Shown here: piece after piece, positions 1-64,000 of the stretch | How positions within the stretch are numbered: the stretch's first letter is position 1 | Layout of the letters: each line of letters starts with the position of its first letter | Source: Hypericibacter terrae | GTDB lineage: Bacteria; Pseudomonadota; Alphaproteobacteria; Dongiales; Dongiaceae | Length of the DNA: 64,000 bases | Direction of reading: 5' to 3' | NCBI RefSeq assembly: GCF_008728855.1 | Contig: NZ_CP042906.1 | Coordinates: 1,116,001 to 1,180,000 of the forward strand | The notes under the pieces: model-generated | The model's database searches: none | Told to the model about the DNA's origin: nothing | Seen by the model: only the letters and a program-made list of their open reading frames with translations | Made by a program: the position numbers and the translations under genes

Positions 1-723
1 GCGGGAGCCGGACGAACCCTGGACGTGGTCGTCGACATCGATGTCGGCATGGGCCGCACGGGCTGCGCGGAAATCCCGGATGCGGTGGCGCTGGCGCGGC
101 AGATCGAGGCGGCACCGGCCCTGACCTATGCGGGGATCCAAGCCTATTGGGGCAATCTCCAGCATGTCAGCCCGTTCGCCGAACGGGCGCGCCTGATCGC
201 GATCCAGACCGAGCGGGTGCGCGCCGTGATCGCGGCGCTGACTTCGGCCGGCTTGCCGCCGGCGATCGTCAGCGGCGGCGGCACCGGCAGCCACCGCATC
301 GACGCCGCGACCGGCCTGTTCACGGAAATCCAGCCGGGCTCCTATCTCTTCATGGATTCCTGCTACAGCGCGGTCAGCATTTCCGAGAACGACAATCCCT
401 TCGTCCCGTCGCTGTTCGTGGCCGCGACCGTCGTGTCGGCGAACAAGCCGGGACGGGTGGTGGTGAATGCCGGCTGGAAGGCCTTCGCCGCCGACAGCGG
501 CAAGCCCGTCGCGCTGCGCGGCGGCCCGCCCGGGGCCAGCTTCCGCTTCATGGGCGACGAGCATGGCGCCCTGGATTTCGAGGGCGGCGGGGGACCCAAG
601 CTCGGTGCGACCGTCGAGTTTCTCACCTCGCATTGCGACCCGACCGTCAATCTCTATGGCGCCTTCCATGTGGTGCGCGGAGACGAGGTCGTCGACATCT
701 GGCCGATCAGGGCCCGCTATTAG
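1..723 (+). CDS. D-threonine aldolase / D-serine dehydratase-like PLP enzyme (3' part)
   Basis: This is the C-terminal 240 residues of a fold-III PLP enzyme whose N-terminus lies outside the window. The reading frame is open from base 1. Visible landmarks are the alanine-racemase-like barrel strand DIDVGMGRTG, the IVSGGGTGS phosphate-binding loop, the EIQPGSYLFMD segment and the C-terminal beta-domain ending in HCDPTVNLYG. That last segment resembles the metal-binding HCD motif of DSD1/D-threonine aldolase proteins. The family cleaves or dehydrates D-3-hydroxy amino acids with PLP and a divalent metal. It stops 26 bp before a RidA gene that could clear its enamine/imine product. The exact substrate cannot be told from sequence. 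Confidence 0.85.
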   Translation, partial: AGAGRTLDVVVDIDVGMGRTGCAEIPDAVALARQIEAAPALTYAGIQAYWGNLQHVSPFAERARLIAIQTERVRAVIAALTSAGLPPAIVSGGGTGSHRIDAATGLFTEIQPGSYLFMDSCYSAVSISENDNPFVPSLFVAATVVSANKPGRVVVNAGWKAFAADSGKPVALRGGPPGASFRFMGDEHGALDFEGGGGPKLGATVEFLTSHCDPTVNLYGAFHVVRGDEVVDIWPIRARY

Positions 724-749
724 GGGCCCGCCATCAGGGGAATAAAGCG

Positions 750-1169
750 ATGAAAAAAGCCTATCCGATCGATCATGCCGTGCCGATCTCGAAGACCATC
801 CGGGCCGGCGATTTCATCTTCACCTCCGCCTTCGGTCCCTGGCTCTTCAACCCCGCCAATCTCACCTATGACGACGCGGGCAACATCATCGACGACGGCA
901 CGGGCAACAAGTCGATGGGCCTCGAGGAACAGATTCACCGCACCTTCGGCTTCATCAAGGAAGCGCTGGCGGTCGCAGACTGCACGCTCGACGATGTCGT
1001 CAACTGCGAATGCTGGCTGACCGACCCGCGCGACTTCGTTCCCTTCAACGCGATCTACAAGACCTATTTCAAGGCGGATCCGCCGGTCCGGTCGATCTTC
1101 CCGATGCGCTTCATGTTCGCCTGCAAGGTCGAGATGAAGGTCGTGGCCTATAAACCGCTGAAAACCTGA
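750..1169 (+). CDS. RidA family enamine/imine deaminase-like protein
   Basis: A 139-residue protein of the YjgF/YER057c/UK114 (RidA) family. The ATG follows AGGGGAA at a normal distance, and the stop overlaps the next start (TGATG). The fold is indicated by the early 'AGDFIFTSAFGP' strand, the 'EEQIHRTFGFIKEAL' helix, 'DVVNCECWLTD' and the C-terminal 'PVRSIFPMRFMFACKVEMKVVAY', which holds the Arg typical of active RidA proteins. RidA hydrolyses reactive 2-aminoacrylate and related imines released by PLP dehydratases. Its place directly after a D-hydroxyamino-acid PLP enzyme suggests that role here; this is inference from context. Confidence 0.85.
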   Translation: MKKAYPIDHAVPISKTIRAGDFIFTSAFGPWLFNPANLTYDDAGNIIDDGTGNKSMGLEEQIHRTFGFIKEALAVADCTLDDVVNCECWLTDPRDFVPFNAIYKTYFKADPPVRSIFPMRFMFACKVEMKVVAYKPLKT

Positions 1170-1990
1170 TGGCGTCGAAAGCCAACCTCTTCCAGGTCGT
1201 CACCTTCGCGACGGATGCGCGGCACGGCAATCCCGCTTTCGTGCTGAGCGGCGCGCGCGACGCCTCCGACCAGGTCCTGACGACGGCCTGCGCGATCCTG
1301 CGCACCGACATCGTCGCGGTCCTGGGCGAGCCTTCCGGACTGGATACCCCGCTCCGATTTTTCACCACGGCCGGGCCGCACGCGGGGGCCGGCCACGCGA
1401 CCCTGGCCGCTGCGCATGTCGTCCTCCGGGCCGAACCCGCCGCCGGCAAAGGCCCGCCGCCGCGTTCGGTCATCTTTCATCTGGCCAATGGCGACAGCCG
1501 CGCCGCCCATATCGAAGGCAACCGCATTTCCATCGACTTTCCGGTCATGCCGGGAAGCCGGATCGACCGCGTCGAGGAGATGGCGGCCGCCCTCGGCGCG
1601 CGCCCGCTGGAGACCTGGGTGGCGCCCTTCGGCTATGTCGCGATCTTCGAGGATCCCGCCGTGATCGCCCGGCTGCGGCCGGACCTGGCGCGCGTCTCGG
1701 CCTTCGACCGGAACGCCGTGATCGCCACAGCACCGGGCGATTCCGAGTCCGATATCGTCATCCGCGTCTTCGCGCCGAAGGTGGGCCTGCCCGAGGATCC
1801 CGTCTGCGGCACGGCCCATCGCATCATCGTTCCCTATTGGGCCGAACGGCGGGGCAAGAAGCGGATTCACAGCCGCCACCTCTCGCCGCGGGGCGGCGAC
1901 CTGTGGTGCGAGGACAAGGGCGAGCTGGTCGCCATCGCCGGCGAAAGCAGCCTCGTCATCGACGGGACCATAAGGTTGCCGGACGAATGA
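1169..1990 (+). CDS. PhzF-family isomerase-like protein
   Basis: A 273-residue member of the PhzF/diaminopimelate-epimerase-like fold. Family landmarks are present: GNPAFVL near the N-terminus, GHATLAAAHV at about residue 75, and DPVCGTAHRIIVPYW near residue 210, matching the usual DPVTGSAH block. The short stretch that normally reads SET and carries the catalytic Glu appears here as RTDIV, so that position looks like Asp. The Cys normally before GHATLA is Ala. Either the activity is altered or the alignment shifts by a residue. It overlaps both neighbours by a few bases and is certainly co-translated with them. Substrate unknown. Confidence 0.8.
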   Translation: MASKANLFQVVTFATDARHGNPAFVLSGARDASDQVLTTACAILRTDIVAVLGEPSGLDTPLRFFTTAGPHAGAGHATLAAAHVVLRAEPAAGKGPPPRSVIFHLANGDSRAAHIEGNRISIDFPVMPGSRIDRVEEMAAALGARPLETWVAPFGYVAIFEDPAVIARLRPDLARVSAFDRNAVIATAPGDSESDIVIRVFAPKVGLPEDPVCGTAHRIIVPYWAERRGKKRIHSRHLSPRGGDLWCEDKGELVAIAGESSLVIDGTIRLPDE

Positions 1991-2910
1991 GCCCGCGTTA
2001 TCGCCAACCCACCGAAACGGGGCCGCTCGTCGCGCTCGAGAAGGGTCCCTACGCCTTGACCGTGGCGCCGGGTTTCGGCGCGCGCATGGTGTCGTTCCGC
2101 TATGCCGGCCGCGATGTGCTGCGGCCGGCGTCGGATGCGGCCCTCGCGCGGCCGACCAACTATGGCTTCGCGGGCTTTCCGCTGATGCCCTATTCCGGGC
2201 CCCTGTTCGGGGAGGGTTTCATCTTCGGCGGCGTGAGCTATCCGCTGGTCCGCAACGTTCCGGAGGAGCCGACGGCCACGCATGGCGAGTCATGGATTTC
2301 GCCCTTCGGGATTCTCGACCGGAGCGGCGACACGCTCGAGCTGGCGATGACGCATGAGCCGACGCCGGGGACCTTTCCCTTCCGGTATCGCGGCCTCGTC
2401 CGCTACTCGCTGTCGGCGGCGGGCCTCTCCATTCTCCTGCGGATCACCTCGCGCGATCACCGGCCGATGCCGGCCGGGCTCGGCATCCATCCCTATTTTC
2501 CAAAACATCCCGGCACGCGATTGCGTTTTCACTCCCTCGGCGTCTGGCCGCCCGATGCGCCCGAGGCGATCGGGCTCGGCTGCCAGCCCTTGATCGAGGG
2601 CCTCGATTTCGGCAACGGCCCGGACATGTCGGAGATGGTCGTCGACCGTCTCTATGAAGGCTGGGACGGGACGGCGGAGATCATCGCCCCCGATGGGTTC
2701 CGCACCGTGATCGAGGCCGACGGCGTGCTCGACAAGATGCAGATCTACAGCGCCTGGGATTACCCCTATGTCTGCGTCGAGCCCGTGAGCAACGCCAATG
2801 ACGGCTTCAACCGCATGACCGCCGGAGTTCCGAGCCACGGCGTCCGGGTGCTCGAACCCAATCGCTCGATCGAAGGCACGGTGCGGATCTTCGTCGCCGA
2901 GGCGCGATGA
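1987..2910 (+). CDS. Aldose 1-epimerase family protein
   Basis: A 307-residue galactose-mutarotase-like protein. The start is the ATG that overlaps the PhzF stop (ATGA). The beta-sandwich signature GIHPYF (catalytic His, about residue 165) and the late VCVEPVSN segment (catalytic Glu) are both present, so an active mutarotase or a related sugar-binding enzyme is likely. It ends the first plus-strand operon and stops 4 bp from a convergent SDR gene. Its sugar is not predictable, and its pairing with an amino-acid PLP enzyme and PhzF is unusual. Confidence 0.85.
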   Translation: MSPRYRQPTETGPLVALEKGPYALTVAPGFGARMVSFRYAGRDVLRPASDAALARPTNYGFAGFPLMPYSGPLFGEGFIFGGVSYPLVRNVPEEPTATHGESWISPFGILDRSGDTLELAMTHEPTPGTFPFRYRGLVRYSLSAAGLSILLRITSRDHRPMPAGLGIHPYFPKHPGTRLRFHSLGVWPPDAPEAIGLGCQPLIEGLDFGNGPDMSEMVVDRLYEGWDGTAEIIAPDGFRTVIEADGVLDKMQIYSAWDYPYVCVEPVSNANDGFNRMTAGVPSHGVRVLEPNRSIEGTVRIFVAEAR

Positions 2911-2914
2911 CGGA

Positions 2915-3682
2915 TCAGAGCTCGGCGTTGACGATGAAGCCGGCATCCACCAGCAGTGCCGCCGAGGTGACGTAGCTGGCATCGTCCGACAGCAGGAAGG
3001 CGATGCTGGCGGCGAGTTCCGAGGGCTTGCCGATGCGGCCCAGCGCGATGCGCTCCTGGTAATATTTCAGCGCCGGCGGGTCGTCGAGCAGGCCGGCGCT
3101 CATATTGGTCTGGACAGCCCCGGGTTCGATGACATTGACGCGGATGCCATGCTTGCCGAGTACGGCCCCCAGCGCCTTGCCCAGCATGCTGATGGCACCC
3201 TTGGTGCCGCAATAGGCGACCTGGGTGGGCGCTCCGACATGGGCCGAGATCGAGCTGATCATGACGATGGCGCCGCCATGGCCCTCGGCGATCATCTGGC
3301 GGGCACCCTCGGTGCAGACCACCCAGGCGCCGCGCACATTGGTCTCGAACAGATTGTCGAAGGCCTCGTCCGAGGTCTGGTCCCACGGCATGAAGGGATT
3401 GATCGCGGCGTTGGAGACGACATAGTCGAGGCGTCCTCCTCGCTTCGCCACCGCGGCGACCATGGCCCGGACCTGCTTCGGGTCGCGCATGTCGGCGGCG
3501 ACGTCGAACGCCTGGCCGCCCGCCGCCTTGATCAAGCCGAGGGTCTCATCGGCGTCGAGATCGGGCTTGCGGTTGACGGCGACCAGCGCCCCTTCCGAGG
3601 CGAGCCGAACCGCCGTGGCCTGGCCGATGCCCGTCGTGGCGCCCGTCACGAGCGCGACCTTGCCAGCGAACCGGCGCTCCAT
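2915..3682 (-). CDS. SDR family NAD(P)-dependent oxidoreductase
   Basis: A 255-residue classical short-chain dehydrogenase. The Rossmann motif GATTGIG lies at residues 14-20, a NAAIN block marks strand 4, the catalytic Ser is in MISSIS and the YCGTK motif supplies Tyr and Lys. The C-terminal segment with DAGFIVNAEL is typical of dehydrogenases acting on sugars or small alcohols. A strong AGGAG sits 6 bases upstream of the ATG. It is the last gene of the minus-strand operon beginning with an APC permease, 24 bp after the cyclase-family gene. It probably oxidises an intermediate of that pathway. Confidence 0.9.
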   Translation of the reverse strand: MERRFAGKVALVTGATTGIGQATAVRLASEGALVAVNRKPDLDADETLGLIKAAGGQAFDVAADMRDPKQVRAMVAAVAKRGGRLDYVVSNAAINPFMPWDQTSDEAFDNLFETNVRGAWVVCTEGARQMIAEGHGGAIVMISSISAHVGAPTQVAYCGTKGAISMLGKALGAVLGKHGIRVNVIEPGAVQTNMSAGLLDDPPALKYYQERIALGRIGKPSELAASIAFLLSDDASYVTSAALLVDAGFIVNAEL

Positions 3683-3706
3683 CTGCGTCTCCTATCTCCG
3701 TAACGA

Positions 3707-4669
3707 TCAGAACAGGGCGATCGGGTTCCACGGGCAACCCGTGGCGCCCGGCAGGCGGAGCGGCAACCCGACCACCATGAATTCCCAGCGCTTCTCTTCC
3801 TCGCAGGCCTGGTGGAGCTCTTCCAGCTGCAGGCTGTCGGAGACCAGCATGCCCATCGAGGTCAGCTGCAGCGCGTGGATCGGGTAGGGCATGTCCTCGA
3901 CATTGCTCGGCACGGTCTCGCCGTCGCCGTCGGGCAGGAAGGCCGCGATCTTCCGCTCATGCATCCAGGGGATGGTGTCCACATGCAGCCCCGCCTTGCC
4001 CTGGCCGGCCGGCGGGTAGTCGTTGCTCCAGGGGCCGAGCGCGAGGCGCCGTTTGTGATGGCCGGTGCGGAAGACGAGAATGTCGCCCTCGCCCAGGCGC
4101 ACGCCCTGCTCCTTCTCGATCGCCTCCAGCTCGGCGCGCGTCACCGCCTCGCCGGGCTCGAGCCAATCGACCTTGCGATGGCGCGCCGCGTCGAGCAGCA
4201 CGCCGCGGCCGACGATGCCGTGGTAATAGGCGGCGATGCTACCCCAGTCCGAGCCGCGCGAGGTCAGCAGCTCGGCCGGCTTGCCGTTATAGAGCTTGCC
4301 CTTGTAGGCGACGTGGTTGAGCGCATCGACATGGGTGTGGCAATCGCCGTGACTCGCCATGGCGAGATAGCACATGCCGAAGGAGAGCCCGCTCTTGCTG
4401 ATGGGGATGTCGTGCATCAGCGACATCAGATGCACGGCGGGGTTCGGATTGTCGGGGCCGGCCTGCTTGTTGATCGGGATCGCCATCGAGACCGAGCGGC
4501 CCTTGCGCACCAGCGCCGCGGCGGCGGCGATCTTCGCCGGCGTGATGTAGTTGAGGGTGCCGAGCTCGTCGTCCTCGCCCCACTTGCCCCAGTTCTTGAT
4601 GCTCTCGAACATCTTGTCGAATGCCGCAAGGGAGACGGGGGCGGCGGGGGTCAGCTGTCGCGTCATCAT
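3707..4669 (-). CDS. Cyclase-family metal-dependent hydrolase (kynurenine formamidase-like)
   Basis: About 320 residues. The motif HGDCHTHVDALNH near residue 107 is a variant of the cyclase-family HxGTHxDxPxH metal-binding signature. The family includes kynurenine formamidase and isatin hydrolase and hydrolyses amide or lactam bonds using Mn or Zn. Two tandem ATGs (4669 and 4666) follow GGAG; either may be used. It lies between the jelly-roll protein and the SDR in the same operon. The N-terminal half carries the long 'FESIKNWGKWGEDDELGTLNYI' segment common in proteobacterial relatives of unknown substrate. Confidence 0.85.
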   Translation of the reverse strand: MMTRQLTPAAPVSLAAFDKMFESIKNWGKWGEDDELGTLNYITPAKIAAAAALVRKGRSVSMAIPINKQAGPDNPNPAVHLMSLMHDIPISKSGLSFGMCYLAMASHGDCHTHVDALNHVAYKGKLYNGKPAELLTSRGSDWGSIAAYYHGIVGRGVLLDAARHRKVDWLEPGEAVTRAELEAIEKEQGVRLGEGDILVFRTGHHKRRLALGPWSNDYPPAGQGKAGLHVDTIPWMHERKIAAFLPDGDGETVPSNVEDMPYPIHALQLTSMGMLVSDSLQLEELHQACEEEKRWEFMVVGLPLRLPGATGCPWNPIALF

Positions 4670-4735
4670 CAATCTCCATTGAAACGGCAGCGGCGCGGGG
4701 CTCTCGCCCCGCGCCTTCGATGCCGGATCTGCCGG

Positions 4736-5440
4736 TCAATCGTAGGTATGCACCTCGAAGGATCGCACGCCGTGGTCGGCATTGGTCGTGCCGACGCCGA
4801 AGTTGAAGCCGATCCCGGGGGCGCCCGACTTGATGTTGTCGTCGACCACCGAGATCATCGCCACGCCGTTGAGATAACCGGTGATGACGTTGCCGACGAT
4901 CGACGCTTCGATGATGGCGCCGTCCCTCACGCCGTATTTCTTGCCGATCAGTTTCTTCAAGGAGGTCCAGCCGCCGACCGGACCGTTCCACCGCACGATC
5001 TCGGCATACCCTTCGTCGGTATCGAGCACACGGAAGAACACCTCGTAGCCGTTGCAGAAGTTGGCCTTCATGTTGTGGCGCAAGCGGATCTGCACCTCTT
5101 GGAACACCTTGTTCGTCTGGTTCCGGCTGAAGACCTTCACCTTGCCATACTGGTTCGGTCCCCATTGTCCGGTCAGGACGGCGGTGGGGTCGTCATAGTC
5201 GCCGACCGGCGCGCCGCCCTCGACCGCACCTGCGCCGAGACTGGCCTGCTCGGCGCGGCGTTCCGCCACCTGGTTGCGCGAGACTTCGCCGAAGGCGACG
5301 CCGTCCTTCACCAGGACGTCGCACCAATCGATGCCGTCCTTGCGTCCGTTGAGCCACAGCCCCCCTTCCGAGAGCGGCGACTCGTTCTTCTTGAACTCGG
5401 TCTTGTAGGAACGGACCGGCGTCTTCTTCGGCAACTCCAT
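4736..5440 (-). CDS. Concanavalin-A-like jelly-roll protein of unknown function
   Basis: A 234-residue protein without a signal peptide or membrane segment. The pattern of alternating beta strands, with 'GQWGPNQYGKVKVFSR', 'NFCNGYEVFFRVLDTDEGYAEIVRWNG', 'ASIVGNVITGYLNGV' and 'APGIGFNFG', resembles the LamG/concanavalin-like glucanase fold of DUF1080-type proteins. A GGGGGA ribosome site precedes the ATG. It sits 35 bp after the permease gene and before the cyclase. The absence of an export signal is odd for this fold and suggests a cytoplasmic ligand-binding or hydrolytic role. I do not recognise a named family. Confidence 0.7.
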   Translation of the reverse strand: MELPKKTPVRSYKTEFKKNESPLSEGGLWLNGRKDGIDWCDVLVKDGVAFGEVSRNQVAERRAEQASLGAGAVEGGAPVGDYDDPTAVLTGQWGPNQYGKVKVFSRNQTNKVFQEVQIRLRHNMKANFCNGYEVFFRVLDTDEGYAEIVRWNGPVGGWTSLKKLIGKKYGVRDGAIIEASIVGNVITGYLNGVAMISVVDDNIKSGAPGIGFNFGVGTTNADHGVRSFEVHTYD

Positions 5441-5475
5441 CGCGTTTCCCCCAGTGGCTGTTGCTGTCGTTGTCT

Positions 5476-6984
5476 TCAGAGCGGGTGGTGGTGCTCGATG
5501 TCTTCGCGCTCACCGATGACTTCGGCGGTCTTCGTCAGCCAGGCCTCGTCGCCCGTCGCCTTCTTCCAGACGATGATGGCGATGCCCAGGCCGAGCCAGA
5601 TCAGCGCAACCAGCGGAGTCCAGTTGTTGGGCGGCGCCGGCAGCGGCACGAAGGCGGCGTAGATCGAGTAGATCAGCACGAGACTGGTCCCGACCGGGAA
5701 GATGAAGTGCTTGATCCAGTTGAACTCGCTGCGCGCCTTGGTCCAGAAGTAGACCACGAGGCCGACGTTGGCCGCCACGTAGACGAAGATCACGCCGAGC
5801 ACCAGCACGAAGGCGATCAGGAAGATGAAGAAGGGCCATGGGCCGCCCAGAAGCGCCGGCCCGCCGAAGCCGAGCACGACCGACAGAATGAGCTGCGCGG
5901 TCACGGCGGTGGTCGGAGTCTTGCGTGTCGAATGGACTTTGCCGAAGGCACGCGGCAGCACGCCGACGCGGCCCATGCTGTACCACATGCGGGTCGCGAC
6001 GTTCTGGCAGGCGAGGCTGGCGCCCAGGACCGACGTGATCATGGCGAGCAAGGTCAGCCACCACATGCCGCCCCAGACACGGTGCGCGATCACCAGGCCC
6101 GGGACTTTCGCTGACGTCTTCAGGTTCGGCAGGTCGTCAACGCCCCAGCCGACGACCTGGCCCCACTGCGCGATCACCAGCATGACGCCGATGATCAGAA
6201 TCGACGCCATGATCGAGCGCGGCACGTTGCGCCGGGGATTCTCGGTTTCCTCGGCCAGCGGCACCGCAGCCTCCCATCCGGTCAACCCCTGCACCGTGAG
6301 GACCACCACGATGAAGAATCCGGAGGTTGTCGCGAGGCCGCCGGGATTAAACGATGTGGTGAAGACCGCAAAGGTGAAGCCGCCCGGGCCCGGATCGGCG
6401 AGGCCGGTGAGGCCGAGCGCCAGCACGATCAGGAATTCCGCCAGACCGACGACCACGATCCATTTGATCGAGAACGAGATGCCGGTGTAGCCGGCCCAGG
6501 CCACCAGCGGAATGCCGATGACCACCGCATACCACCAATGGAAGGTGATGCCGTAGTTCGCGGCGAGTTCGTCCTGCAGGATCTGCCCCAGCACGGCGAG
6601 CGACGGCCCCGCCACCACGGGCGAATAGAGCACGAACACCCAGCCGGTGAGGAAGCCCATCGATGGCCCCAGCGTGCGGCTGACATAGGTGAAGTACCCG
6701 CCTGCCGACGGGAATTTCCTGGCGAGCTCCATCAGGCAGACGCCGAGCGGGATCACGACGATGAGGCCGATGAGATAGGCGAGCGGCGCCTGTCCGCCCG
6801 CAAAACTGACCAGCGTCTGGGTGAAGAAGAACGCGGCGATCGCGGGTGCGATGTGCGTGATGTTCTGCATGACCGCGCCGGCGAGCCCGACGGCGCCCGG
6901 CTTCAGGTCGGTGACGGCGACGTAGTCCTTGCCCTTCGCCTCGACGAAACCGGTCGAGCCTCGGTTTGCGTTGTTGCTTGCCAT
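5476..6984 (-). CDS. APC-superfamily amino acid/amine permease
   Basis: A 502-residue inner-membrane transporter with about 12 hydrophobic segments. The N-terminal 'LKPGAVGLAGAVMQNITHIAPAIAAFFF' is the APC first helix with its helix break. 'EETENPRRNVPRSI' at about residue 230 is the conserved loop found in amino acid permeases. The frame extends further upstream, but the ATG at 6984 has AAGGGGGA before it and yields the usual short hydrophilic N-terminus. It is the first gene of the operon with the jelly-roll protein, cyclase and SDR, and so probably brings in their substrate, an amino acid or amine derivative. Confidence 0.9.
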   Translation of the reverse strand: MASNNANRGSTGFVEAKGKDYVAVTDLKPGAVGLAGAVMQNITHIAPAIAAFFFTQTLVSFAGGQAPLAYLIGLIVVIPLGVCLMELARKFPSAGGYFTYVSRTLGPSMGFLTGWVFVLYSPVVAGPSLAVLGQILQDELAANYGITFHWWYAVVIGIPLVAWAGYTGISFSIKWIVVVGLAEFLIVLALGLTGLADPGPGGFTFAVFTTSFNPGGLATTSGFFIVVVLTVQGLTGWEAAVPLAEETENPRRNVPRSIMASILIIGVMLVIAQWGQVVGWGVDDLPNLKTSAKVPGLVIAHRVWGGMWWLTLLAMITSVLGASLACQNVATRMWYSMGRVGVLPRAFGKVHSTRKTPTTAVTAQLILSVVLGFGGPALLGGPWPFFIFLIAFVLVLGVIFVYVAANVGLVVYFWTKARSEFNWIKHFIFPVGTSLVLIYSIYAAFVPLPAPPNNWTPLVALIWLGLGIAIIVWKKATGDEAWLTKTAEVIGEREDIEHHHPL

Positions 6985-7132
6985 AGCTTTCTTCCCCCTT
7001 GTCGTTTGCGTCACAGCGCAGACGAATGCAGCGTCGGACATAGCGAGCCGCTAAGCCGTTTACCCCAGTCGATGCGGGCCGATTTCTACGGTCATCGGTC
7101 TTTTTCCGCCTCTCGATCGCCCTCGATCCTCG

Positions 7133-7573
7133 TCAAGTACCTCCGGCCGGAAGCCGGCGCGGCGCGTCCTCGAAGGAACGCAGACTGCAGATCAATCCGC
7201 GTTCCAGTCGCATCAGGTTGATACCCTCGACCAGCCAGTCATTGTTGGCGGTATCGGTGAGCACCGCACGGTACTCGACGCAGTGCGCGCCCTGGCCCGC
7301 GAAGCCCGCCTTCACATCGACCTTGAGGCCCGGAAAACTGTCGAAGCTCTTTTGATAGAGCGCCGCGACCGCCTCATGACCGCGGTACGCACCGTCGGGC
7401 GTGATCACTTCGGCGTCGCGGGTGAAATGCGTCATGAGCTTGTCGAGATCGCGCGCGCATTCGTCGTCCCAGTAGGCGGTGATCCGCGCCATCGCCGCGG
7501 CGAGGCTTCCCGGCGCGTCCGCGCCGGACGAGGTCGAGAGCTCGAGGCCGGCAGGCAGGCGTTCCTGGCTCAT
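7133..7573 (-). CDS. SnoaL-like / NTF2-fold polyketide-cyclase-like protein
   Basis: About 146 residues from the ATG at 7573; a longer frame exists, but its first part is arginine-rich and not family-like. 'ITAYWDDECARDLDKLMTHFTRDAEVITPDGAYRGHEAVAALY' is the classic NTF2-fold opening, followed by 'SFPGLKVDVKAGFAGQGAHCVEY'. Such proteins are small catalysts or binding proteins, including SnoaL cyclases and nuclear-transport-factor folds. The gene stands alone, 149 bp from the permease operon and divergent from the radical SAM gene. Function unknown. Confidence 0.75.
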   Translation of the reverse strand: MSQERLPAGLELSTSSGADAPGSLAAAMARITAYWDDECARDLDKLMTHFTRDAEVITPDGAYRGHEAVAALYQKSFDSFPGLKVDVKAGFAGQGAHCVEYRAVLTDTANNDWLVEGINLMRLERGLICSLRSFEDAPRRLPAGGT

Positions 7574-8017
7574 GGGAACCGAGCTCCGGCGAGCGCGGGC
7601 GGCATCGGAATGCGCCGCCCTGTTGTCAAAGCAGTGAGCTCCTCTGGCCCGGCGCCGCGGCGCGGGCAGGCATCGGCGCGATATTGCGATCGGGAATGTC
7701 GATCTCGACGAGACGCTCAGCTTTGGGACCATCGGACCGACGCATCAATGCCCAGCCTCCCGCAGCGCCAGATGGCCGCTTGGACGAGGGCTCTCACAGC
7801 CCCGCCGGCATCGATGCCGGTCGCCAAGCCCATGCGCTTAGGTCCAGTTAACTGGAACGACGGATCAGGGTCAAGGTTAAATAGGTTGTTCACCTATGGA
7901 CAGTTTGATCTTCCCAACCGTGAGCGCCTGCCGTGGCCACCGAGGGACATTGCAAGGCAGCGATTGCCGCCGCCGGGGATGCTAGGCTGGCGCTTTCCAC
8001 CCTTGGAACGGATCCCC
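7574..8017. other. Intergenic region with a 14-bp palindrome
   Basis: This 444-base stretch between the divergent SnoaL-like and radical SAM genes holds no convincing gene. At 7843-7856 lies the perfect palindrome TCCAGTTAACTGGA, followed by an AT-richer tract (7863-7900) unlike its surroundings. The arrangement suits an operator close to a promoter reading toward the radical SAM gene. Confidence 0.4.
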
Positions 8018-9784
8018 GTGGCCGCGAAGCGCCGCTTCCAGCTGGTCCTGATCAAGCCGTCGCATTACGACGACGACGGCTATGTCATTCGCTGGTGGCG
8101 GGCGATGATCCCGTCCAATTCTCTCGCCGCCGTCTACGGCATCGCGGCCGACTGCGCCGGGCGGCGCGTGCTCGGGCCCGATGTCGAGATCGACATCGCG
8201 GTCATCGACGAGACCAACAGCCGGATCGACCTGCCGTCATTGCTGGACCGTTTCCGGCGGCAGGGCGGTTTCGGGCTGGTGGCGCTGGTCGGCGTCCAGT
8301 CGAACCAGTATCCGCGCGCCCTCGACATCGCGCGCCCCTTCCGGGCGGCGGGGATTCCCGTCGCCATGGGCGGGTTCCATGTCTCGGGCTGCCTGGCGAT
8401 GCTGGACGGGCACGCGGTGGGGCTGGACGAATGCCGCGAGATGGGCATCGCCATGTTCGCCGGCGAGGCCGAGGGACGGCTCGATCTCGTGCTGCGCGAC
8501 GCCGCCGCGGGCCGGCTGGCGCCGCTCTACGATTTCATGAAGGATCTGCCGGCGATGGAAGGCACGCCCGTGCCCTTCATGCCGAAACAATATGTGCAGC
8601 GCACGCTCGGATTCAGCACCAGCTTCGACGCCGGCCGCGGCTGCCCCTATCAATGCTCCTTCTGCACCATCATCAATGTGCAGGGCCGCAAGTCGCGATT
8701 CCGCTCGGCCGACGATGTCGAGAAGCTGGTGCGCCTCAACTGGGCGCAGGGCATCCACAAATTCTTCATCACCGACGACAATTTCGCCCGCAACCGCGAG
8801 TGGGAGGCGATCTTCGACCGCCTGATCGAGTTGCGCGAGAAGGGCGGCATTCCCCTCGGCCTGATGATCCAGGTGGACACGCTCTGCCACAAGATCCCGA
8901 ACTTCATCGTGAAGGCGAAACGGGCCGGCGTCACCCGCGTCTTCATCGGGCTGGAGAACGTCAACCCCGACAATCTCGCGGCCGCCAAGAAGCGCCAGAA
9001 CAAGATCACCGAATATCGCCGGATGCTGCTGGCCTGGAAGGCGCAGGGCATCATCACGCTGGCGGGCTACATCCTTGGGTTTCCCGCGGACACGCCGGCG
9101 ACGATCCGGCGCGACATCGCGATCATCCAGGAGGAGCTGCCGCTCGACATCATCGAGTTCTTCTGCCTGACGCCGCTGCCGGGCTCGGAGGATCATCAGA
9201 CCCTGTGGAAGAACAATGTCGCGATGGACGCCGATCTCAACAATTACGACGTCGAGCATGTCTGCACAGCGCATCCGAGAATGAGCCGGGCGGAATGGGA
9301 GGGCATCTATCGCGAGGCCTGGTCGCTCTATTATACGCCGGAGCATATGGAGACCTTGCTGCGCCGCGCGGCCGCGACGGGCGTGCCGATCGGCAGCCTC
9401 ATCAAGCTCCTGGTCAATTTTTCGACCACGGTCCGGCTCGAGAATTTGCATCCGCTCCAGGGCGGACTCCTCCGGCTCAAGCGGCCGTCCGAGCGCCGCC
9501 CCGGGCTGCCGCGCGAGAGCGCCTGGCGGTTTTGGCCCCGCTTCGTCCTGGAGACCCTGGGCAAGCATGCGGTCATCGTGGGCATGATCGCCCGGCTGCT
9601 GTGGCTGCGCCGTGCGATCGCCCGCGATCCTGCGGCGGGGTCCTATACGGATCGCGCGCTGACGCCGGTGGGCGAGGACGATGACGAGACGCTCGACCTC
9701 CTGACGCAGACCACCGGCGGTCGGGCCGCGGTCGCGCATGCCAGGAAGATCGCCGAGCTCACCGCGATCGGCCGCGACGGCTGA
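8018..9784 (+). CDS. B12-binding-domain radical SAM protein
   Basis: About 588 residues from a GTG preceded by GGAACGGA; an in-frame ATG at 7979 is an alternative. The N-terminus (IKPSHYDDDGYVI, then a Rossmann-like region with VGVQSNQYP and MGGFHVSG) is a cobalamin-binding-type domain. The [4Fe-4S] SAM cluster motif is Cys209-x3-Cys213-x2-Cys216 within GRGCPYQCSFC. The TIM-barrel follows, with FFITDDNFARN and the family's IGLENVNPDN. This architecture is found in anaerobic Mg-protoporphyrin cyclase-, hopanoid- and methyltransferase-type enzymes. Its reaction is unknown. A PLP decarboxylase begins 27 bp downstream, so the two probably act together. Confidence 0.9.
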   Translation: MAAKRRFQLVLIKPSHYDDDGYVIRWWRAMIPSNSLAAVYGIAADCAGRRVLGPDVEIDIAVIDETNSRIDLPSLLDRFRRQGGFGLVALVGVQSNQYPRALDIARPFRAAGIPVAMGGFHVSGCLAMLDGHAVGLDECREMGIAMFAGEAEGRLDLVLRDAAAGRLAPLYDFMKDLPAMEGTPVPFMPKQYVQRTLGFSTSFDAGRGCPYQCSFCTIINVQGRKSRFRSADDVEKLVRLNWAQGIHKFFITDDNFARNREWEAIFDRLIELREKGGIPLGLMIQVDTLCHKIPNFIVKAKRAGVTRVFIGLENVNPDNLAAAKKRQNKITEYRRMLLAWKAQGIITLAGYILGFPADTPATIRRDIAIIQEELPLDIIEFFCLTPLPGSEDHQTLWKNNVAMDADLNNYDVEHVCTAHPRMSRAEWEGIYREAWSLYYTPEHMETLLRRAAATGVPIGSLIKLLVNFSTTVRLENLHPLQGGLLRLKRPSERRPGLPRESAWRFWPRFVLETLGKHAVIVGMIARLLWLRRAIARDPAAGSYTDRALTPVGEDDDETLDLLTQTTGGRAAVAHARKIAELTAIGRDG

Positions 9785-9811
9785 CGTGATGGCGATGAGG
9801 GAGTCTTGACG

Positions 9812-11272
9812 ATGACCGATCCCCGCGAGACGGCCGGGAAGGGAAGCGCGATGCCGGCCGGCTGGAGCGCCGCGGACGAGCTCATGCTCGATCGGGCGGC
9901 AAAGCATGCCATCGAGTTCCGGCGTTCTCTCGCCACGCGCCCGCAGCGGCCGCGGAAGAGCTTAGGCGACATGCGTCAGGCTTTTGCAGGGCCCCTGGCG
10001 GCGCAGGGCAGGGACGGTATCGATGTCATCGAGGACCTGGTCGCTCGGGCCGACCCCGGCCTCGCTGCCATGGCCGGGCCGCGTTTCTTCGGATGGGTGA
10101 TCGGCGCCTCGCATCCTGCCGGCGTCGCCGCCGACTGGCTCACCAGCGCCTGGGGGCAGAACGCGGCGGGGCACACGCCCACGCCGGCGGTCGCGGCTTG
10201 CGAAGAGATTGCGGCGGGCTGGCTGCTGGAACTGCTCGATCTGCCGCGCGAATGTTCCGTCGGCTTCGTCACCGGCGCGACGATGGCGAACCTGACCTGT
10301 CTCGCGGCTGCGCGCGGCGAGATGCTGCGGCGGGCGGGCTGGGACGCCGATGCCGACGGGCTGTTCGGCGCGCCGCCGATCCAGGTCATTCTCGGCGAAG
10401 AAGCCCATGCCTCCGTCTTTGCCGCCTTGCAGCTCCTGGGCCTGGGACATCACCGGGTCACCCGCCTGCCGGTGGACGATCAGGGCCGGATGGAGCTCCG
10501 GGCTTTCGAGACGGCGATGGCGCGGACCGAGGGGCCCGTCATCGCGATCGCACAAGCAGGCCATGTCAACAGCGGCGCCTTCGATCCGATCGGGGAGATC
10601 GCGGCGATCGGCCACCGGCGGAAGGCCTGGCTGCATATCGATGGCGCCTTCGGCCTCTGGGCACGCGCCTGTCCCGAGACGGCGTCGCTGGTGCAGGGGC
10701 TCGAGGCCGCCGACTCCTGGGCCACCGACGGCCATAAATGGCTGCAGCTGCCTTACGATTGCGGTTTCGCCATCGTACGCGATGCCGAAGCGCATCGCCG
10801 CGCCATGACGATCACCGCCAGTTATCTGCCGGCTTTGTCGGCGGGCGAGCGTATTCCTGCCGACTATGTGCCGGAGCTCTCGCGGCGGGCGCGCGCCTTT
10901 CCCGTCTGGGCGATGATTCAGGCGCTGGGGCGGGACGGCGTCGCGCAGATGGTGGCACGGCATTGCCGGATCGCGCGCCGGATGGCCGAGGCGCTCGGCG
11001 CCGAAGCGGGCATCGCTGTGCTCAATCGGGTCGAGCTGAACCAAATCGTGGTCAGGTTCGGCGGCGACGGGCCTTCAGGCGACGATCTGACCCGCCGGGT
11101 GATCGAACGGGTTCAGAGGGACGGCACCTGCTTTGCGGCCGGCGCCCAATGGAAGGGCCGCTGGATCATGCGCCTCTCCGTCATCTCCTGGTACACCACC
11201 GAGGCCGAAGCCGATCGCGCCGTTGGCGCGATCGTCGGCGCCTGGCGCGCGATCCGGGCGGGCGAAGCCTGA
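9812..11272 (+). CDS. Group II PLP-dependent amino acid decarboxylase
   Basis: About 486 residues related to aromatic-L-amino-acid, glutamate and 2,4-diaminobutyrate decarboxylases. The PLP lysine is Lys309 in TDGHKWLQLPYDCGF. The family's 'HTPTPAVAACEEIAAGWLLELLDLP', 'GFVTGATMANLTCLAAAR', 'EAHASVF' and 'AGHVNSGAFDPI' blocks are all present, so a catalytically intact enzyme is expected. ATG 9812 was chosen over an in-frame TTG at 9806 because GAGGGAG lies at a better distance. It follows the B12 radical SAM gene with a 27-bp gap; the amine product may be modified by that enzyme, or the reverse. Confidence 0.9.
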   Translation: MTDPRETAGKGSAMPAGWSAADELMLDRAAKHAIEFRRSLATRPQRPRKSLGDMRQAFAGPLAAQGRDGIDVIEDLVARADPGLAAMAGPRFFGWVIGASHPAGVAADWLTSAWGQNAAGHTPTPAVAACEEIAAGWLLELLDLPRECSVGFVTGATMANLTCLAAARGEMLRRAGWDADADGLFGAPPIQVILGEEAHASVFAALQLLGLGHHRVTRLPVDDQGRMELRAFETAMARTEGPVIAIAQAGHVNSGAFDPIGEIAAIGHRRKAWLHIDGAFGLWARACPETASLVQGLEAADSWATDGHKWLQLPYDCGFAIVRDAEAHRRAMTITASYLPALSAGERIPADYVPELSRRARAFPVWAMIQALGRDGVAQMVARHCRIARRMAEALGAEAGIAVLNRVELNQIVVRFGGDGPSGDDLTRRVIERVQRDGTCFAAGAQWKGRWIMRLSVISWYTTEAEADRAVGAIVGAWRAIRAGEA

Positions 11273-11294
11273 CGCCCTTCCCCCGGGCCGGGCC

Positions 11295-11999
11295 TCAATG
11301 GTGGTAGTGGTGATAGCCGTTCCCGCCACCGCCGCCGAAATAGAAGGAGAATCGCGGCCCCCAGAAGGGCGCCGGGTAGTAATAGCGGGGATAGGGGCGC
11401 GGGTAGTAATAGCCGTAGGGCGCGTAATAGGGATAAGGCGGGTAATAATAAGACGGCGCCGGATAGACATAGACCGGCGCGGGTGGAGGAACGGGCGCTG
11501 GCTCGTAATAGGCCGTCTGCGGCGGGGGCGCGGGAGGCGGTGGCGCCATGGTGATCGAGGTCTTGTTGCCGCTCGTGGCCATGCATTGCTGATAGGCAAG
11601 GTCGTAACGCTGCTGCACATCGCCGGCCGCTTCGTTGGCGTTGCCGATACCGACGGCCGATCCCGTCAAGAGGCCCGCCCCGCCGCCGATGGCGGCGCCC
11701 GCCGCGGGATTGCCCGCCGCCGTGCCGATCAGCGCGCCCGCGGCGGCCCCGACCGCCGTGCCCACGGCAGCGGTGGCGACGCCCGACTGATTGGCGGCGG
11801 CGCCCGGCGACGCGCCGATCCGCTGGCCGGCGAATTGCCGGCAGACGATGTCGTCCTGGTTGAACTGGCTCAGGGTCTTGCCGTCGCCCGGCATGACCGG
11901 AAGGCTGGGCCCGACGGGAGCCTCGGAGGCGCAGGCGCCCAGGCTCAGCAAGGCGGCAACGGCGATGACAAACCGGATAGGTGACGAAGAGTGACGCAT
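11295..11999 (-). CDS. Glycine-zipper outer-membrane lipoprotein
   Basis: A 234-residue lipoprotein. The signal peptide ends at the lipobox LSLGAC at about residue 23. A Gly/Ala-rich stretch (residues about 75-115, repeated GAAAGALIG, GAAIGGGAG) forms a glycine-zipper hairpin like those in YMGG/OmpA-linked lipoproteins. The C-terminal third is a Pro/Tyr-rich low-complexity tail (repeated YYYP, PYPYY) ending in Gly and His runs. It probably sits in the outer membrane, with the tail in the periplasm or at the surface. Upstream, at 12076-12087, is the AT palindrome AGAAAATTTTCT. It is convergent with the decarboxylase gene and is probably unrelated to it. Confidence 0.8.
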   Translation of the reverse strand: MRHSSSPIRFVIAVAALLSLGACASEAPVGPSLPVMPGDGKTLSQFNQDDIVCRQFAGQRIGASPGAAANQSGVATAAVGTAVGAAAGALIGTAAGNPAAGAAIGGGAGLLTGSAVGIGNANEAAGDVQQRYDLAYQQCMATSGNKTSITMAPPPPAPPPQTAYYEPAPVPPPAPVYVYPAPSYYYPPYPYYAPYGYYYPRPYPRYYYPAPFWGPRFSFYFGGGGGNGYHHYHH

Positions 12000-12137
12000 G
12001 GCAGGGATACTCGTGAAGAAGGCATAGTTCCGCCCTGGATCACACGGTCCTGCTGGTCGAATCCTGCGTCGCTATAGAAAATTTTCTTCGGCTGAACGTC
12101 GATTTCGGTCGGGCCCCGCCGGCGCCTGTTCTTAGAC

Positions 12138-12620
12138 TCAATCTAGTTCGACAGATCGATGCAGGCTGTCAGATTGCGGGACCACGAAGCACTCGATGCC
12201 GAAATCCAACTGCAGATCGGCCATTTTAGCGAGCGTTTCTATGGGCACATTGTCTCCCAGATGCCCATCGCTAAAGAAAGTAACACTGATTTCCGCTTTG
12301 CCGCCCGTTGCACGCAAATTGAGCAAAAATGCTTCGTGAGGCAGCAGACGATCCACCAACATTGTGATTTTGTCAGCGAACCACTGTGCACTCAATTCAT
12401 AGCGGATAGAGTGCCGCCACGCCGTAAACCGATAGGTGCCTCCCAATAATTTCCCATTGAATCCCCTTCTCGGCTGGCCGACACCCAATGAGATCAACGG
12501 CTCGATCCCCAACGCTGCGGTGATTTCCGCAGGATTCATTGTCGGATGACGGATGAGCAGTTGGACATCAACTCGCCGGGGTTCACCTTTATCATCTTCG
12601 TTTAGTTTGCGTTTAGCCAT
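12138..12620 (-). CDS. DUF4279-like protein
   Basis: A 160-residue soluble protein. The opening 'VDVQLLIRHPTMNPAEITAALGIEP' followed by 'GQPRRGF' and 'YRFTAWRHS' is how DUF4279 proteins start, and the C-terminus 'LDFGIECFVVPQSDS' also fits. DUF4279 members often occur next to toxin or contact-dependent inhibition genes and are suspected immunity-type proteins; no toxin is visible here. Base composition is clearly lower in GC than the flanking genes and the codons are less biased, which suggests recent acquisition. No good ribosome site precedes the ATG. Divergent from the next gene by about 90 bp. Confidence 0.65.
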   Translation of the reverse strand: MAKRKLNEDDKGEPRRVDVQLLIRHPTMNPAEITAALGIEPLISLGVGQPRRGFNGKLLGGTYRFTAWRHSIRYELSAQWFADKITMLVDRLLPHEAFLLNLRATGGKAEISVTFFSDGHLGDNVPIETLAKMADLQLDFGIECFVVPQSDSLHRSVELD

Positions 12621-12711
12621 AACGGTACCGGTGCGCCCATTCGTCTGTGGAAACGCCCCATTCTATTATCAGTTGTGTTATTTTGGCACCGAGATTCATT
12701 GGACGGGTGCA

Positions 12712-13422
12712 ATGATGAAATCCATTCAAGCGCGGCGATTCCAGGCGAGAGCGACGCCGATACCCAGTGCGACACCGGGAACGATGGATTCTAGCCTTGT
12801 CACGATCTTCGACGGAGATGTCGAGATCGGGAATTACCAGCGAAATTATCCAAGCTTCGCTGAAACGACGTTCGAGCCGTTTGAGCAGGGTGGCGAGTGG
12901 TATGCTCTTTACTCGCCCGATTACACATTGACGCGGATTATGAAGCTGCCGGAATGCCGGGATATCGGGAGCGAAGACCATCATTCAAACGGATTCTGTC
13001 CTGTCGAGCTCTTTGTCCCGCGTTATCGGATGGTGACGGCGATGCAGCCATTCCCCGGCCCCGAGCGTGAAAGTCTATGGTTTGAGTCCGATGGCGAGGA
13101 GCGACGGGATCCGTCTTCCAGCTCCGTCAGAAGTAGCTTTTCCCTTGGACCTTGGCGATCACTGGATATCGGGTTTGTCGCCGGATGCCATTGGGGCGAC
13201 GACAGCAGTTGGAAACTTGAGGTGTTCGATTTGTCACGGGCGGCGGATGGGGTGCTCCATCGCACCGCCCGGTTCGGGCATCTGCAACTTGGTAAGCTGC
13301 CCCTCGCCGACGCGATCCGTCTGAATCGCTTTCTTCCTTATTACGAACTGAGGGCAACGATCATTCAGCAGCAGCGCTGGGATGTGCGAACCGGGGCGCT
13401 GATCGATCAGTATGATGAGTAA
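12712..13422 (+). CDS. Hypothetical protein (low-GC neighbour of the DUF4279 gene)
   Basis: About 236 residues from the first of two adjacent ATGs (MMKSIQ...). The frame is open further upstream, but that part overlaps the divergent gene. Composition is rich in aromatic residues and acidic turns: 'FDGDVEIGNYQRNYPSFAET', 'GEWYALYSPDYTLTRIMKLP', 'GFCPVELFVPRY', then 'SLDIGFVAGCHWGDDSSWKLEVFDLS'. This looks like a compact all-beta protein with a conserved YALYSPDYT core. It has no signal peptide and no recognised catalytic motif. GC is lower than in surrounding genes, like that of its divergent partner. Confidence 0.65.
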   Translation: MMKSIQARRFQARATPIPSATPGTMDSSLVTIFDGDVEIGNYQRNYPSFAETTFEPFEQGGEWYALYSPDYTLTRIMKLPECRDIGSEDHHSNGFCPVELFVPRYRMVTAMQPFPGPERESLWFESDGEERRDPSSSSVRSSFSLGPWRSLDIGFVAGCHWGDDSSWKLEVFDLSRAADGVLHRTARFGHLQLGKLPLADAIRLNRFLPYYELRATIIQQQRWDVRTGALIDQYDE

Positions 13423-13464
13423 GCCACAACCTCAGTTTGGCTCGATCTGCGGCTATTGGCTCAC

Positions 13465-14637
13465 CTAAACCATCGGCGGGGCGAAGATCGTCTTACCCTT
13501 CACCTTGATCTCCACATCGACCGCGTAGGTCTTGAGCGTTTTCGCGTTGATCTCGACGCCGAGACCCGGCGCATCGGGGATCTCGATCTCGCCCTTGGCG
13601 TTGGGGGCGATGCGCGTAGTGGTGAGCTCGGTGGCGAGGCTGCTGAGCTGGGTCGGGTATTCGCAGATCCAGCTGTCCTTCATCCCAGCATAGGGCTGGA
13701 GCGAGGCGCTCAGCGCCAGGTTCGAGGTGAAGGTGTGATTGACATAAGTGACGCCTTTCTTCACGGCATAGTCGGCGACCTGCTTGGCTGGCCCCAACCC
13801 GCCGATGCGCCCGCAATCGATCTGGATGAATCCGACATGGCCGTAATCGATCAGATGCTCGGCCATGTAACGGTTATGGGCGGCCTCGCCGCCGGCGAGC
13901 TTCACCGCACCGCTGCGCGCGGCAAGCTTGCCATAGGCTTCGTAGGAGAATCCGCCGAACGGCTCCTCGAGCCAGGTGACCTTGTTGGCATTGAGCGAGG
14001 CCAGGCGCTTGGAAGCGGCCTCGACATCGTCGGCGAAGATCTGGCCGGCATCGATCAGGAGGATTCCGTCGGCGCCCAATCCCTCCCGGGCGGCGGCAAC
14101 CTGGGCGATGTCGCCTTCGAGGCTATCGCCATAGGGCGCCCAGCCGAATTTGGCGGCCCTGAATCCTTTCGCCCTTATGTCGCGCGCGCGTTCGAGCGTC
14201 TGCTGCGCCGTCGTGCCGAACAGCACGGAGGCATAAGGGGTCTTGGGATAGGCCTTGGCATGGCCCAGCAATTTCCATGACGGCTCGCCGCGCACATGGC
14301 CCAGGAGATCCCACAGCGCCATCTCGATGCCGGACCAGGTGTGCGGCGCCTGCAGCAGATCCATGCTGTTGAAGGCGAGGGTCGCGGCCATGCGCTTGAT
14401 ATCGTCGGGTCCGTCCAGCTTCTCGCCGAGGACCGAGGCCGAGACCGGACGGCAGGCGCCGTGCGACATCGGACAGACGAAGGCCGCGATCGAGGGCAGG
14501 GGGGCCGCCTCGCATTCTCCCCATCCGGCATGGCCGCCGGCCGAGACGCGAACCACCAGCGCGTCCTGGCTGCCATCTCCCGCCGTCGTGACGATGGGCA
14601 TCGAGAGATAGAAGAAGTCGACGCTGTCGATTTTCAT
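13465..14637 (-). CDS. Mandelate racemase / muconate-lactonizing (enolase superfamily) enzyme
   Basis: A 390-residue enolase-superfamily enzyme. Metal ligands are Asp196 (LLIDAG), Glu224 (WLEEPF) and Glu251 (AGGE), followed by DCGRIGG and the VNHTF His near residue 301. 'AAKFGWAPYG' near residue 163 supplies the first-half acid/base position. Such proteins usually dehydrate sugar acids such as galactonate, gluconate or fuconate. The start is ATG 14637, with GGAAAG upstream. It is divergent from an SDR and a sugar ABC transporter across 182 bp containing a palindrome, so it probably dehydrates the sugar acid handled by that cluster. Confidence 0.9.
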   Translation of the reverse strand: MKIDSVDFFYLSMPIVTTAGDGSQDALVVRVSAGGHAGWGECEAAPLPSIAAFVCPMSHGACRPVSASVLGEKLDGPDDIKRMAATLAFNSMDLLQAPHTWSGIEMALWDLLGHVRGEPSWKLLGHAKAYPKTPYASVLFGTTAQQTLERARDIRAKGFRAAKFGWAPYGDSLEGDIAQVAAAREGLGADGILLIDAGQIFADDVEAASKRLASLNANKVTWLEEPFGGFSYEAYGKLAARSGAVKLAGGEAAHNRYMAEHLIDYGHVGFIQIDCGRIGGLGPAKQVADYAVKKGVTYVNHTFTSNLALSASLQPYAGMKDSWICEYPTQLSSLATELTTTRIAPNAKGEIEIPDAPGLGVEINAKTLKTYAVDVEIKVKGKTIFAPPMV

Positions 14638-14770
14638 GTCAGGTTTCTTTCCGTCATCATGGCGTCGGTTCAGGCGCGGTCGGGAGGGCTTCCTGCCCGA
14701 TCCCAATCCCTTGACCGCTATTCAATCTGACCGCAGAGTAACTTCCAAGATACTAGAGCAAAGTCCAGAA

Positions 14771-14789
14771 TGCCGGAAAATATCCGGCA
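14771..14789. promoter_or_regulatory. Inverted repeat, candidate operator between divergent sugar genes
   Basis: The perfect inverted repeat TGCCGGA-AAATA-TCCGGCA (7-bp arms, 5-bp spacer) lies in the 182-bp divergent region, 31 bases before the SDR start. Size and symmetry match a dimeric repressor site of the LacI or GntR kind. No regulator gene is adjacent. A related 8-bp palindrome TGCCGGCA occurs at 20219-20226, upstream of the ABC ATPase gene of the same system. Confidence 0.55.
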
Positions 14790-14819
14790 AAAGACCAAGC
14801 CGATCGGTCGGGGGGCCGG

Positions 14820-15596
14820 ATGCAACTGCTGCGAGATCGTGTCTGCGTCATCAGCGGTGCCGGGCAGGGCCTGGGCCGCGCGGTGGCGCTGGAGATGGCG
14901 GGCGAGGGGGCGAATGTCGTCCTGCTCGAACGCAATCCCGACACGCTGGCGCAGGTGGCGGCCGAGATCGCTGCCAAGGGCGGCAGCGCCCTGCCCTATG
15001 CGCTCGACGTCACCGATTATGACGCCTATGGCCGCATCGTCGCCGACGTGATCGCGAAGCGCGGGAAGATCGACGTGCTGGTCAACAACGCCGCGATCAA
15101 TCCGCCCGCGCGGACGATCCTGGAAGACAGGCTCGAGGACTGGCGCCGAACCATCCAGATCAATCTCGAGGCCGTCTATATGGGCTCGAAGCTGGTGGCG
15201 CCGCATATGGTGAAGCGGAAGGCGGGGCGCATCATCAGCATCGCCTCGATCCAGGGCTTCGCCTCGAGCGGCACCGTCGGGGCCTACAACGCCGCCAAGG
15301 GCGGCATCATCGCCTTCACCAAATCGATGGCGGTCGAGCTCGGGCCCCATGAGATTCTCGTCAATGCCGTGGCGCCGGGATACATGTCGACGCCGATGTC
15401 GGTCATCAACGGCGTCAACGAGACCGAGACGCCCGAATTCATCGACCTCTATGTGACGAAGGGCCGGATTCCGCTGCGCCGGACCGGTTATCCCGAGGAT
15501 GTCTCCGGCACGGTGATCTTTCTCGCCTCGCCTTATTGCCGTTACATGACCGGCCAGCTGCTGGTCGTCGACGGCGGATTGATGAGCACGTTCTGA
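14820..15596 (+). CDS. SDR family oxidoreductase
   Basis: A 258-residue classical SDR. The nucleotide motif is SGAGQGLG near residue 13, with VNNAAIN, catalytic Ser in SIASIQ and the YNAAKGG Tyr-Lys motif. The C-terminal VDGGLMSTF is typical. It begins a plus-strand operon with a sugar ABC transporter and is divergent from an enolase-superfamily dehydratase. The combination suggests oxidation of an imported sugar or sugar lactone ahead of dehydration. Confidence 0.9.
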   Translation: MQLLRDRVCVISGAGQGLGRAVALEMAGEGANVVLLERNPDTLAQVAAEIAAKGGSALPYALDVTDYDAYGRIVADVIAKRGKIDVLVNNAAINPPARTILEDRLEDWRRTIQINLEAVYMGSKLVAPHMVKRKAGRIISIASIQGFASSGTVGAYNAAKGGIIAFTKSMAVELGPHEILVNAVAPGYMSTPMSVINGVNETETPEFIDLYVTKGRIPLRRTGYPEDVSGTVIFLASPYCRYMTGQLLVVDGGLMSTF

Positions 15597-15690
15597 CGCC
15601 GCCGGATTCCGGCCGAGCGCGGATGCCCGGGTGGGGCCCGGCGGCGGAATTCGACATTGTGACAACTGCAGCCAACAGGGACGCCCGACC

Positions 15691-17040
15691 ATGACAACGA
15701 ACAACAACGGCTCCGACGGTTTTTCACGCCGCCAGCTTCTGAAAGGCAGCGCCGCCCTCGGCGCAGGTGCAGCGCTCGGCGGCCTGCTGCCGGCGCTTTC
15801 GGCGCAGGCAGACGCGACGACCCTGAACATGTGGTGGTGGGGCGAGCAGGAGCTGCCGGGCCTTCAGGCCTTCCTCGACGATTCGGTCAAGAACTACTCG
15901 GCGGCAACCGTGAAGACGATGCTGCAGGACACGGCGGTGGTGATCTCGCAGTTCCAGACCGCGGCCGCCGCCGGCAACGCGCCCGACATCCAGTATCTCT
16001 GGAACGGCATCTATCACATGGAGAGCGTGTGGCTCGGCTATCTGAAGCCGCTGAACGGGCTCCTCAAGGACGATGTGCTGAAGGCGTCGCAGCCGACGCT
16101 GCTGAGCCATTTCGGCAACAACATCTATCGCATGGGCTGGTATCCGCAGCCGATGCTCTGGATCTACAACAAGGACCTCTTCGACAAGGCCGGACTCGAT
16201 GCCGACAGCCCGCCCAAGACCTGGGACGCGTTGCTCGCCGCTTGCGACAAGCTCAAATCCAAGGGCATCGCGCCGCTGGGCGGCGGCATCCAGGACGGCT
16301 ATTGGGGCGAATGGTTCTTCGGCCATGCGCTGGCCCAGAACATCGACAGCACCGGCGAAGCCATCGACCTCTTCACCGGCGTGCGGGACTTCAAGGACCC
16401 GAAATATTACGAGCAATGGACGCGCCTCGAGGAGCTGAAGAAGCACGACTTCCTCAATCCGGACATGTCCTCGCTCGGGCTCTATCCCGGCATCGACCTG
16501 ATCGTCGCCGGCAAGCTCGGCATGGGCGTGTCGGTGGGCGCGCGAGTGCCCGCCGACAGCAAGACCAGCAACGGGCGCATCGGCTGCATGGTCATGCCGA
16601 CCTATGGCAAAGGCAAGATGGCCGGGAAACCGATCCTCGATTCGCAAGGGCTCGGCATCTCCACCAACAGCAAGAATCCCGAGGCGGCGGCGGCCTTCCT
16701 CGAATATCTGCAGTCGCCCGAGCGGCTCCAGGTCTTCTGGGACAAGACCGGCTGGATCCCCTCCAACAGCAATTTCGATACCTCGATCATCAAGGACGAG
16801 GTGGTGAAGTCGATGTGGAAGATCTGGGGGCAGTCCGAGAACATCCCCTATGTCTCGAACGTCGTGCCGGGTCAGTTCTACGACCAGGCGCTGCTCCCGA
16901 CCGCCCAGCAGGTGGTGCAGGGCCAGATCACCGGCGAGCAGGCCGGCGAGCTCGCCGCCAAGGTGCTGGGCGAATGGCGCGACTTCAACCCGGACATGGT
17001 CGAGAACTACAAGAAGTGGGCGAAGGACCTGTCCGCCTGA
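15691..17040 (+). CDS. CUT1 sugar ABC transporter substrate-binding protein (Tat-exported)
   Basis: A 449-residue extracellular solute-binding protein, family 1. The N-terminus contains the twin-arginine motif SRRQLLKG at residues 12-19, then an Ala/Leu/Gly-rich region ending at SAQADA, so it is exported folded through Tat. The mature part opens 'TTLNMWWWGEQELPGLQAF' and contains 'AAAGNAPDIQYLWNG' and 'YPQPMLWIYNKDLFDKAGL', the usual CUT1 blocks. Two permease genes follow. The multiple Trp in the N-terminal strand suggest an aromatic sugar-stacking site. The specific sugar is unknown. Confidence 0.92.
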   Translation: MTTNNNGSDGFSRRQLLKGSAALGAGAALGGLLPALSAQADATTLNMWWWGEQELPGLQAFLDDSVKNYSAATVKTMLQDTAVVISQFQTAAAAGNAPDIQYLWNGIYHMESVWLGYLKPLNGLLKDDVLKASQPTLLSHFGNNIYRMGWYPQPMLWIYNKDLFDKAGLDADSPPKTWDALLAACDKLKSKGIAPLGGGIQDGYWGEWFFGHALAQNIDSTGEAIDLFTGVRDFKDPKYYEQWTRLEELKKHDFLNPDMSSLGLYPGIDLIVAGKLGMGVSVGARVPADSKTSNGRIGCMVMPTYGKGKMAGKPILDSQGLGISTNSKNPEAAAAFLEYLQSPERLQVFWDKTGWIPSNSNFDTSIIKDEVVKSMWKIWGQSENIPYVSNVVPGQFYDQALLPTAQQVVQGQITGEQAGELAAKVLGEWRDFNPDMVENYKKWAKDLSA

Positions 17041-17146
17041 GCCATGATCGGGGACCCGGCCGCGGGCGACGCGGGTCCGGGTCCCCATCGGTTTCTGCCG
17101 ATCGGGATGACCTCGAGCGCGCTTGCACCGGGAAGACGATCAGGCA

Positions 17147-18028
17147 ATGAAACTCTCGCCGAAGTTCACGCCCTATCTCTACATCCTGCCGCTCGTCCTC
17201 CTGCTGGGGTTCGTCTTCGGCTATCCGCTGGTCCGTATCTTCGAGTTCAGCTTCAAGAAGGTCCGCGGCATCGACGGTCCCTGGGTCGGCTGGGAGAACT
17301 ACCGGCTGATCCTGCATCAGGATCTGTTCTGGGAATCGGCACTCCATAATCTGTTCCTGCTGATCGCCGTCCCGGTCATGGTCGCCTGGGCGCTGCTGAT
17401 CTCGATCGTGCTCTATGAGCGGATCCGCGGCTGGAAGCTCTACCGGGTCGTCCTGTTCCTGCCTTACATCCTGGCGATCCCCATCATCGCCGTGGTGATG
17501 AAGAAGATGTTCCAGTTCAGCGGGCCGGTGAACGAGGCGCTGCGCTGGCTGAGCCTCGACTTCATGGCGCTCGACTGGATCGGCTCGTCGGACGTCGCGC
17601 TCTGGACCGTCATGATCTTCATCATCTGGCGGGAATCGGCGCTCGGCATCATCCTGTTCCTGGCGCGGCTCTTGAGCCTCGACGAATCGCTGATCGAGGC
17701 GGCGAAGCTGGAAGGGGCCAACTGGTGGCAGCGGGCGCGCTATGTGCTGATCCCGCAGATGAAGACGGTGATCGAGTTCTATGTGGTCATCAGCGTGATC
17801 ACGATGCTCTCCTCCGTCTTTTCCTATGTCTACATCATGGGCGGCGGACGCGGCGGTCCCGGCACCTCCACCATGGTGCTGGAGCTCTATATCTTCAGCG
17901 CGCTCATCAAGATCAGCCTCCCCGGCATCGCGTCGGCGGTCTCCGTGCTCCTGTTCCTGGTCTCGCTGCTGCTGATCGTCCCCCTGTTCGCGGTCCGGCG
18001 GCGAGCCAATGAAGAGGAGGTGGGATGA
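17147..18028 (+). CDS. Sugar ABC transporter permease (MalF/UgpA type)
   Basis: A 293-residue integral membrane protein with six predicted segments. The EAA loop is 'EAAKLEGANWWQRARYVLIPQMK' near residue 185, the contact site for the ATPase. The start is ATG 17147. It lies 106 bp after the binding-protein gene. Together with the permease at 18225 it forms the heterodimeric channel of the CUT1 importer. A 138-bp palindromic repeat separates it from the second permease. Confidence 0.92.
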   Translation: MKLSPKFTPYLYILPLVLLLGFVFGYPLVRIFEFSFKKVRGIDGPWVGWENYRLILHQDLFWESALHNLFLLIAVPVMVAWALLISIVLYERIRGWKLYRVVLFLPYILAIPIIAVVMKKMFQFSGPVNEALRWLSLDFMALDWIGSSDVALWTVMIFIIWRESALGIILFLARLLSLDESLIEAAKLEGANWWQRARYVLIPQMKTVIEFYVVISVITMLSSVFSYVYIMGGGRGGPGTSTMVLELYIFSALIKISLPGIASAVSVLLFLVSLLLIVPLFAVRRRANEEEVG

Positions 18029-18041
18029 AGATACAATTCAA

Positions 18042-18179
18042 GCCCCCTCCCCTTGCGGGAGGGGGTAGGGGGAGGGGTCTTCGCGCTCGCGAATCGCACC
18101 TTATTCGTTGTTTCGCTCGTGGCAGGCATTCCCCTCCCCGCTCGCTACGCTCGCCGCCCCTCCCGCAAGGGGAGGGGCC
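18042..18179. repeat. Palindromic intergenic repeat inside the ABC operon
   Basis: Two inverted copies of a GC-rich palindrome, one at 18043-18065 with core CCTTGCGGGAGGGGG and one at 18157-18179 with core CCCGCAAGGGGAGGGG, flank about 90 bases. The whole could fold into a long hairpin. It lies between two permease genes of one operon, so it probably resembles mobile REP/RUP-like elements of alphaproteobacteria and may affect transcript stability. Confidence 0.75.
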
Positions 18180-18224
18180 GTGGTTTTCTTTACATGTCCC
18201 ACCGCTCGAAACCGGAGCCAACCG

Positions 18225-19040
18225 GTGAAGCCCGATCGCGCGCTCAAGCACGGGGTCCTGCTGTTCGCGGTCTTCCTGGCCCTGGTGCCGTCGCTCTTCA
18301 TGATCATGACCTCGCTCAAGAGCGACGAGGAATACACCTACAACAAAGCCGGGCTGCCGCAGGCCCTGGTGCTCGACCATTTCGACAATGTGCTGTTCCA
18401 CAGCCCGTTCTTCGCCTGGATGGGGAACAGCATCATCCTCGTCGTCGGCTCGGTCCTGCTGAGCACGGTGGTCTCCTGCCTGGGCGCCTATGCGATCGCG
18501 CGGATGAAGTTCAACGGCAGGGGCCTTTTGTTCTCTGTCAGCACCGCGCTCATGGCCGTGCCGCCGGTGGTGATGATCGTGCCCCTGTTCGTGCTCTATT
18601 CGCAGCTGGGGCTGATCAGTACCTATCAGGGCACCATCATCATCTATGCGGGGCTGATCACGCCTTTCTCGGTCTATCTGCTCACGACCTTCTTCCGCAC
18701 CCTGCCGCGCGAGCTGTTCGAGGCGGCGCGGATGGATGGGGCGGGGGACCTGCTGATCCTCCGGCGGATCGTGATCCCGCTGTCGCTGCCGGCGCTGCTG
18801 ACGCTGGTGGTGGTCAATGCGCTCTATGTCTGGAACGACCTGATCATCGCCATCATCTTCCTGCAGGACGATTCCAAGCGCACGTTGATGGCGGGCATCA
18901 GCGTGTTCCAGGGCCGCTACGACAACCAGATCCCGCTGACGATGGCGGGCATGGTCATCGCCAGCGCGCCGATGATCATTCTCTACATCGCCTTCCAGAA
19001 ATATTTCATCCAGGGGCTGATGGCCGGTTCGGTCAAATGA
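18225..19040 (+). CDS. Sugar ABC transporter permease (MalG/UgpE type)
   Basis: About 271 residues, six membrane segments. The EAA motif is 'EAARMDGAGDLLILRRIVIPLSLPAL'. The start is taken as GTG 18225, preceded by GGAG 8 bases away; the open frame runs upstream through the palindromic repeat, which is clearly not coding. 'VYLLTTFFRTLPRELFEAA' and the C-terminal 'FQKYFIQGLMAGSVK' are the standard MalG-type ending. It completes the permease pair, with the ATPase gene converging on it. Confidence 0.9.
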   Translation: MKPDRALKHGVLLFAVFLALVPSLFMIMTSLKSDEEYTYNKAGLPQALVLDHFDNVLFHSPFFAWMGNSIILVVGSVLLSTVVSCLGAYAIARMKFNGRGLLFSVSTALMAVPPVVMIVPLFVLYSQLGLISTYQGTIIIYAGLITPFSVYLLTTFFRTLPRELFEAARMDGAGDLLILRRIVIPLSLPALLTLVVVNALYVWNDLIIAIIFLQDDSKRTLMAGISVFQGRYDNQIPLTMAGMVIASAPMIILYIAFQKYFIQGLMAGSVK

Positions 19041-19056
19041 CCGGTGCCGGCGTCGA

Positions 19057-20154
<1,098 letters not shown>

Positions 20155-20408
20155 GGCGGTCGGCGGAGCTTTCCAAAATACCGGAACCGGGTGCGTTATT
20201 CTGAACCGCGACCCTAGATGCCGGCAAAATGGACGTCAATAAACGAGGCTCGGCCCCGACGTCAGTCTCGGAGAGTACCAGCGGGGCAACTTGGGTTCGC
20301 TCCCGGGAAACGGTGGGTTGCGAGAGAGGGAGACGAAGGTGACGACGACCGTATGCTGCTGCATTGAGACGGGCAAAGCCAAGATGGCTTGGCTTCGACG
20401 ACAGCGCG

Positions 20409-21554
20409 TCAGCGCTTGTCCGGATAGATCAGCGGCTCTTCGTTGACGTCATAGCCGAAGACCCAGTCAGGATCGGCGCTGTCCTTGAGCCAGACGTTCT
20501 TGCGCGATTCCTCCTGAATGCTGGCCGTACGCGACTTGCGATTGAGCTCGTAGAGCTGGAAGGCGAACTCGAAATCGGTCGGCGAGGCCTTGATGCAGCG
20601 GGTCAGCATCGCGGCGTCCTCGATCGCCATCGCGGCACCCTGGCCCATGAAAGGCAGCATCGGGTGGCAGGCGTCGCCCAGCAGCACGATGCGGCCGCGA
20701 CTCCAGAGCGGGAAGGGCTCGTGGTCATACATGGCCCATTTGGTCGCCTGCGGGCAGAGGCTGGCGATCCGCTGCACCTCGGGATGAAAGCCCGCGAAGG
20801 CGGCGCGCATGCCGTCGAGATCGCCCGGAACGGAGGAGGTCGGATGCGGCCATTCGGCCTGCGGGGAGGCGGTGACGAGGAACATCTCGTCATGTGCGCG
20901 GGTGATGTAATAGACGAGGAAGATCCGGTCCTCGCCCCACCATTTCACGCAATCGGCCATCTTGAAGTCGCGGCCCAGCAGCGCCGCCGGAAAGACCGAG
21001 CGATAAGCGACCTGACCGGAGAATTGCGGCTCATCCGGTCCCAGCAGCACTTCGCGCATGCGCGAGCGCACGCCGTCGGCGCCGATGACGATGTCGGCCT
21101 CTGCCTTGCTGCCGTCCTCGAAGGCCAGCTTCGCCGCCGATCCGATGGGATCGATCTCGACGACGCGCTTGCCCAGCGAGATCGATTCCGGCCTGATGGC
21201 GTCGAACAGCCGGGCATGGAAATCGCCGCGATGCACCATCATGTAGTTCACACCATAGCGCCGCGCCGCGCGTTCGCCGATCTCGAAATCGAGCAGCACG
21301 CGGCCGTCGTCCCATTTCCGGCTGACCCAGCGGTCGGGCGACACGCCGGTTTCGATGACGCGCGTCGCGATGCCGATGCGCTGCAGCACCTTCATCAGGT
21401 TGGGACCCAGATGGATGCCGGCGCCCAGCCGCGTGAAGGTCTGGGCCTGCTCATAGACATGGACGCTGTAACCCTCGGCCTGCAGCAGTGCCGCCGCCGC
21501 GAGCCCACCCAGTCCGCCACCCACGATCGCAATTCTCGGCGCGCTCTTTGCCAT
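20409..21554 (-). CDS. FAD-dependent aromatic hydroxylase, NicC (6-hydroxynicotinate 3-monooxygenase)-like
   Basis: A 381-residue class A flavin monooxygenase. The FAD motif IVGGGLGGLAAA is at the N-terminus, the DG motif is GADGVRSRMR, and the GD motif is VLLGDACHPMLPFMGQG. Segments 'FTRLGAGIHLGPNLMKVL', 'DCVKWWGEDRI', 'YDHEPFPLWSRGR' and the C-terminal 'DPDWVFGYDVNEEPL' strongly recall NicC, which hydroxylates and decarboxylates 6-hydroxynicotinate to 2,5-dihydroxypyridine. From memory, NicC reads EDRH where this reads EDRI, so the substrate may differ. It follows the Liv/SDR operon after a 271-bp gap and probably uses its own promoter. Confidence 0.8.
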   Translation of the reverse strand: MAKSAPRIAIVGGGLGGLAAAALLQAEGYSVHVYEQAQTFTRLGAGIHLGPNLMKVLQRIGIATRVIETGVSPDRWVSRKWDDGRVLLDFEIGERAARRYGVNYMMVHRGDFHARLFDAIRPESISLGKRVVEIDPIGSAAKLAFEDGSKAEADIVIGADGVRSRMREVLLGPDEPQFSGQVAYRSVFPAALLGRDFKMADCVKWWGEDRIFLVYYITRAHDEMFLVTASPQAEWPHPTSSVPGDLDGMRAAFAGFHPEVQRIASLCPQATKWAMYDHEPFPLWSRGRIVLLGDACHPMLPFMGQGAAMAIEDAAMLTRCIKASPTDFEFAFQLYELNRKSRTASIQEESRKNVWLKDSADPDWVFGYDVNEEPLIYPDKR

Positions 21555-21825
21555 TCCTATTCTCTCCCGTCAGGCCGGGGGGCCGGGACCCGTTACGGAA
21601 TGCGCCTGTCATCCGCCGCGGTGCCGGAGTTCCCGCCTCGATCACGAATTCAAGACGCGGCAATCACATTGCACGAGCGGCATGCTACTTCACGGGCTCG
21701 CGCGCAAAGTATGGCGTCTGCTTATCTTTGCTTCAGGGCCGGGTGGCGTTTTTGCCGACGCGGATGGCCATGACGAATGCGCGCGGGCGAATGCGAACGC
21801 GCCGCACCGCCGAGAGTTGCGATGC

Positions 21826-22581
21826 TCAGAGATGGGAGCCGCCGTCGACGACGATCCTGATTCCGGTCGCGGCCTTGAGGTGCGTCACGCAGGCGAGGAC
21901 GGCCCGGGCGACATCATCGGGCTCGATCACGCGCTGCAGCGGCGAGGCCCGGGCCTGACGCTGCAGAGCCTCGCGATCGCGTCCGGGCACGAAATCCGTT
22001 TCGACGCTTCCGGGCGAGACGCCGACGACGCGGATCGCGGGCGCCAGGGCTCGGGCCAGCGATCGGGTCAGCGTATCGAGCCCCGCCTTGGCGGCGGCAT
22101 AGGCGATATTGCTGCCGCGGCCGGTGAAGGCCGAGGTCGAGGAGATATTCACGACGACGGCATCGCCCGTCGCCTGCAGCAGCGGCTTGAGCGCGCGGAT
22201 CGTCGCCAGGGGCCCGCGCAGGTTGACGGCGAAGACCCTGTCGATCGTGGCGTCGTCCAGCGCGTCGAGATCATCATGAGGGATGGCGCGCGTCATGCCG
22301 GCCGCATTGACCAGGATATCGAGACGCCCATAGGCATCCGCGATCTCGTCCGCGAGGCGACGGATGCTGGCGCTGTCGTCGATCGCCACGAGCATCGCGC
22401 GATGGCCGGTGCCGGGCAGTTCGCTCAGCAGCGCGGTCGCGGCCGTCCTTCCCTGATGATAGCCGATGACGATCCTGGCGCCGGCCCGCGCCAGCTGGCG
22501 GGCCGTCGCGGCGCCGATGCCGCCGCTGCCGCCGACCACCAGCGCCACCCGGCCTGTAAGATCGTCGCAAGGCTGCGCCAT
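21826..22581 (-). CDS. SDR family oxidoreductase
   Basis: A 251-residue SDR: GGSGGIG nucleotide motif near residue 17, LVNAAGM, catalytic Ser in ISSTSA, YAAAKAG motif and C-terminal VDGGSHL. It starts 8 bp after the livF stop and so is co-transcribed with the ABC importer. Its role in the presumed N-heteroaromatic pathway is unclear, perhaps a side-chain alcohol or dihydrodiol oxidation. Confidence 0.88.
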   Translation of the reverse strand: MAQPCDDLTGRVALVVGGSGGIGAATARQLARAGARIVIGYHQGRTAATALLSELPGTGHRAMLVAIDDSASIRRLADEIADAYGRLDILVNAAGMTRAIPHDDLDALDDATIDRVFAVNLRGPLATIRALKPLLQATGDAVVVNISSTSAFTGRGSNIAYAAAKAGLDTLTRSLARALAPAIRVVGVSPGSVETDFVPGRDREALQRQARASPLQRVIEPDDVARAVLACVTHLKAATGIRIVVDGGSHL

Positions 22582-22589
22582 GACTCCGC

Positions 22590-23303
22590 TCAGGCGCCCA
22601 GATAGGCGCGGCGGATGCCTTCGTCACGCGACAGCGTGTCGGGCACGCCCGAGGCGACCACCTTGCCGCGCTCCAGGATATAGGCGTAGCTCGCGATACG
22701 CAGCGCCATGGTGGCGTTCTGTTCGACCAGCAGGATGCCGAGCCCGTCCTTCTTGAGGGCGACGAGATACTCGAATATCCGCTGCACCACCAGCGGCGCC
22801 AGCCCCATCGACGGCTCGTCGAGCAGCAGAATCTTGGGGTTGCTCATGAGGGCGCGGGCGATCGCCAGCATTTCCTGCTCGCCGCCGGAGAGCAGCCCGC
22901 CCGGCGATTTGAGCTTCTGCTTCAGCACCGGGAACAGCGTCACCATCTTGTCCTGGAGCTCGGCCACCAGCCTGCGGCTGCGGATGGTGTAGGCCCCCAT
23001 GGCCAGATTCTCCTGCACCGTCAGGCCCGGCAGGATGCGGCGCCCTTCTGGCACCTGGGCCAGGCCGGCCTGGACGATCTCGGCGGGGCTGCCGCGGTCG
23101 ATGCGCCTTCCGTCGAGCTCGATCTTCCCGGACCAGAGCCGCAGCACGCCCGAAACCGCTGCGAGCGTCGTGGTCTTGCCGGCGCCGTTCGGGCCCATCA
23201 GGGCCACAATGCTGCCGCTCTCGACCGACAGCGACACCTTGTCGATGGCGGGCTGGGGGGCGTGGTAGCCGGACGAGATCTTAGTGAGCGTCAATACTGA
23301 CAT
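22590..23303 (-). CDS. livF: Branched-chain-type ABC transporter ATPase LivF
   Basis: A 237-residue ATPase: Walker A GPNGAGKTT, signature LSGGEQEMLAIARAL, Walker B ILLLDEPSMGLAPLVV and the LivF-typical 'LVEQNATMALRIASYAYILERGKVV'. The start overlaps the livG end by 23 bases. Membrane-peripheral subunit of the HAAT importer encoded at 22590-27239. HAAT systems often carry aromatic acids as well as amino acids, and the surrounding catabolic genes favour an aromatic ligand here. Confidence 0.92.
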   Translation of the reverse strand: MSVLTLTKISSGYHAPQPAIDKVSLSVESGSIVALMGPNGAGKTTTLAAVSGVLRLWSGKIELDGRRIDRGSPAEIVQAGLAQVPEGRRILPGLTVQENLAMGAYTIRSRRLVAELQDKMVTLFPVLKQKLKSPGGLLSGGEQEMLAIARALMSNPKILLLDEPSMGLAPLVVQRIFEYLVALKKDGLGILLVEQNATMALRIASYAYILERGKVVASGVPDTLSRDEGIRRAYLGA

Positions 23304-24060
23304 GATCGGGTCCGAGATAAGCCTCGATGACGGCAGGGTTCTTCTGCACCTTGTCGGGTGTGTCGGCGGCGATGGTCTGGCCGAAATTGAGGACCGTGAT
23401 GCGGTCGCAGAGGCCCATCACGAATTTCAGATGATGCTCGACCACCACGACGGTCGAGCCGCGGGCGCGGAACTCGCGGACGATGGCGGCAAGCTGCGCG
23501 ACCTCGTTGGGGTTGAGGCCGGCCGCCGGCTCGTCCAGCAGGAGCAGGCTCGGCGTCGCCACCATGGCCCGGGCCAGGTCGAGCATACGTTGGCCGCCGA
23601 AGGACAGCGTGCCGGCCGGCACGGCCGTGGAGCCCTCGAGCCCGGCCCATTTCAGCGCCGCGAGGGCGCGTTGCTGGTTCTCGAGCTCCGCGGCCTGGCC
23701 CAGGAAGGGGATGCAGGAGCGGAAGAAGGACTGGGAATCGCGCAGATGCAGCCCCACCAGCACATTCTCCATCACGCTCAACTCGGAGAAGACGGCGATG
23801 CCCTGGAAGGTGCGCCCGAGTCCCATGGCGGCGCGGCGATGGACCGGCAGTCTCTCGATGCGGGCATCGGCGAAGGCGATGCTGCCGGCCCGCGCGCGGG
23901 CGAAGCCGCAGACGACATTGAGCATCGTGGTCTTGCCCGATCCGTTCGGGCCGATCAGCCCGTGGATCTCGCCCTTCTCGACCCGCAGCGAAGCGCCGTT
24001 CAGTGCCTTGAAGCTGCCATAGGTGACGGACAGGTCCTGAACCTCGAGGAGCAAGGTCAT
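23281..24060 (-). CDS. livG: Branched-chain-type ABC transporter ATPase LivG
   Basis: A 259-residue ATPase: Walker A GPNGSGKTT, 'GLGRTFQGIAVFSELSVMENV' as in LivG, signature LSFGGQRMLDLARAM (the usual SGGQ is SFGGQ), Walker B LLLLDEPAAGLNPNE and the switch 'VVEHHLKFVMGLCDRI'. Partner of LivF in the same importer. It begins 4 bp after the livM stop. Confidence 0.92.
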   Translation of the reverse strand: MTLLLEVQDLSVTYGSFKALNGASLRVEKGEIHGLIGPNGSGKTTMLNVVCGFARARAGSIAFADARIERLPVHRRAAMGLGRTFQGIAVFSELSVMENVLVGLHLRDSQSFFRSCIPFLGQAAELENQQRALAALKWAGLEGSTAVPAGTLSFGGQRMLDLARAMVATPSLLLLDEPAAGLNPNEVAQLAAIVREFRARGSTVVVVEHHLKFVMGLCDRITVLNFGQTIAADTPDKVQKNPAVIEAYLGPDHVSIDAH

Positions 24061-24064
24061 GCCC

Positions 24065-25063
24065 TCACAACCGGGCTCCGCCGGCGGGCCGGCGGGTCAG
24101 GGTGCGGACGCGCTTGATGCGCTCCACGATTGATTCGGCCACGCCCGCCATGCCGCGCGGGGCCACGACCATCACCACCATGATCAGGATCCCGTAGAAC
24201 AGCAGCCAGGAGGAGGCGGCCTGCTGGAAGGCCTCGGCGATCGCGGTCAGGATCACCAGGCTGACGCAGGCCGCGATGTTCGATCCGAGGCCGCCCACCA
24301 CGACGGTCAAGGTCAGCAGCAGGGTCAGGCTCAGGCTGAAATCCTCCGGTCCCAGGAAGCCGATGAGATGGGCGAACAGGCTGCCCGAGGCGCCAAAATA
24401 GACGCCGGCGAAGACCATCGCCCAGACCCTGTAGCGGTTCACGTTGATCCCGCTCATGCGCGCGGCCGGCGTATGCAGCCGGGCCGCGATCATGGCGCGC
24501 CCCGGCTTCGAGTCCCTCAGCCGCTCGGCGAAATAGAGCGCTGCCACGAAGACCGGCGCCGTCAGCCAGTAATAGCTGCGGTCGTTGGCGAGCCGCCATG
24601 GGCCGATCTCGACCTTCGGCACATTAAATAGGCCCGAGGCGCCGCCGGTCAGCCAGTTCTCGTTGACGATGACCAGGAAGATCGCGACATGGATGCCGAG
24701 CGTGATGACGAGGAGATAGTTGGTCTCGACGCGATTGCCGAGCAGCCCGACAAAACCGCTGACGATGCCGCAGAAGACGCAAGCCGCCAGGAAGGCGACC
24801 GGGAAGGGCATGCCCAGTTTCAGCATCAGCAGGGCCGAGGTGTAGGCGCCCAAGGCCATGAGGGCGGCATGCGCGATCGACACCAGGCCGGCGAATCCGA
24901 GCACCACATTGACGCCCAGCGCCGCCACCGCCTGGATCAGCATGGTGTTGACGATGCGGATCAGATACTGGCTCGAGAAGACGGGCTCGATCAGCAGCAA
25001 GGCCGCGAGCAGGGCGGGATAACGGGCGAGCGAGAAGGTGGAGGCGTAGAGACGCTGAATCAC
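24065..25063 (-). CDS. livM: Branched-chain-type ABC permease LivM
   Basis: About 332 residues with eight or more hydrophobic segments and the family block 'VLGFAGLVSIAHAALMALGAYTSALL'. The frame is open into livH, but no ATG lies between the livH stop and the first helix. The most likely start is the GTG at 25063 (VIQRLYAST...), with only a weak ribosome site. Forms the translocation pore with LivH. Confidence 0.85.
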   Translation of the reverse strand: MIQRLYASTFSLARYPALLAALLLIEPVFSSQYLIRIVNTMLIQAVAALGVNVVLGFAGLVSIAHAALMALGAYTSALLMLKLGMPFPVAFLAACVFCGIVSGFVGLLGNRVETNYLLVITLGIHVAIFLVIVNENWLTGGASGLFNVPKVEIGPWRLANDRSYYWLTAPVFVAALYFAERLRDSKPGRAMIAARLHTPAARMSGINVNRYRVWAMVFAGVYFGASGSLFAHLIGFLGPEDFSLSLTLLLTLTVVVGGLGSNIAACVSLVILTAIAEAFQQAASSWLLFYGILIMVVMVVAPRGMAGVAESIVERIKRVRTLTRRPAGGARL

Positions 25064-25127
25064 CGGGGGAATCCGTTGCCGAATGAGGGCCGCCGGGCGG
25101 CCGAGACAAGGCAGGCGCGGCGCGCGG

Positions 25128-26015
25128 TCATACCAGGCGGCCCTGCACGGTTTCTTCGCCGAAGAGGCCGCGGGCGCGTACCAGCAGCACCACGACGAAC
25201 ACGACATAGGTCGCGACCGGGCTGTAGCGCGGATCGATGACCAGCACCGACACTGCCTGGACGATGCCGAGGATGAAGCCGCCGATGAGCGCGCCCGGCA
25301 TGCTACCCAGCCCGCCGAGGAGGGCGGCGATATAGCCGGGAACGCCGAGCTGCAGGCCCATGGTCGGCTGCAGATAGGTGATGGGCGCGATCAGGATTCC
25401 GGCGAAGGCGCCGACCACGCCGCTGAGGAAGAAGGCGCCGCTGAACATCCGCCCGACCCTGATGCCGAGGAGATTGGCGACGCGGCTGTCTTGGGCGCAG
25501 GCGCGCATGGCCGTCCCATATTTGGTCTTGGCCAGGAAGACGAACAGCACGCCGGTCAACAGGATCGCGATCGAGAAGATCCAGATCTTGTCGGGGACCA
25601 CGCGCAGTCCCAACACCTTGATGGCCTGGTCGCCGAAGGGGTTCGGCATGACGCGGACGAAGGGTCCCCATATCTGCTGGATGCCGCTCTGGATCGCGAA
25701 GCTGAGGCCGATCGTGGTGATGAAGGTATAGAGCTCGCCCAGGCGATAGAGCGGGCGGATCGCGACGAATTCGATGGCGGCGGCGAAAGTCCCGACCGCG
25801 AGGCAGCCGATCACGAGCGCCAGCCAATAATGACCGGGGAGGGCGGCCAGCACGCTCAAGGCCACATAGGCGCCGAGCGCGCCGAAATCGCCCTGCGCGA
25901 AATTGAAGACGCGGGTGGTGCGATAGACGATGCCGAAACTGATGGCGACGAGCGCGTAGAGGCCGCCCGCCGCCAGGCCGCTGAGTATCGTCTGAACCAG
26001 AATGGTCGAATTCAT
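25128..26015 (-). CDS. livH: Branched-chain-type ABC permease LivH
   Basis: A 295-residue membrane permease starting 'MNSTILVQTILSGLAAGGLYALVAISFGIVY', with 'VFNFAQGDFGALGAYVAL' and 'RACAQDSRVANLLGI' as in LivH. Second pore subunit of the importer. It lies 81 bp downstream of the binding-protein gene. Confidence 0.92.
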   Translation of the reverse strand: MNSTILVQTILSGLAAGGLYALVAISFGIVYRTTRVFNFAQGDFGALGAYVALSVLAALPGHYWLALVIGCLAVGTFAAAIEFVAIRPLYRLGELYTFITTIGLSFAIQSGIQQIWGPFVRVMPNPFGDQAIKVLGLRVVPDKIWIFSIAILLTGVLFVFLAKTKYGTAMRACAQDSRVANLLGIRVGRMFSGAFFLSGVVGAFAGILIAPITYLQPTMGLQLGVPGYIAALLGGLGSMPGALIGGFILGIVQAVSVLVIDPRYSPVATYVVFVVVLLVRARGLFGEETVQGRLV

Positions 26016-26096
26016 ATCATCCTCTCGAGACCGGTGGCGGCCATGGCCGCCACCGGTCGTCGACGAGCATAGCTCCGACGTCGCAGAGAGGTGAAA

Positions 26097-27239
26097 TCAC
26101 TCGGCCTTGATCGATTCGCGCTTGACCGTCACCACCTTGCCATCCTGCACCGTCTGCAGGATGGCGAAGCTGTCTGCGGGCTCGCCATTGACGGTCCAGG
26201 CGGCGGTGCCGGCCGGCGTCTTCAGATGAAGCTTCTTCAGCTCGTCGCGCAGCGCCTCGCCCTTCACGTCCGGCCCCTGGCGGGTCCAGATGTCGGCGAG
26301 TGCATACATGGCGATCGCGGCGCTCACCTGCACCACGCTGGGCGTCTTCCCGTAGGCCGCCTGATAGGCCTTGGTGAACTCGGCCGTCGCCGGATCGTCC
26401 GTCGAGTAGGCTGCCGAGTAAACGACACCGTTGGCGCTGGCGCCGCCGATGTCGAGGAACTCGGGCTCGGCCGCGGCCGTGCCGCAGAAGATCGGGATTT
26501 CGAGCCCGAGCTGCTGCGCCTGCTTCACGAACAGGCCCTGCAGGTTCTCGTAGCTCAGCACCACAACGGCATCGGCACCGGAGGACTGGATCTTGCCGAT
26601 CTGCCCCGAGAAGTCGGTCACCGAGAAGTCGTAGGAGAGGGTCACGACCGGATCGGCCATGCCGAACTCCTTGAGCGCGGCGAGGAAGGCATCCTTCTCG
26701 CCGACGCCGAAGCCCGTCGTGTCATAGGCGAGGGCGATCTTGCTCTTGCCCTGCGCCTTGATATAGGCGGCGAGCGCGCGGATCAGCGGGCCGTCGCCGG
26801 GGGTGGCGCGGAAGAAATAATCGTCGCCCTGGGCGCTCAGGGTCGGCAGATAGGCCGGGGTGAAATGTGGGATCTTCGCTTCCTTCAGGATCGGCTGGAC
26901 GGCGGCCATGTCTCCGCTGCAGCTCGGGCCGACCACGGCGACGGCGCGGTCGATGATCCGGTTGGCGGCCTCGACCGCGTTACTCGGCGTGCATTGATCG
27001 TCGAGCTGGACGAACTCGATCTTCCTGCCGCCGAACGTGTCGCCCTTTTCCTTGAGGACGAGGTTGAGCGCGTTCATCGTGTTCTGGCCATAGGCGGCGA
27101 TGGCGCCGGTGAAGGGCTGGATCACGCCGATCACGATCGTGTCGGCGGCTTGAGCCGGCCCGGCCAGCGGCAGTGCGGCAGTGAGCGCGAGTGCGGCGAC
27201 CGCACCGGCGCCGGCGAGATGCTTCAGACCACCCAGCAT
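26097..27239 (-). CDS. Liv-type ABC transporter substrate-binding protein
   Basis: About 380 residues. ATG 27239 follows GGGGGA at 5 bases; an upstream GTG at 27275 is less likely. The signal peptide (MLGGLKHLAGAG... ending at PAQAAD) is followed by 'TIVIGVIQPFTGAIAAYGQNTMNALNL', the standard LivJ/AmiC-type opening, and 'AVVGPSCSGDMAAVQPI', which forms the ligand-site floor. Periplasmic receptor of the importer. Adjacent molybdenum-hydroxylase and monooxygenase genes suggest an aromatic acid ligand. Confidence 0.9.
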   Translation of the reverse strand: MLGGLKHLAGAGAVAALALTAALPLAGPAQAADTIVIGVIQPFTGAIAAYGQNTMNALNLVLKEKGDTFGGRKIEFVQLDDQCTPSNAVEAANRIIDRAVAVVGPSCSGDMAAVQPILKEAKIPHFTPAYLPTLSAQGDDYFFRATPGDGPLIRALAAYIKAQGKSKIALAYDTTGFGVGEKDAFLAALKEFGMADPVVTLSYDFSVTDFSGQIGKIQSSGADAVVVLSYENLQGLFVKQAQQLGLEIPIFCGTAAAEPEFLDIGGASANGVVYSAAYSTDDPATAEFTKAYQAAYGKTPSVVQVSAAIAMYALADIWTRQGPDVKGEALRDELKKLHLKTPAGTAAWTVNGEPADSFAILQTVQDGKVVTVKRESIKAE

Positions 27240-27455
27240 GTTGATCCCCCGTGTTTTTCTCTTTTGAACGTTCACGCGTTTTCTCCTGTGTCCGCGGGCA
27301 CAGCCGAACGGACCTTCTTGGTTTGATCGCCATTCAGGATGTCTCGGCCCTGCGCGATATACGGTTCGAAAATGCGGATTTGGACTTCACGCCGCCATGA
27401 ACCGACAGGATCAAAGTCTGCCCGGGTGGTCAGCGTCGGCCCTTGTCCTAAGCCC

Positions 27456-29819
27456 TTACTCGGCGCAGGCGCGCCGCAGCGCGCCCTTGTAATTCGGGCT
27501 TTGCCTGAGGCTCTTGATGATGGTCTCCGGCGTCAGGGGCGCCATGTTCAGCCGGGCCTCGAAGGGCACCAGCGCATGTTCGATCGCCGACACGATCGCG
27601 GCCGCGGCGGGAATGGTCCCGCCTTCGCCCGCCCCCTTGGCGCCCAGCGGGTTGACCGGCGAGGGCGTCTCCAGATGCGCGATCCGGACCTTCGGCACCA
27701 CGGTCGAGCTCGGCAGCAGATACTCGCCGAAATTGGTGGTGAGCGGCTGGCCGTTCGGGTCGAACGCCATCCACTCCAGCAGCGCATTGCCGATTCCGTG
27801 GGCGACGCCGCCCTGGATCTGGCCATCGACGATCAGCGGGTTGATGACGGTGCCGCAATCGTGCGCGACCACGTAATCCAGCAGCGTCACGCCGCCGGTG
27901 GCGATGTCCACCTCGACCTCGACCACATGGGTGCCGTTGCACCAGGTGGCCTGGGCAGGCGTGAAGTAGCTCGTATGTTCCAGCCCCGGCGTGTCGCCGC
28001 GATGCAGGGAGACGCCGGGCGAGCCCTGCGCCCGGCGGGCGAGCTCGCCCAGGCTCATGCCCTGGCGGTTGCCGCGCGTGACCTCGACGCGACCCTTGTC
28101 CAGCACCAGATCCTGCTCCGGCGTCTCGAGCAGGCGCGAGGCGAGGGCGAGGATCTTGGCCTTGACGGTCTGGGCGGCGCCCAGCGCCGAGGGGCCGGCA
28201 TTGGCGGCGATGCGGCTGGCGAAGGTTCCGACGCCCATGGCGATGGCGTTGGTGTCGCCCAGCGTGACGATCACGTCCTCGATCTCGACGTTGAGGGTCT
28301 CGGCGCAGATCTGGGCCAGCATGGTCTTGTGGCCCTGCCCGGTCGGCGTCGCCCCCGAGCGCAGATTGATCTTGCCGTTGTCGAGCACCTTGATGCTGAC
28401 GCCTTCATAGGGGCCGACGCCGCAGCCCTCGACATAATTGGCGATGCCGATGCCGATATGCCGGCCTTGGGCCCGCGCCTCGGCCTGCCGTTGCGCGAAA
28501 TTGCCGTAGTTCGCCAGCTCCAGCGCCATCGACTGGGTGGTCGGATAATCGCCGCTGTCATAGACGACCGCGCGGCCGTCGCGATAGGTGAGGCCCGTCG
28601 GATAAGGCATCTGGGCGGGCTGCACAAAATTGCGCCGCCGCAGTTCCGCCCGGTCGATGTCGAGCTCGCGCGCCACGCGATCGAGCAGCCGCTCCATCGC
28701 GAACACCGCCTGGGGTCGGCCGGACCCGCGGATGGCGCTGGCGGGCGGCAGATTCGTATAGGCGACTGTGACATCGAGATCGTAGGCGGGCAGCAAATAG
28801 GGGCCGGGCATGGTGACCGCGGCGATATAGGGCAGGCTGAACTCCCAGGGCAGATAGGCGCCGCCGTCATGCAGCATCGAGCCGCGCACACCGAGGATGC
28901 GGCCTTCGCCGTTCACCGCGATCTCGACGTCCCAATATTGGTCGCGTTCCTGGACGGCGGTCAGAAAATGCTCGCGCCGGTCCTCGATCCATTTGACCGG
29001 TCGCCCGAGCCTGATCGCGACCACGGCGACCACCAGCTCCTCCGGATAGAACACCGCCTTCGGCCCGAAACCGCCGCCCACATCCGGGGCGATGACCCGG
29101 ACCGATTCCGAATCCATCGCCAGGAGGTCGCAAAGGACATGCTTCGCGATATGCGGGATCTGGGTCGAGGTCCAGAGGGTCAGGCCGCCGCGCAGCGTGT
29201 CATGTTCCGCGATCGCGCCGCGGCATTCGATCGAATGGCCGCAGCCGCGATGCTGCCACATGTCCTGCCGGAACACATGCGGTGCCGACGCGAAGGCCGC
29301 CGCGGCGTCGCCGATGATCGCCTTGAAGTTCGTGGCCTTGTTGGAGCTGTTGCCGTTATGGGTCCGCGGCGCGCCGGCTTGGACCGCGTCGCGGCAATTG
29401 GCGACGGCCGGCAGCTCGTCATAGTCGACCGCGATCAGCGCGGCCGCGTCCTCGGCCAGATAGCGGCTGTCGGCGATGACGATGGCGACCGGCTCGCCGA
29501 CGTAGCAGACCTCTTCCGGCGCCAGCGCGTAGGGGGTCATCACGCTGGTCTGCTGCGGGCTCGAGCCCATCACCGGCAGGCGCGTGCTGCGCAGCATCTC
29601 CGGCAGGTCCTTGGCGGTGAGCACGGCATGGACGCCGGGCATCTCCAGGGCCGGGGCGGCGTCGATCGAACGGATCACGCCGTGGGCGAGGGGTGAGCGC
29701 AGGAAGGCCGCATGAAGCATGCCGGGCAGCGCGATATCGTCGAGATAGCGGCCCTTTCCGGATAGGAGCGCCGGATCCTCGGTCCGCTGCACGCGGGCGC
29801 CGATCGCTTTCATGCCCAT
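27456..29819 (-). CDS. Molybdenum hydroxylase large subunit (CoxL/XdhB family, not CO dehydrogenase)
   Basis: A 787-residue molybdopterin-binding subunit. It opens 'GARVQRTEDPALLSGKGRYLDDI', contains 'GGGFGPKAVFYPEE' and 'SAIRGSGRPQAVFAMER', and ends with GAKGAGEGG, which carries the catalytic Glu. The AYxCSFR loop of true form-I CO dehydrogenase is absent, so a carbon-hydroxylating enzyme acting on an N-heteroaromatic or aldehyde is more likely. It is encoded 3 bp after its [2Fe-2S] subunit and 216 bp before the ABC binding protein. NicB-type nicotinate hydroxylases belong to the same broader superfamily. Confidence 0.9.
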   Translation of the reverse strand: MGMKAIGARVQRTEDPALLSGKGRYLDDIALPGMLHAAFLRSPLAHGVIRSIDAAPALEMPGVHAVLTAKDLPEMLRSTRLPVMGSSPQQTSVMTPYALAPEEVCYVGEPVAIVIADSRYLAEDAAALIAVDYDELPAVANCRDAVQAGAPRTHNGNSSNKATNFKAIIGDAAAAFASAPHVFRQDMWQHRGCGHSIECRGAIAEHDTLRGGLTLWTSTQIPHIAKHVLCDLLAMDSESVRVIAPDVGGGFGPKAVFYPEELVVAVVAIRLGRPVKWIEDRREHFLTAVQERDQYWDVEIAVNGEGRILGVRGSMLHDGGAYLPWEFSLPYIAAVTMPGPYLLPAYDLDVTVAYTNLPPASAIRGSGRPQAVFAMERLLDRVARELDIDRAELRRRNFVQPAQMPYPTGLTYRDGRAVVYDSGDYPTTQSMALELANYGNFAQRQAEARAQGRHIGIGIANYVEGCGVGPYEGVSIKVLDNGKINLRSGATPTGQGHKTMLAQICAETLNVEIEDVIVTLGDTNAIAMGVGTFASRIAANAGPSALGAAQTVKAKILALASRLLETPEQDLVLDKGRVEVTRGNRQGMSLGELARRAQGSPGVSLHRGDTPGLEHTSYFTPAQATWCNGTHVVEVEVDIATGGVTLLDYVVAHDCGTVINPLIVDGQIQGGVAHGIGNALLEWMAFDPNGQPLTTNFGEYLLPSSTVVPKVRIAHLETPSPVNPLGAKGAGEGGTIPAAAAIVSAIEHALVPFEARLNMAPLTPETIIKSLRQSPNYKGALRRACAE

Positions 29820-29822
29820 GGG

Positions 29823-30317
29823 TCAGCGGCCTTTCACATCGGGCGCGAGCCGCGCCAGGACGTCGAGGGCCGCCGCCACGATGCCGGCATAGCCGGTGCA
29901 GCGGCAGAGATTGCCCGACAGCGTGTCGCGGACCTCGGCCTCGGTCGCCGTGGGGTTGTCGCGCAGCAATTCGGTCAAGGTCATCAACATTCCGGGCGTA
30001 CAGAATCCGCATTGCAGCCCGTGATGCTCGCGGAAGGCCGCTTGCAGGGGCGAGAGCGATCCGTCGGGATGGGCCAGACCTTCGACCGTCGTCACGGCAT
30101 GGCCGCTCGCCTGAACCGCGAACATCAGGCAGGCGCGCACGCTTTGCCCGTCGAGAAGCACCGTGCAGGCGCCGCAGGCACCATGCTCGCAGCCGACATG
30201 GGTGCCGGTCAGGCCCAGCTCCTGGCGCAGGAAATCCGCCAGGGTGGTGCGGGGATCGACCGGCTTCTCGTAAGCCCGGTCATTGACGGTCAGGGCGACG
30301 GTCGAGGGCGCGGTCAT
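29823..30317 (-). CDS. Molybdenum hydroxylase [2Fe-2S] small subunit (CoxS family)
   Basis: A 164-residue ferredoxin-like subunit. The first cluster is bound by CEHGACGAC plus a Cys about 20 residues later (RACLMF), the second by CGFCTPG and CRCTGY. It passes electrons from the Mo site to FAD. Its start overlaps the FAD-subunit stop (ATGA), and the large subunit starts 3 bp after it, so the three subunits are co-translated. Usual family length. Confidence 0.93.
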   Translation of the reverse strand: MTAPSTVALTVNDRAYEKPVDPRTTLADFLRQELGLTGTHVGCEHGACGACTVLLDGQSVRACLMFAVQASGHAVTTVEGLAHPDGSLSPLQAAFREHHGLQCGFCTPGMLMTLTELLRDNPTATEAEVRDTLSGNLCRCTGYAGIVAAALDVLARLAPDVKGR

Positions 30318-31195
30318 GCGGAGCCTTTCATCCGGGCCTGGGCCCGCCGCGCCGCGGTGGCGAGACCACGCGCGGTCAGAACCTGCGCCAGATGCCGCCG
30401 ATAATCGGCACTGGCATGGATGTCTTCGTTGGCCTCGCCCTCGGCGGCGAGGGCGGCGGCGCTGTCGATCAAGGCGGGCTCGAGGCGATGGCCCAGCAGC
30501 GCCTGCTCGACCGCAGTCAGCCGCGTCTGCACCGGCCCGACGCCGGCAAGCGCGATCGCGGCCCGCGTGACGGTGTCCTTGCCGTCGAGCGCGATCATGA
30601 CCGCGGCGGCGGCCACGGCGAAGTCTCCCAGGCGTCGGGCAAACTCGACGAAGGCATAGCCATGCGGCCCCTGCCAGCGCGGCAGGGTGATGCCGCTCAT
30701 GATCTCGTCGGGCTCGAGCGCCGTGGTCATGAACCCCAGGGCGAACTCGGCCATCGGGACCGCGCGGGCGCCGCGCGGACCCTGGATATGGATCACGCCG
30801 TCGAGCGCCATCACCACGGTCGGCAGCTCGGCCGACGGATCGGCATGGGCGAGGCTGCCGCCGATGGTGCCGCGGTTGCGGGTCTGGCGATGGCCGATAT
30901 GCTGCATCGCCTCGCCGATGATCGGGCAGGCCTGGCGCAGCTCGGCGGAGAACTCCATGCGGCGCTGCCGGGTCATGGCGCCGATCTCGATCGAATCCGC
31001 TTTGACCTCGAGACGGTCGAGCTCGGTCACCGGATTGAGGTCGATCAGGTGATCGGGCATCGCGAGGCGGAAATTCATCATCGGCACCAGCGACTGTCCG
31101 CCGGCCAGGATCTTGGCATTCTCGCTCAGCGCCAGGAGATCGACGGCGGCCGCGAGCGAGGTGGGGGCGTGATAGGCGAAGGGCGCGGGTTTCAC
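30314..31195 (-). CDS. Molybdenum hydroxylase FAD-binding medium subunit (CoxM family)
   Basis: A 293-residue FAD-binding subunit: 'AGGQSLVPMMNFRLAMPDHLIDLN' and 'GGSLAHADPSAELPTVVMALDG' are the FAD contact motifs of the CoxM/XDH middle-domain family. It overlaps the CoxG gene by 4 bases and the small subunit by 4 bases. It takes electrons from the [2Fe-2S] subunit and passes them to an acceptor. Confidence 0.92.
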   Translation of the reverse strand: MKPAPFAYHAPTSLAAAVDLLALSENAKILAGGQSLVPMMNFRLAMPDHLIDLNPVTELDRLEVKADSIEIGAMTRQRRMEFSAELRQACPIIGEAMQHIGHRQTRNRGTIGGSLAHADPSAELPTVVMALDGVIHIQGPRGARAVPMAEFALGFMTTALEPDEIMSGITLPRWQGPHGYAFVEFARRLGDFAVAAAAVMIALDGKDTVTRAAIALAGVGPVQTRLTAVEQALLGHRLEPALIDSAAALAAEGEANEDIHASADYRRHLAQVLTARGLATAARRAQARMKGSA

Positions 31196-31860
31196 CGCCG
31201 GTCCTCCGGGGCCCGGCCCCGCAGCGAGGCGATCCAGCGCCGGAATCGCCGCTTCAGCGCGCCGATCAGCAGCTCCGTGGCGGAGATCGGCTTGGCCGGC
31301 GCGGGCTGTCTCGGCGGAGGCAGCGCCGCCGCTGCAGCGACCGTCGCGGCCGGTGATGCGCTCGGGGTCGGTGCCGGCGCAGCGGCTGGCACCGCGCGGG
31401 CGGCATCGGCCTGAATCTGGAGCTTCAGCGCTTCGGCGAACTTGTCGACCAGTTGCTGAGCGATGTCGCTGATCATGCCGGAGGCACGGCCATACTGCGC
31501 GACCGCACCGTTAAGATTGAGGTCGGTGTCGATCTTGACGCGGGTTCCGCTGCCGGGCGCCGGAGTCAGCGCGAAATCGACCTTGGCCTGCGCGCCGCCG
31601 CGTCCCTTGGTCTCGTTGCCGCTCGCTTTGACATTGGCGCGCCGGGCGACGGGGTCCTTGCTCTCGAACCGCGCGATGCCCTGGAACGTGACCGCCATCG
31701 GCCCGAGCTTCACCGAGACCTTGCCGCGATAGGCGTCGCCGTCGATGGTCTCGAGCAGCTCGGCGCCGGGCAGGCAGGGGGCGACGCGCTGGATATCCAG
31801 GAGCAGGTCCCAGGTCTGCTCGACCGGCAGCGGCACGTCGAAACTGTTCTCGATCTTCAT
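31192..31860 (-). CDS. CoxG-like SRPBCC protein
   Basis: A 222-residue protein. Residues 1-150 form the CoxG SRPBCC fold ('MKIENSFDVPLPVEQTWDLLLDIQRVAPCLPGAELL'). A Pro/Ala-rich linker and a basic amphipathic tail ('ALKRRFRRWIASLRG') follow. CoxG tethers CO dehydrogenase-family enzymes to the membrane so they can deliver electrons to quinones, and the basic tail suits that role. It is translationally coupled to the three enzyme subunits. Confidence 0.88.
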   Translation of the reverse strand: MKIENSFDVPLPVEQTWDLLLDIQRVAPCLPGAELLETIDGDAYRGKVSVKLGPMAVTFQGIARFESKDPVARRANVKASGNETKGRGGAQAKVDFALTPAPGSGTRVKIDTDLNLNGAVAQYGRASGMISDIAQQLVDKFAEALKLQIQADAARAVPAAAPAPTPSASPAATVAAAAALPPPRQPAPAKPISATELLIGALKRRFRRWIASLRGRAPEDRR

Positions 31861-31986
31861 GTCGCGAGATTACCCGGATCGGGATGGATTTGGCCAACCG
31901 CAGAGGACCCTGAACGGCAAGTCACCCATCGCAGCAACCGAAGGCGACATCAACGCCGGTATTGTAACAGGACGCTCGGCGGCGCA

Positions 31987-32802
31987 TCAGCCGAGCGCCA
32001 GTTTCGCCAGGGCCATAAATTTCTGCGGCTGCTCGAACGAGCAGGGATGGCCGCAATCCGCCAGCCGGAAGAGATCCGCCTGCGGCAGAAGGTGCGCCAG
32101 CTCGATGCCGCCCTCCTCGAAGGGCACGCAGGCATCGTCGGCGCCATGGATCATCGTCACGTCGCATTTGAGCTTGCGCAGCGCCGGCGGCGAAATCCGC
32201 GACGCATCCACGTAACGCTGCTTGTTGCCGACGAACATGGCGTTGAAATATTTGTCGTATCCGTCCTTGCGCAGCAGCGCCATGCGACCCTTCACGAACT
32301 CGTCCGTGAGCGGGATCCGGACCCGGATGACGTTCTTGTAGTAGTGCCGGAAGGCCTTCTCGTCCTTGGGCACGACCCAGCTGCGCGCAATCGGCAGGGT
32401 GATCTTCTTCTGGGCGCCCAGCGATCCCTGCAGGATGAGCTTGTTGACCCGGGACACTTCGAGCGCGGTGCGCAGCGCCACGGCGCCGCCCAGAGAATGG
32501 CCGATGATGCCGACCGGTCCCTTCGGCGACAGGAGATCGAGCGCCGCGATCGCCTGGCGGACCCACATATCCATGTCGAAATAGGGCTTGGCTGGCTTCC
32601 GGCCGGATTTGCCATAGCCGATCATGTCCATGGCGAGGATGCGATAGGACTTCGACAGCGGCTCCATCACATGCGCCCAATTCGTGGCCGAGGCCGTGCC
32701 GGGACCCGAGCCGTGGATCATGAGGACGGGATAGCCCTTGCCGCCCTCATAACAATGCATGGTCGTGCCTTCGAACTCGACGTCACGTTCCTTGATCGGC
32801 AT
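31987..32802 (-). CDS. Alpha/beta hydrolase (meta-cleavage-product / deformylase-like)
   Basis: A 271-residue hydrolase. The nucleophile is Ser103 in GHSLGG, the oxyanion-hole segment HGSGPG lies at residues 30-35, with a late acid in IHGADDACVPFEE and the His in CGHPCSF. The fold is typical of MhpC-type carbon-carbon hydrolases and of NicD N-formylmaleamate deformylase. It is placed between a NicX-like M29 protein and the Mo hydroxylase, which favours a step after ring opening. The specific substrate is inferred only. Confidence 0.82.
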   Translation of the reverse strand: MPIKERDVEFEGTTMHCYEGGKGYPVLMIHGSGPGTASATNWAHVMEPLSKSYRILAMDMIGYGKSGRKPAKPYFDMDMWVRQAIAALDLLSPKGPVGIIGHSLGGAVALRTALEVSRVNKLILQGSLGAQKKITLPIARSWVVPKDEKAFRHYYKNVIRVRIPLTDEFVKGRMALLRKDGYDKYFNAMFVGNKQRYVDASRISPPALRKLKCDVTMIHGADDACVPFEEGGIELAHLLPQADLFRLADCGHPCSFEQPQKFMALAKLALG

Positions 32803-32848
32803 TTCGCGGTTTCTCCGGGGAGCTGGCAGGCGGGAATTCGAGCGAGGG

Positions 32849-33892
32849 TCAGGTGAAGACCGGCTGAAGCTTCTTCATCGCCTCGCGCAGATGCGGCGGC
32901 CCAACCACCACGCCGTCCTTCACGATCGGCTGGCCATCGATCCAGATCGACTGCATGGTGAAGACGATGTCAGGATGATTCTCGCCGCCGCCCGGTTCCC
33001 AGGGGGGCAGGCCGAGCCCGACGGCGTTGGAGCCCATCACCCTCTGATCCTCCATGAAGGATTTCCCGGTCAGCCGCGCCGCGGGATGGATGCCGCAGGT
33101 GAAATGCACGACATAGCCGTAATCGCCATTGCCGGCGCGCGCGATCGAGCGCCGCATGACCTTGTGCTCGGAGCCGCCGCCGATGACGTCCTGCACCTTG
33201 CCCTTGATCTTTAAGGTCACGGGCTCGGCGGACTCCGTATAGTATTCGTGGAAGAAATGACGGACGACGATGGTGCCCTCGACCGATTTCAGCTCCGGCA
33301 GCAAGAGGACCGTGCCGGGCATGAAATAGCCGCCGGGCTTGGTCGCCTTGGCGAGACCGAGCCCGTCCGGCTTGGCCAGCGCGAAGGTGACATCGGTGCC
33401 TTCCCGGGTCGTGATCCGGCATTCCTTGCCGGTATGTTCCTGGACATAGGCGCCGAACACGTCGCCGACCTCGAGCAGCGTGTCGAGATCGACCTTGCCC
33501 ATCAGCCGGATCAGCTCTTCCGTGCCGACATCGGCACCGAGGAAATAGCGGGTGCGGTTGTTGTGCATCGCATGGTCGTAGGCCTTCGAACCGGCGAGAT
33601 AGGGGAAGCAGAGATCGATGCAGACGTCGCACTCATTAATCGCAGCGCGGACATGGCTGGGCATGTATTCGTCCGCCAGTGCACCCTGGAAGGGCAGTTG
33701 CGGCGCCAGGATCAGGCTCGCGACCTTGGCGCCCTGGCGGTAGCCGGAATCCTGCAGCGCCTCGACGGCGGCCCGGTCGGTGCCGGTGTCGGCCGCGATC
33801 AAGAGGCTCTCACCGCGCTTCACGCACATCAGGTCGCGCACCAGCACATCGGCCGCGCGCGACAATTTCGGGCCATATTCGCCGTGAGCCAT
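32849..33892 (-). CDS. M29-aminopeptidase-fold protein, possible 2,5-dihydroxypyridine dioxygenase (NicX-like)
   Basis: A 347-residue protein of the aminopeptidase T/NicX fold. Candidate metal ligands are His263 (VVHFTCGIHP), His306 and Asp308 (ENHPDIVF). From memory these line up in order with His265, His318 and Asp320 of NicX, the Fe(II) enzyme that opens 2,5-dihydroxypyridine; M29 peptidases share the HxD too. 'EGTIVV' near residue 205 is also common to both. ATG 33892 has GGGAGA upstream. Neighbouring hydroxylase, monooxygenase, hydrolase and amidase genes favour the dioxygenase reading, but a peptidase cannot be excluded. Confidence 0.7.
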   Translation of the reverse strand: MAHGEYGPKLSRAADVLVRDLMCVKRGESLLIAADTGTDRAAVEALQDSGYRQGAKVASLILAPQLPFQGALADEYMPSHVRAAINECDVCIDLCFPYLAGSKAYDHAMHNNRTRYFLGADVGTEELIRLMGKVDLDTLLEVGDVFGAYVQEHTGKECRITTREGTDVTFALAKPDGLGLAKATKPGGYFMPGTVLLLPELKSVEGTIVVRHFFHEYYTESAEPVTLKIKGKVQDVIGGGSEHKVMRRSIARAGNGDYGYVVHFTCGIHPAARLTGKSFMEDQRVMGSNAVGLGLPPWEPGGGENHPDIVFTMQSIWIDGQPIVKDGVVVGPPHLREAMKKLQPVFT

Positions 33893-34092
33893 GATTCCGA
33901 TCTCCCGAGTTGCGGGTGGCCTTCGCGACGCCGGCGGCGGACATCGCGCCGATCGCATCGCGCGGAAATGATAGATAGGCGCTTCCCGCTTCGGTTCAAA
34001 GTTTCGCAAAGTCCAATTCGGGGGTCCGCGAACCCAAAGCGCCGCCGGCCTCGGCAGAGTTGTTCCCGACCTCGAGCTGCCACAGGAACCTC

Positions 34093-35442
34093 ATGTCGAA
34101 CTACAATCCGCGCGAAACCCGCCTGCTGTCCTTTCACGACGCCGTGGATCGGTTCCGCGACGGCAGCGACAGTCCGCGCGCCTATCTCGAGCGTTGCCTC
34201 GAACGGATCGAGGCGCGCGAGCCGGAGATCCGGGCCTTCGTCACGATGAACGTCACGGGCGCGCGCGAGGCGGCCGACGCATCGGCCGCGCGCTATCGCG
34301 TCGGCAAGCCCTTGTCGGCGGTCGACGGCATGCCCGTCGGCATCAAGGATCTCTACGAGACGATCGACATGCCGACCCAGATGGGCAGCCCGATCTTCGC
34401 TGGCTGGCAGGGCAAGCGCGATGCGGCCTCGGTCTATGCGCTGCGGCAGAGCGGGGCGGTGATCCTGGGCAAGACCGTCACCACCGAGTTCGGCTTCTAC
34501 AGTCCCGGGCCCACGCGCAACCCGTTCGACCCCAAGCGCACGCCGGGCGGCTCGTCCAGCGGCTCGGCCGCCGCGGTCGGCGCCGGCTTCGTGCCGGTCG
34601 CGATCGGCAGCCAGGTGGTCGGCTCCTTGATCCGGCCCGCGAGCTATTGCGGCAATTACGGCTTCAAGCCGTCCCTGGGCGCGCTCAACCGGCAGGGCGG
34701 CCATTCCGGCCTGAGTCAAGCCTGCATCGGGGTGCATGCCGGCAATCTCCGCGACCTCTGGACCACCGCGCATCGCATCGCCAGCATCGCCGGCGGCGAT
34801 CCCGGCCAGCCGGGCCTGTTCGGCGACGCCGTGCTCAGCCCGCCGGTCATGCCGGCGCGGTTGATCCGTCTCGACACTGCCGGCTGGGCGCTCTGCAACC
34901 CCGAGGTGCAGGCGAAGCTCGACGAGGCCTTTTCGCGTCTGGTGAAGCAGGGCGTCGAGATCGTCTCGCGCAAGACCGATCCCGCGGTCGAGGCCTTCGA
35001 AGTCCTGCTGCGCGAGGCGCGAGAAATGACGCACACGATCTGCGGCTACGAGCTGCGCTGGCCGCTCAAGCCCTATCGCGAGCTCGGGCCTGGATCGCTG
35101 AGCGAGGATCTGGGCAACCGGCTCAAATCCTGGGAGCATCTGACCACCGAGGAATATCGGACTGCCCTGGCGCGCCGCGATGAGATCCGCAAGATCAGTG
35201 CCGGCCTGCTGTCCCGGGCCTCGGGCTTCGTCACCCTGTCGGCCTCGGGAGCGGCACCCCTCGGTATCCAGAACACCGGTGATCCGGCTTTCGCGGTGCC
35301 GGGATCGCTGCTGGGCGCTCCCTGCCTCTCGTTGCCCCTTCTCGAAGCCGAGCGGTTGCCGCTGGGCCTGCAATTGATCGGTCCGCTCCATGGCGATGCC
35401 CGGTTGATGGGTCATGCCGCCTGGATCGCCGATCATCTCTGA
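34093..35442 (+). CDS. Amidase (amidase-signature family)
   Basis: A 449-residue amidase with an intact Ser-cisSer-Lys triad: Lys85 (GIKDLYET), Ser154 (GGSSSGS) and Ser178 (GSLIRPAS), with the family's 24-residue spacing between the serines. The segment before the nucleophile reads SQVVGS rather than the usual TDTGGS. ATG 34093 has AGGAA 5 bases upstream. It is divergent from the M29/NicX-like operon. In a maleamate-type pathway it could release ammonia from maleamate, replacing the isochorismatase-like NicF, but this is inference. Confidence 0.88.
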   Translation: MSNYNPRETRLLSFHDAVDRFRDGSDSPRAYLERCLERIEAREPEIRAFVTMNVTGAREAADASAARYRVGKPLSAVDGMPVGIKDLYETIDMPTQMGSPIFAGWQGKRDAASVYALRQSGAVILGKTVTTEFGFYSPGPTRNPFDPKRTPGGSSSGSAAAVGAGFVPVAIGSQVVGSLIRPASYCGNYGFKPSLGALNRQGGHSGLSQACIGVHAGNLRDLWTTAHRIASIAGGDPGQPGLFGDAVLSPPVMPARLIRLDTAGWALCNPEVQAKLDEAFSRLVKQGVEIVSRKTDPAVEAFEVLLREAREMTHTICGYELRWPLKPYRELGPGSLSEDLGNRLKSWEHLTTEEYRTALARRDEIRKISAGLLSRASGFVTLSASGAAPLGIQNTGDPAFAVPGSLLGAPCLSLPLLEAERLPLGLQLIGPLHGDARLMGHAAWIADHL

Positions 35443-35577
35443 TATGCGACTCGCAAGCTCGGCCAAGGCGGCAGAGTCCCTGCATTGCGCCTTCGCGGGG
35501 GATCGGCTTCAATGCCCCGTCGTCGCGCGCAGGGATGTGCTTGTTTCTTTTTGCGGACAGCGCGAAATGCCCATTGT

Positions 35578-35623
35578 CCGAGCCACTCGGGGGCAGGCTC
35601 GGGCCACCGGTTCCTCGACCGGT
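35578..35623. promoter_or_regulatory. Inverted and tandem palindromes upstream of the TetR gene
   Basis: CCGAGCC (35578-35584) and GGCTCGG (35596-35602) form an inverted repeat with an 11-base spacer. Two copies of the palindrome ACCGGT follow at 35606-35611 and 35618-35623, 12 bases apart. The cluster lies 57-102 bases before the TetR start, a common place for an autoregulatory operator. The ACCGGT pair could also form a terminator stem for the amidase, but no T-run follows. Confidence 0.4.
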
Positions 35624-35679
35624 AATCCGACCCCGATCCTATTCTTGCCGCCGACCCGAACACGGCCCACAGACAGACC

Positions 35680-36399
35680 ATGACCCTGCAAACGAGATCG
35701 AAGCAAACCCACATGGCCGAGCCGGAGCCCTCGCCGGACCGGCCGACAAAACTGGGACGGCGTCCGGGCGACAACGCGACCGGCGACAAGATCCTCGATG
35801 CGGCGGAAGAGGAATTCGCCGCACGCGGCTACGAAGGCACGTCTCTACGCGAGATCTCGCAGCGGGCGAAGATCAACCAGGCGTTGATTCGCTATTACTT
35901 CGGCTCGAAGCAGGGGCTCTATTGCTCGATCTATCTGCGCCGCGGCCAGGAGCTGGGGCGCGAGCGCATCCGGCTGCTCGATGCGCTCGAAGCGCGCCCT
36001 GGGCAGCCGCCGACGATCGAGGAGCTGGTCCGCGCCTTCATCGTACCGGCGATCGAGATCAAGCGGCAGGGCGCGGGCGGTGTGGCCTATATGCGCCTGC
36101 ATGCGCGACTGCAGGACGAGGCGCCCGATTTCATGTCGGACCTGCGCAAGCGGGTCTACGACGAATCCACCACGCGCTACATCAACGCGCTCAAACGCGC
36201 GCTCGGCGACATGCATCCGGATTGCGTCTATTGGCGCATGATCTTCCTGATCGGCGCCTACTTCTACACGCTGGCCGACTCCGATCGGCTCGAGGCCTAT
36301 TCCGGCGGCAGCTGCAGCACCAAAGATCTGGACGAATGCGTCCGCCAGATCGTGCCCTTCCTGGTGGGTGGTCTCACCGCCCCGATGCCGCGGAAGTAG
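35680..36399 (+). CDS. TetR/AcrR-family transcriptional regulator
   Basis: A 239-residue regulator (228 if ATG 35713 is used; neither start has a good ribosome site). The HTH is 'GTSLREISQRAKINQALIRYYFGSKQGLY' at about residues 50-78, the classic TetR_N motif. The C-terminal ligand domain is helical. It follows the amidase on the same strand after 237 bp and is the only regulator close to the 20409-35442 catabolic block, so it probably controls it. Confidence 0.9.
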   Translation: MTLQTRSKQTHMAEPEPSPDRPTKLGRRPGDNATGDKILDAAEEEFAARGYEGTSLREISQRAKINQALIRYYFGSKQGLYCSIYLRRGQELGRERIRLLDALEARPGQPPTIEELVRAFIVPAIEIKRQGAGGVAYMRLHARLQDEAPDFMSDLRKRVYDESTTRYINALKRALGDMHPDCVYWRMIFLIGAYFYTLADSDRLEAYSGGSCSTKDLDECVRQIVPFLVGGLTAPMPRK

Positions 36400-36678
36400 C
36401 CGCCCGCCGCGCCCGCCATTGGGCAAGCCCCGGATTCCCCAGCGTTATCGATCTTCCCACCGAAAACCCTCCAAAAAGCTGGAGTCTCTCTAGAAGGCCT
36501 TATTGACCCTCGGAATTAATTATGTAACTGTTTAAACAATTCAAGATCCCGAAGCCAAAAGGCACGAGCAGGCCGGCAATTCGGGGTGGGAGGCGACTGC
36601 TCCAGCGAGGCAGGTAATGGCCTTGGATTTGAACCCTTCGAGCGGGCGGCGGGCGGTTCCGAGCGCGGGGCGGCGGCC

Positions 36679-37674
36679 ATGACCCGGCAGCTTCCCGAGC
36701 TCACGGCCTTCGATCTGCGGCTGCTGCAGGTGTTCGACGCGGTGGTCGCGGCGGGCAGCTTCACCGCGGCCGAGGTGAAACTCAACAAGAGCAAGTCCGC
36801 CATCAGCACCGACATCGCGGCGCTCGAGACGCGGCTGGGGGTGAAGCTCTGCCGGCGCGGGCGGGCGGGCTTCGGCCTGACCGATCATGGCAGGCAGATC
36901 CACGAGGCGAGCCTGGAGCTGTTCCGGGGCATGTCGGGCTTCCGCGACAGCGTCGGCCGGATCGTGTCGCGGGTCGCTGGCGAGTTCACCATCGCCATGG
37001 ATGACGATCTGATCGTCGGCGCCCGGGCGCAGGTGGCCGATGCCATCCGTCTGTTCACGCTGCGCAACCCCGACGTCTTCATCAATCTGCGCTCTTCCTC
37101 GCCCGAGCATGTGACGCAGCTCGTGCTCGAGGCCGGCGCCGATATCGGCGTCAATGTGATTCCGCGCCGGCTGCCCGAGCTGACGATGACACCGCTCTTT
37201 TCGGAGAAGCTGGCGCTCTATTGCAGCGCCCGTCATCCGATCTTCCCGATCGCCGATGGCGAGATCACGGCCGACATCCTGGCGCAGTATGACTGCATCG
37301 ACGTGGTGACCCCGCAGGGTGCCGAGATCTGCGAGGCGGTGGAGCGGATGCGGGTCACGGCGCGCGCGACCAGCATGGAATCGCGGCTGATGCTGATCCT
37401 CACCGGCCGCTATGTCGGCTTTCTGCCGCGCGATCTCGCCCGCGCCTGGGCCGAGCGCGGCGAGATCCGTGCGATCAACATGCCGGGGCTCAGCTGCGGC
37501 AGCACCGGCTATGCGATCTTCCGGCGCGACGCCGCCCCCAATGTCGCCCGCGATCTCTTCCTCGCGGACCTGACGCGCGCCTTCAAACCGGCCCGCCCGC
37601 CGGTGCAGGACCCCAAGCGGGTTCTGAATGGGCGCCCGAAGACGGTGTTCCAGGCCGAGGCCGGCGCAGCCTAG
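36679..37674 (+). CDS. LysR-family transcriptional regulator
   Basis: A 331-residue LysR regulator from ATG 36679. The winged HTH is 'AAEVKLNKSKSAISTDIAALETRLGVKL' (about residues 33-60), followed by a periplasmic-binding-like sensor domain. The 280-bp upstream region includes the AT-rich palindrome TGTTTAAACA (36529-36538), a possible regulatory site. Immediate targets are unclear because a glycan locus follows and a TetR gene precedes it. Confidence 0.9.
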   Translation: MTRQLPELTAFDLRLLQVFDAVVAAGSFTAAEVKLNKSKSAISTDIAALETRLGVKLCRRGRAGFGLTDHGRQIHEASLELFRGMSGFRDSVGRIVSRVAGEFTIAMDDDLIVGARAQVADAIRLFTLRNPDVFINLRSSSPEHVTQLVLEAGADIGVNVIPRRLPELTMTPLFSEKLALYCSARHPIFPIADGEITADILAQYDCIDVVTPQGAEICEAVERMRVTARATSMESRLMLILTGRYVGFLPRDLARAWAERGEIRAINMPGLSCGSTGYAIFRRDAAPNVARDLFLADLTRAFKPARPPVQDPKRVLNGRPKTVFQAEAGAA

Positions 37675-37937
37675 CGTCCGGTTTGCCCAGATTATCGGTC
37701 GCCGTTCTTCGGCAACCTTGGGCATCTTCGGAGAACTTACAGCCTATCCAATCACTTGGACGATCGTTGGCGGCCGGTGCGAGCGAGGATCGCAAGCCCG
37801 ATCGCGGCGCGGCGGTAATCCGACCTTAACCGCGGCGGGTCAGATTGCGTCATGCCCAGAATGCTGCCGCTGCACCCGCCAGGAAGCTGCCTCCGGTTCG
37901 GGTTTCGCTTTGTAACGCCTGTCCGGCGGACCCGGAC

Positions 37938-38891
37938 ATGAGCGCCCGCGATCCGGATCATCGTCGTGACGGCCCGACCGTTGCCGCGCTGGTTGTGACC
38001 TACTTTCCCGACATCGACCTTCCGGCACGTCTGGAGCGGTTGTTGGCGCAGGTCGATCGGCTGGTCGTGGTCGATAACGGCTCGGATCCCGTCTGTCTCG
38101 CCTGGAAGGGCGGCTTCGCCAGCCGCCGCGGCGTCACGATCCTCGAGAATGGTCGAAATCTGGGTATCGCCGAGGCCCTCAATCGCGGGATGAAGCTTCT
38201 GGCCGAGGAGGGCCATGACTGGGTTCTGACGATGGATCAGGACAGCATGATCGAAGAGGGCTCTGTCGCCGCGTTGCTGCGGACACTTTCCATGGATGCC
38301 GATCCGGACCGGGTCGCGATGGTCGGTTCGAACCGCCAGGATGAGGGTAGCGACCTCGCCCCCCATCGTTGGCTGCGGCCGAAGAAGCGGCCGCCCTTCT
38401 TCGAGCGCGTTCCTTGCGAGCGTATCGAAGCCAACGGTGTCACGCTCGTCATCACCTCCGGTACCTTGACGAGCGTGAAGGCGTTCCAGGCGCTGGGACC
38501 GTTCAAGACCGAATTCTTCATCGATCTGGTTGATTTCGAATATTGCCTGCGCGCCCGGCAGGCCGGGTACCGGATTCTCGTCAGCCCGGAGGCGCGGATG
38601 TCGCACCGTATCGGCGCGAAACGGCAGAGCGCGATCGCCGCTGTGACCCTGTCGCCGATGCATCACGGTCCCTTGCGGAAATACTACATGTTCCGGAACG
38701 GCGTGCATGTGATGCGGGCCTATGGCGCGGCCTTTCCGCACTGGCTCGTTTACCAGCTGTTAGCCATGTCTGAGATTATAATCGGCGTTTTCCTCTTCGA
38801 AGATCGGAAGGCTTCCAAACTGCGAGCCTGCCTCGCCGGACTCTGGGACGGTCTCCTGGGGCGCAAGGGTCCCGCGCAACGAGCCTTCTGA
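37938..38891 (+). CDS. Glycosyltransferase family 2 (rhamnosyltransferase-like)
   Basis: A 317-residue GT-A enzyme. 'VAALVVTYFPDIDLPARLERLLAQVDRLVVVDNGSDP' is the GT2 nucleotide-sugar strand. 'DWVLTMDQDSM' supplies the DxD metal site and 'DLVDFEYCLRARQAGY' the acceptor-side block seen in RfbF/RfbN-type rhamnosyltransferases. The start is ATG 37938 after GGCGGA. First gene of a glycan locus. Confidence 0.88.
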   Translation: MSARDPDHRRDGPTVAALVVTYFPDIDLPARLERLLAQVDRLVVVDNGSDPVCLAWKGGFASRRGVTILENGRNLGIAEALNRGMKLLAEEGHDWVLTMDQDSMIEEGSVAALLRTLSMDADPDRVAMVGSNRQDEGSDLAPHRWLRPKKRPPFFERVPCERIEANGVTLVITSGTLTSVKAFQALGPFKTEFFIDLVDFEYCLRARQAGYRILVSPEARMSHRIGAKRQSAIAAVTLSPMHHGPLRKYYMFRNGVHVMRAYGAAFPHWLVYQLLAMSEIIIGVFLFEDRKASKLRACLAGLWDGLLGRKGPAQRAF

Positions 38892-39017
38892 CGCAGCCGG
38901 CGTCGTCTTTTTGCCAATGAGGATGGCTTCTGCGCCCATGAGGGATATCAGGAACTCCATCGAGCGCGCCCTCGCTGCCGGCCCCGATATCGGGCCGGCG
39001 GATCGGCCGATCTCCCC

Positions 39018-40322
39018 ATGAGAATCTCTCCCGGCCTCAGCTCCATCCTGCGGAACTTCGGTTTCCTTCTCGGCAGCCAGATGCTGACGACGTTGATCGG
39101 GTGCGGCTATGCCATTCTCCTGGCGCGGCTGCTGGGTCCGGACCTCTATGGCACGCTGACCTATGGCTATTCCTGGTACCTGACCTTCATCACCTTGACC
39201 TATCTCGGGCTCGACATGGTGCTCGCTCGGGAAGTCGGCCGCGATCCCGCGCGGGCCCCGAGCCTGGCGGGGTCCACCTTGGCCCTCCGCGCCGCGATTG
39301 CCACCCTGGTCGCTATTCTGTCCGCGGTCGCCGGCTGCGTTTTCGAGCCGAATCAGACGGCACGCCCTTTGATCCTCGTTCTTTCCGGCGCCCTTCTCGG
39401 CCGCGCGATCTGGCTCTGGTGCAGCTCGGCTTTCGTCGCCTTCGAGGTCACGCGCCGTCAGTTGCCGATAGACCTCTTCTTTCGGCCGCTCGAATTCGTG
39501 ATCGTCATGCTGACGCTCTGGTTCCTGGCGCCGCAAAATATCCTCGCGATCGGCATCATCCACGCGACGCTGTGGTGGATGCAGGCGGCCGTGGGCGTCT
39601 TCATCGTCGCCAGGAAGGTCACGCGCATCGATTTCACCGGCCTTTCGGCAAAGGCGCTTCGGCTGATCGGGACGGGCGTCCCCGGCGCCATCTACACCAT
39701 GACGGTGACCTGGTTTCTGCAGGCACCGATCGTGCTGTTTCGACAGATCGCGGGCGTCGGCGACACGCTGGGGCATTTCGCGCTGTCCATGCAGATCACC
39801 GGATATCTGCTCACGATCCCCTATCTCGTCGGAAGCGTGGCACTGCCGGTCCTGTCGCGCTCGGCGGTGCGGGACGACGGAAAAACTCGTAGTGCCGCGA
39901 GGGCGATGCTGGTGGCCATTCCCGCCGTCGGCGCGGCGCTCAGTCTGCTGGGCACCTGGTTGGCACCGTCGCTGACATCCCTGGTCTTCGGCCTGGAATA
40001 TCTCCAGGCTGGGCGCATCCTGGGCGAGGCGATCTGGCTGCTGATACCGATCAGCCTCGCCATCGGCCTGCAGCAGGTCTTGTTCTCCTGCCGCGCCAAT
40101 CTCGGCCTTGCCTCGATCTTCTCCATCGTCGGCATCGTCGCCATGGTGGCGCTCTATGCGCCCCTGGCCCGGGCCTTCTCCTATCACGGGGCGCTGCTGG
40201 CCACCGGCATCGGCATGTCGATCTGGGCCGGCGGAATCGCCCTGGCGCTGGTCACGGCCGGCATACTTTCCAGGCCGCCCCGGGATTCCCTGGCGGGCGT
40301 GGCGCAGGGGAACCTTCCCTGA
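39018..40322 (+). CDS. Polysaccharide flippase (Wzx/MATE-like)
   Basis: A 434-residue membrane protein with about 12-14 hydrophobic segments. The opening 'LRNFGFLLGSQMLTTLIGCGYAILLARLLGPDLYGTL' is the polysaccharide-biosynthesis protein signature. It moves lipid-linked oligosaccharides across the inner membrane. Its stop overlaps the next glycosyltransferase start (TGATG). Confidence 0.9.
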   Translation: MRISPGLSSILRNFGFLLGSQMLTTLIGCGYAILLARLLGPDLYGTLTYGYSWYLTFITLTYLGLDMVLAREVGRDPARAPSLAGSTLALRAAIATLVAILSAVAGCVFEPNQTARPLILVLSGALLGRAIWLWCSSAFVAFEVTRRQLPIDLFFRPLEFVIVMLTLWFLAPQNILAIGIIHATLWWMQAAVGVFIVARKVTRIDFTGLSAKALRLIGTGVPGAIYTMTVTWFLQAPIVLFRQIAGVGDTLGHFALSMQITGYLLTIPYLVGSVALPVLSRSAVRDDGKTRSAARAMLVAIPAVGAALSLLGTWLAPSLTSLVFGLEYLQAGRILGEAIWLLIPISLAIGLQQVLFSCRANLGLASIFSIVGIVAMVALYAPLARAFSYHGALLATGIGMSIWAGGIALALVTAGILSRPPRDSLAGVAQGNLP

Positions 40323-41509
40323 TGCCGACATGTCCCGGGCAAGTCCGCGCCGTCATCTGGGGGACCTATGATCTGGGCAAGCCCCGGACCCGGATTCTCA
40401 TTCGCGGGCTGCGCGAGGCGGGCGTCGATCTCGCGGAATGCCATGCCGAGGTCTGGGCCGGGGTCGAGGACAAGGCGCATAGCAATCGGTGGGCCATCCT
40501 CGGCCGGATGGCGAGGATGCTCGCGGCCTATCCCGGATTGATCTGGCGCTATCTGCGCGCGCCGTCCCATGACGTCGTCATCGTCGGATATCTCGGTCAT
40601 CTCGACGTGCTGATGCTGTGGCCGTTCGCCCGGTTGCGCGGCATCCCGATTGTCTGGGACGCCTTCCTGTCGCTCTACGAGACCGTCGTCGAGGATCGCG
40701 CCATGCTGCGGCCGCGGCACCCGGTGGCGCGCCTCCTCTGGGCCTGGGACTGGCTCGCCTGTCGGGCAGCCGATCTGGTGCTGCTCGATACAGCGGCCCA
40801 TGCGCGCTGGTTCGAGACGAGCTTCGGCTTGCCGGCAGGCCGCACGGCCTCGCTCTTCGTCGGTGCCGAGCCCGGGTCATTCGCGCCCTTGCCGGAGCGC
40901 GGCTCGCGACGGCCGGGCCAGCCCTGCCGGGTTCTGTTCTACGGGCAGTTCATTCCCCTGCACGGCATCGAGACCATCGTCGAGGCCGCCGCGCGATCCG
41001 ATCCGAACAGTCTGGCCTGGACCATCATCGGGACGGGGCAGGAGGCGTCGCGGATTCGCGAGCGGCTTGCGGCGCGGCCGGTGCCGCATCTGACATGGAT
41101 CGACTGGGTCCCCTATGCGGAGCTCCGGGAACAAATGGCGGAGGCCGACATCTGCCTCGGCATCTTCGGTGAATCCGGCAAGGCAGCCCGGGTAATCCCC
41201 AACAAGGCGTTCCAGGTGATTGCGGCGGGGCGTCCGCTGGTCACCCGGGAGTCTCCGGCCATGCGGGAGTGGATCGGCGACGGGGCCCGTGGCGTCAGGC
41301 TCGTCAGGGCCGGCGACGCCGATGCGCTCCTCGCGGGCATCCGCGATCTCGTCGCTTCGGGGGAAATGGAGCCCGATGCCGGCTCGTTCGAAAGGTTGCG
41401 GAGCCAGATCGGCCCCGATTCCATCGGGCGCAGCTTCAAAGACCTCATCATGTCCTTGCCGATCCGCGATGGGAACTCGGCCAGGAAGTTGAAGGCGACA
41501 TCGCCATGA
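40322..41509 (+). CDS. Glycosyltransferase group 1 (GT4-like)
   Basis: A 395-residue GT-B enzyme. The C-terminal Rossmann domain starts at 'RVLFYGQFIPLHGIETIVEAAA'. The donor-binding stretch is 'LGIFGESGKAARVIPNKAFQVIAAGRPLVT', in which Glu and the following NK are family-typical. It overlaps both neighbours by a few bases, so flippase, GT4 and the GT39-like gene are one translational unit. Confidence 0.88.
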   Translation: MPTCPGQVRAVIWGTYDLGKPRTRILIRGLREAGVDLAECHAEVWAGVEDKAHSNRWAILGRMARMLAAYPGLIWRYLRAPSHDVVIVGYLGHLDVLMLWPFARLRGIPIVWDAFLSLYETVVEDRAMLRPRHPVARLLWAWDWLACRAADLVLLDTAAHARWFETSFGLPAGRTASLFVGAEPGSFAPLPERGSRRPGQPCRVLFYGQFIPLHGIETIVEAAARSDPNSLAWTIIGTGQEASRIRERLAARPVPHLTWIDWVPYAELREQMAEADICLGIFGESGKAARVIPNKAFQVIAAGRPLVTRESPAMREWIGDGARGVRLVRAGDADALLAGIRDLVASGEMEPDAGSFERLRSQIGPDSIGRSFKDLIMSLPIRDGNSARKLKATSP

Positions 41510-43257
41510 GCGAGGCCGTCACCCCGGTATCGGCGCTGCCGCATCCTGCCGGCGTTTCCGGTCGGATCGCCCTGCGAGCCAGGCTCCTGCTGGTGGGCGC
41601 GCTCGCATTCGCGCTCGGGCTGAAGCTCGTTCTCATCTTCCGCATCAACATCAACTGGGACGAGTTCTACTATCTGTCCTTCGTGCAGGACTATCTGCGC
41701 GGGTCCGTCAGCGACCGGTTCCAGACGATCCATGTCCATTTCTTCTCCTGGCTGCCGGCGGTGGCCGAAAGCGAGATCGGACAGATTCTGATCGCCCGGG
41801 CCGTCATGGCGTGCTGCGCGATCGGCAGCGCCCTGCTGCTGCTGGGCATCGCGCGGCGCTTCCTCTCGCGCGAGGCCGCGTTGTTCGGTGTGCTGGGTTA
41901 TCTCTCCACCACCGCAGTCATCGAGCATGGCACCAGCTTCCGGACCGATTCGATCGCGACGCTGCTCGTTCTCCTGTCGCTGTTCCTCGTGCTGCGAAAG
42001 CCGGGGGGACCGCGCGGCGCTGCCTTTGCCGGCGTCGCGCTGGCCGTGGCCATGCTGGTCACGATCAAGACGGCGTTCTACGTCGCACTCATCGGCCCGG
42101 TGATCTGGTGCCTCGGCGCCGGGTCCCGCGACCGCGTCCGCCTCGCGCTCGCTTTCGGCCTGAGCTTCGGGCTGGTCCTCGGCGGCCTCTACATGCTGCA
42201 TGTCTTCAGCCTGGCGCAGCCCGCCATCGGCGGCGCGACCGGGTATCTGCGCGGAACGGCAGCGAAGGTGTTCCTCGAGGACGGCCCGATGCCCCGATGG
42301 CCGGAGCTGCTCGTCGATATCGCCCAGAATCCCCTCTATTGGTTCCTCGCGGTCCAGGGCGCGGTGATCGCGTGGCGGGCGGCCCGTGCGCGCGACACGG
42401 ACGGCGGATGGGAGCGCTGGCTTCCCCTGCTGCTCGCGGTTCCGATCCTGACGCCGCTCATCTATCGCAATGCGTTCGCCTATTACTACGCCTTCATTCT
42501 GCCGCCGGCCGCGATCCTCGTCGGCCTCGTCTATGATCGGATTCGGCAGAGCGCCTCTGACGCAAGACAGCTTCGGAGTCTGAGGCTGCTCGCCCTGCTG
42601 ATCGTTTTCCAGATCGGCATCTTGCTGCTTCGCACGACGGCGAACCTGCCCGATGCGATCGGGCCGCAACGCGGGACCCTGGATGTGGTCCATGCCGTCT
42701 TCCCCGAGCCGGTTCCCTATATCGACGGCTATGGCGTCGTGTCGGGTTTCCCGCGGGCGGGTTTCTTCATGAGCAGCTGGGGCGTTGACAAATATCGCGA
42801 CGCGGGCGAGCCGGTGTTCCGGGACCTCGTGGCGAAGGCGCAGCCGCCGCTGCTCCTCGCGGATTCGCCGTCGCTCTACGGCGCCCTGGTCCCCGGCGTG
42901 ACCGTGGTCCCGGAGCGGGCGCTGTTGCCGGAAGACGTCGCCTTCCTCCAGGCCAACTATCTGCAGCATTGGGGCATGATCTTCGTCGCCGGCAAGGATC
43001 TCGATCTGCCGGTCTCCGGCGATGCCACCGAATTCGAAATCGCCATCGGCGGCGACTATCGCCTCGAGTCCGACGCGCCGCTTCTGATCGACGGGATCAT
43101 GCGGAGGCCGGGGGACGTCGTCACGCTTGCCATCGGCATCCATTCGATCGATGCCGATCCGGGCACCATCCATGTGAATCTGCGCTGGGCCGCGGCCCTG
43201 CCGCCCCCGCCGGGTGAGCCCACGGATCTCTGGACCTTCTTCTCGGCCTCGCAATGA
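41506..43257 (+). CDS. GT39/ArnT-like membrane glycosyltransferase
   Basis: A 583-residue protein with about 10 membrane segments followed by a soluble C-terminal domain. 'ININWDEFYYLSFVQDYLRG' carries the conserved DE pair in the first periplasmic loop that defines GT-C enzymes of the ArnT/PMT type, which use lipid-linked sugars. 'EHGTSFRTDSIATLLVLLSLF' is also typical. It begins 4 bases before the end of the GT4 gene. It probably decorates the exported glycan or lipid in the periplasm. Confidence 0.85.
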   Translation: MSEAVTPVSALPHPAGVSGRIALRARLLLVGALAFALGLKLVLIFRININWDEFYYLSFVQDYLRGSVSDRFQTIHVHFFSWLPAVAESEIGQILIARAVMACCAIGSALLLLGIARRFLSREAALFGVLGYLSTTAVIEHGTSFRTDSIATLLVLLSLFLVLRKPGGPRGAAFAGVALAVAMLVTIKTAFYVALIGPVIWCLGAGSRDRVRLALAFGLSFGLVLGGLYMLHVFSLAQPAIGGATGYLRGTAAKVFLEDGPMPRWPELLVDIAQNPLYWFLAVQGAVIAWRAARARDTDGGWERWLPLLLAVPILTPLIYRNAFAYYYAFILPPAAILVGLVYDRIRQSASDARQLRSLRLLALLIVFQIGILLLRTTANLPDAIGPQRGTLDVVHAVFPEPVPYIDGYGVVSGFPRAGFFMSSWGVDKYRDAGEPVFRDLVAKAQPPLLLADSPSLYGALVPGVTVVPERALLPEDVAFLQANYLQHWGMIFVAGKDLDLPVSGDATEFEIAIGGDYRLESDAPLLIDGIMRRPGDVVTLAIGIHSIDADPGTIHVNLRWAAALPPPPGEPTDLWTFFSASQ

Positions 43258-43304
43258 ATCGAGCCGCCGCGGGCCCCGCGCGGGGAAGGGGGCTGCCGCC
43301 TCCG

Positions 43305-43319
43305 GACCCGAGCCGGGTC
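43305..43319. terminator. Weak hairpin between convergent genes
   Basis: GACCCG-AGC-CGGGTC forms a 6-bp stem between the convergent GT39-like and SDR genes, with only a short pyrimidine run (TTCC) after it on the plus strand. A separate palindrome CCCCGCGCGGGG lies at 43274-43285. Either may help end transcription; neither is a textbook terminator. Confidence 0.3.
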
Positions 43320-43327
43320 TTCCGGTC

Positions 43328-44092
43328 TCAGAACACGCTGCCGAAGCCGCCATCGACCATGAGCTGATGGCCGTTCACGTATGAGGCCGCGTCCGACGCC
43401 AGGAACACGGCCGCGCCGGCGATTTCCGGCGGCTTGCCCCAGCGCCTCAGCGGCGTGCGGCCCTTGACCCAGGCGGTGAACTCGTCGTTGGCGAGGAGGG
43501 CCTCGTTCATCTCGGTCTCGAAATAGCCGGGCCCGATCGCATTGACGGTGATGCCCTGCGGCCCGAGCTCGGCCGCCAGCGCCTTGGTCAACCCCCAGAG
43601 CCCGCTCTTGGCCGAGACATAGGCCGGGATGGTGGCGCGCGCGAGATTGGCCGCGATCGAGGTGGTGAAGATGATCCGGCCGGCACCCTGGCGGATCATC
43701 GGCGCCGAGGCCTCGCGCGCCAGCACGAAGCACGCCGAGAGATTGGTGTCGATCACGCGCTGCCAGTCGGCGAGCTTCCAGTCGCCCAGCGCCGCGCGAT
43801 GCTGGATCCCGGCATTGCCGATGACGATGTCGAGCCGCCCTTGTCGCGCGACAATCGCGGGAATCGCGTCGCGGACCGCGACCTCGTCGGTGACGTCGAA
43901 GGCGAGCGCGCTGGCCCCGAGGCCGCGGTCGGCGAGTTCCTTCGCCTTGAGCGCGAGTTTGGCTTCGTCGCGGCCATTGATGACGACATGCGCGCCGGCC
44001 TCGGCCAGCCCCGTCGCCATCGCCCAGCCGAGCCCGCGCGAGGCGCCGGAGACCAGCGCCACCTTGCCCGTCAGCGAAAACATCCCGGTCAT
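43328..44092 (-). CDS. SDR family oxidoreductase
   Basis: A 254-residue SDR from ATG 44092, with AGAGGA upstream: SGASRGLG nucleotide motif, IGNAGIQ, TTSIAAN around the catalytic Ser, a YVSAKSG motif and C-terminal VDGGFGSVF. Close in style to gluconate 5-dehydrogenase-type SDRs. It is divergent from the TMADH-like gene across 204 bp; whether the two are functionally linked is not evident. Confidence 0.88.
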   Translation of the reverse strand: MTGMFSLTGKVALVSGASRGLGWAMATGLAEAGAHVVINGRDEAKLALKAKELADRGLGASALAFDVTDEVAVRDAIPAIVARQGRLDIVIGNAGIQHRAALGDWKLADWQRVIDTNLSACFVLAREASAPMIRQGAGRIIFTTSIAANLARATIPAYVSAKSGLWGLTKALAAELGPQGITVNAIGPGYFETEMNEALLANDEFTAWVKGRTPLRRWGKPPEIAGAAVFLASDAASYVNGHQLMVDGGFGSVF

Positions 44093-44296
44093 GCGCGTGT
44101 CCTCTGGCTTTGCGAAATGAAACGGACCCGAGTGTGGCGAGGCGCGGCACCCGGGGCAAGACCAAGGGGCCATTGGTCTCAAAAACAACGCCCCTGGCGG
44201 GCCCCCTGGCGAATCGTGTGTTATGGCGGTACCTCGGTGCCGCGATGCCCGCGCGTGCCCCGATTCGCATTCCTGCTGACCCTGAGAGAGCATTCC

Positions 44297-46363
44297 ATGT
44301 CACGTGATCCCCGCTACGACATCCTGTTCGAGCCCGTCCGCATCGGCCCGGTGACCGCGAAGAACCGTTTCTTCCAGGTGCCGCATTGCAACGGCATGGG
44401 CATCACCTATCCGAGCTCGATGATCGGCATGCGCGGCATGAAGGCCGAAGGCGGCTGGGCCGTGGTCTGCACCGAGGAGACCGACATCCATCCGAGCGGC
44501 GATCTATCGCCGCTGGCCGAGGGCAGGCTCTGGGACGATCTCGACATTCCGGTCTTCGCCCGCATGAACGAGGCGATCCACAAGCATGGGGCGCTGGCGG
44601 GCGTCGAGCTCGCCCATACCGCCAACCGCGATGCCTGCCTCTTCAGTCGCGAGGTGCCGGTCAATGTCAGCCACGCGCCGGCGGGCGAGGGCTATTACCC
44701 GGCCCAGGCGCGCCGCATGGACCGCGCCGATATCCGCAATTACCGCCGCTGGCATCGCGAGGCCGCGCTCCGGGCCGAGCGCGCCGGCTTCGACATCATC
44801 TATGTCTATGTCCGCGCCTATACCTCGATCAACGGCAACTTTCTCTCGCGCACGCTGAACGACCGCACCGACGAGTACGGCGGCAGCCTCGAGAATCGCC
44901 TGCGGCTGACCCGCGAGGTGACCGAGGACATGGTCGAGGCGGTGGGCGGGCGCTGTGCCGTCGCGATCCGCTGGACCGTCGACGACCCGATGAAACCAGA
45001 CGGCCAGCCCGATCTCGCCGAGGGCCGGGAGGTGATCGAGATGCTGGCCGAGCTGCCCGATCTCTGGGACGTGAATTTGCGCGAATGGGTCCGCGATTCC
45101 ATGCCGTCCCGCTTCGGGCCGGAAGGATCGCAGGAGGAATTCATCCGCTTCGTCAAGACGGTGACGACGAAACCCGTGGTCGGCGTCGGCCGCTTCACCT
45201 CGCCCGACACGATGGTCTCGCAGGTGCGCCGCGGCCTGCTCGATTTCATCGGCGCCGCCCGGCCCTCGATCGCCGATCCCTTCCTCCCGAAGAAGATCGA
45301 GGAAGGCCGCATCGACGATATCCGCGAATGCATCGGCTGCAATATGTGCGTCTCCTCCGACTTCACCATGGTGCCGATGCGCTGCACCCAGAACCCGACC
45401 GCCGGCGAGGAATGGCGCAAGGGCTGGCATCCGGAGAAGATCGCGGCGAAGAAATCCGACGACAATGTGCTGATCGTGGGAGCGGGTCCGGCGGGCCTCG
45501 AGGCCGCCCGGGCGCTGGGCCAGCGCGGCTATGAGGTGACCCTGGCCGAAGCAAGGCAAGAGGTGGGCGGCCGCGTCGCACTGGAAAGCAGACTGCCGGG
45601 CCTCGCCACCTGGGGCCGCGTGCGCGATTATCGCCTGCAGCAGATCCGGCGCATGCCGAACCTGCAGCTCTATCTCGACAGCCGGCTCAGCGCCGAGGAC
45701 ATCCGCGGCTACGGCTTCGCCAAGGTGGTGATCGCGACCGGCGGCCATTGGCGGCGCGACGGGATCGCTCGCTGGCGCTCGACCCCGATCCCGGGCCTCG
45801 ATCTCGCTCATGTGCTGACGCCCGACGACATCTTCGCCGGCAAGGCCGTGACGGGTCCCGTCGTGGTCTATGACGACGACCATTACTATATGGGCGGCGT
45901 GCTGGCGGAGAAGCTGCGGCTGGAGGGCCATGAGGTGACGCTGGTGACGCCGGCCTCCGACATCTCGACCTGGACCAAATTCACGCTCGAGCAGCCGATG
46001 ATCGAGCAGCGCCTCCATGAGATCGGCGTGTCGGTCCTCGAGAAGCATCTCGTGGCCTCCGCCAAGGAAGGCGAGATCGAGCTCGAGCACAGCCACAACG
46101 GCGCCCGCCGGCGCATGGCATGCGGGACGCTGCTGCTGGTGACGATGCGGCTGCCGAATGACGGCATTTATCTCGAATTGTCGGAAAGCGCCGAGGCGCT
46201 CGAGGCCGCCGGCATCACCTCGCTCGCGCGCATCGGCGACTGCCACGCGCCCTCGACGATCGCCGCCGCGGTCTATGCCGGCCATCGCTATGCGCGCGAG
46301 ATGGACGAGCCGGAGGCCGAAATCGCCTTCAGGCGCGAGCTGATCGCGCTGGCGCCGTCATGA
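44297..46363 (+). CDS. Trimethylamine-dehydrogenase-like iron-sulfur flavoprotein
   Basis: A 688-residue protein. The N-terminal FMN barrel matches trimethylamine, dimethylamine and histamine dehydrogenases: 'YDILFEPVRIGPVTAKNRFFQVPHC' puts Cys31 where TMADH has the cysteine that binds FMN covalently. The [4Fe-4S] ligands Cys345, Cys348, Cys351 and Cys363 match the known spacing. A C-terminal Rossmann domain starts at 'NVLIVGAGPAGLEAARALG'. The barrel segment after IIYVY reads VRAYTS, while TMADH has GAHSY, so the catalytic His of TMADH is not obviously conserved. It is therefore probably an amine-type dehydrogenase with a changed substrate. No electron-transfer flavoprotein gene is nearby. 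Confidence 0.88.
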   Translation: MSRDPRYDILFEPVRIGPVTAKNRFFQVPHCNGMGITYPSSMIGMRGMKAEGGWAVVCTEETDIHPSGDLSPLAEGRLWDDLDIPVFARMNEAIHKHGALAGVELAHTANRDACLFSREVPVNVSHAPAGEGYYPAQARRMDRADIRNYRRWHREAALRAERAGFDIIYVYVRAYTSINGNFLSRTLNDRTDEYGGSLENRLRLTREVTEDMVEAVGGRCAVAIRWTVDDPMKPDGQPDLAEGREVIEMLAELPDLWDVNLREWVRDSMPSRFGPEGSQEEFIRFVKTVTTKPVVGVGRFTSPDTMVSQVRRGLLDFIGAARPSIADPFLPKKIEEGRIDDIRECIGCNMCVSSDFTMVPMRCTQNPTAGEEWRKGWHPEKIAAKKSDDNVLIVGAGPAGLEAARALGQRGYEVTLAEARQEVGGRVALESRLPGLATWGRVRDYRLQQIRRMPNLQLYLDSRLSAEDIRGYGFAKVVIATGGHWRRDGIARWRSTPIPGLDLAHVLTPDDIFAGKAVTGPVVVYDDDHYYMGGVLAEKLRLEGHEVTLVTPASDISTWTKFTLEQPMIEQRLHEIGVSVLEKHLVASAKEGEIELEHSHNGARRRMACGTLLLVTMRLPNDGIYLELSESAEALEAAGITSLARIGDCHAPSTIAAAVYAGHRYAREMDEPEAEIAFRRELIALAPS

Positions 46364-46624
46364 GCGGCAACGCGTCGCGGCCGATTGTTTCATTTGTTAC
46401 TAACCATGAATGTCCCGCTTCGGAATGATCGGTACATAAGTCCTTGATCCTCTGACGACGCGATCGCCGATCGTGGCGGCATTGCGGCGCGACGTGGTTA
46501 GCGGGCTGCGCGCTGCTACAGACGGTCGCGGTGACTCCGCGCCTCGATGTTCCCATCTTGCGCGCATGAGCGGTTGCCGCGGACCCTTTACACCCGCGGG
46601 CTGATGCCGCCTTTAGGAGTCATG

Positions 46625-46927
46625 ATGTCCGGGATCTCGATGTCCGAGGCCCGCGTCGCCACCGAAAACGGCGCGCGCTATGTGCAGCAGCTGTGCAAGC
46701 ACTGGGCCCACAAATTCGTCGTGCAGTACACCGCGCGGAACGGCCGCGTCGATTTCGGCGAGGGCCGCGCCCTGGCGTTCGCCGTCAGCGCCGGTCATCT
46801 CAGCCTGCTGGCCAAGGCGCCGGATGGCGATACGCTCTCGAAGCTCGAAGCGGTCGTCGCCGATCACCTGAAGCGCTTCGCCTCCCGCGAAGGGCTCGAG
46901 GTGAATTTCGCGCCGGTGATGCTCTAG
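46625..46927 (+). CDS. DUF2218 family protein
   Basis: A 100-residue protein from ATG 46625, five bases after AGGAG (ATG 46622 is also possible). 'ARVATENGARYVQQLCKHWAHKFVVQYTARNGRVDFGEG' is the DUF2218 signature. Members are small soluble proteins found next to iron-uptake or siderophore genes in some genomes; no such gene is adjacent here. Function unknown. Confidence 0.85.
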   Translation: MSGISMSEARVATENGARYVQQLCKHWAHKFVVQYTARNGRVDFGEGRALAFAVSAGHLSLLAKAPDGDTLSKLEAVVADHLKRFASREGLEVNFAPVML

Positions 46928-46954
46928 CCTCGTTCGGCTCCACCATCCTCCTCC

Positions 46955-47101
46955 TTCACCCCTCCCCCCTTGAGGGGGAGGTTAGGGTGGGGGGTGATCG
47001 AAGAGCACGATGATCGAAGAACTTTCCGCCGCGCGAACATAGTCCGCATCGAGAGTGCGTCCACCCCCCACCCCAGCCTCCCCCTCAAGGGGGGAGGTGA
47101 A
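46955..47101. repeat. Palindromic intergenic repeat (second type)
   Basis: Two near-perfect inverted arms flank about 65 bases. The left arm begins TTCACCCCTCCCCCCTTGAG at 46955 and continues through GGTTAGGGTGGGGGGTG; the right arm, about 47060-47101, is its complement. It sits between the convergent DUF2218 and amn genes, and could serve as a terminator as well as being a repeat element. Confidence 0.7.
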
Positions 47102-47139
47102 GAAAGCTTAAGGCTGGCTCTTGATGGCTAGTCTTGAGT

Positions 47140-48594
47140 TTACCGGAAGGGCGGCTCGTCGAAGCTCCTGAGCTTGCGCGAGTGGAGCGAGCCGAGCTGG
47201 CTGCGCAGCAGCTCCACGGCGGTCAGGCCGATCTTCAGATGCTCGCCCACCGCGCGCTTATAGAAGGCGGTCGCGGCCCCCGGCAGCTTGATCTCGCCAT
47301 GCAGCGGCTTGTCGGAGACGCAGAGCAGCGTGCCGTAGGGTACCCGTAGGCGATAGCCCTGGGTCGCCAGCGTGCCGCTCTCCATATCGACGGCGATGGC
47401 GCGGCCCAGATTGATGCGCCTTCGTTCCTGCGCCCAGCGCAGTTCCCAGTTGCGGTCGGCATAGCTGACGACGGTGCCGGTGCGCAGGCGCCGCTTCAGC
47501 CCGTCGCCGCGCTCGCCGGTAACGAGGCCGGCCGCCTCCTGCAAGGCGAGCTGCACCTCGGCCAGCGCCGGGACCGGCACCTCCGGCGGCACCAGCTCGT
47601 CGAGGATGCGGTCGCGGCGCAGATAGCCATGCGCCAGCACATAATCGCCGATGGTCTGCGATTGCCGCAGGCCGCCGCAATGGCCGATCATCAGCCAGCA
47701 ATTGGGACGCAGCACCGCCAGATGATCGGTCGCGTTCTTGGTGTTTGAGGGGCCGACGCCGATATTGATGATGGTGACGCCGCCCTGGCCGTCGCTGCGC
47801 AGCAGGCTGTAGGCCGGCATCTGGAAGCGTTCCCAGGGGGCGGCCGTCACGGTCGCCATCGCGGTCTCGCTGTCGTCGCCGCGCCGCACCGAGCCGCCGC
47901 CCGGCAGCACCAGCTCGGTATAGGGCCCGTCGGGCCGCGCCAGCTCCTCCAGCCCCCATTGCACGAACTGATCCACATAGCGCTGATAGTTGGTGCAGAG
48001 GATCCAGGGCTGGATCGAGCGCCAGGAGGTGCCGGTGTAATGCAGCAGCCGGCGCAGCGAGAAATCGACCCGAACGGCGTCGAACAGGGCCAGCGGCCGC
48101 GGCTGGCCTTCCTTGGTCTCCCATAGCCCGTCGGCGATCTCGTCGCCGACGCTGGCCAAGGCCGGCGTCGGGAAATGGCGCGCCAGCTCGGAGACCGAAA
48201 TGTCGCCATGGACGAACTCGTCGCCGGATTCGATGACGAAGGGGTAGGGGATCTCCTGCTCGCTGACGCGGACCTCGATCCGCGCGCCGAACTCCTCGAC
48301 CAGCGGCCGGAGCTGCTCCAGCAGATAGGAGCGGAAGTGGGCCGGCTGCGTCACGGTGGTGGCATAGACGCCGGGCGACTGGAACTTGGCCCAGGCCCGG
48401 CGCGTGAACTGCACCGCGCCCTCGGGCTGCCAGTGGACGCGCAGTTCGGGATAGCGCAGCCGGGCGCGCTCGGCCGCGGTGGGCACGGTGCCCTTCTCGA
48501 CGTAGAGTGCCACGGCGTTGCGCAGCGCCATCGAGGCGGTGCGATGCAGTTCCTCGAGGCGGTCGACCGCCTGCTCGGGCGTCAGATGGCTCAT
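47140..48594 (-). CDS. amn: AMP nucleosidase
   Basis: A 484-residue enzyme, the same length as E. coli Amn, that splits AMP to adenine and ribose-5-phosphate. The N-terminal domain starts 'SHLTPEQAVDRLEELH'. The C-terminal phosphorylase-fold domain contains 'INIGVGPSNTKNATDHLAVLRPNCWLMIGHCGGLR' and the conserved 'AVDMESGTLATQGYRLRVPYGTLLCVSDKPLHGEIK'. It follows the cdsA-like gene by 71 bp and may be the last gene of the lipid operon, though its role is in adenylate salvage. Confidence 0.95.
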   Translation of the reverse strand: MSHLTPEQAVDRLEELHRTASMALRNAVALYVEKGTVPTAAERARLRYPELRVHWQPEGAVQFTRRAWAKFQSPGVYATTVTQPAHFRSYLLEQLRPLVEEFGARIEVRVSEQEIPYPFVIESGDEFVHGDISVSELARHFPTPALASVGDEIADGLWETKEGQPRPLALFDAVRVDFSLRRLLHYTGTSWRSIQPWILCTNYQRYVDQFVQWGLEELARPDGPYTELVLPGGGSVRRGDDSETAMATVTAAPWERFQMPAYSLLRSDGQGGVTIINIGVGPSNTKNATDHLAVLRPNCWLMIGHCGGLRQSQTIGDYVLAHGYLRRDRILDELVPPEVPVPALAEVQLALQEAAGLVTGERGDGLKRRLRTGTVVSYADRNWELRWAQERRRINLGRAIAVDMESGTLATQGYRLRVPYGTLLCVSDKPLHGEIKLPGAATAFYKRAVGEHLKIGLTAVELLRSQLGSLHSRKLRSFDEPPFR

Positions 48595-48665
48595 CGGCTC
48601 TCACCGGTTCCGCGGCTGGGCGCCTTCAGGGTCGGAGGCGCCGATGCCGAGATATCCGCCGGAGT

Positions 48666-49607
48666 CTACACCGCCCACCAGAACCGGGTCAGGTGGAAGA
48701 AGACGGGCGCGGCGAAGATCACCGAGTCGAGCCGGTCGAGCATGCCGCCATGGCCCTCGATCATCTGGCCCCAGTCCTTGACCCCGCGGTCGCGCTTGAT
48801 GGCCGACATGACGAGCCCGCCGCAAAAGCCCATCAGATTGACGACCAGGGCCATCAGACCCGCCTGCCACCAGGCGAAGGGCGTGATCCACCAGAGGGCG
48901 GCGCCGAGCGCCGTGGCGCTGGCGACCCCGCCAACAAAACCTTCGATGGTCTTGGAGGGCGACAGGCGGGGCGCGATCTTGTTCCGGCCGATCAGCTTGC
49001 CCCAGACATATTGCAGCACGTCGCTCGCCTGCACGACCATGATCAGGAACACGATCAGCATCGCGTTCTGGCCCTCATAGCCGGGGATATGGAGCGTGAG
49101 CAGGGCCGGCGCGTGGGAGACGCAGAAGACCGACACCATCAGGCCCCACTGCACCTCGGCAATGCGCGAGATGAACAGGGTGGTGTCGCCGCGCAAGGCG
49201 GCGATGATCGGCATCCCCAGAAACACATAGACCGGGATGAAGATCGAATAGATCCCGTACTGATTATCACCGATCAGCAGATATTGCGCCGGCAGCACGA
49301 TGAAGAAGGCGGTGGCGAGCGCGATATGGTCGCCGCGGCGCGTCGGTGTGAGCGTGATGAACTCGCGCAAGGCGGTGAAGGAACAGAAGGCGAAGAGCAC
49401 CAGTACGCCCGTCTTGCCGAGCGCGAAGGCGATGGCGATCAGCACCACCATCACCCACCAGGCCTTGATGCGGCTGTTCAGGTTCGCGATCGTGGCGCTG
49501 GGCTGGTCCTGCTGGCGGCGCGCGAGGAGATACCCCACCAGCGACGCCGTCACCAGCACGACGAGGATGCCGGCGACCAGCCAGAGCCATTTTGCCATGG
49601 GGCTCAT
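48666..49607 (-). CDS. Phosphatidate cytidylyltransferase (CdsA/YnbB-like)
   Basis: A 313-residue membrane enzyme making CDP-diacylglycerol from phosphatidate and CTP. The CDS signature 'SAIKRDRGVKDWGQMIEGHGG' followed by MLDRLD at the C-terminus is intact, with about eight membrane segments. ATG 49607 has AGGAAG upstream and overlaps the plsC stop. By gene neighbourhood it corresponds to YnbB of E. coli rather than the housekeeping CdsA. It probably supplies CDP-lipid to the downstream-acting CDP-alcohol transferase at 54033. Confidence 0.9.
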   Translation of the reverse strand: MSPMAKWLWLVAGILVVLVTASLVGYLLARRQQDQPSATIANLNSRIKAWWVMVVLIAIAFALGKTGVLVLFAFCSFTALREFITLTPTRRGDHIALATAFFIVLPAQYLLIGDNQYGIYSIFIPVYVFLGMPIIAALRGDTTLFISRIAEVQWGLMVSVFCVSHAPALLTLHIPGYEGQNAMLIVFLIMVVQASDVLQYVWGKLIGRNKIAPRLSPSKTIEGFVGGVASATALGAALWWITPFAWWQAGLMALVVNLMGFCGGLVMSAIKRDRGVKDWGQMIEGHGGMLDRLDSVIFAAPVFFHLTRFWWAV

Positions 49608-50260
49608 CGGGCGGCTTCCTTCGCGGCCTTGGTCTCTTCGTCGGGCTCCGGCGCCAGGGCCAGCAGGGCCGCCCGGCTGCGGGTGCAGAAATCGGGCTTG
49701 CGTTCGCCTTCCTCGAGATGGATCGGCGCACCGAAGGTCACGGTGCAGAGGAGGGGCACCGGCACGAACTCGCCCTTGGGCATGACCCGGTTGAGATTGT
49801 CGATCCAGACCGGCACCAGCTCCACATCCGGCCGGCGCTGGGCCAGGTAGTAGATGCCGCGCTTGAAAGGCAGCAGCAGCGAAGGGCCGGTGTTGCGCGT
49901 GCCCTCGGGGAACAGGATCAGCGAGGAGCCCTCGTCGAGCGCTTTCGTCATGGGCTCGACCGGATCGACGGTCCGGGTGACGACATTGCGATCGATCAGC
50001 ACGGAATTGAAGGCATTGACCGCGATATAGCGGCGAGCCGGGCTCTTCAGCCAATAGTCGGCCGCCGCCACGGGCCGCGTGGTCTTGCGCAGCTCCGGCG
50101 GCAGGGCGGTGCGGATCAGGATGAAATCGCCATGACTCGAGTGATTGGCGAAATAGATGCGGGGGCGCGCTTCCGGCACGCAGCCCAACCAATCGCCCCT
50201 GACCCCCGTGATCAGGTGAGCCGCGGTGGTGGCCGCCACCGCGACGATATTGTCGATCAA
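49604..50260 (-). CDS. 1-acyl-sn-glycerol-3-phosphate acyltransferase (PlsC-like)
   Basis: A 218-residue acyltransferase. Block I is NHSSHGD (the NHx4D motif, from ANHSSHGDFILI) and block III is FPEGTR. The start is a TTG with GGGGAG upstream; no internal Met is usable. It makes phosphatidate by acylating lysophosphatidate, which would feed the overlapping CDP-diglyceride synthase gene. This gene is not part of the E. coli ynb cluster as I know it. Two large hairpins lie in the 147 bp upstream of it. Confidence 0.88.
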   Translation of the reverse strand: MIDNIVAVAATTAAHLITGVRGDWLGCVPEARPRIYFANHSSHGDFILIRTALPPELRKTTRPVAAADYWLKSPARRYIAVNAFNSVLIDRNVVTRTVDPVEPMTKALDEGSSLILFPEGTRNTGPSLLLPFKRGIYYLAQRRPDVELVPVWIDNLNRVMPKGEFVPVPLLCTVTFGAPIHLEEGERKPDFCTRSRAALLALAPEPDEETKAAKEAAR

Positions 50261-50285
50261 AGCGTGGTCTCCCCTCGAACCCGGC

Positions 50286-50390
50286 CGGAGCCAGATCGGA
50301 CCGGCTTCAATAAGCCGTTCCGACCTGGCTCCGATTCAAATGACCAGAGGCTGATTCACGTATCAAGCCGTTTCGGCTTGATACGATCAG
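50286..50390. other. Two tandem RNA hairpins within the lipid operon
   Basis: The first, 50286-50333, pairs 22-nt arms with 20 matches around a CAAT loop (arm begins CGGAGCCAG). The second, 50351-50390, has a perfect 12-bp stem CGTATCAAGCCG with a 3-nt loop, extended by CTGAT/ATCAG beyond a 3-base bulge. They fill the only sizable gap in the operon, between the small membrane protein and plsC genes. No T-run follows either stem on the minus strand, so a simple intrinsic terminator is unlikely. Confidence 0.6.
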
Positions 50391-50407
50391 GCCCTGTGCG
50401 GGCCTTG

Positions 50408-50890
50408 TCATTGTAGCGCGAGAATGCCCGCCGCCACGACCATCGTCGCCAGCTGCAAGCCGAGGCAGAGGGCCTGGCGGCGCAGCAGCTTGCGCGCGCC
50501 GCCGATGCGGTCGTCGAGCGGGCGCGAGCCGGCCGTCTTGGGACGCAAGCCCAGCCAGATCAGGCTGGCATCGAGCTGGTCGAGGCCGGTCAGCGCGCTG
50601 CCGGCGGCGAGCTCGCGAAACAGCGCCGCGTCGAAGCCGACCCGGAAGGCGAAATAGAGCTCGGCCAGGCCCAGCGCGATGGCCAGGCCCAGGGCACCGG
50701 CCACCACGTTCCAGGTTTCCGAACGCATCTGGGGTGCGAGGAGCGCGAGCAAGGGGAGCAGGATCAGGGCCGCGGCGGTCAGGAGCCGCGACAGCCGGTC
50801 GAGGATCCGGCCCTGTTCCAGGAAGGCCGCGGTCGCGATCATCAGGGCGGGGTTGCTGGGCGGGGTGACCCGGCCCGGCGGGGTCATCAT
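50408..50890 (-). CDS. Small integral membrane protein of the ynb-like operon
   Basis: A 160-residue protein with about three hydrophobic segments (residues 37-52, 60-80 and 143-159). Between them is a soluble loop with a Leu/Asp-rich stretch 'GLDQLDASLIWLGLRPKTAGSRPLDDRI'. It overlaps the YnbD-like gene by 4 bases, so it is translationally coupled to it. No recognised domain. It may be an accessory or substrate-tunnelling subunit for the lipid enzymes. Confidence 0.75.
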   Translation of the reverse strand: MMTPPGRVTPPSNPALMIATAAFLEQGRILDRLSRLLTAAALILLPLLALLAPQMRSETWNVVAGALGLAIALGLAELYFAFRVGFDAALFRELAAGSALTGLDQLDASLIWLGLRPKTAGSRPLDDRIGGARKLLRRQALCLGLQLATMVVAAGILALQ

Positions 50891-52233
50891 GACGACTTCC
50901 TCGGGGCGGCTTCATCGATGGCGGCACGCGCCGCCATCTTAAGCCTGACATGAGGCCAGGCGCGCCGGATTTCCTCGATTGCATCTTCTCCACTATCGCG
51001 ATGATGAATCGCCAGCCAGGTCGCGATGGCCGCCGCACTGCGCGAGAAGCCCAGGGCACAGCAGACGAGGACGGGCCCGCGCGGGCGCGCCTCCTCGATC
51101 AACCGCGCGGCCTCGCGCAGGCGGTCGGGCTCGGGTGCCACCAGATCCAGCATCGGCAGAGCCCGGCATTGCGCTCGCGCGGCCGTGGCCGGCAGCTCGG
51201 CGCAAAGATCGATCACCGTGGCGAAACGGGCGGCCTCGGCCCGGCGCGGCAGGCCGCTGATATGAACGCCGTCGCGGATCTCGACGGCGGGGCCCTGGCC
51301 GCGGCGCCAGAGCCAGCCATTGAGCGCGGCGGGCAGGAGATAAGGCAGCAGCAGGATGACGGCGCCGAGGCTCATGCGCCCGTCGGTCGCCTTTCCGAAA
51401 CCTTCGGGCCCGAACAGCGCGTAGTTGGCGGCCACCAGGGTCAGGGCGAAGGACAGCCAGAACAACCACCATCCCCAGCCGTCGATGGCGAACGCCGCGC
51501 CGGCCGCGAGGGCGGCGCCCAGGGCATAATAGAACGCCAGCACGAGGCGCAGCGGATCACGCGCCAGCCTGACGTTCGTCAGCGGGCTGGGCACGCTGTC
51601 GGGCCAGAGCCAAAGCGCGAAGAAGCCCAGCGCGGCACCGGTGGGCAGGTCGAAGAAATGATGCTGATAGGTGGTCAGAACGGATATGCCGATCAGCGCC
51701 ATCCAGAGATGGAGCGGCCAGACCAGCCAGCGCGGGACGTGGCGCGCATAGACCACCCACAGCACGACCAGCAGGGCGATATGCAGCGAGGGCGCCTGGT
51801 TGAAGGGTTTGTCGAAGCTGGTGAGCGCGTCGAACATGAATCCCGGCATGCCGGTCATGTCGGGCCGGCCGAAGGTGAAACGCAGCGGGAAGAGGATGAA
51901 GCAGGCCACGGCGCCGATCTGACAGGTCAGCAGCCGGCGCGCATGGGTGTCGAGCTCGGCGCGGCTGGCGCAGATGAAGACCGAGATCGCATAGAGCAGG
52001 TCGATCGACCAATAGGGAATGATGGTCCAGGGGACGAACGGGATCCGATGTTCCCAGCCGAACACCACGGAACCGACGTCGCTGCGCTGCGTCGCCAGAT
52101 AATTGGCGAGCCCGTAGCTGGCGAAGAAGAAGGGTCCGAGGAAGGCGAGCCAAAGGATCGCGCGGCGCCAGGGACGTGGTTCCGCCGCTCCGGCTTCCGT
52201 CGCGCCTGCCGCGTCGGATCGATCCAACGTCAT
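50887..52233 (-). CDS. PAP2 phosphatase fused to dual-specificity phosphatase (YnbD-like)
   Basis: A 448-residue fusion. The membrane PAP2 domain (residues about 25-310) has FGRPD, APSLHIAL (PSxH) and YQHHFFDLPTG (catalytic His and Asp). The C-terminal dual-specificity/tyrosine-phosphatase domain (about 320-440) has the CX5R loop CCALGFSRS. Both active sites look intact, so it can probably remove phosphate on both sides of the membrane. Organisation and length match E. coli YnbD (about 430 residues, uncharacterised). It overlaps genes on both sides by 4 bases. Confidence 0.88.
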   Translation of the reverse strand: MTLDRSDAAGATEAGAAEPRPWRRAILWLAFLGPFFFASYGLANYLATQRSDVGSVVFGWEHRIPFVPWTIIPYWSIDLLYAISVFICASRAELDTHARRLLTCQIGAVACFILFPLRFTFGRPDMTGMPGFMFDALTSFDKPFNQAPSLHIALLVVLWVVYARHVPRWLVWPLHLWMALIGISVLTTYQHHFFDLPTGAALGFFALWLWPDSVPSPLTNVRLARDPLRLVLAFYYALGAALAAGAAFAIDGWGWWLFWLSFALTLVAANYALFGPEGFGKATDGRMSLGAVILLLPYLLPAALNGWLWRRGQGPAVEIRDGVHISGLPRRAEAARFATVIDLCAELPATAARAQCRALPMLDLVAPEPDRLREAARLIEEARPRGPVLVCCALGFSRSAAAIATWLAIHHRDSGEDAIEEIRRAWPHVRLKMAARAAIDEAAPRKSS

Positions 52234-53978
52234 CCGGCGATCCGCTGCGCCAGCGAGACGGTGAAGATGCCGTCTTCGTCGATCCGCTGCTCCAGCTTGC
52301 GGAAGCCGGCATGGGCGACGAGCTGGTCCATCTCGGCCTGCGTGCGCCGGCGCATGATCCAGGCCTGGCCCTGGCGATGGCTGGTCAGCGCCCGCGCGAT
52401 CAGCTCGAGCTGCGGATGCCAGGGCTGGCCGGTATAGACCAGATAGCCGCCGGCATCGACGGCGTCGGCCACGCCTGCCAGCGAGCGGCGGATCATGTCG
52501 TTGTCGGCGAAGAGCTCATAGAGACCCGACACCACCGCGAGGGTCGGACGGGGCGTCACGGCGGCGAGGCTGGCGCGGTCGAAGGCGTCGGCCTGCTCGA
52601 ACCGGGCGATGGCGCCCAGGCCCTTCTGCTCGATGAGGGCGCGGCCGGCGGCGACATTGATGTCGCTGTAGTCGCGCAGCAGGATCGAGTTCGGCTTGAT
52701 CGGGCTGCCATCGAGCGATTCCAGCACATAGCGCCCATGGCCGGCGGCGATGTCCATCATCCGGATCGGCGATCCCGCCGCCTGGAGCCGCGCCATGGCG
52801 ATCCGGATCAGCTCCTCGACATGGATCTTGCGCTGGCGGATGCCGCGCCAACCGGGCGAGTCGAGATAAGATTTGTCTGCGGCGCGCCCGATCGGCCCGA
52901 GGCCAGTGGGCTTGTTGCGATAGACATAGTCGAGGGTCGAGCCAGAATCGAACCCGGTCTTGTGGCCGAGCGCGATGCCGTCGGAAATGAGCCCGCCAAG
53001 CTTCAGATTGTTGCGCATGCCAGCCCAGTAGAGGCCGCGCGGCGACAGGGGCGGCAGCGGCGAGGCCAGCGCGTCGGATTCGTCGCGGGTATAGCCGAAT
53101 TTGTCGGCGTCCAGCAGGGAGGGGCGGTTCAAGGGCGCGGCGAAGCGGGCCAGGATGAAGGTGCGCGCCTTGTCGATCGCGAGCTTGCGATCCTTCTCGC
53201 CCAGCGTGTCGTGATAGAAGCCCGGCAGGATGTGGCGTTCCTTGATCGGCGTGCCGAGCCTCTCATAGAAGCGGTGCTGCGGCCCGTGATGGACCACCCA
53301 GTCCGCGCCGGAGATCAGGAGCTGCGTCGGGATGGTGATGGCGCGCGCGTCGGCAACGATCCGCTCGGCCGTGCGGTAGAGCTGCAGCAGGATGTCGACC
53401 GAGATGGCGCGCGTGATCAGCGGATCGGAATCGAACGAGGCGATGCGTTCCGGATCGTGGCTCAGGAACTTCGCCTTGACGTAGGACTGGACGTAGAAAT
53501 GACCGCGCAGCTTGCGCATGAGGCCGAGGCCTGGCCGCGCGAAGGGCACATAGAGCTTCACCTTGAAGGCGGGCGAGGCCAACACCAGGGCGCGGATCTT
53601 CGGCGCGTAATCATGGGCCCAGGTGGCGGCCAGCACCGCGCCGACGCTCTGCGCGATCACCGCCATGTCCTCGATCGCGATGCCATGCCCGGTCGCGACA
53701 TGGTCGATGAAAGTCTGAACGTCGCGCACCGAGGAGCCGAGGCTGGGGCTGAAGCCGCGCTCGCCGGGCGAACGGCCATGACCGCGCGCATCCCAGGCGA
53801 AGAAGGCGAAGTCCGGCAGGTCGAGCTCGTCCGGCAGATGCGCGACGCGGCCGGAATGTTCATGGCCGCGGTGAAAAAGCACCACGGCGCCGCGCGGGGC
53901 GCCCGCCGCCGGCCAGTACCGATAGAACAGCTCGACCCCGTCATGAGTCAGGAATTTATGTTCTTCGACGGGGCGCAT
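52230..53978 (-). CDS. Bifunctional alpha/beta hydrolase - SAM methyltransferase (YnbC-like)
   Basis: A 582-residue fusion. The N-terminal hydrolase (about 1-310) has 'VVLFHRGHEHSGR', the Ser nucleophile in IAQSVGA and the monoacylglycerol-lipase-like 'ARGHGRSPGERG'. The C-terminal class I methyltransferase (about 370-582) has motif I 'MMDIAAGHGRYVLES'. The same fusion and length occur in E. coli YnbC. In this context it may deacylate a lipid and methylate the head group or product; that is inference. ATG 53978 follows GGAG. Confidence 0.88.
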   Translation of the reverse strand: MRPVEEHKFLTHDGVELFYRYWPAAGAPRGAVVLFHRGHEHSGRVAHLPDELDLPDFAFFAWDARGHGRSPGERGFSPSLGSSVRDVQTFIDHVATGHGIAIEDMAVIAQSVGAVLAATWAHDYAPKIRALVLASPAFKVKLYVPFARPGLGLMRKLRGHFYVQSYVKAKFLSHDPERIASFDSDPLITRAISVDILLQLYRTAERIVADARAITIPTQLLISGADWVVHHGPQHRFYERLGTPIKERHILPGFYHDTLGEKDRKLAIDKARTFILARFAAPLNRPSLLDADKFGYTRDESDALASPLPPLSPRGLYWAGMRNNLKLGGLISDGIALGHKTGFDSGSTLDYVYRNKPTGLGPIGRAADKSYLDSPGWRGIRQRKIHVEELIRIAMARLQAAGSPIRMMDIAAGHGRYVLESLDGSPIKPNSILLRDYSDINVAAGRALIEQKGLGAIARFEQADAFDRASLAAVTPRPTLAVVSGLYELFADNDMIRRSLAGVADAVDAGGYLVYTGQPWHPQLELIARALTSHRQGQAWIMRRRTQAEMDQLVAHAGFRKLEQRIDEDGIFTVSLAQRIAG

Positions 53979-54032
53979 GGCGGCTCCAGTATTTTCCGAA
54001 GGAATGAGCGGAGGGCAAGAGACGGCTCCGGA

Positions 54033-54656
54033 TCAGGCGGGTGTCTTGCCGCGCGCTTCGGCGAGCCCGGCGCGAACCCGATTGACGATCGTGACCGCGA
54101 GCGCCAGCGCCATCAACGGCATGACCCAATGTAGCCAGTCGGGCCGGGGGCCCCCGACGCCGATCCATAGACCCAGCGCGCCGAAGGCCAGCGCCCGGTC
54201 GCTCTTGCCGAACGGTCCGTCATAGCGGCGCGAGGCACCCAGCGTGAGGCCCTGCAGGCCGGCCATTTCCGAGACGGCAGCCAGAAGAATCACCAGCCCG
54301 ACCTCGAGCGCGCCGAAGGGCGCCACAAGCGCGAAAGGCGCATAGAGCAGCGCGTCGGAGACGACATCGGTGATCTCGTTGAGATAGGCGCCCAGCTGGC
54401 TCTTCTGCCCGAACTCGCGCGCCAGCATGCCGTCCACGGCATTGAGCGCCATGCGCAGGAGCAGCCAGACGGGGATCAGCAAAAAGAGAACGGGATGGCC
54501 CGGCCCCCAGACGATCAGCAGCAGCCCGACCAGGATCGAGCCGAGGCAGGCCGCCAATGTCACCTGGTTGGCGGTGATGCCGCCGGCCGCCATCCGCCCA
54601 ACCATCGGGCGCAGCAGTGCCTGGAAGCGCGGCTTCAATGTATAAAGCGTCGCCAC
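54033..54656 (-). CDS. CDP-alcohol phosphatidyltransferase (YnbA-like)
   Basis: About 207 residues from GTG 54656 with GGGGGA upstream; a longer frame lacks family similarity. The membrane-embedded active-site motif reads N-AV-DG-ML-AR, then after eight residues G-AYL-N-EIT-D. Two of the four canonical Asp positions (first and third) are therefore Asn, which I believe is a feature of the YnbA subgroup. It would join CDP-diacylglycerol to an alcohol or other acceptor. First gene of the operon; 54 bp separates it from the YnbC-like gene. Confidence 0.85.
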   Translation of the reverse strand: MATLYTLKPRFQALLRPMVGRMAAGGITANQVTLAACLGSILVGLLLIVWGPGHPVLFLLIPVWLLLRMALNAVDGMLAREFGQKSQLGAYLNEITDVVSDALLYAPFALVAPFGALEVGLVILLAAVSEMAGLQGLTLGASRRYDGPFGKSDRALAFGALGLWIGVGGPRPDWLHWVMPLMALALAVTIVNRVRAGLAEARGKTPA

Positions 54657-55060
54657 TCCTATCCCCCTCGGCCCGGAAGCCCGGCCGTGTTCCCCGCCGG
54701 CGCCGCGAGGTCCCGATCGTGGGATCCCCGCCATCGCCGCCTCGATCCTCGGTTGCTCCGGCCCGGTTCGCAACTGGCGCATTCATAAAGCATCGGGGCG
54801 GTCTGGGGCGAAAATTAGGCGCCTGAGGGGCCGGCGAGGGGCGGCTCTGGGAGGAAATTCCGCCGATCCTGCCAGAGTGGATAGGTTTTTTGCCTGCTCT
54901 GTCGCGGTTTCGGTTTTTCGCCTTGCCTGGAACGACGGGCCCGTTGAAACAATTGCAACCGATGACGGGGCGAGTCGACATAGACCCGACATCACGATGT
55001 CCGATGCTGGATGTCCAACACCGGGCGAGGGGTTCCCCCACGCCCCTCAGGAGGTTTGAG
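54657..55060. other. Divergent intergenic region
   Basis: This 404-base region separates the ynb-like operon (minus) from a plus-strand hypothetical gene and must carry both promoters. I see no gene in it. An AT-richer part (54880-54925, with T runs) and the interrupted inverted repeat GTTG-N9-CAAC at 54943-54959 are the only notable elements. A strong AGGAGG at 55049-55054 serves the following gene. Confidence 0.4.
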
Positions 55061-55453
55061 ATGGGTTTGAACGAAAAGCGGAAGGTGAAGGAGCTTCAGG
55101 ACGTCACCCTTCCGGGGCGGTCCAAGGAAATCGAAGAGATCTGCGGCAAGGCCATTCCCTACGAGGTCGATTGGCCCAGCGTTCAGGACAGCGCGGAAGC
55201 TCTCAACTTCATGGACAATGTCTCCTGCCACCGCCTCAACATGGCGCTGCGCATGATCTGCCAGGACGACATGGGCAAGGAAGCGGTGCGCGACGGGCTG
55301 AAGACGATCAAGCTGAAGAACGTGGCCGACAAGTCCGCCAAGAAGCTGAGCTTCGCCGGCGGCGTGCTCGAGATGCAGTGCGCCTGGGCGCAGGGCCTCG
55401 ATGGCGCCTTCAGCGACAATGAGATCCGCGCGCTGCTGACCGAGAAGCTCTGA
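55061..55453 (+). CDS. Hypothetical small soluble protein
   Basis: A 130-residue, probably all-helical soluble protein with charged ends and no signal peptide. The perfect AGGAGG, 6 bases before the ATG, indicates high expression. Notable segments are 'PYEVDWPSVQDSAEALNFMDNVSCHRLNMALRMIC' and 'KLSFAGGVLEMQCAWAQG'. I do not recognise a family. Confidence 0.7.
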   Translation: MGLNEKRKVKELQDVTLPGRSKEIEEICGKAIPYEVDWPSVQDSAEALNFMDNVSCHRLNMALRMICQDDMGKEAVRDGLKTIKLKNVADKSAKKLSFAGGVLEMQCAWAQGLDGAFSDNEIRALLTEKL

Positions 55454-55500
55454 GGGGAAAGGGGGCGGAGAGACATCAGGTAGAGGTCACCGCCCTCTAA

Positions 55501-55649
55501 CGCCCTATCGTCACCCCGCCGAAGGCCGGGGAGATGAAGGAGCGCCGGTTAACTCATATCGTCATCCCCGCGAAAGCGGGGACCCACGTCGATCCAGCGA
55601 CGTCGGTTGAGAGTTGGGTCCCCGCTTTCGCGGGGATGACGATAGGGCG
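55501..55649. repeat. Nested palindromic repeat of the GTCATCCCCGCG type
   Basis: The inner part (55561-55586 and 55615-55640) is a perfect 26-bp inverted repeat beginning GTCATCCCCGCGAAAGCGGG, a repeat widespread in alphaproteobacterial genomes. The outer arms CGCCCTATCGTCA (55501-55513) and TGACGATAGGGCG (55637-55649) are also perfectly inverted. A related half-palindrome lies at 55509-55538. The structure looks like one repeat inserted into another. It lies between two convergent genes. Confidence 0.85.
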
Positions 55650-55699
55650 GTTGCGCCATCGCGCGATTTTTATCCTTCACCTCGATTCAAGGCATCCCG

Positions 55700-56269
55700 C
55701 TACTCACACTTCGTCTTGCTGCTGGGATAGGCCTTGACCGCGATCAGTTTCTTCCCGTCCCAACGATAATAGGCGATGCCTTCCTTGCTTTCGTCCTCGT
55801 TGGGTGCGCCCAGCACGGCGATGAGGTCGCTGTCGGGCCGGAAGCGCAGCGCATCGTAATCCGGCGCCGTCTCGTCGGACGCGGTCCCGACATTCATCAC
55901 GCTGATGGCCCGCAGCTCGGGCGGAAAATAGACGTGCCCGTTCCTGGCGTCGAGGATGCCGAAATCGAGGCAGGCACCGCCGCAGCCCCAGCCGACGATG
56001 GTGAAATGGCCGGCGAAGTTCGGTCCGTCCTTGGCCCCCTCACGCAGCGCCGTCTTGAATTCCTTGGCCTCCGGATTGCTGGCGAGGTCCGGCGCCGCCG
56101 GTTTGGCGATCGAAGCGACCGGCGCCGGAAAGGTCGAGAACGCCGGCGGATCGAGCGGCGCGACATCGTTCATGGTGATGGGAAGGCAGCCGGTGAGGGA
56201 TTGGGCCAGGCTCGGGCCGGCCAGGATTGCGGCCGATGCGAGAACGCACAGGCCCAGGAACTTCTTCAT
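55700..56269 (-). CDS. Exported hypothetical protein
   Basis: About 189 residues from ATG 56269 (ATG 56287 is possible; neither has a clear ribosome site). Signal peptide 'MKKFLGLCVLASAAILAGPSLA' with a cleavage site near Ala-Gln. The mature protein has 'EGAKDGPNFAGHFTIVGWGCGGACLDFGILDARNGHVYFPPE', a block found in a family of periplasmic proteins of unknown function. Its paired Cys suggest a disulfide. Confidence 0.75.
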   Translation of the reverse strand: MKKFLGLCVLASAAILAGPSLAQSLTGCLPITMNDVAPLDPPAFSTFPAPVASIAKPAAPDLASNPEAKEFKTALREGAKDGPNFAGHFTIVGWGCGGACLDFGILDARNGHVYFPPELRAISVMNVGTASDETAPDYDALRFRPDSDLIAVLGAPNEDESKEGIAYYRWDGKKLIAVKAYPSSKTKCE

Positions 56270-56343
56270 GTTAAGAATGGAATCCATGGTTGATTCGTCG
56301 GGCGGCGGCGGATCGAGAATCTCTTTCGATCGAACGAGAGCCG

Positions 56344-57525
56344 GTGCCGCCGGCGAATTATTCGACGGAAATTCCTTCCTTCGCAAGTCAGGTCCCGCTT
56401 CCTTTGCGCTATCTCCTCAATCTTCCGATCCTCGTGGCGGCCTTCGGCGCCGGCCTCTTCCTCTATCTCGCGGTCCTGTCGGACAAGCCCGCGGGCGGCG
56501 ACGCGCAGATGGGGGCTGCCCTTGCCATTGTCTTCGCGGCCTTTCTCTACACCGTCGGTCTGGCGGTCGCCCTGATCGGCTGCGTCGCGGCCGGCGGATT
56601 CGATTGGATCCCGGTCGACGGACGCGGCCTGCGATTCGTCATCGTGATTGCGGGCTTCATCGCGATCGGCCTGCTCTGTTTCGCCTCGATCAGCATCACC
56701 ATGGAGACGACCGGCTCGGACCAGCGCTGGAGCCATGGCGTGGTGGTCGCGGCCCGCTGGGTCGCGATCGGCATGCCGGCGATCCTGATCCTCTATGCGG
56801 CCTGGGTCGTCAACGCGCCGCTCGAGCTTCGCGCCGCCGCGGCCGGCCGCTATGGGCTCTTCGCCGGAATCGCGATTTTCGGCGCGCTGGCGGGCTTCGT
56901 GACCATCCAGGAGATGGTGCGCTGGAACCGGCAGGCGGCGGCCGACGCCGCGGCCGAACAGGCGCGCGAAGACGAGGCAGTCCAGGAGACGCGGCGAAAC
57001 TTCGCGGCCCTCACCGACACCGACCCGCTCTTCACCTGGGACATCTATGTCGGCTACTACAATATTCCCGACGACATCCGCGAGAGGGCGCTGACGCGCA
57101 TCGCGGCTCGGCCCACGCTCGAAACCGATCTGACCGAGGCGCTGGCCAGCGGCAACTCGCTCTGGGTGCAGGAGGCCCTGTCCCTCGTCGGCCGCGTGCC
57201 GTTCCAGCCTTCGAACCGCCTCTCGGAACCGGTGGCGCGGGCGATCGATCGCCTGACGAGCGAGCTGGCCGAGGAGGCCAAGGTGGGAAACCCCGACGGC
57301 GACCAATATATCGACCATTACCGCGCCAGCCTGTTGTCGACGGTGCGCGAGGCCGCGGTGAAGATGGCGTCGGGGGCCGGGCTCGATCTGTCGGACCGGC
57401 TCGACCGGCTGCAGACGGTGGTGATCGAGGGCTATCCCAAATCCAGTGCGGCCTCGACCTTCCCGGGCGAGGTCTCGGCGGCGAAGAAACAGATTGCGGC
57501 GGCCCTGGCCGCGCGAACGCCGTAG
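56344..57525 (+). CDS. Hypothetical membrane protein with cytoplasmic/periplasmic C-terminal domain
   Basis: About 393 residues from GTG 56344 (a TTG at 56290 in the same frame is an alternative). About five or six hydrophobic segments lie in residues 20-220. A helical soluble region follows ('RQAAADAAAEQAREDEAVQETRRNF', probable coiled coil, then 'ALTDTDPLFTWDIYVGYYNIPDDIRERALTRIAARPTLE'). No recognised domain. Divergent from the exported hypothetical gene. Confidence 0.7.
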   Translation: MPPANYSTEIPSFASQVPLPLRYLLNLPILVAAFGAGLFLYLAVLSDKPAGGDAQMGAALAIVFAAFLYTVGLAVALIGCVAAGGFDWIPVDGRGLRFVIVIAGFIAIGLLCFASISITMETTGSDQRWSHGVVVAARWVAIGMPAILILYAAWVVNAPLELRAAAAGRYGLFAGIAIFGALAGFVTIQEMVRWNRQAAADAAAEQAREDEAVQETRRNFAALTDTDPLFTWDIYVGYYNIPDDIRERALTRIAARPTLETDLTEALASGNSLWVQEALSLVGRVPFQPSNRLSEPVARAIDRLTSELAEEAKVGNPDGDQYIDHYRASLLSTVREAAVKMASGAGLDLSDRLDRLQTVVIEGYPKSSAASTFPGEVSAAKKQIAAALAARTP

Positions 57526-57537
57526 AGCGGGTCGCAG

Positions 57538-57565
57538 GAAAAACTGCACCGGTTTCTACCGGTGC
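57538..57565 (-). terminator. Intrinsic terminator for the response-regulator gene
   Basis: Read on the minus strand, GCACCGGT-AGAA-ACCGGTGC (8-bp stem) is followed by AGTTTTTCC. It lies about 45 bases after the stop of the minus-strand response-regulator gene. It also faces the end of the plus-strand membrane-protein gene, for which no T-run is present. Confidence 0.65.
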
Positions 57566-57607
57566 CGGCAAGCGAGATCGGGTGTCGGTCTTTCTTCCGC
57601 GCCGGTT

Positions 57608-57991
57608 TCAGCGCGCGTCGCCCAATGCTGCCAGCATCTCCGCCAGCCGCACCGGCTTGCGCAGGGTCATCACCGTGCCGAGGCCCTTGGCCTCCGCGAG
57701 CGTGCGGGCGATCTTCGAGTAGAGCGGGTTGAAGCCGCTGACGATGATGACTTTGACGTCGGCCTTGCGCTCGGCCAGCCAGTCGACGATCTCCGTCCCC
57801 TCGATCCCCGGCATCACCATGTCGAGCACCAGGATGTCGGGGGAAAGCTCCTCGAAGACGTCCTGGAAGCGATTGGAATCCGTCAGCATCACGGCATTGA
57901 GATGGAGCATCTCGGCGGCGCTCTTCACGAACTCCGCGAAATCCGCATTGTCGTCGACGACGAGAACCGTCTTCTGCTGCGCTGTCGGCAT
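57608..57991 (-). CDS. Single-domain response regulator (receiver only)
   Basis: A 127-residue CheY-like receiver from ATG 57991. The acidic pair is in VVDDNADF, the phospho-Asp in ILVLDMVMPG, the Ser in VIIVSGF and the Lys in TLRKPVR, so it should be phosphorylated and switch normally. No output domain and no histidine kinase is nearby; it may act in a phosphorelay or on a partner protein. ATG 57991 is preferred over an in-frame upstream extension that is low in family similarity. Confidence 0.88.
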   Translation of the reverse strand: MPTAQQKTVLVVDDNADFAEFVKSAAEMLHLNAVMLTDSNRFQDVFEELSPDILVLDMVMPGIEGTEIVDWLAERKADVKVIIVSGFNPLYSKIARTLAEAKGLGTVMTLRKPVRLAEMLAALGDAR

Positions 57992-58261
57992 TTTGGGCCT
58001 GCCCTGTCCCCCACCCTCAGGCCGACCAATGTTATGGTCAAGGCGGTTAACAACACTTGATGTCAAGCATGGGCTATCCGACCGGCCATGTCATCCAACC
58101 CTTTGGTCTTAACAGCATTTCTTCGCCCGCTTTATTGGATGCCTGACCAACGTGATGATGGCCCGGCGATTCGGCATTCCAAGCTTCGGCGATAAGGCCC
58201 AATCATTGCCGGGAGCCCGGCCCATGCCGGGGGCGGAAGCGCGGGGGGACGGATCCGCAGC

Positions 58262-59602
58262 ATGATCGACAGGAAGGGCAGGCTCGGGCTGTTCTTGGCA
58301 GCGGCGGGGCTGGGGCTGCTGCTGGTCGTCCTGGCCGCATTGAGGTCCGGACCGGCCTCCTGGGGCGGGGGGACCGGTGTTCTCCTTGCCGCCGGCGTTC
58401 TGCTGGGTCTCGGCGGACTGGGGATGGCCTGGCGGCAAATCGCCGCCCATTTCACCCATCTCGAGCGGCTGCGTGCGACCGTCCTGCTGCTGGGCGACCA
58501 GGGTGTGCCCATGCCGCCGCCGCGCAAGGGGCGCCCCGGCGCTCTGGACCGGCTGGAATTGGCCATCGCCGAACTGGGCGGCCATGAGATCGCCCGGCGC
58601 GAATCCCGCGACCGCCGGCTGGGCGCCGTTCTGGGGGCCCTCGATCAGGCGATCCTGGTGGTGACCCCGCAAGGGCAGATCAGCCTGGTCAATGCCGCGG
58701 CCAAAAGCCTGTTCGGCGAACGGGTGGCGCCGGGCTTGAGCGTGTTCGAGCTGTTCGAGCGGCGCAGCTTCGCCCGCACCCTGGATGAGGCCGCCTCTGC
58801 GGCGGCGCCCCTGGAGGTGGAACTGCCGAGTGTCGGCGGCACACCGATCGCGGCGACAGTGACCGACCTGGGCGAGGAGATGGGCGCGCTCCTGCGTTTC
58901 GCGCCGGGGCAGGCGGCCTTCCGGCGTCATCTCGAACATGATCTGGCGCTGCATGATCGGCCGCCGGCCGGCCGATCCGTCCATCACGAGATGGTTCTGA
59001 CCGAGCTGCCGATCCTGGTGTTCGATACCGAGACGACCGGGCTCGATGTCAGCAAGGACCGCATCGTGTCGGCGGGCGGCGTGCGCATGCAGGGCTTGCG
59101 CGTCTACCCGACCCACGTCTTCGACCTCCTCTGCGATCCGGGGATGCCGATACCGCCGCGTTCGACCGCGATCCATGGCATCACCGACGCGATGGTGGCC
59201 GGCGCGCCCAGCTTTGCCGATATCGCCGACCGCCTCGCGGCCGCCTGCCGGGACATGGTGGTGGTCGGGCACAATATCGGCTTCGACATGGCCATGATCG
59301 ATCGCGAGATGAAGCTGGCGGGCCGGGAATGGGTGCGGCCCGTGACGCTGGACACGCTCAATCTCTATGCCGCACTCCGGCCCCGCGCGACCAAGCTCGA
59401 TCTCGAGACGATCGCGGCCGATCTCGGCGTCGAGGTGCGGGGCCGGCACACGGCCCTGGGCGACGCGCTGATGACCGCCGAGATCTTTCGCCGGCTCGTG
59501 CCGATGTTGACCGGCGCCGGGATCGTGACGCTCTCGGCGGCGATCGGATTCGCCTTGCGACCGAAGGAAGTGGTGCGCCGGCAGCGGGCGGCGGGCTGGT
59601 AG
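58262..59602 (+). CDS. Membrane-anchored PAS-type sensor fused to DEDDh 3'-5' exonuclease
   Basis: A 446-residue protein. Two hydrophobic segments (residues about 8-28 and 38-57) anchor it. Residues about 115-225 form a PAS-like domain ('GALDQAILVVTPQGQISLVNAAAKSLFGE'). The C-terminal DnaQ-type exonuclease has ExoI VFDTETTGLD, ExoII VGHNIGFDMAM and ExoIII RHTALGDALMT with the DEDDh His. Linking an exonuclease to a membrane and a sensor domain is unusual but recurs in a family adjacent to CBS-DUF294 genes, as here (12 bp gap). Confidence 0.88.
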   Translation: MIDRKGRLGLFLAAAGLGLLLVVLAALRSGPASWGGGTGVLLAAGVLLGLGGLGMAWRQIAAHFTHLERLRATVLLLGDQGVPMPPPRKGRPGALDRLELAIAELGGHEIARRESRDRRLGAVLGALDQAILVVTPQGQISLVNAAAKSLFGERVAPGLSVFELFERRSFARTLDEAASAAAPLEVELPSVGGTPIAATVTDLGEEMGALLRFAPGQAAFRRHLEHDLALHDRPPAGRSVHHEMVLTELPILVFDTETTGLDVSKDRIVSAGGVRMQGLRVYPTHVFDLLCDPGMPIPPRSTAIHGITDAMVAGAPSFADIADRLAAACRDMVVVGHNIGFDMAMIDREMKLAGREWVRPVTLDTLNLYAALRPRATKLDLETIAADLGVEVRGRHTALGDALMTAEIFRRLVPMLTGAGIVTLSAAIGFALRPKEVVRRQRAAGW

Positions 59603-59614
59603 GAGCGGCAGACA

Positions 59615-61060
59615 GTGGAACGCGATCTGATCGAACGGGTCGACGTCTATCCCTACCGTCATCGGGTGGGCGAGGCGATGTCGAGCCCGCCGGTCACGGC
59701 CGCGCCCGAGGCGCTGTTGTCCCAGGCCGCGCAATTGATCAGCGACCGGCGCGTGAGCTCGGTGCTGGTGGTCGACGGCGAGAAGCGCCTGGTCGGCATC
59801 GTGACCGAGTATGACGTGGTCCGGGCGATCGCCAGGGACGGCGGCGCCGCGCTCGATCGGCCGCTCGCGAGTCTGATGGCGCATCCGGTCGCCAGCGTTC
59901 CGGCCGATGCCTTTCTCTATACGGCGCTCGCCCGCATGGGCCGGCGCGGCATCCGCCAGCTCGCGGTCAGCGATCCCGTCACCGGCGAGCTGGTGGGCGT
60001 GATCAGCGCCGGCGCGCTGTTGAAGGAACGTGCCAATCAGGCGCTGATGCTGGGCGACGAGATCGCCGACGCCAGGAGCGGCGCGGAGATGGCCCGGATC
60101 CGGGCGCGGTTGCCGGCGCTCGCCCGGTCGCTGCTGCAGGAGAAGCTGTCGGTGCTCGACGTCGCCGCCGTGCTGAGCGCGGTCCTGCGCGATATCAGCG
60201 CGCGCGCCGCCGAGCTGGCCGCGGAGAACATGGTGGCCGAGGGCCGCGGCCCGGCGCCGGCTTCCTGGTGTTATCTGATCCTGGGATCGGGCGGGCGCGG
60301 CGAGAGCCTGCTGGCGGCGGACCAGGACAATGCGCTGGTCCATGCGGGCCGCGAAATCGAGGACGATGGCTGGTTCGCCGAGCTCGGCCGGCGCGCCTCC
60401 GATCTGCTCGACGCGGCCGGCATTCCCTATTGCCGGGGCAAGGTGATGGCCTCCGAATCCGCCTGCCGGCACAGCCTCAAGGGCTGGCAGGGGCAGGTGG
60501 CGGAATGGGCCCGCCAGGCCGATCCCGGCGCGCTCCTGTCGGTCGATATCTTCTATGACTTCCAGCCGGTCCATGGCGACCGCCGCCTGGCCGAAGCGCT
60601 GCGGCGGGATGCGATGGCGGTGGCCCAGGACCGGGCCCTGCTGGCCCGCCTCAGCGCCACGCTCGACACGCGGGTTTCGGCCCTCACCCTGTTCGGCGGG
60701 TTCCGCATGAGCCAGGGTCGCGTCGATCTCAAACGCGGCGGTCTCCTCCCGCTTACCTCGGGCGCCCGCATCCTGGCGCTCAAGGCCGGTGTCGCCGCGA
60801 CCTCGACCTCGGCGCGGCTGGCGGGCGCGGCCACGGCGGGGCTGATCAACGCCAGCGACCTGGCCGGTCTGCAGGAGGCCGAGGAATTGATCATGCGGGC
60901 CATCCTCGAGCAGCAGATCGTCGATCTCGAAGGCGGCCGCGAGCCCGCGGCGCTGGTCGAGGTGCGGCGCCTGACGCGGTTTCAGCGGTCGAGCCTGAAA
61001 CGGGCCCTGAAGCTCATCGCCATGGTCGATGTGATCGTCAAGAACGCGCTCGTGGGGTGA
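59615..61060 (+). CDS. CBS-domain DUF294 nucleotidyltransferase
   Basis: A 481-residue protein starting at GTG 59615, with AGGAG 9 bases upstream. Two CBS domains (about 15-140; 'VLVVDGEKRLVGIVTEYDVVRAI', 'QLAVSDPVTGELVGVISAGALL') are followed by a helical segment and a DUF294 nucleotidyltransferase-like domain ('LILGSGGRGESLLAADQDNALV', GSxGR...DxD pattern) plus a C-terminal substrate-binding domain. Possibly adenosine-nucleotide sensing and protein nucleotidylylation. Elsewhere this pair lies next to a sodium/acetate symporter; none is visible here. Confidence 0.88.
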   Translation: MERDLIERVDVYPYRHRVGEAMSSPPVTAAPEALLSQAAQLISDRRVSSVLVVDGEKRLVGIVTEYDVVRAIARDGGAALDRPLASLMAHPVASVPADAFLYTALARMGRRGIRQLAVSDPVTGELVGVISAGALLKERANQALMLGDEIADARSGAEMARIRARLPALARSLLQEKLSVLDVAAVLSAVLRDISARAAELAAENMVAEGRGPAPASWCYLILGSGGRGESLLAADQDNALVHAGREIEDDGWFAELGRRASDLLDAAGIPYCRGKVMASESACRHSLKGWQGQVAEWARQADPGALLSVDIFYDFQPVHGDRRLAEALRRDAMAVAQDRALLARLSATLDTRVSALTLFGGFRMSQGRVDLKRGGLLPLTSGARILALKAGVAATSTSARLAGAATAGLINASDLAGLQEAEELIMRAILEQQIVDLEGGREPAALVEVRRLTRFQRSSLKRALKLIAMVDVIVKNALVG

Positions 61061-61162
61061 GCCGGACGAGGCGTTGAGTTCGGTGCGACAAGCTCACTCC
61101 ATGGGCTATCGGGAGTTTTTCAAGCTATTGATAATAGTAGGTTTATTTGGAGATATATTGTG

Positions 61163-61276
61163 AGTGCTAAAGTTCAACGAATTAGAGAATTCTAGAGGTC
61201 ACAGTATACCGATTTCAAAGCGAGGAGGGAGAAACTGGTATACTTTTAGTGCTAAAATTCCCTAATATAGGGAATT
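61163..61276. promoter_or_regulatory. AbiE promoter region with multiple repeats
   Basis: The region just before the AbiEi start is AT-rich and full of repeats. The inverted repeat AATTCCCTA-ATA-TAGGGAATT (61256-61276) touches the ATG. AGTATACC (61203-61210) and GGTATACT (61237-61244) form a spaced inverted repeat. AGTGCTAAAGTTC (61163-61175) and AGTGCTAAAATTC (61248-61260) form a direct repeat. TAGAGAATT (61183-61191) is a near match to the TAGGGAATT half site. AbiEi antitoxins bind such repeats to repress their own operon. Confidence 0.7.
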
Positions 61277-62122
61277 ATGGCTACTAAAATATACCGTAAG
61301 ACGCCTCGGCCTTCTCTGACCCGCTCTCATGGACGCCTCGCCGCCGTCCTGAGTGGCGCCGACCGGCTGATCCGCGTCGAAGACGTAATGGCGACGCTCT
61401 CGATGGATCGAAAAAGCGCAGCCAAGACATTGGCGCGCTGGTACGCGCAGCAGTGGTTGCAGCGCGTCGGGCACGGCCTCTACACGGCAATACCACTTGA
61501 TGCCCGAGCCACCGGGCAAGTGCTGGAGGACCCATGGATACTTGTGCCGCCATTGTTCAACCCTGCCTACGTGGGTGGTTGGACCGCGGCCGAGCATTGG
61601 GATTTAACTGAACAGCTCTTCCGCGCCATCATCGTATTCACTACTAAGAATATCCGCACGCGCCGGCGCAATGTTCACGGCATCACATTCCTCTTGCGGC
61701 ACATTCAACCGAACGCACTTTTTGGCACGCGCAATATCTGGCGTGGGCAGGTCAAGGTGCAGGTTTCGGATGCCCACCGCACGATCATCGACATGCTCGC
61801 AGATCCAGCAGTCGGCGGTGGTATCCGCCATGTTGCCGATTGCTTCGCAGCTTACTTCCAGCTCAAGGAGGCGAGCCCGGAAACGCTCATCCAGTATGCC
61901 GAGAAGCTCGGCAACGGCGCGGTCTTCAAGCGCATGGGTTTCCTCGCAGAAACGATTCCGAACCATAGAGCACTCATAGAAGCTTGCCGCGAGCGGTTGA
62001 CGCAAGGTAACGCGAAGCTCGATCCAGGGCTTGAATGCCCACGTCTCGTTAGGGCGTGGCGGCTCTGGATTCCGAAAACCTGGGCCGCGGTGCGACTCTC
62101 AGCAAAGGAGCGGCCATCATGA
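61277..62122 (+). CDS. abiEi: AbiEi-family antitoxin / autoregulator
   Basis: A 281-residue protein. The N-terminal winged HTH 'RLIRVEDVMATLSMDRKSAAKTLARWYAQQWLQRVGHGLYTAIP' (about residues 34-77) and the following antitoxin domain ('AYVGGWTAAEHWDLTEQLFR', 'VSDAHRTIIDMLADPAVGGGIRHV') are AbiEi features. It represses the operon and counteracts the AbiEii nucleotidyltransferase in type IV toxin-antitoxin/abortive infection systems. The stop overlaps the toxin ATG by 4 bases. GC is lower than in the flanking genes. Confidence 0.9.
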   Translation: MATKIYRKTPRPSLTRSHGRLAAVLSGADRLIRVEDVMATLSMDRKSAAKTLARWYAQQWLQRVGHGLYTAIPLDARATGQVLEDPWILVPPLFNPAYVGGWTAAEHWDLTEQLFRAIIVFTTKNIRTRRRNVHGITFLLRHIQPNALFGTRNIWRGQVKVQVSDAHRTIIDMLADPAVGGGIRHVADCFAAYFQLKEASPETLIQYAEKLGNGAVFKRMGFLAETIPNHRALIEACRERLTQGNAKLDPGLECPRLVRAWRLWIPKTWAAVRLSAKERPS

Positions 62123-63582
62123 TCGATCGCCGCGAACTCATGCTGCTTGCCGAAAACCTCGGTTTGCAGCCGCAGGTGGTCGAAAAGGATTATGTGCTCG
62201 GCTGGCTCCTGGCCGGCATTCGCGCCAACGCCGACCTTGGCGAACATTGGGTCTTTAAGGGCGGGACATGCCTCAAGAAGTGCTATTTCGAAACATACCG
62301 CTTCTCGGAGGATCTCGACTTCACGATCACCAGCGAGGCCCTGCTCGACCAGGTATTCCTGACCAAAGCGTTCGCTGACATTTCGGCCTGGATATACGAA
62401 GAAGTCGGCATCGAGATACCCGCCGAACGTTTGCGGTTTGACGTGTTCCGCAATAAGCGGGGCCGATTGGCGGCCGAGGGACGGGTATATTATCGTGGCC
62501 CTATTGCGCCCCGAGGCGGTGACCTTCCCCGCATCAAACTTGATCTCACGACAGACGAACTTCTGGCGTTGCCGCCGGTCGAGCGGCCCGTCGTTCATAC
62601 CTTCTCCGACGAGCCCGAGGCCGGGATTACGGCCCGTTGCTACGCCTTTGACGAAGTCTTCGGCGAGAAGGTGAGAGCGCTTGGTGAGCGCGCCCGGCCG
62701 CGCGATCTCTATGACGTGATCAACCTTTTCCGGCATGACGATCTTCAGCCGCAGCCAGGTGCCATTCTTGATGTGCTGAAACGAAAGTGCGACTACAAAG
62801 GCATCCAGTTGCCAACTCTGGATACAATCAGGGCTTTCCGTGAGGAATTGGCTGGGGACTGGCAGACGATGCTGGCACACCAGTTGCCTGCTTTGCCGCC
62901 GCTTGAGTCGTTTTGGAACGCTCTACCAGAATTCTTTGCATGGCTGGCTGGCGGTTTCCGTCCGGCCATGCCGCAAGCCTATCCGCTCGCTATCGGAGAA
63001 GAAACTTTACGGCAGCCACTTGGTGCTCTCTCTGGTCCCGGCATGGTGGCATCCGCATTGGAGATCGTCCGATTTGCAGCCGCAAATCGACTCACAGCCG
63101 AGATCGACTATGTAAAGGAAAGCGGCGAACGCACGACGCGGGAAATTGAAGCTTATTCGCTTCGCAGGACGAAGGCCGGCGATATCGTGCTGCACGGCTT
63201 CGACATTAGCAGGAATGATCACAGAAGCTATCGGACGGATCGTATACGCGGCGCGCGCGCGACCGGGCGCGTTTTCGTTCCAAGGTATGCGGTGGAACTC
63301 ACGCCAAGCGGCAAGCAGGAAATCCCCCCAATGGCACAACCCGCTTCGAGGGCGACCTCCAGCAGAGGCTTTGGAGGAATGACGAGGCGCTCTCCCACAC
63401 AATCGCCCTACAGATCCGCTACCTCGAAGCGGCAGGCTTCCGGACCCACCTATGTCTACCAATGTCCCCTGTGCTCAAGGAGATTCCAGCGAAAGAGCCA
63501 GGACACCGCTCTGCGTGCCCATAAGACTCCGGATGGTCGGGATTGCTCTGGTCGAATCGGCTTTCTAGCCGAAATCCGCTGA
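62119..63582 (+). CDS. abiEii: AbiEii nucleotidyltransferase toxin with WYL-like and zinc-finger C-terminus
   Basis: A 487-residue protein, well over the usual AbiEii length of about 300. The nucleotidyltransferase core has KGGTCLKK (about 47-54), RFSEDLDF with Asp65 and Asp67, Asp142 (IKLDLT) and the C-terminal [10 protein letters not shown] (191-200). Residues about 305-395 resemble a WYL domain ('[20 protein letters not shown]', '[18 protein letters not shown]'). The tail carries Cys449-x2-Cys452-x15-His468-x7-Cys476, a probable zinc site. AAAGGAG precedes the ATG, which overlaps the antitoxin stop. The extra domains suggest ligand- or nucleic-acid-controlled toxicity. Confidence 0.88.
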
Positions 63583-63787
63583 GATACTGGGATGGAAGGC
63601 AAGGCAGGTACCGTCTTTCTCGAACTCCGTACCGCAGATCTGGGGATGGCAGCCCTGCCCAAAGGCCGCTTTGCGGGAAGGCCGGCTTTGCGTTAAGAAG
63701 ACCGCCTTTCCCGGGCCGGGCGCCGATATCGACGGGCTGCGCCCTCCGGGTTCCCGACCAGGGTATGAACCGAGGAGCGTAGGGCCG

Positions 63788-64000
63788 ATGGCCGCCTACC
63801 AATACATCTATGTGATGAAAGGCCTGACCAAGGTCTATCCGGGCAGCCGCAAGGTGCTCGAGGACATCTGGTTGAGCTTCCTGCCCGGCGCCAAGATCGG
63901 CGTGCTGGGATTGAACGGCTCGGGCAAATCGACCCTGCTGAAGATCATGGCCGGCATCGAGAAGGATTTCGCCGGCGAGGCCTGGGTGGCCGAGGGCGCC
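63788..64000 (+). CDS. ettA: Energy-dependent translational throttle protein EttA (5' end)
   Basis: The first 71 codons of an ABC-F ATPase. '[61 protein letters not shown]' matches the EttA N-terminus, with Walker [10 protein letters not shown]. EttA binds the ribosomal E site and responds to ATP/ADP. AGGAG and AGGG lie just upstream of the ATG. The gene runs off the window. Confidence 0.95.

What the first reader, a model, noticed from the sequence alone, without database searches (positions are those of the whole stretch)
62119..63582. AbiEii toxin fused to a WYL-like domain and a zinc finger
The toxin has about 190 extra residues. They resemble a WYL ligand-sensing domain (about 305-395) and end in a CCHC-type zinc site (Cys449, Cys452, His468, Cys476). 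WYL domains regulate several phage-defence systems. The fusion suggests a toxin that senses nucleic acid or a ligand, which could be a variant defence architecture.
Basis: partly seen in the sequence, partly recalled or inferred. Interest (0 to 1): 0.75.

Follow-up and report, generated by a model that had tools for sequence, protein, structure and literature searches.

The report
AbiE toxin with WYL-zinc finger tail
A bacterial self-poisoning (type IV toxin-antitoxin) enzyme carries a built-in tail made of a nucleic-acid-sensing WYL barrel and a zinc finger, a layout kept unchanged in hundreds of species, so the toxin probably responds directly to DNA or RNA rather than only to its antitoxin.

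Summary
The 487-aa ORF at 62119-63582 is an AbiEii nucleotidyltransferase (residues 1-280) followed by a WYL barrel (about 306-391), a basic unstructured linker (about 397-441) and a C2HC zinc finger (442-487). Pfam scores WYL above its curated cut-off. AlphaFold plus two structural aligners place it with PafBC, CapW, BrxR and DriD. C449, C452, H468 and C476 are invariant in 68 aligned sequences (homologues 46-84% identical). At least 237 stretches in a one-genome-per-species collection encode relatives, in many phyla. All 81 fetched homologous loci, like the window, have the cognate AbiEi antitoxin gene immediately upstream. A 21-bp palindrome (AATTC-N11-GAATT) recurs at a fixed place before the antitoxin gene. 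The operon is thus a type IV AbiE system. The WYL fusion is not new: Makarova et al. 2014 list WYL with DUF1814, and one PADLOC AbiEii profile already spans both domains. I found no description of the zinc finger; it occurs only on this toxin family wherever I looked. Four arginines needed for ssDNA binding in PafB are kept; the WYL tyrosine is not. Best reading: a nucleic-acid-gated AbiEii toxin. Ligand, gating and zinc binding are inferred, not shown.

The parts
61171..61191 (.). second, weaker operator-like site AGTTC-N11-GAATT, 85 bp upstream of the main one
   Evidence: One mismatch to the family motif; many homologous loci also have two sites about 57-85 bp apart.
61256..61276 (.). 21-bp palindrome AATTCCCTAATATAGGGAATT abutting the antitoxin start codon; presumed AbiEi operator
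   Evidence: AATTC-N11-GAATT exact in 17 of 77 loci against 0 in 30 shuffles; with up to one mismatch 36 against a mean of 1.1; mostly 70-77 bp before a fixed point in the antitoxin gene.
61277..62122 (+). AbiEi-family antitoxin, 281 aa
   Evidence: PADLOC PDLC02271 E=1e-119 over 13-270; Pfam AbiEi_4 and AbiEi_1 below cut-off; homologue upstream of the toxin in all 82 loci including the window.
62119..62958 (+). AbiEii nucleotidyltransferase domain, residues 1-280
   Evidence: PF08843 6.5e-40; MenT3 Z 20.9, MenT4 Z 18.8; G48, G49, R61, S63, D65, D67, K184, R191, R195, D196, D199 invariant.
63040..63306 (+). WYL domain, residues about 308-396
   Evidence: PF13280 2.7e-8; Z up to 12.6 to PafBC, 12.1 to ssDNA-bound CapW; R341, R369, R372, R375 align with PafB R181, R208, R211, R214.
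63307..63441 (+). basic low-complexity linker, residues about 397-441
   Evidence: pLDDT about 40; across 68 sequences length 22-48, K+R 17%, D+E 2%.
63442..63579 (+). C2HC zinc finger, residues 442-487: C449 (63463-63465), C452 (63472-63474), H468 (63520-63522), C476 (63544-63546)
   Evidence: Ligands invariant in 68 of 68 and in the divergent pair; pLDDT about 95; mean net charge +6.7.
62119..63582 (+). whole toxin gene AbiEii-WYL-C2HC
   Evidence: PADLOC PDLC02317 E=1.3e-176 over 1-402; full-length homologues.

Best explanation
This is a type IV AbiE toxin-antitoxin operon whose toxin has a built-in nucleic-acid-binding regulatory tail. Shown by sequence and structure prediction: AbiEi-type antitoxin, palindromic operator-like sites, AbiEii nucleotidyltransferase with all four catalytic motifs, WYL barrel, basic linker, C2HC zinc finger. 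Inferred: the toxin stops growth by adding nucleotides to tRNA 3' ends, as MenT1 and MenT3 do; AbiEi represses the operon and restrains the toxin; the WYL groove, with the linker and finger, binds single-stranded nucleic acid that appears during phage infection or DNA damage, and this switches or localises the toxin, so that an AbiE system with a built-in sensor halts the infected cell.
For: Catalytic motifs I-IV invariant (motif definitions in PMC3985639). NTase fold matches MenT3 and MenT4. WYL fold matches ssDNA-responsive regulators. Four arginines at positions needed for ssDNA binding in PafB are kept in 58-66 of 68 sequences. Tail very basic. Zinc ligands invariant over a wide taxonomic range. 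Antitoxin always present and its divergence tracks the toxin's (Spearman 0.73 for the NTase part, 0.61 for WYL, 0 of 200 permutations). Carried on conjugative plasmids, in a phage replication block, and beside restriction or other defence genes in some loci. Foreign composition and absence from 60 relatives.
Against: No binding, toxicity, zinc content or phage assay exists. The WYL tyrosine needed for ssDNA binding in PafB (Y196) is V or another aliphatic here, and R204 is not kept. The divergent subfamily (L094, L095) keeps the zinc finger but not the WYL arginines, so the finger may be the more important part and sensing by the barrel is not universal. Interdomain contacts in the model were not examined.
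Confidence: 0.5

Rival explanations
1. The WYL-linker-zinc module is an RNA-docking tail that recruits the tRNA (or another RNA) substrate to the nucleotidyltransferase; it is not a sensor.
For: WYL is an Sm/Hfq-like barrel (Hfq and Sm matches Z 6-7); tail strongly basic; the finger is kept even where the WYL arginines are lost.
Against: MenT toxins act on tRNA without such a tail; the conserved arginines follow the ssDNA-binding pattern of PafB, for which the ligand is ssDNA (PMC11804915). One tail-less member exists (L063) but its activity is unknown.
Confidence: 0.3
2. The tail is an antitoxin-docking or autorepression module: it helps AbiEi hold the toxin inactive or bind the operator.
For: Antitoxin present in all 82 loci and co-diverging with the toxin.
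Against: The divergent subfamily keeps the finger but shows no AbiEi gene next to it; AbiEi alone represses in characterised AbiE systems (PMC7319586).
Confidence: 0.12
3. The tail is a chance fusion or non-functional extension.
For: A few copies have stops or frameshifts in the tail (L017, L024, L031, L075) and one lacks it (L063).
Against: Zinc ligands and WYL core invariant in 68 sequences from many phyla; full architecture in nearly all of 81 fetched loci.
Confidence: 0.02

Closest known systems
AbiE type IV toxin-antitoxin system (AbiEi/AbiEii; Streptococcus agalactiae, Lactococcus)
   Same: Operon order, overlapping genes, AbiEii motifs I-IV, AbiEi-type antitoxin, inverted-repeat operator.
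   Different: Toxin has about 200 extra residues (WYL, linker, zinc finger); operator-like site is a 21-bp palindrome often repeated about 57-85 bp away rather than two 23-bp repeats 3 bp apart.
PADLOC AbiEii cluster PDLC02317 with AbiEi PDLC02271
   Same: Profile spans residues 1-402, so it already holds the NTase-WYL fusion; E=1.3e-176 and 1e-119.
   Different: The model stops before most of the linker and the zinc finger and is named only 'AbiEii'.
WYL + 'AbiGII-like nucleotidyltransferase (DUF1814)' fusion of Makarova et al. 2014 (PMC4012209)
   Same: Same domain combination, proposed as ligand sensing coupled to an effector.
   Different: One phrase in a list; the main text never mentions zinc and has no antitoxin, operator or family description for it. 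Its supplementary file 6 could not be read.
MenT3 / MenT4 (Mycobacterium tuberculosis)
   Same: NTase fold (Z 20.9 and 18.8); MenT4's partner Rv2827c is an AbiEi homologue (PMC7319586).
   Different: About 290 aa, no WYL or zinc finger; 11-20% identity.
PafBC, DriD, CapW, BrxR (WYL transcription factors)
   Same: WYL fold and basic groove arginines; PafBC and DriD respond to ssDNA.
   Different: Those join WYL to DNA-binding domains and control transcription; here WYL follows an enzyme and precedes a zinc finger.

Membership tests
AbiE type IV toxin-antitoxin | AbiEii/DUF1814 nucleotidyltransferase with motifs I (GG), II (R..DhD, x15 spacing), III (K...R), IV (+DxxD) | tested here: met
   PF08843 6.5e-40; G48-G49, R61, D65, D67, K184, R191, R195-D196..D199 invariant in 68; motifs from PMC3985639.
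AbiE type IV toxin-antitoxin | AbiEi-family antitoxin gene immediately upstream, bicistronic | tested here: met
   PDLC02271 1e-119; 82 of 82 loci. Pfam AbiEi models hit below their cut-offs.
AbiE type IV toxin-antitoxin | inverted-repeat operator bound by AbiEi | tested here: inconclusive
   Conserved palindromes found at a fixed place; binding not testable here.
AbiE type IV toxin-antitoxin | toxicity and neutralisation without antitoxin-toxin complex; phage protection | not testable with these tools
   Needs experiments.
WYL domain superfamily | Sm-like SH3 barrel scored by PF13280 and by fold | tested here: met
   34.1 bits against cut-off 21.8; 66 of 68 sequences; Z up to 12.6 to PafBC.
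WYL domain superfamily | conserved basic residues of the ligand groove (PafB R181, R208, R211, R214) | tested here: met
   R341, R369, R372, R375 in the window protein; in 58, 66, 59 and 59 of 68 sequences.
WYL domain superfamily | eponymous W-Y-L motif, tyrosine needed for ssDNA binding in PafB (present only in a subset of WYL domains, so not a defining feature of the superfamily) | tested here: not met
   Positions 356-358 are I-V-L; only the L is invariant. The literature says the motif is not general.
C2H2 / BED-type zinc finger | a Pfam zinc-finger model above its curated cut-off | tested here: not met
   Window protein: zf-C2H2_4 14.3 bits against 27; best homologue scanned in detail zf-BED 19.5 against 20.6.
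C2H2 / BED-type zinc finger | bound zinc | not testable with these tools
   Four invariant ligands suggest it.

The most novel reading that the evidence does not exclude
A type IV toxin whose enzyme is directly switched by phage- or damage-derived single-stranded nucleic acid through a WYL-zinc-finger receptor in the same chain, so that sensing and killing lie in one protein and the antitoxin is only a brake; the divergent subfamily without an adjacent AbiEi gene would then be controlled by the tail or another partner.
Probability: 0.3. Interest if true: 0.75.

Novelty: new variant of a known kind. Interest (0 to 1): 0.48.

Why it matters
How AbiE systems notice a phage is an open question. 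A conserved subfamily with a WYL barrel and zinc finger attached to the toxin gives a concrete, testable candidate for the trigger, and joins two fields (WYL ssDNA sensing and nucleotidyltransferase toxins) in one protein.

Tried and rejected
Looked for the zinc tail on other proteins: in 72,556 plasmids it hit only this toxin family (6 genes and one remnant); in 50,697 phage records nothing; in 398 Pseudomonadota genomes only the window genome and one remnant next to a transposase; in 30 genomes or plasmids that carry the family, no place other than the toxin itself. Structural databases gave no listed match for the zinc part; only residues 1-84 of the C-terminal model were covered, so its fold is untested. 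PDB sequence search with the antitoxin found nothing. The viral structure library gave mainly short WYL-like phage proteins. NCBIfam had no model for the toxin. Search of another phylum by locus handle was not accepted. Considered and rejected: pseudogene (open frame, conserved motifs), chance Cys/His (invariant), retroviral-type CCHC knuckle (spacing differs). Selenocysteine at the TGA of L017 was thought less likely than a point mutation or sequencing error and was not pursued. Defence-gene neighbours were counted without a matched control, so no enrichment is claimed.

Full report
What is there. The ORF at 62119-63582 starts with ATG, encodes 487 residues, and its start overlaps the stop of an antitoxin gene at 61277-62122. 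Pfam finds AbiEii (PF08843, 6.5e-40, residues 29-269) and WYL (PF13280, 2.7e-8, 34.1 bits against a cut-off of 21.8, residues 313-380). PADLOC's best models are AbiEii PDLC02317 (1.3e-176, residues 1-402) and, for the upstream gene, AbiEi PDLC02271 (1e-119). The second-best toxin model, PDLC02304 (1.5e-67), covers only residues 1-273. Many plasmid relatives at 30-37% identity likewise cover only the toxin part, so the tail looks like an addition to an ordinary AbiEii.

Homologues. A genome collection of 84,980 species gave 237 matching stretches encoding relatives; the best 80 were fetched and nearly all align over the full length. Their titles name Alpha-, Beta- and Gammaproteobacteria, Acidobacteria, Deltaproteobacteria, Dadabacteria, Methylomirabilota, Latescibacteria, Nitrospinota, WOR-3 and others. 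One viral contig also has it. The family is rare: one intact copy, the window's own, among 398 Pseudomonadota genomes. In an alignment of 68 (homologues 46-84% identical to the window protein), C449, C452, H468 and C476 are invariant, as are the catalytic residues. WYL is detected in 66 of the 68. A few fetched copies are damaged: L017 (TGA in the codon of the second cysteine), L024 and L075 (frameshifts in the tail), L031 (stop in the linker, tail intact after it), L039 (stop in the NTase). L063 has no tail.

A second subfamily. Plasmid proteins of Sinorhizobium mexicanum (L094) and Sphingomonas parapaucimobilis (L095) are 26-28% identical, have AbiEii, a degenerate WYL-like segment (PADLOC WYL 9e-5 in L095) and the same C2HC finger, but no AbiEi gene upstream. 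The WYL groove arginines are mostly lost in them while all zinc ligands are kept. This suggests that the finger matters at least as much as the barrel.

Structure. AlphaFold2 with the 68-row alignment gave mean pLDDT 86 and pTM 0.76. The barrel (about 96) and the finger (about 95) are confident; residues 400-439 are not. The N-terminal 280 residues match MenT3 (Z 20.9, 3.2 A, 256 residues) and MenT4 (Z 18.8). Residues 306-391 match PafBC, ssDNA-bound CapW, BrxR and DriD (Z 9-11 in the full model; up to 12.6, at about 2 A over 80 residues, in the C-terminal model), well above generic Sm/Hfq barrels (Z 6-7). The finger itself was not covered by any listed match, so its fold is open. By sequence its first half resembles C2H2 fingers weakly, and one homologue comes just under the BED cut-off.

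Ligand groove. HMMER aligns the WYL profile with M. smegmatis PafB residue by residue (a weak hit by sequence, E about 0.1, but the fold match is strong). PafB R181, R208, R211 and R214 fall on R341, R369, R372 and R375, kept in 58, 66, 59 and 59 of 68 sequences. In PafB, mutating R211/R214, R181 or Y196 abolished ssDNA binding (PMC11804915). Y196 falls on V357, aliphatic in most of the family, and R204 is not kept. So the basic groove is retained but one element needed for ssDNA in PafB is not; the ligand could be ssDNA, RNA or something else.

Charge. The linker has 17% K+R and 2% D+E on average, and the finger a mean net charge of +6.7. Both fit nucleic-acid binding.

Operon. An AbiEi homologue lies directly upstream in all 82 loci. 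Distances between antitoxins and toxins correlate (Spearman 0.73 with the NTase, 0.61 with WYL, 0 of 200 permutations as high). Upstream of the antitoxin gene a 21-bp palindrome, AATTC-N11-GAATT, is exact in 17 of 77 loci against none in 30 shuffles, and within one mismatch in 36 against a mean of 1.1. It lies mostly 70-77 bp before a fixed codon, often with a second copy about 57-85 bp further up. In the window the sites are 61256-61276, ending at the start codon, and 61171-61191. I found the motif by looking at these same loci, and some loci are close relatives, so the shuffle comparison is descriptive. Characterised AbiE operons are repressed by AbiEi at inverted repeats (PMC7319586).

Mobility. 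The two genes have G+C 58-59% and third-position G+C 64-67%, against 86-89% in the two genes upstream. In the same-genus genome G001 the flanks at 58106 and 63661 are 107 bp apart, so 5.5 kb (two high-GC genes plus the AbiE operon) is absent there; whether in one step is unknown. None of 60 relatives has the toxin. In L001 only the operon matches, not its surroundings. Others lie on conjugative Rhizobium plasmids and inside a block of phage replication genes (L081). Among 77 proteins flanking the operon in 33 loci, four are type I methyltransferase subunits, and single ones match AbiEi, DrmMII, reverse transcriptase or TIR models; there was no matched control.

Mechanism. Most likely this toxin, like MenT1 and MenT3, adds nucleotides to tRNA 3' ends (inference from family: PMC11375011), and its tail binds nucleic acid and thereby gates or places the enzyme. 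The docking rival is close, and nothing computed here separates the two.

Prior knowledge. Makarova et al. 2014 list 'AbiGII-like nucleotidyltransferase (DUF1814)' among WYL fusions, the only held paper naming both DUF1814 and WYL. The searches of the held library returned no paper that, by title and abstract, describes an AbiEii zinc finger, but the library lacks most subscription journals, and the 2014 supplement could not be read. Hence 'new variant of a known kind': the WYL fusion is known, while the zinc finger, its invariance, the operator and the divergent subfamily appear undescribed.

Noticed in passing
window 58107-63660 against G001 (L143:13690-13797): A 5.5-kb segment (DEDDh exonuclease gene 58262-59602, CBS-DUF294 nucleotidyltransferase gene 59615-61060, and the AbiE operon) is replaced by 107 bp in a same-genus genome.
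   Followed up: partly
L017 5001-6416: The codon for the second zinc cysteine is TGA with the rest of the tail in frame: point mutation, sequencing error or, less likely, selenocysteine.
   Followed up: no
L094 4001-8417: Divergent toxin without AbiEi; downstream a DUF3800-like gene (just below Pfam cut-off) and a second nucleotidyltransferase gene pair on a conjugative Sinorhizobium plasmid.
   Followed up: partly
L081 4079-7356: The AbiE operon sits between RuvC-like resolvase and VapE-type helicase/primase genes in a viral contig, followed by a 295-aa gene of unknown family (by eye SIR2-like; no Pfam match).
   Followed up: partly
L093 (G240): Remnant of the divergent subfamily's tail directly after an IS66-like transposase gene (named by eye).
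   Followed up: no
window 61202-61243: A further inverted repeat AGTATACC...GGTATACT (8-bp arms, 26-bp spacer) lies between the two operator-like sites.
   Followed up: no
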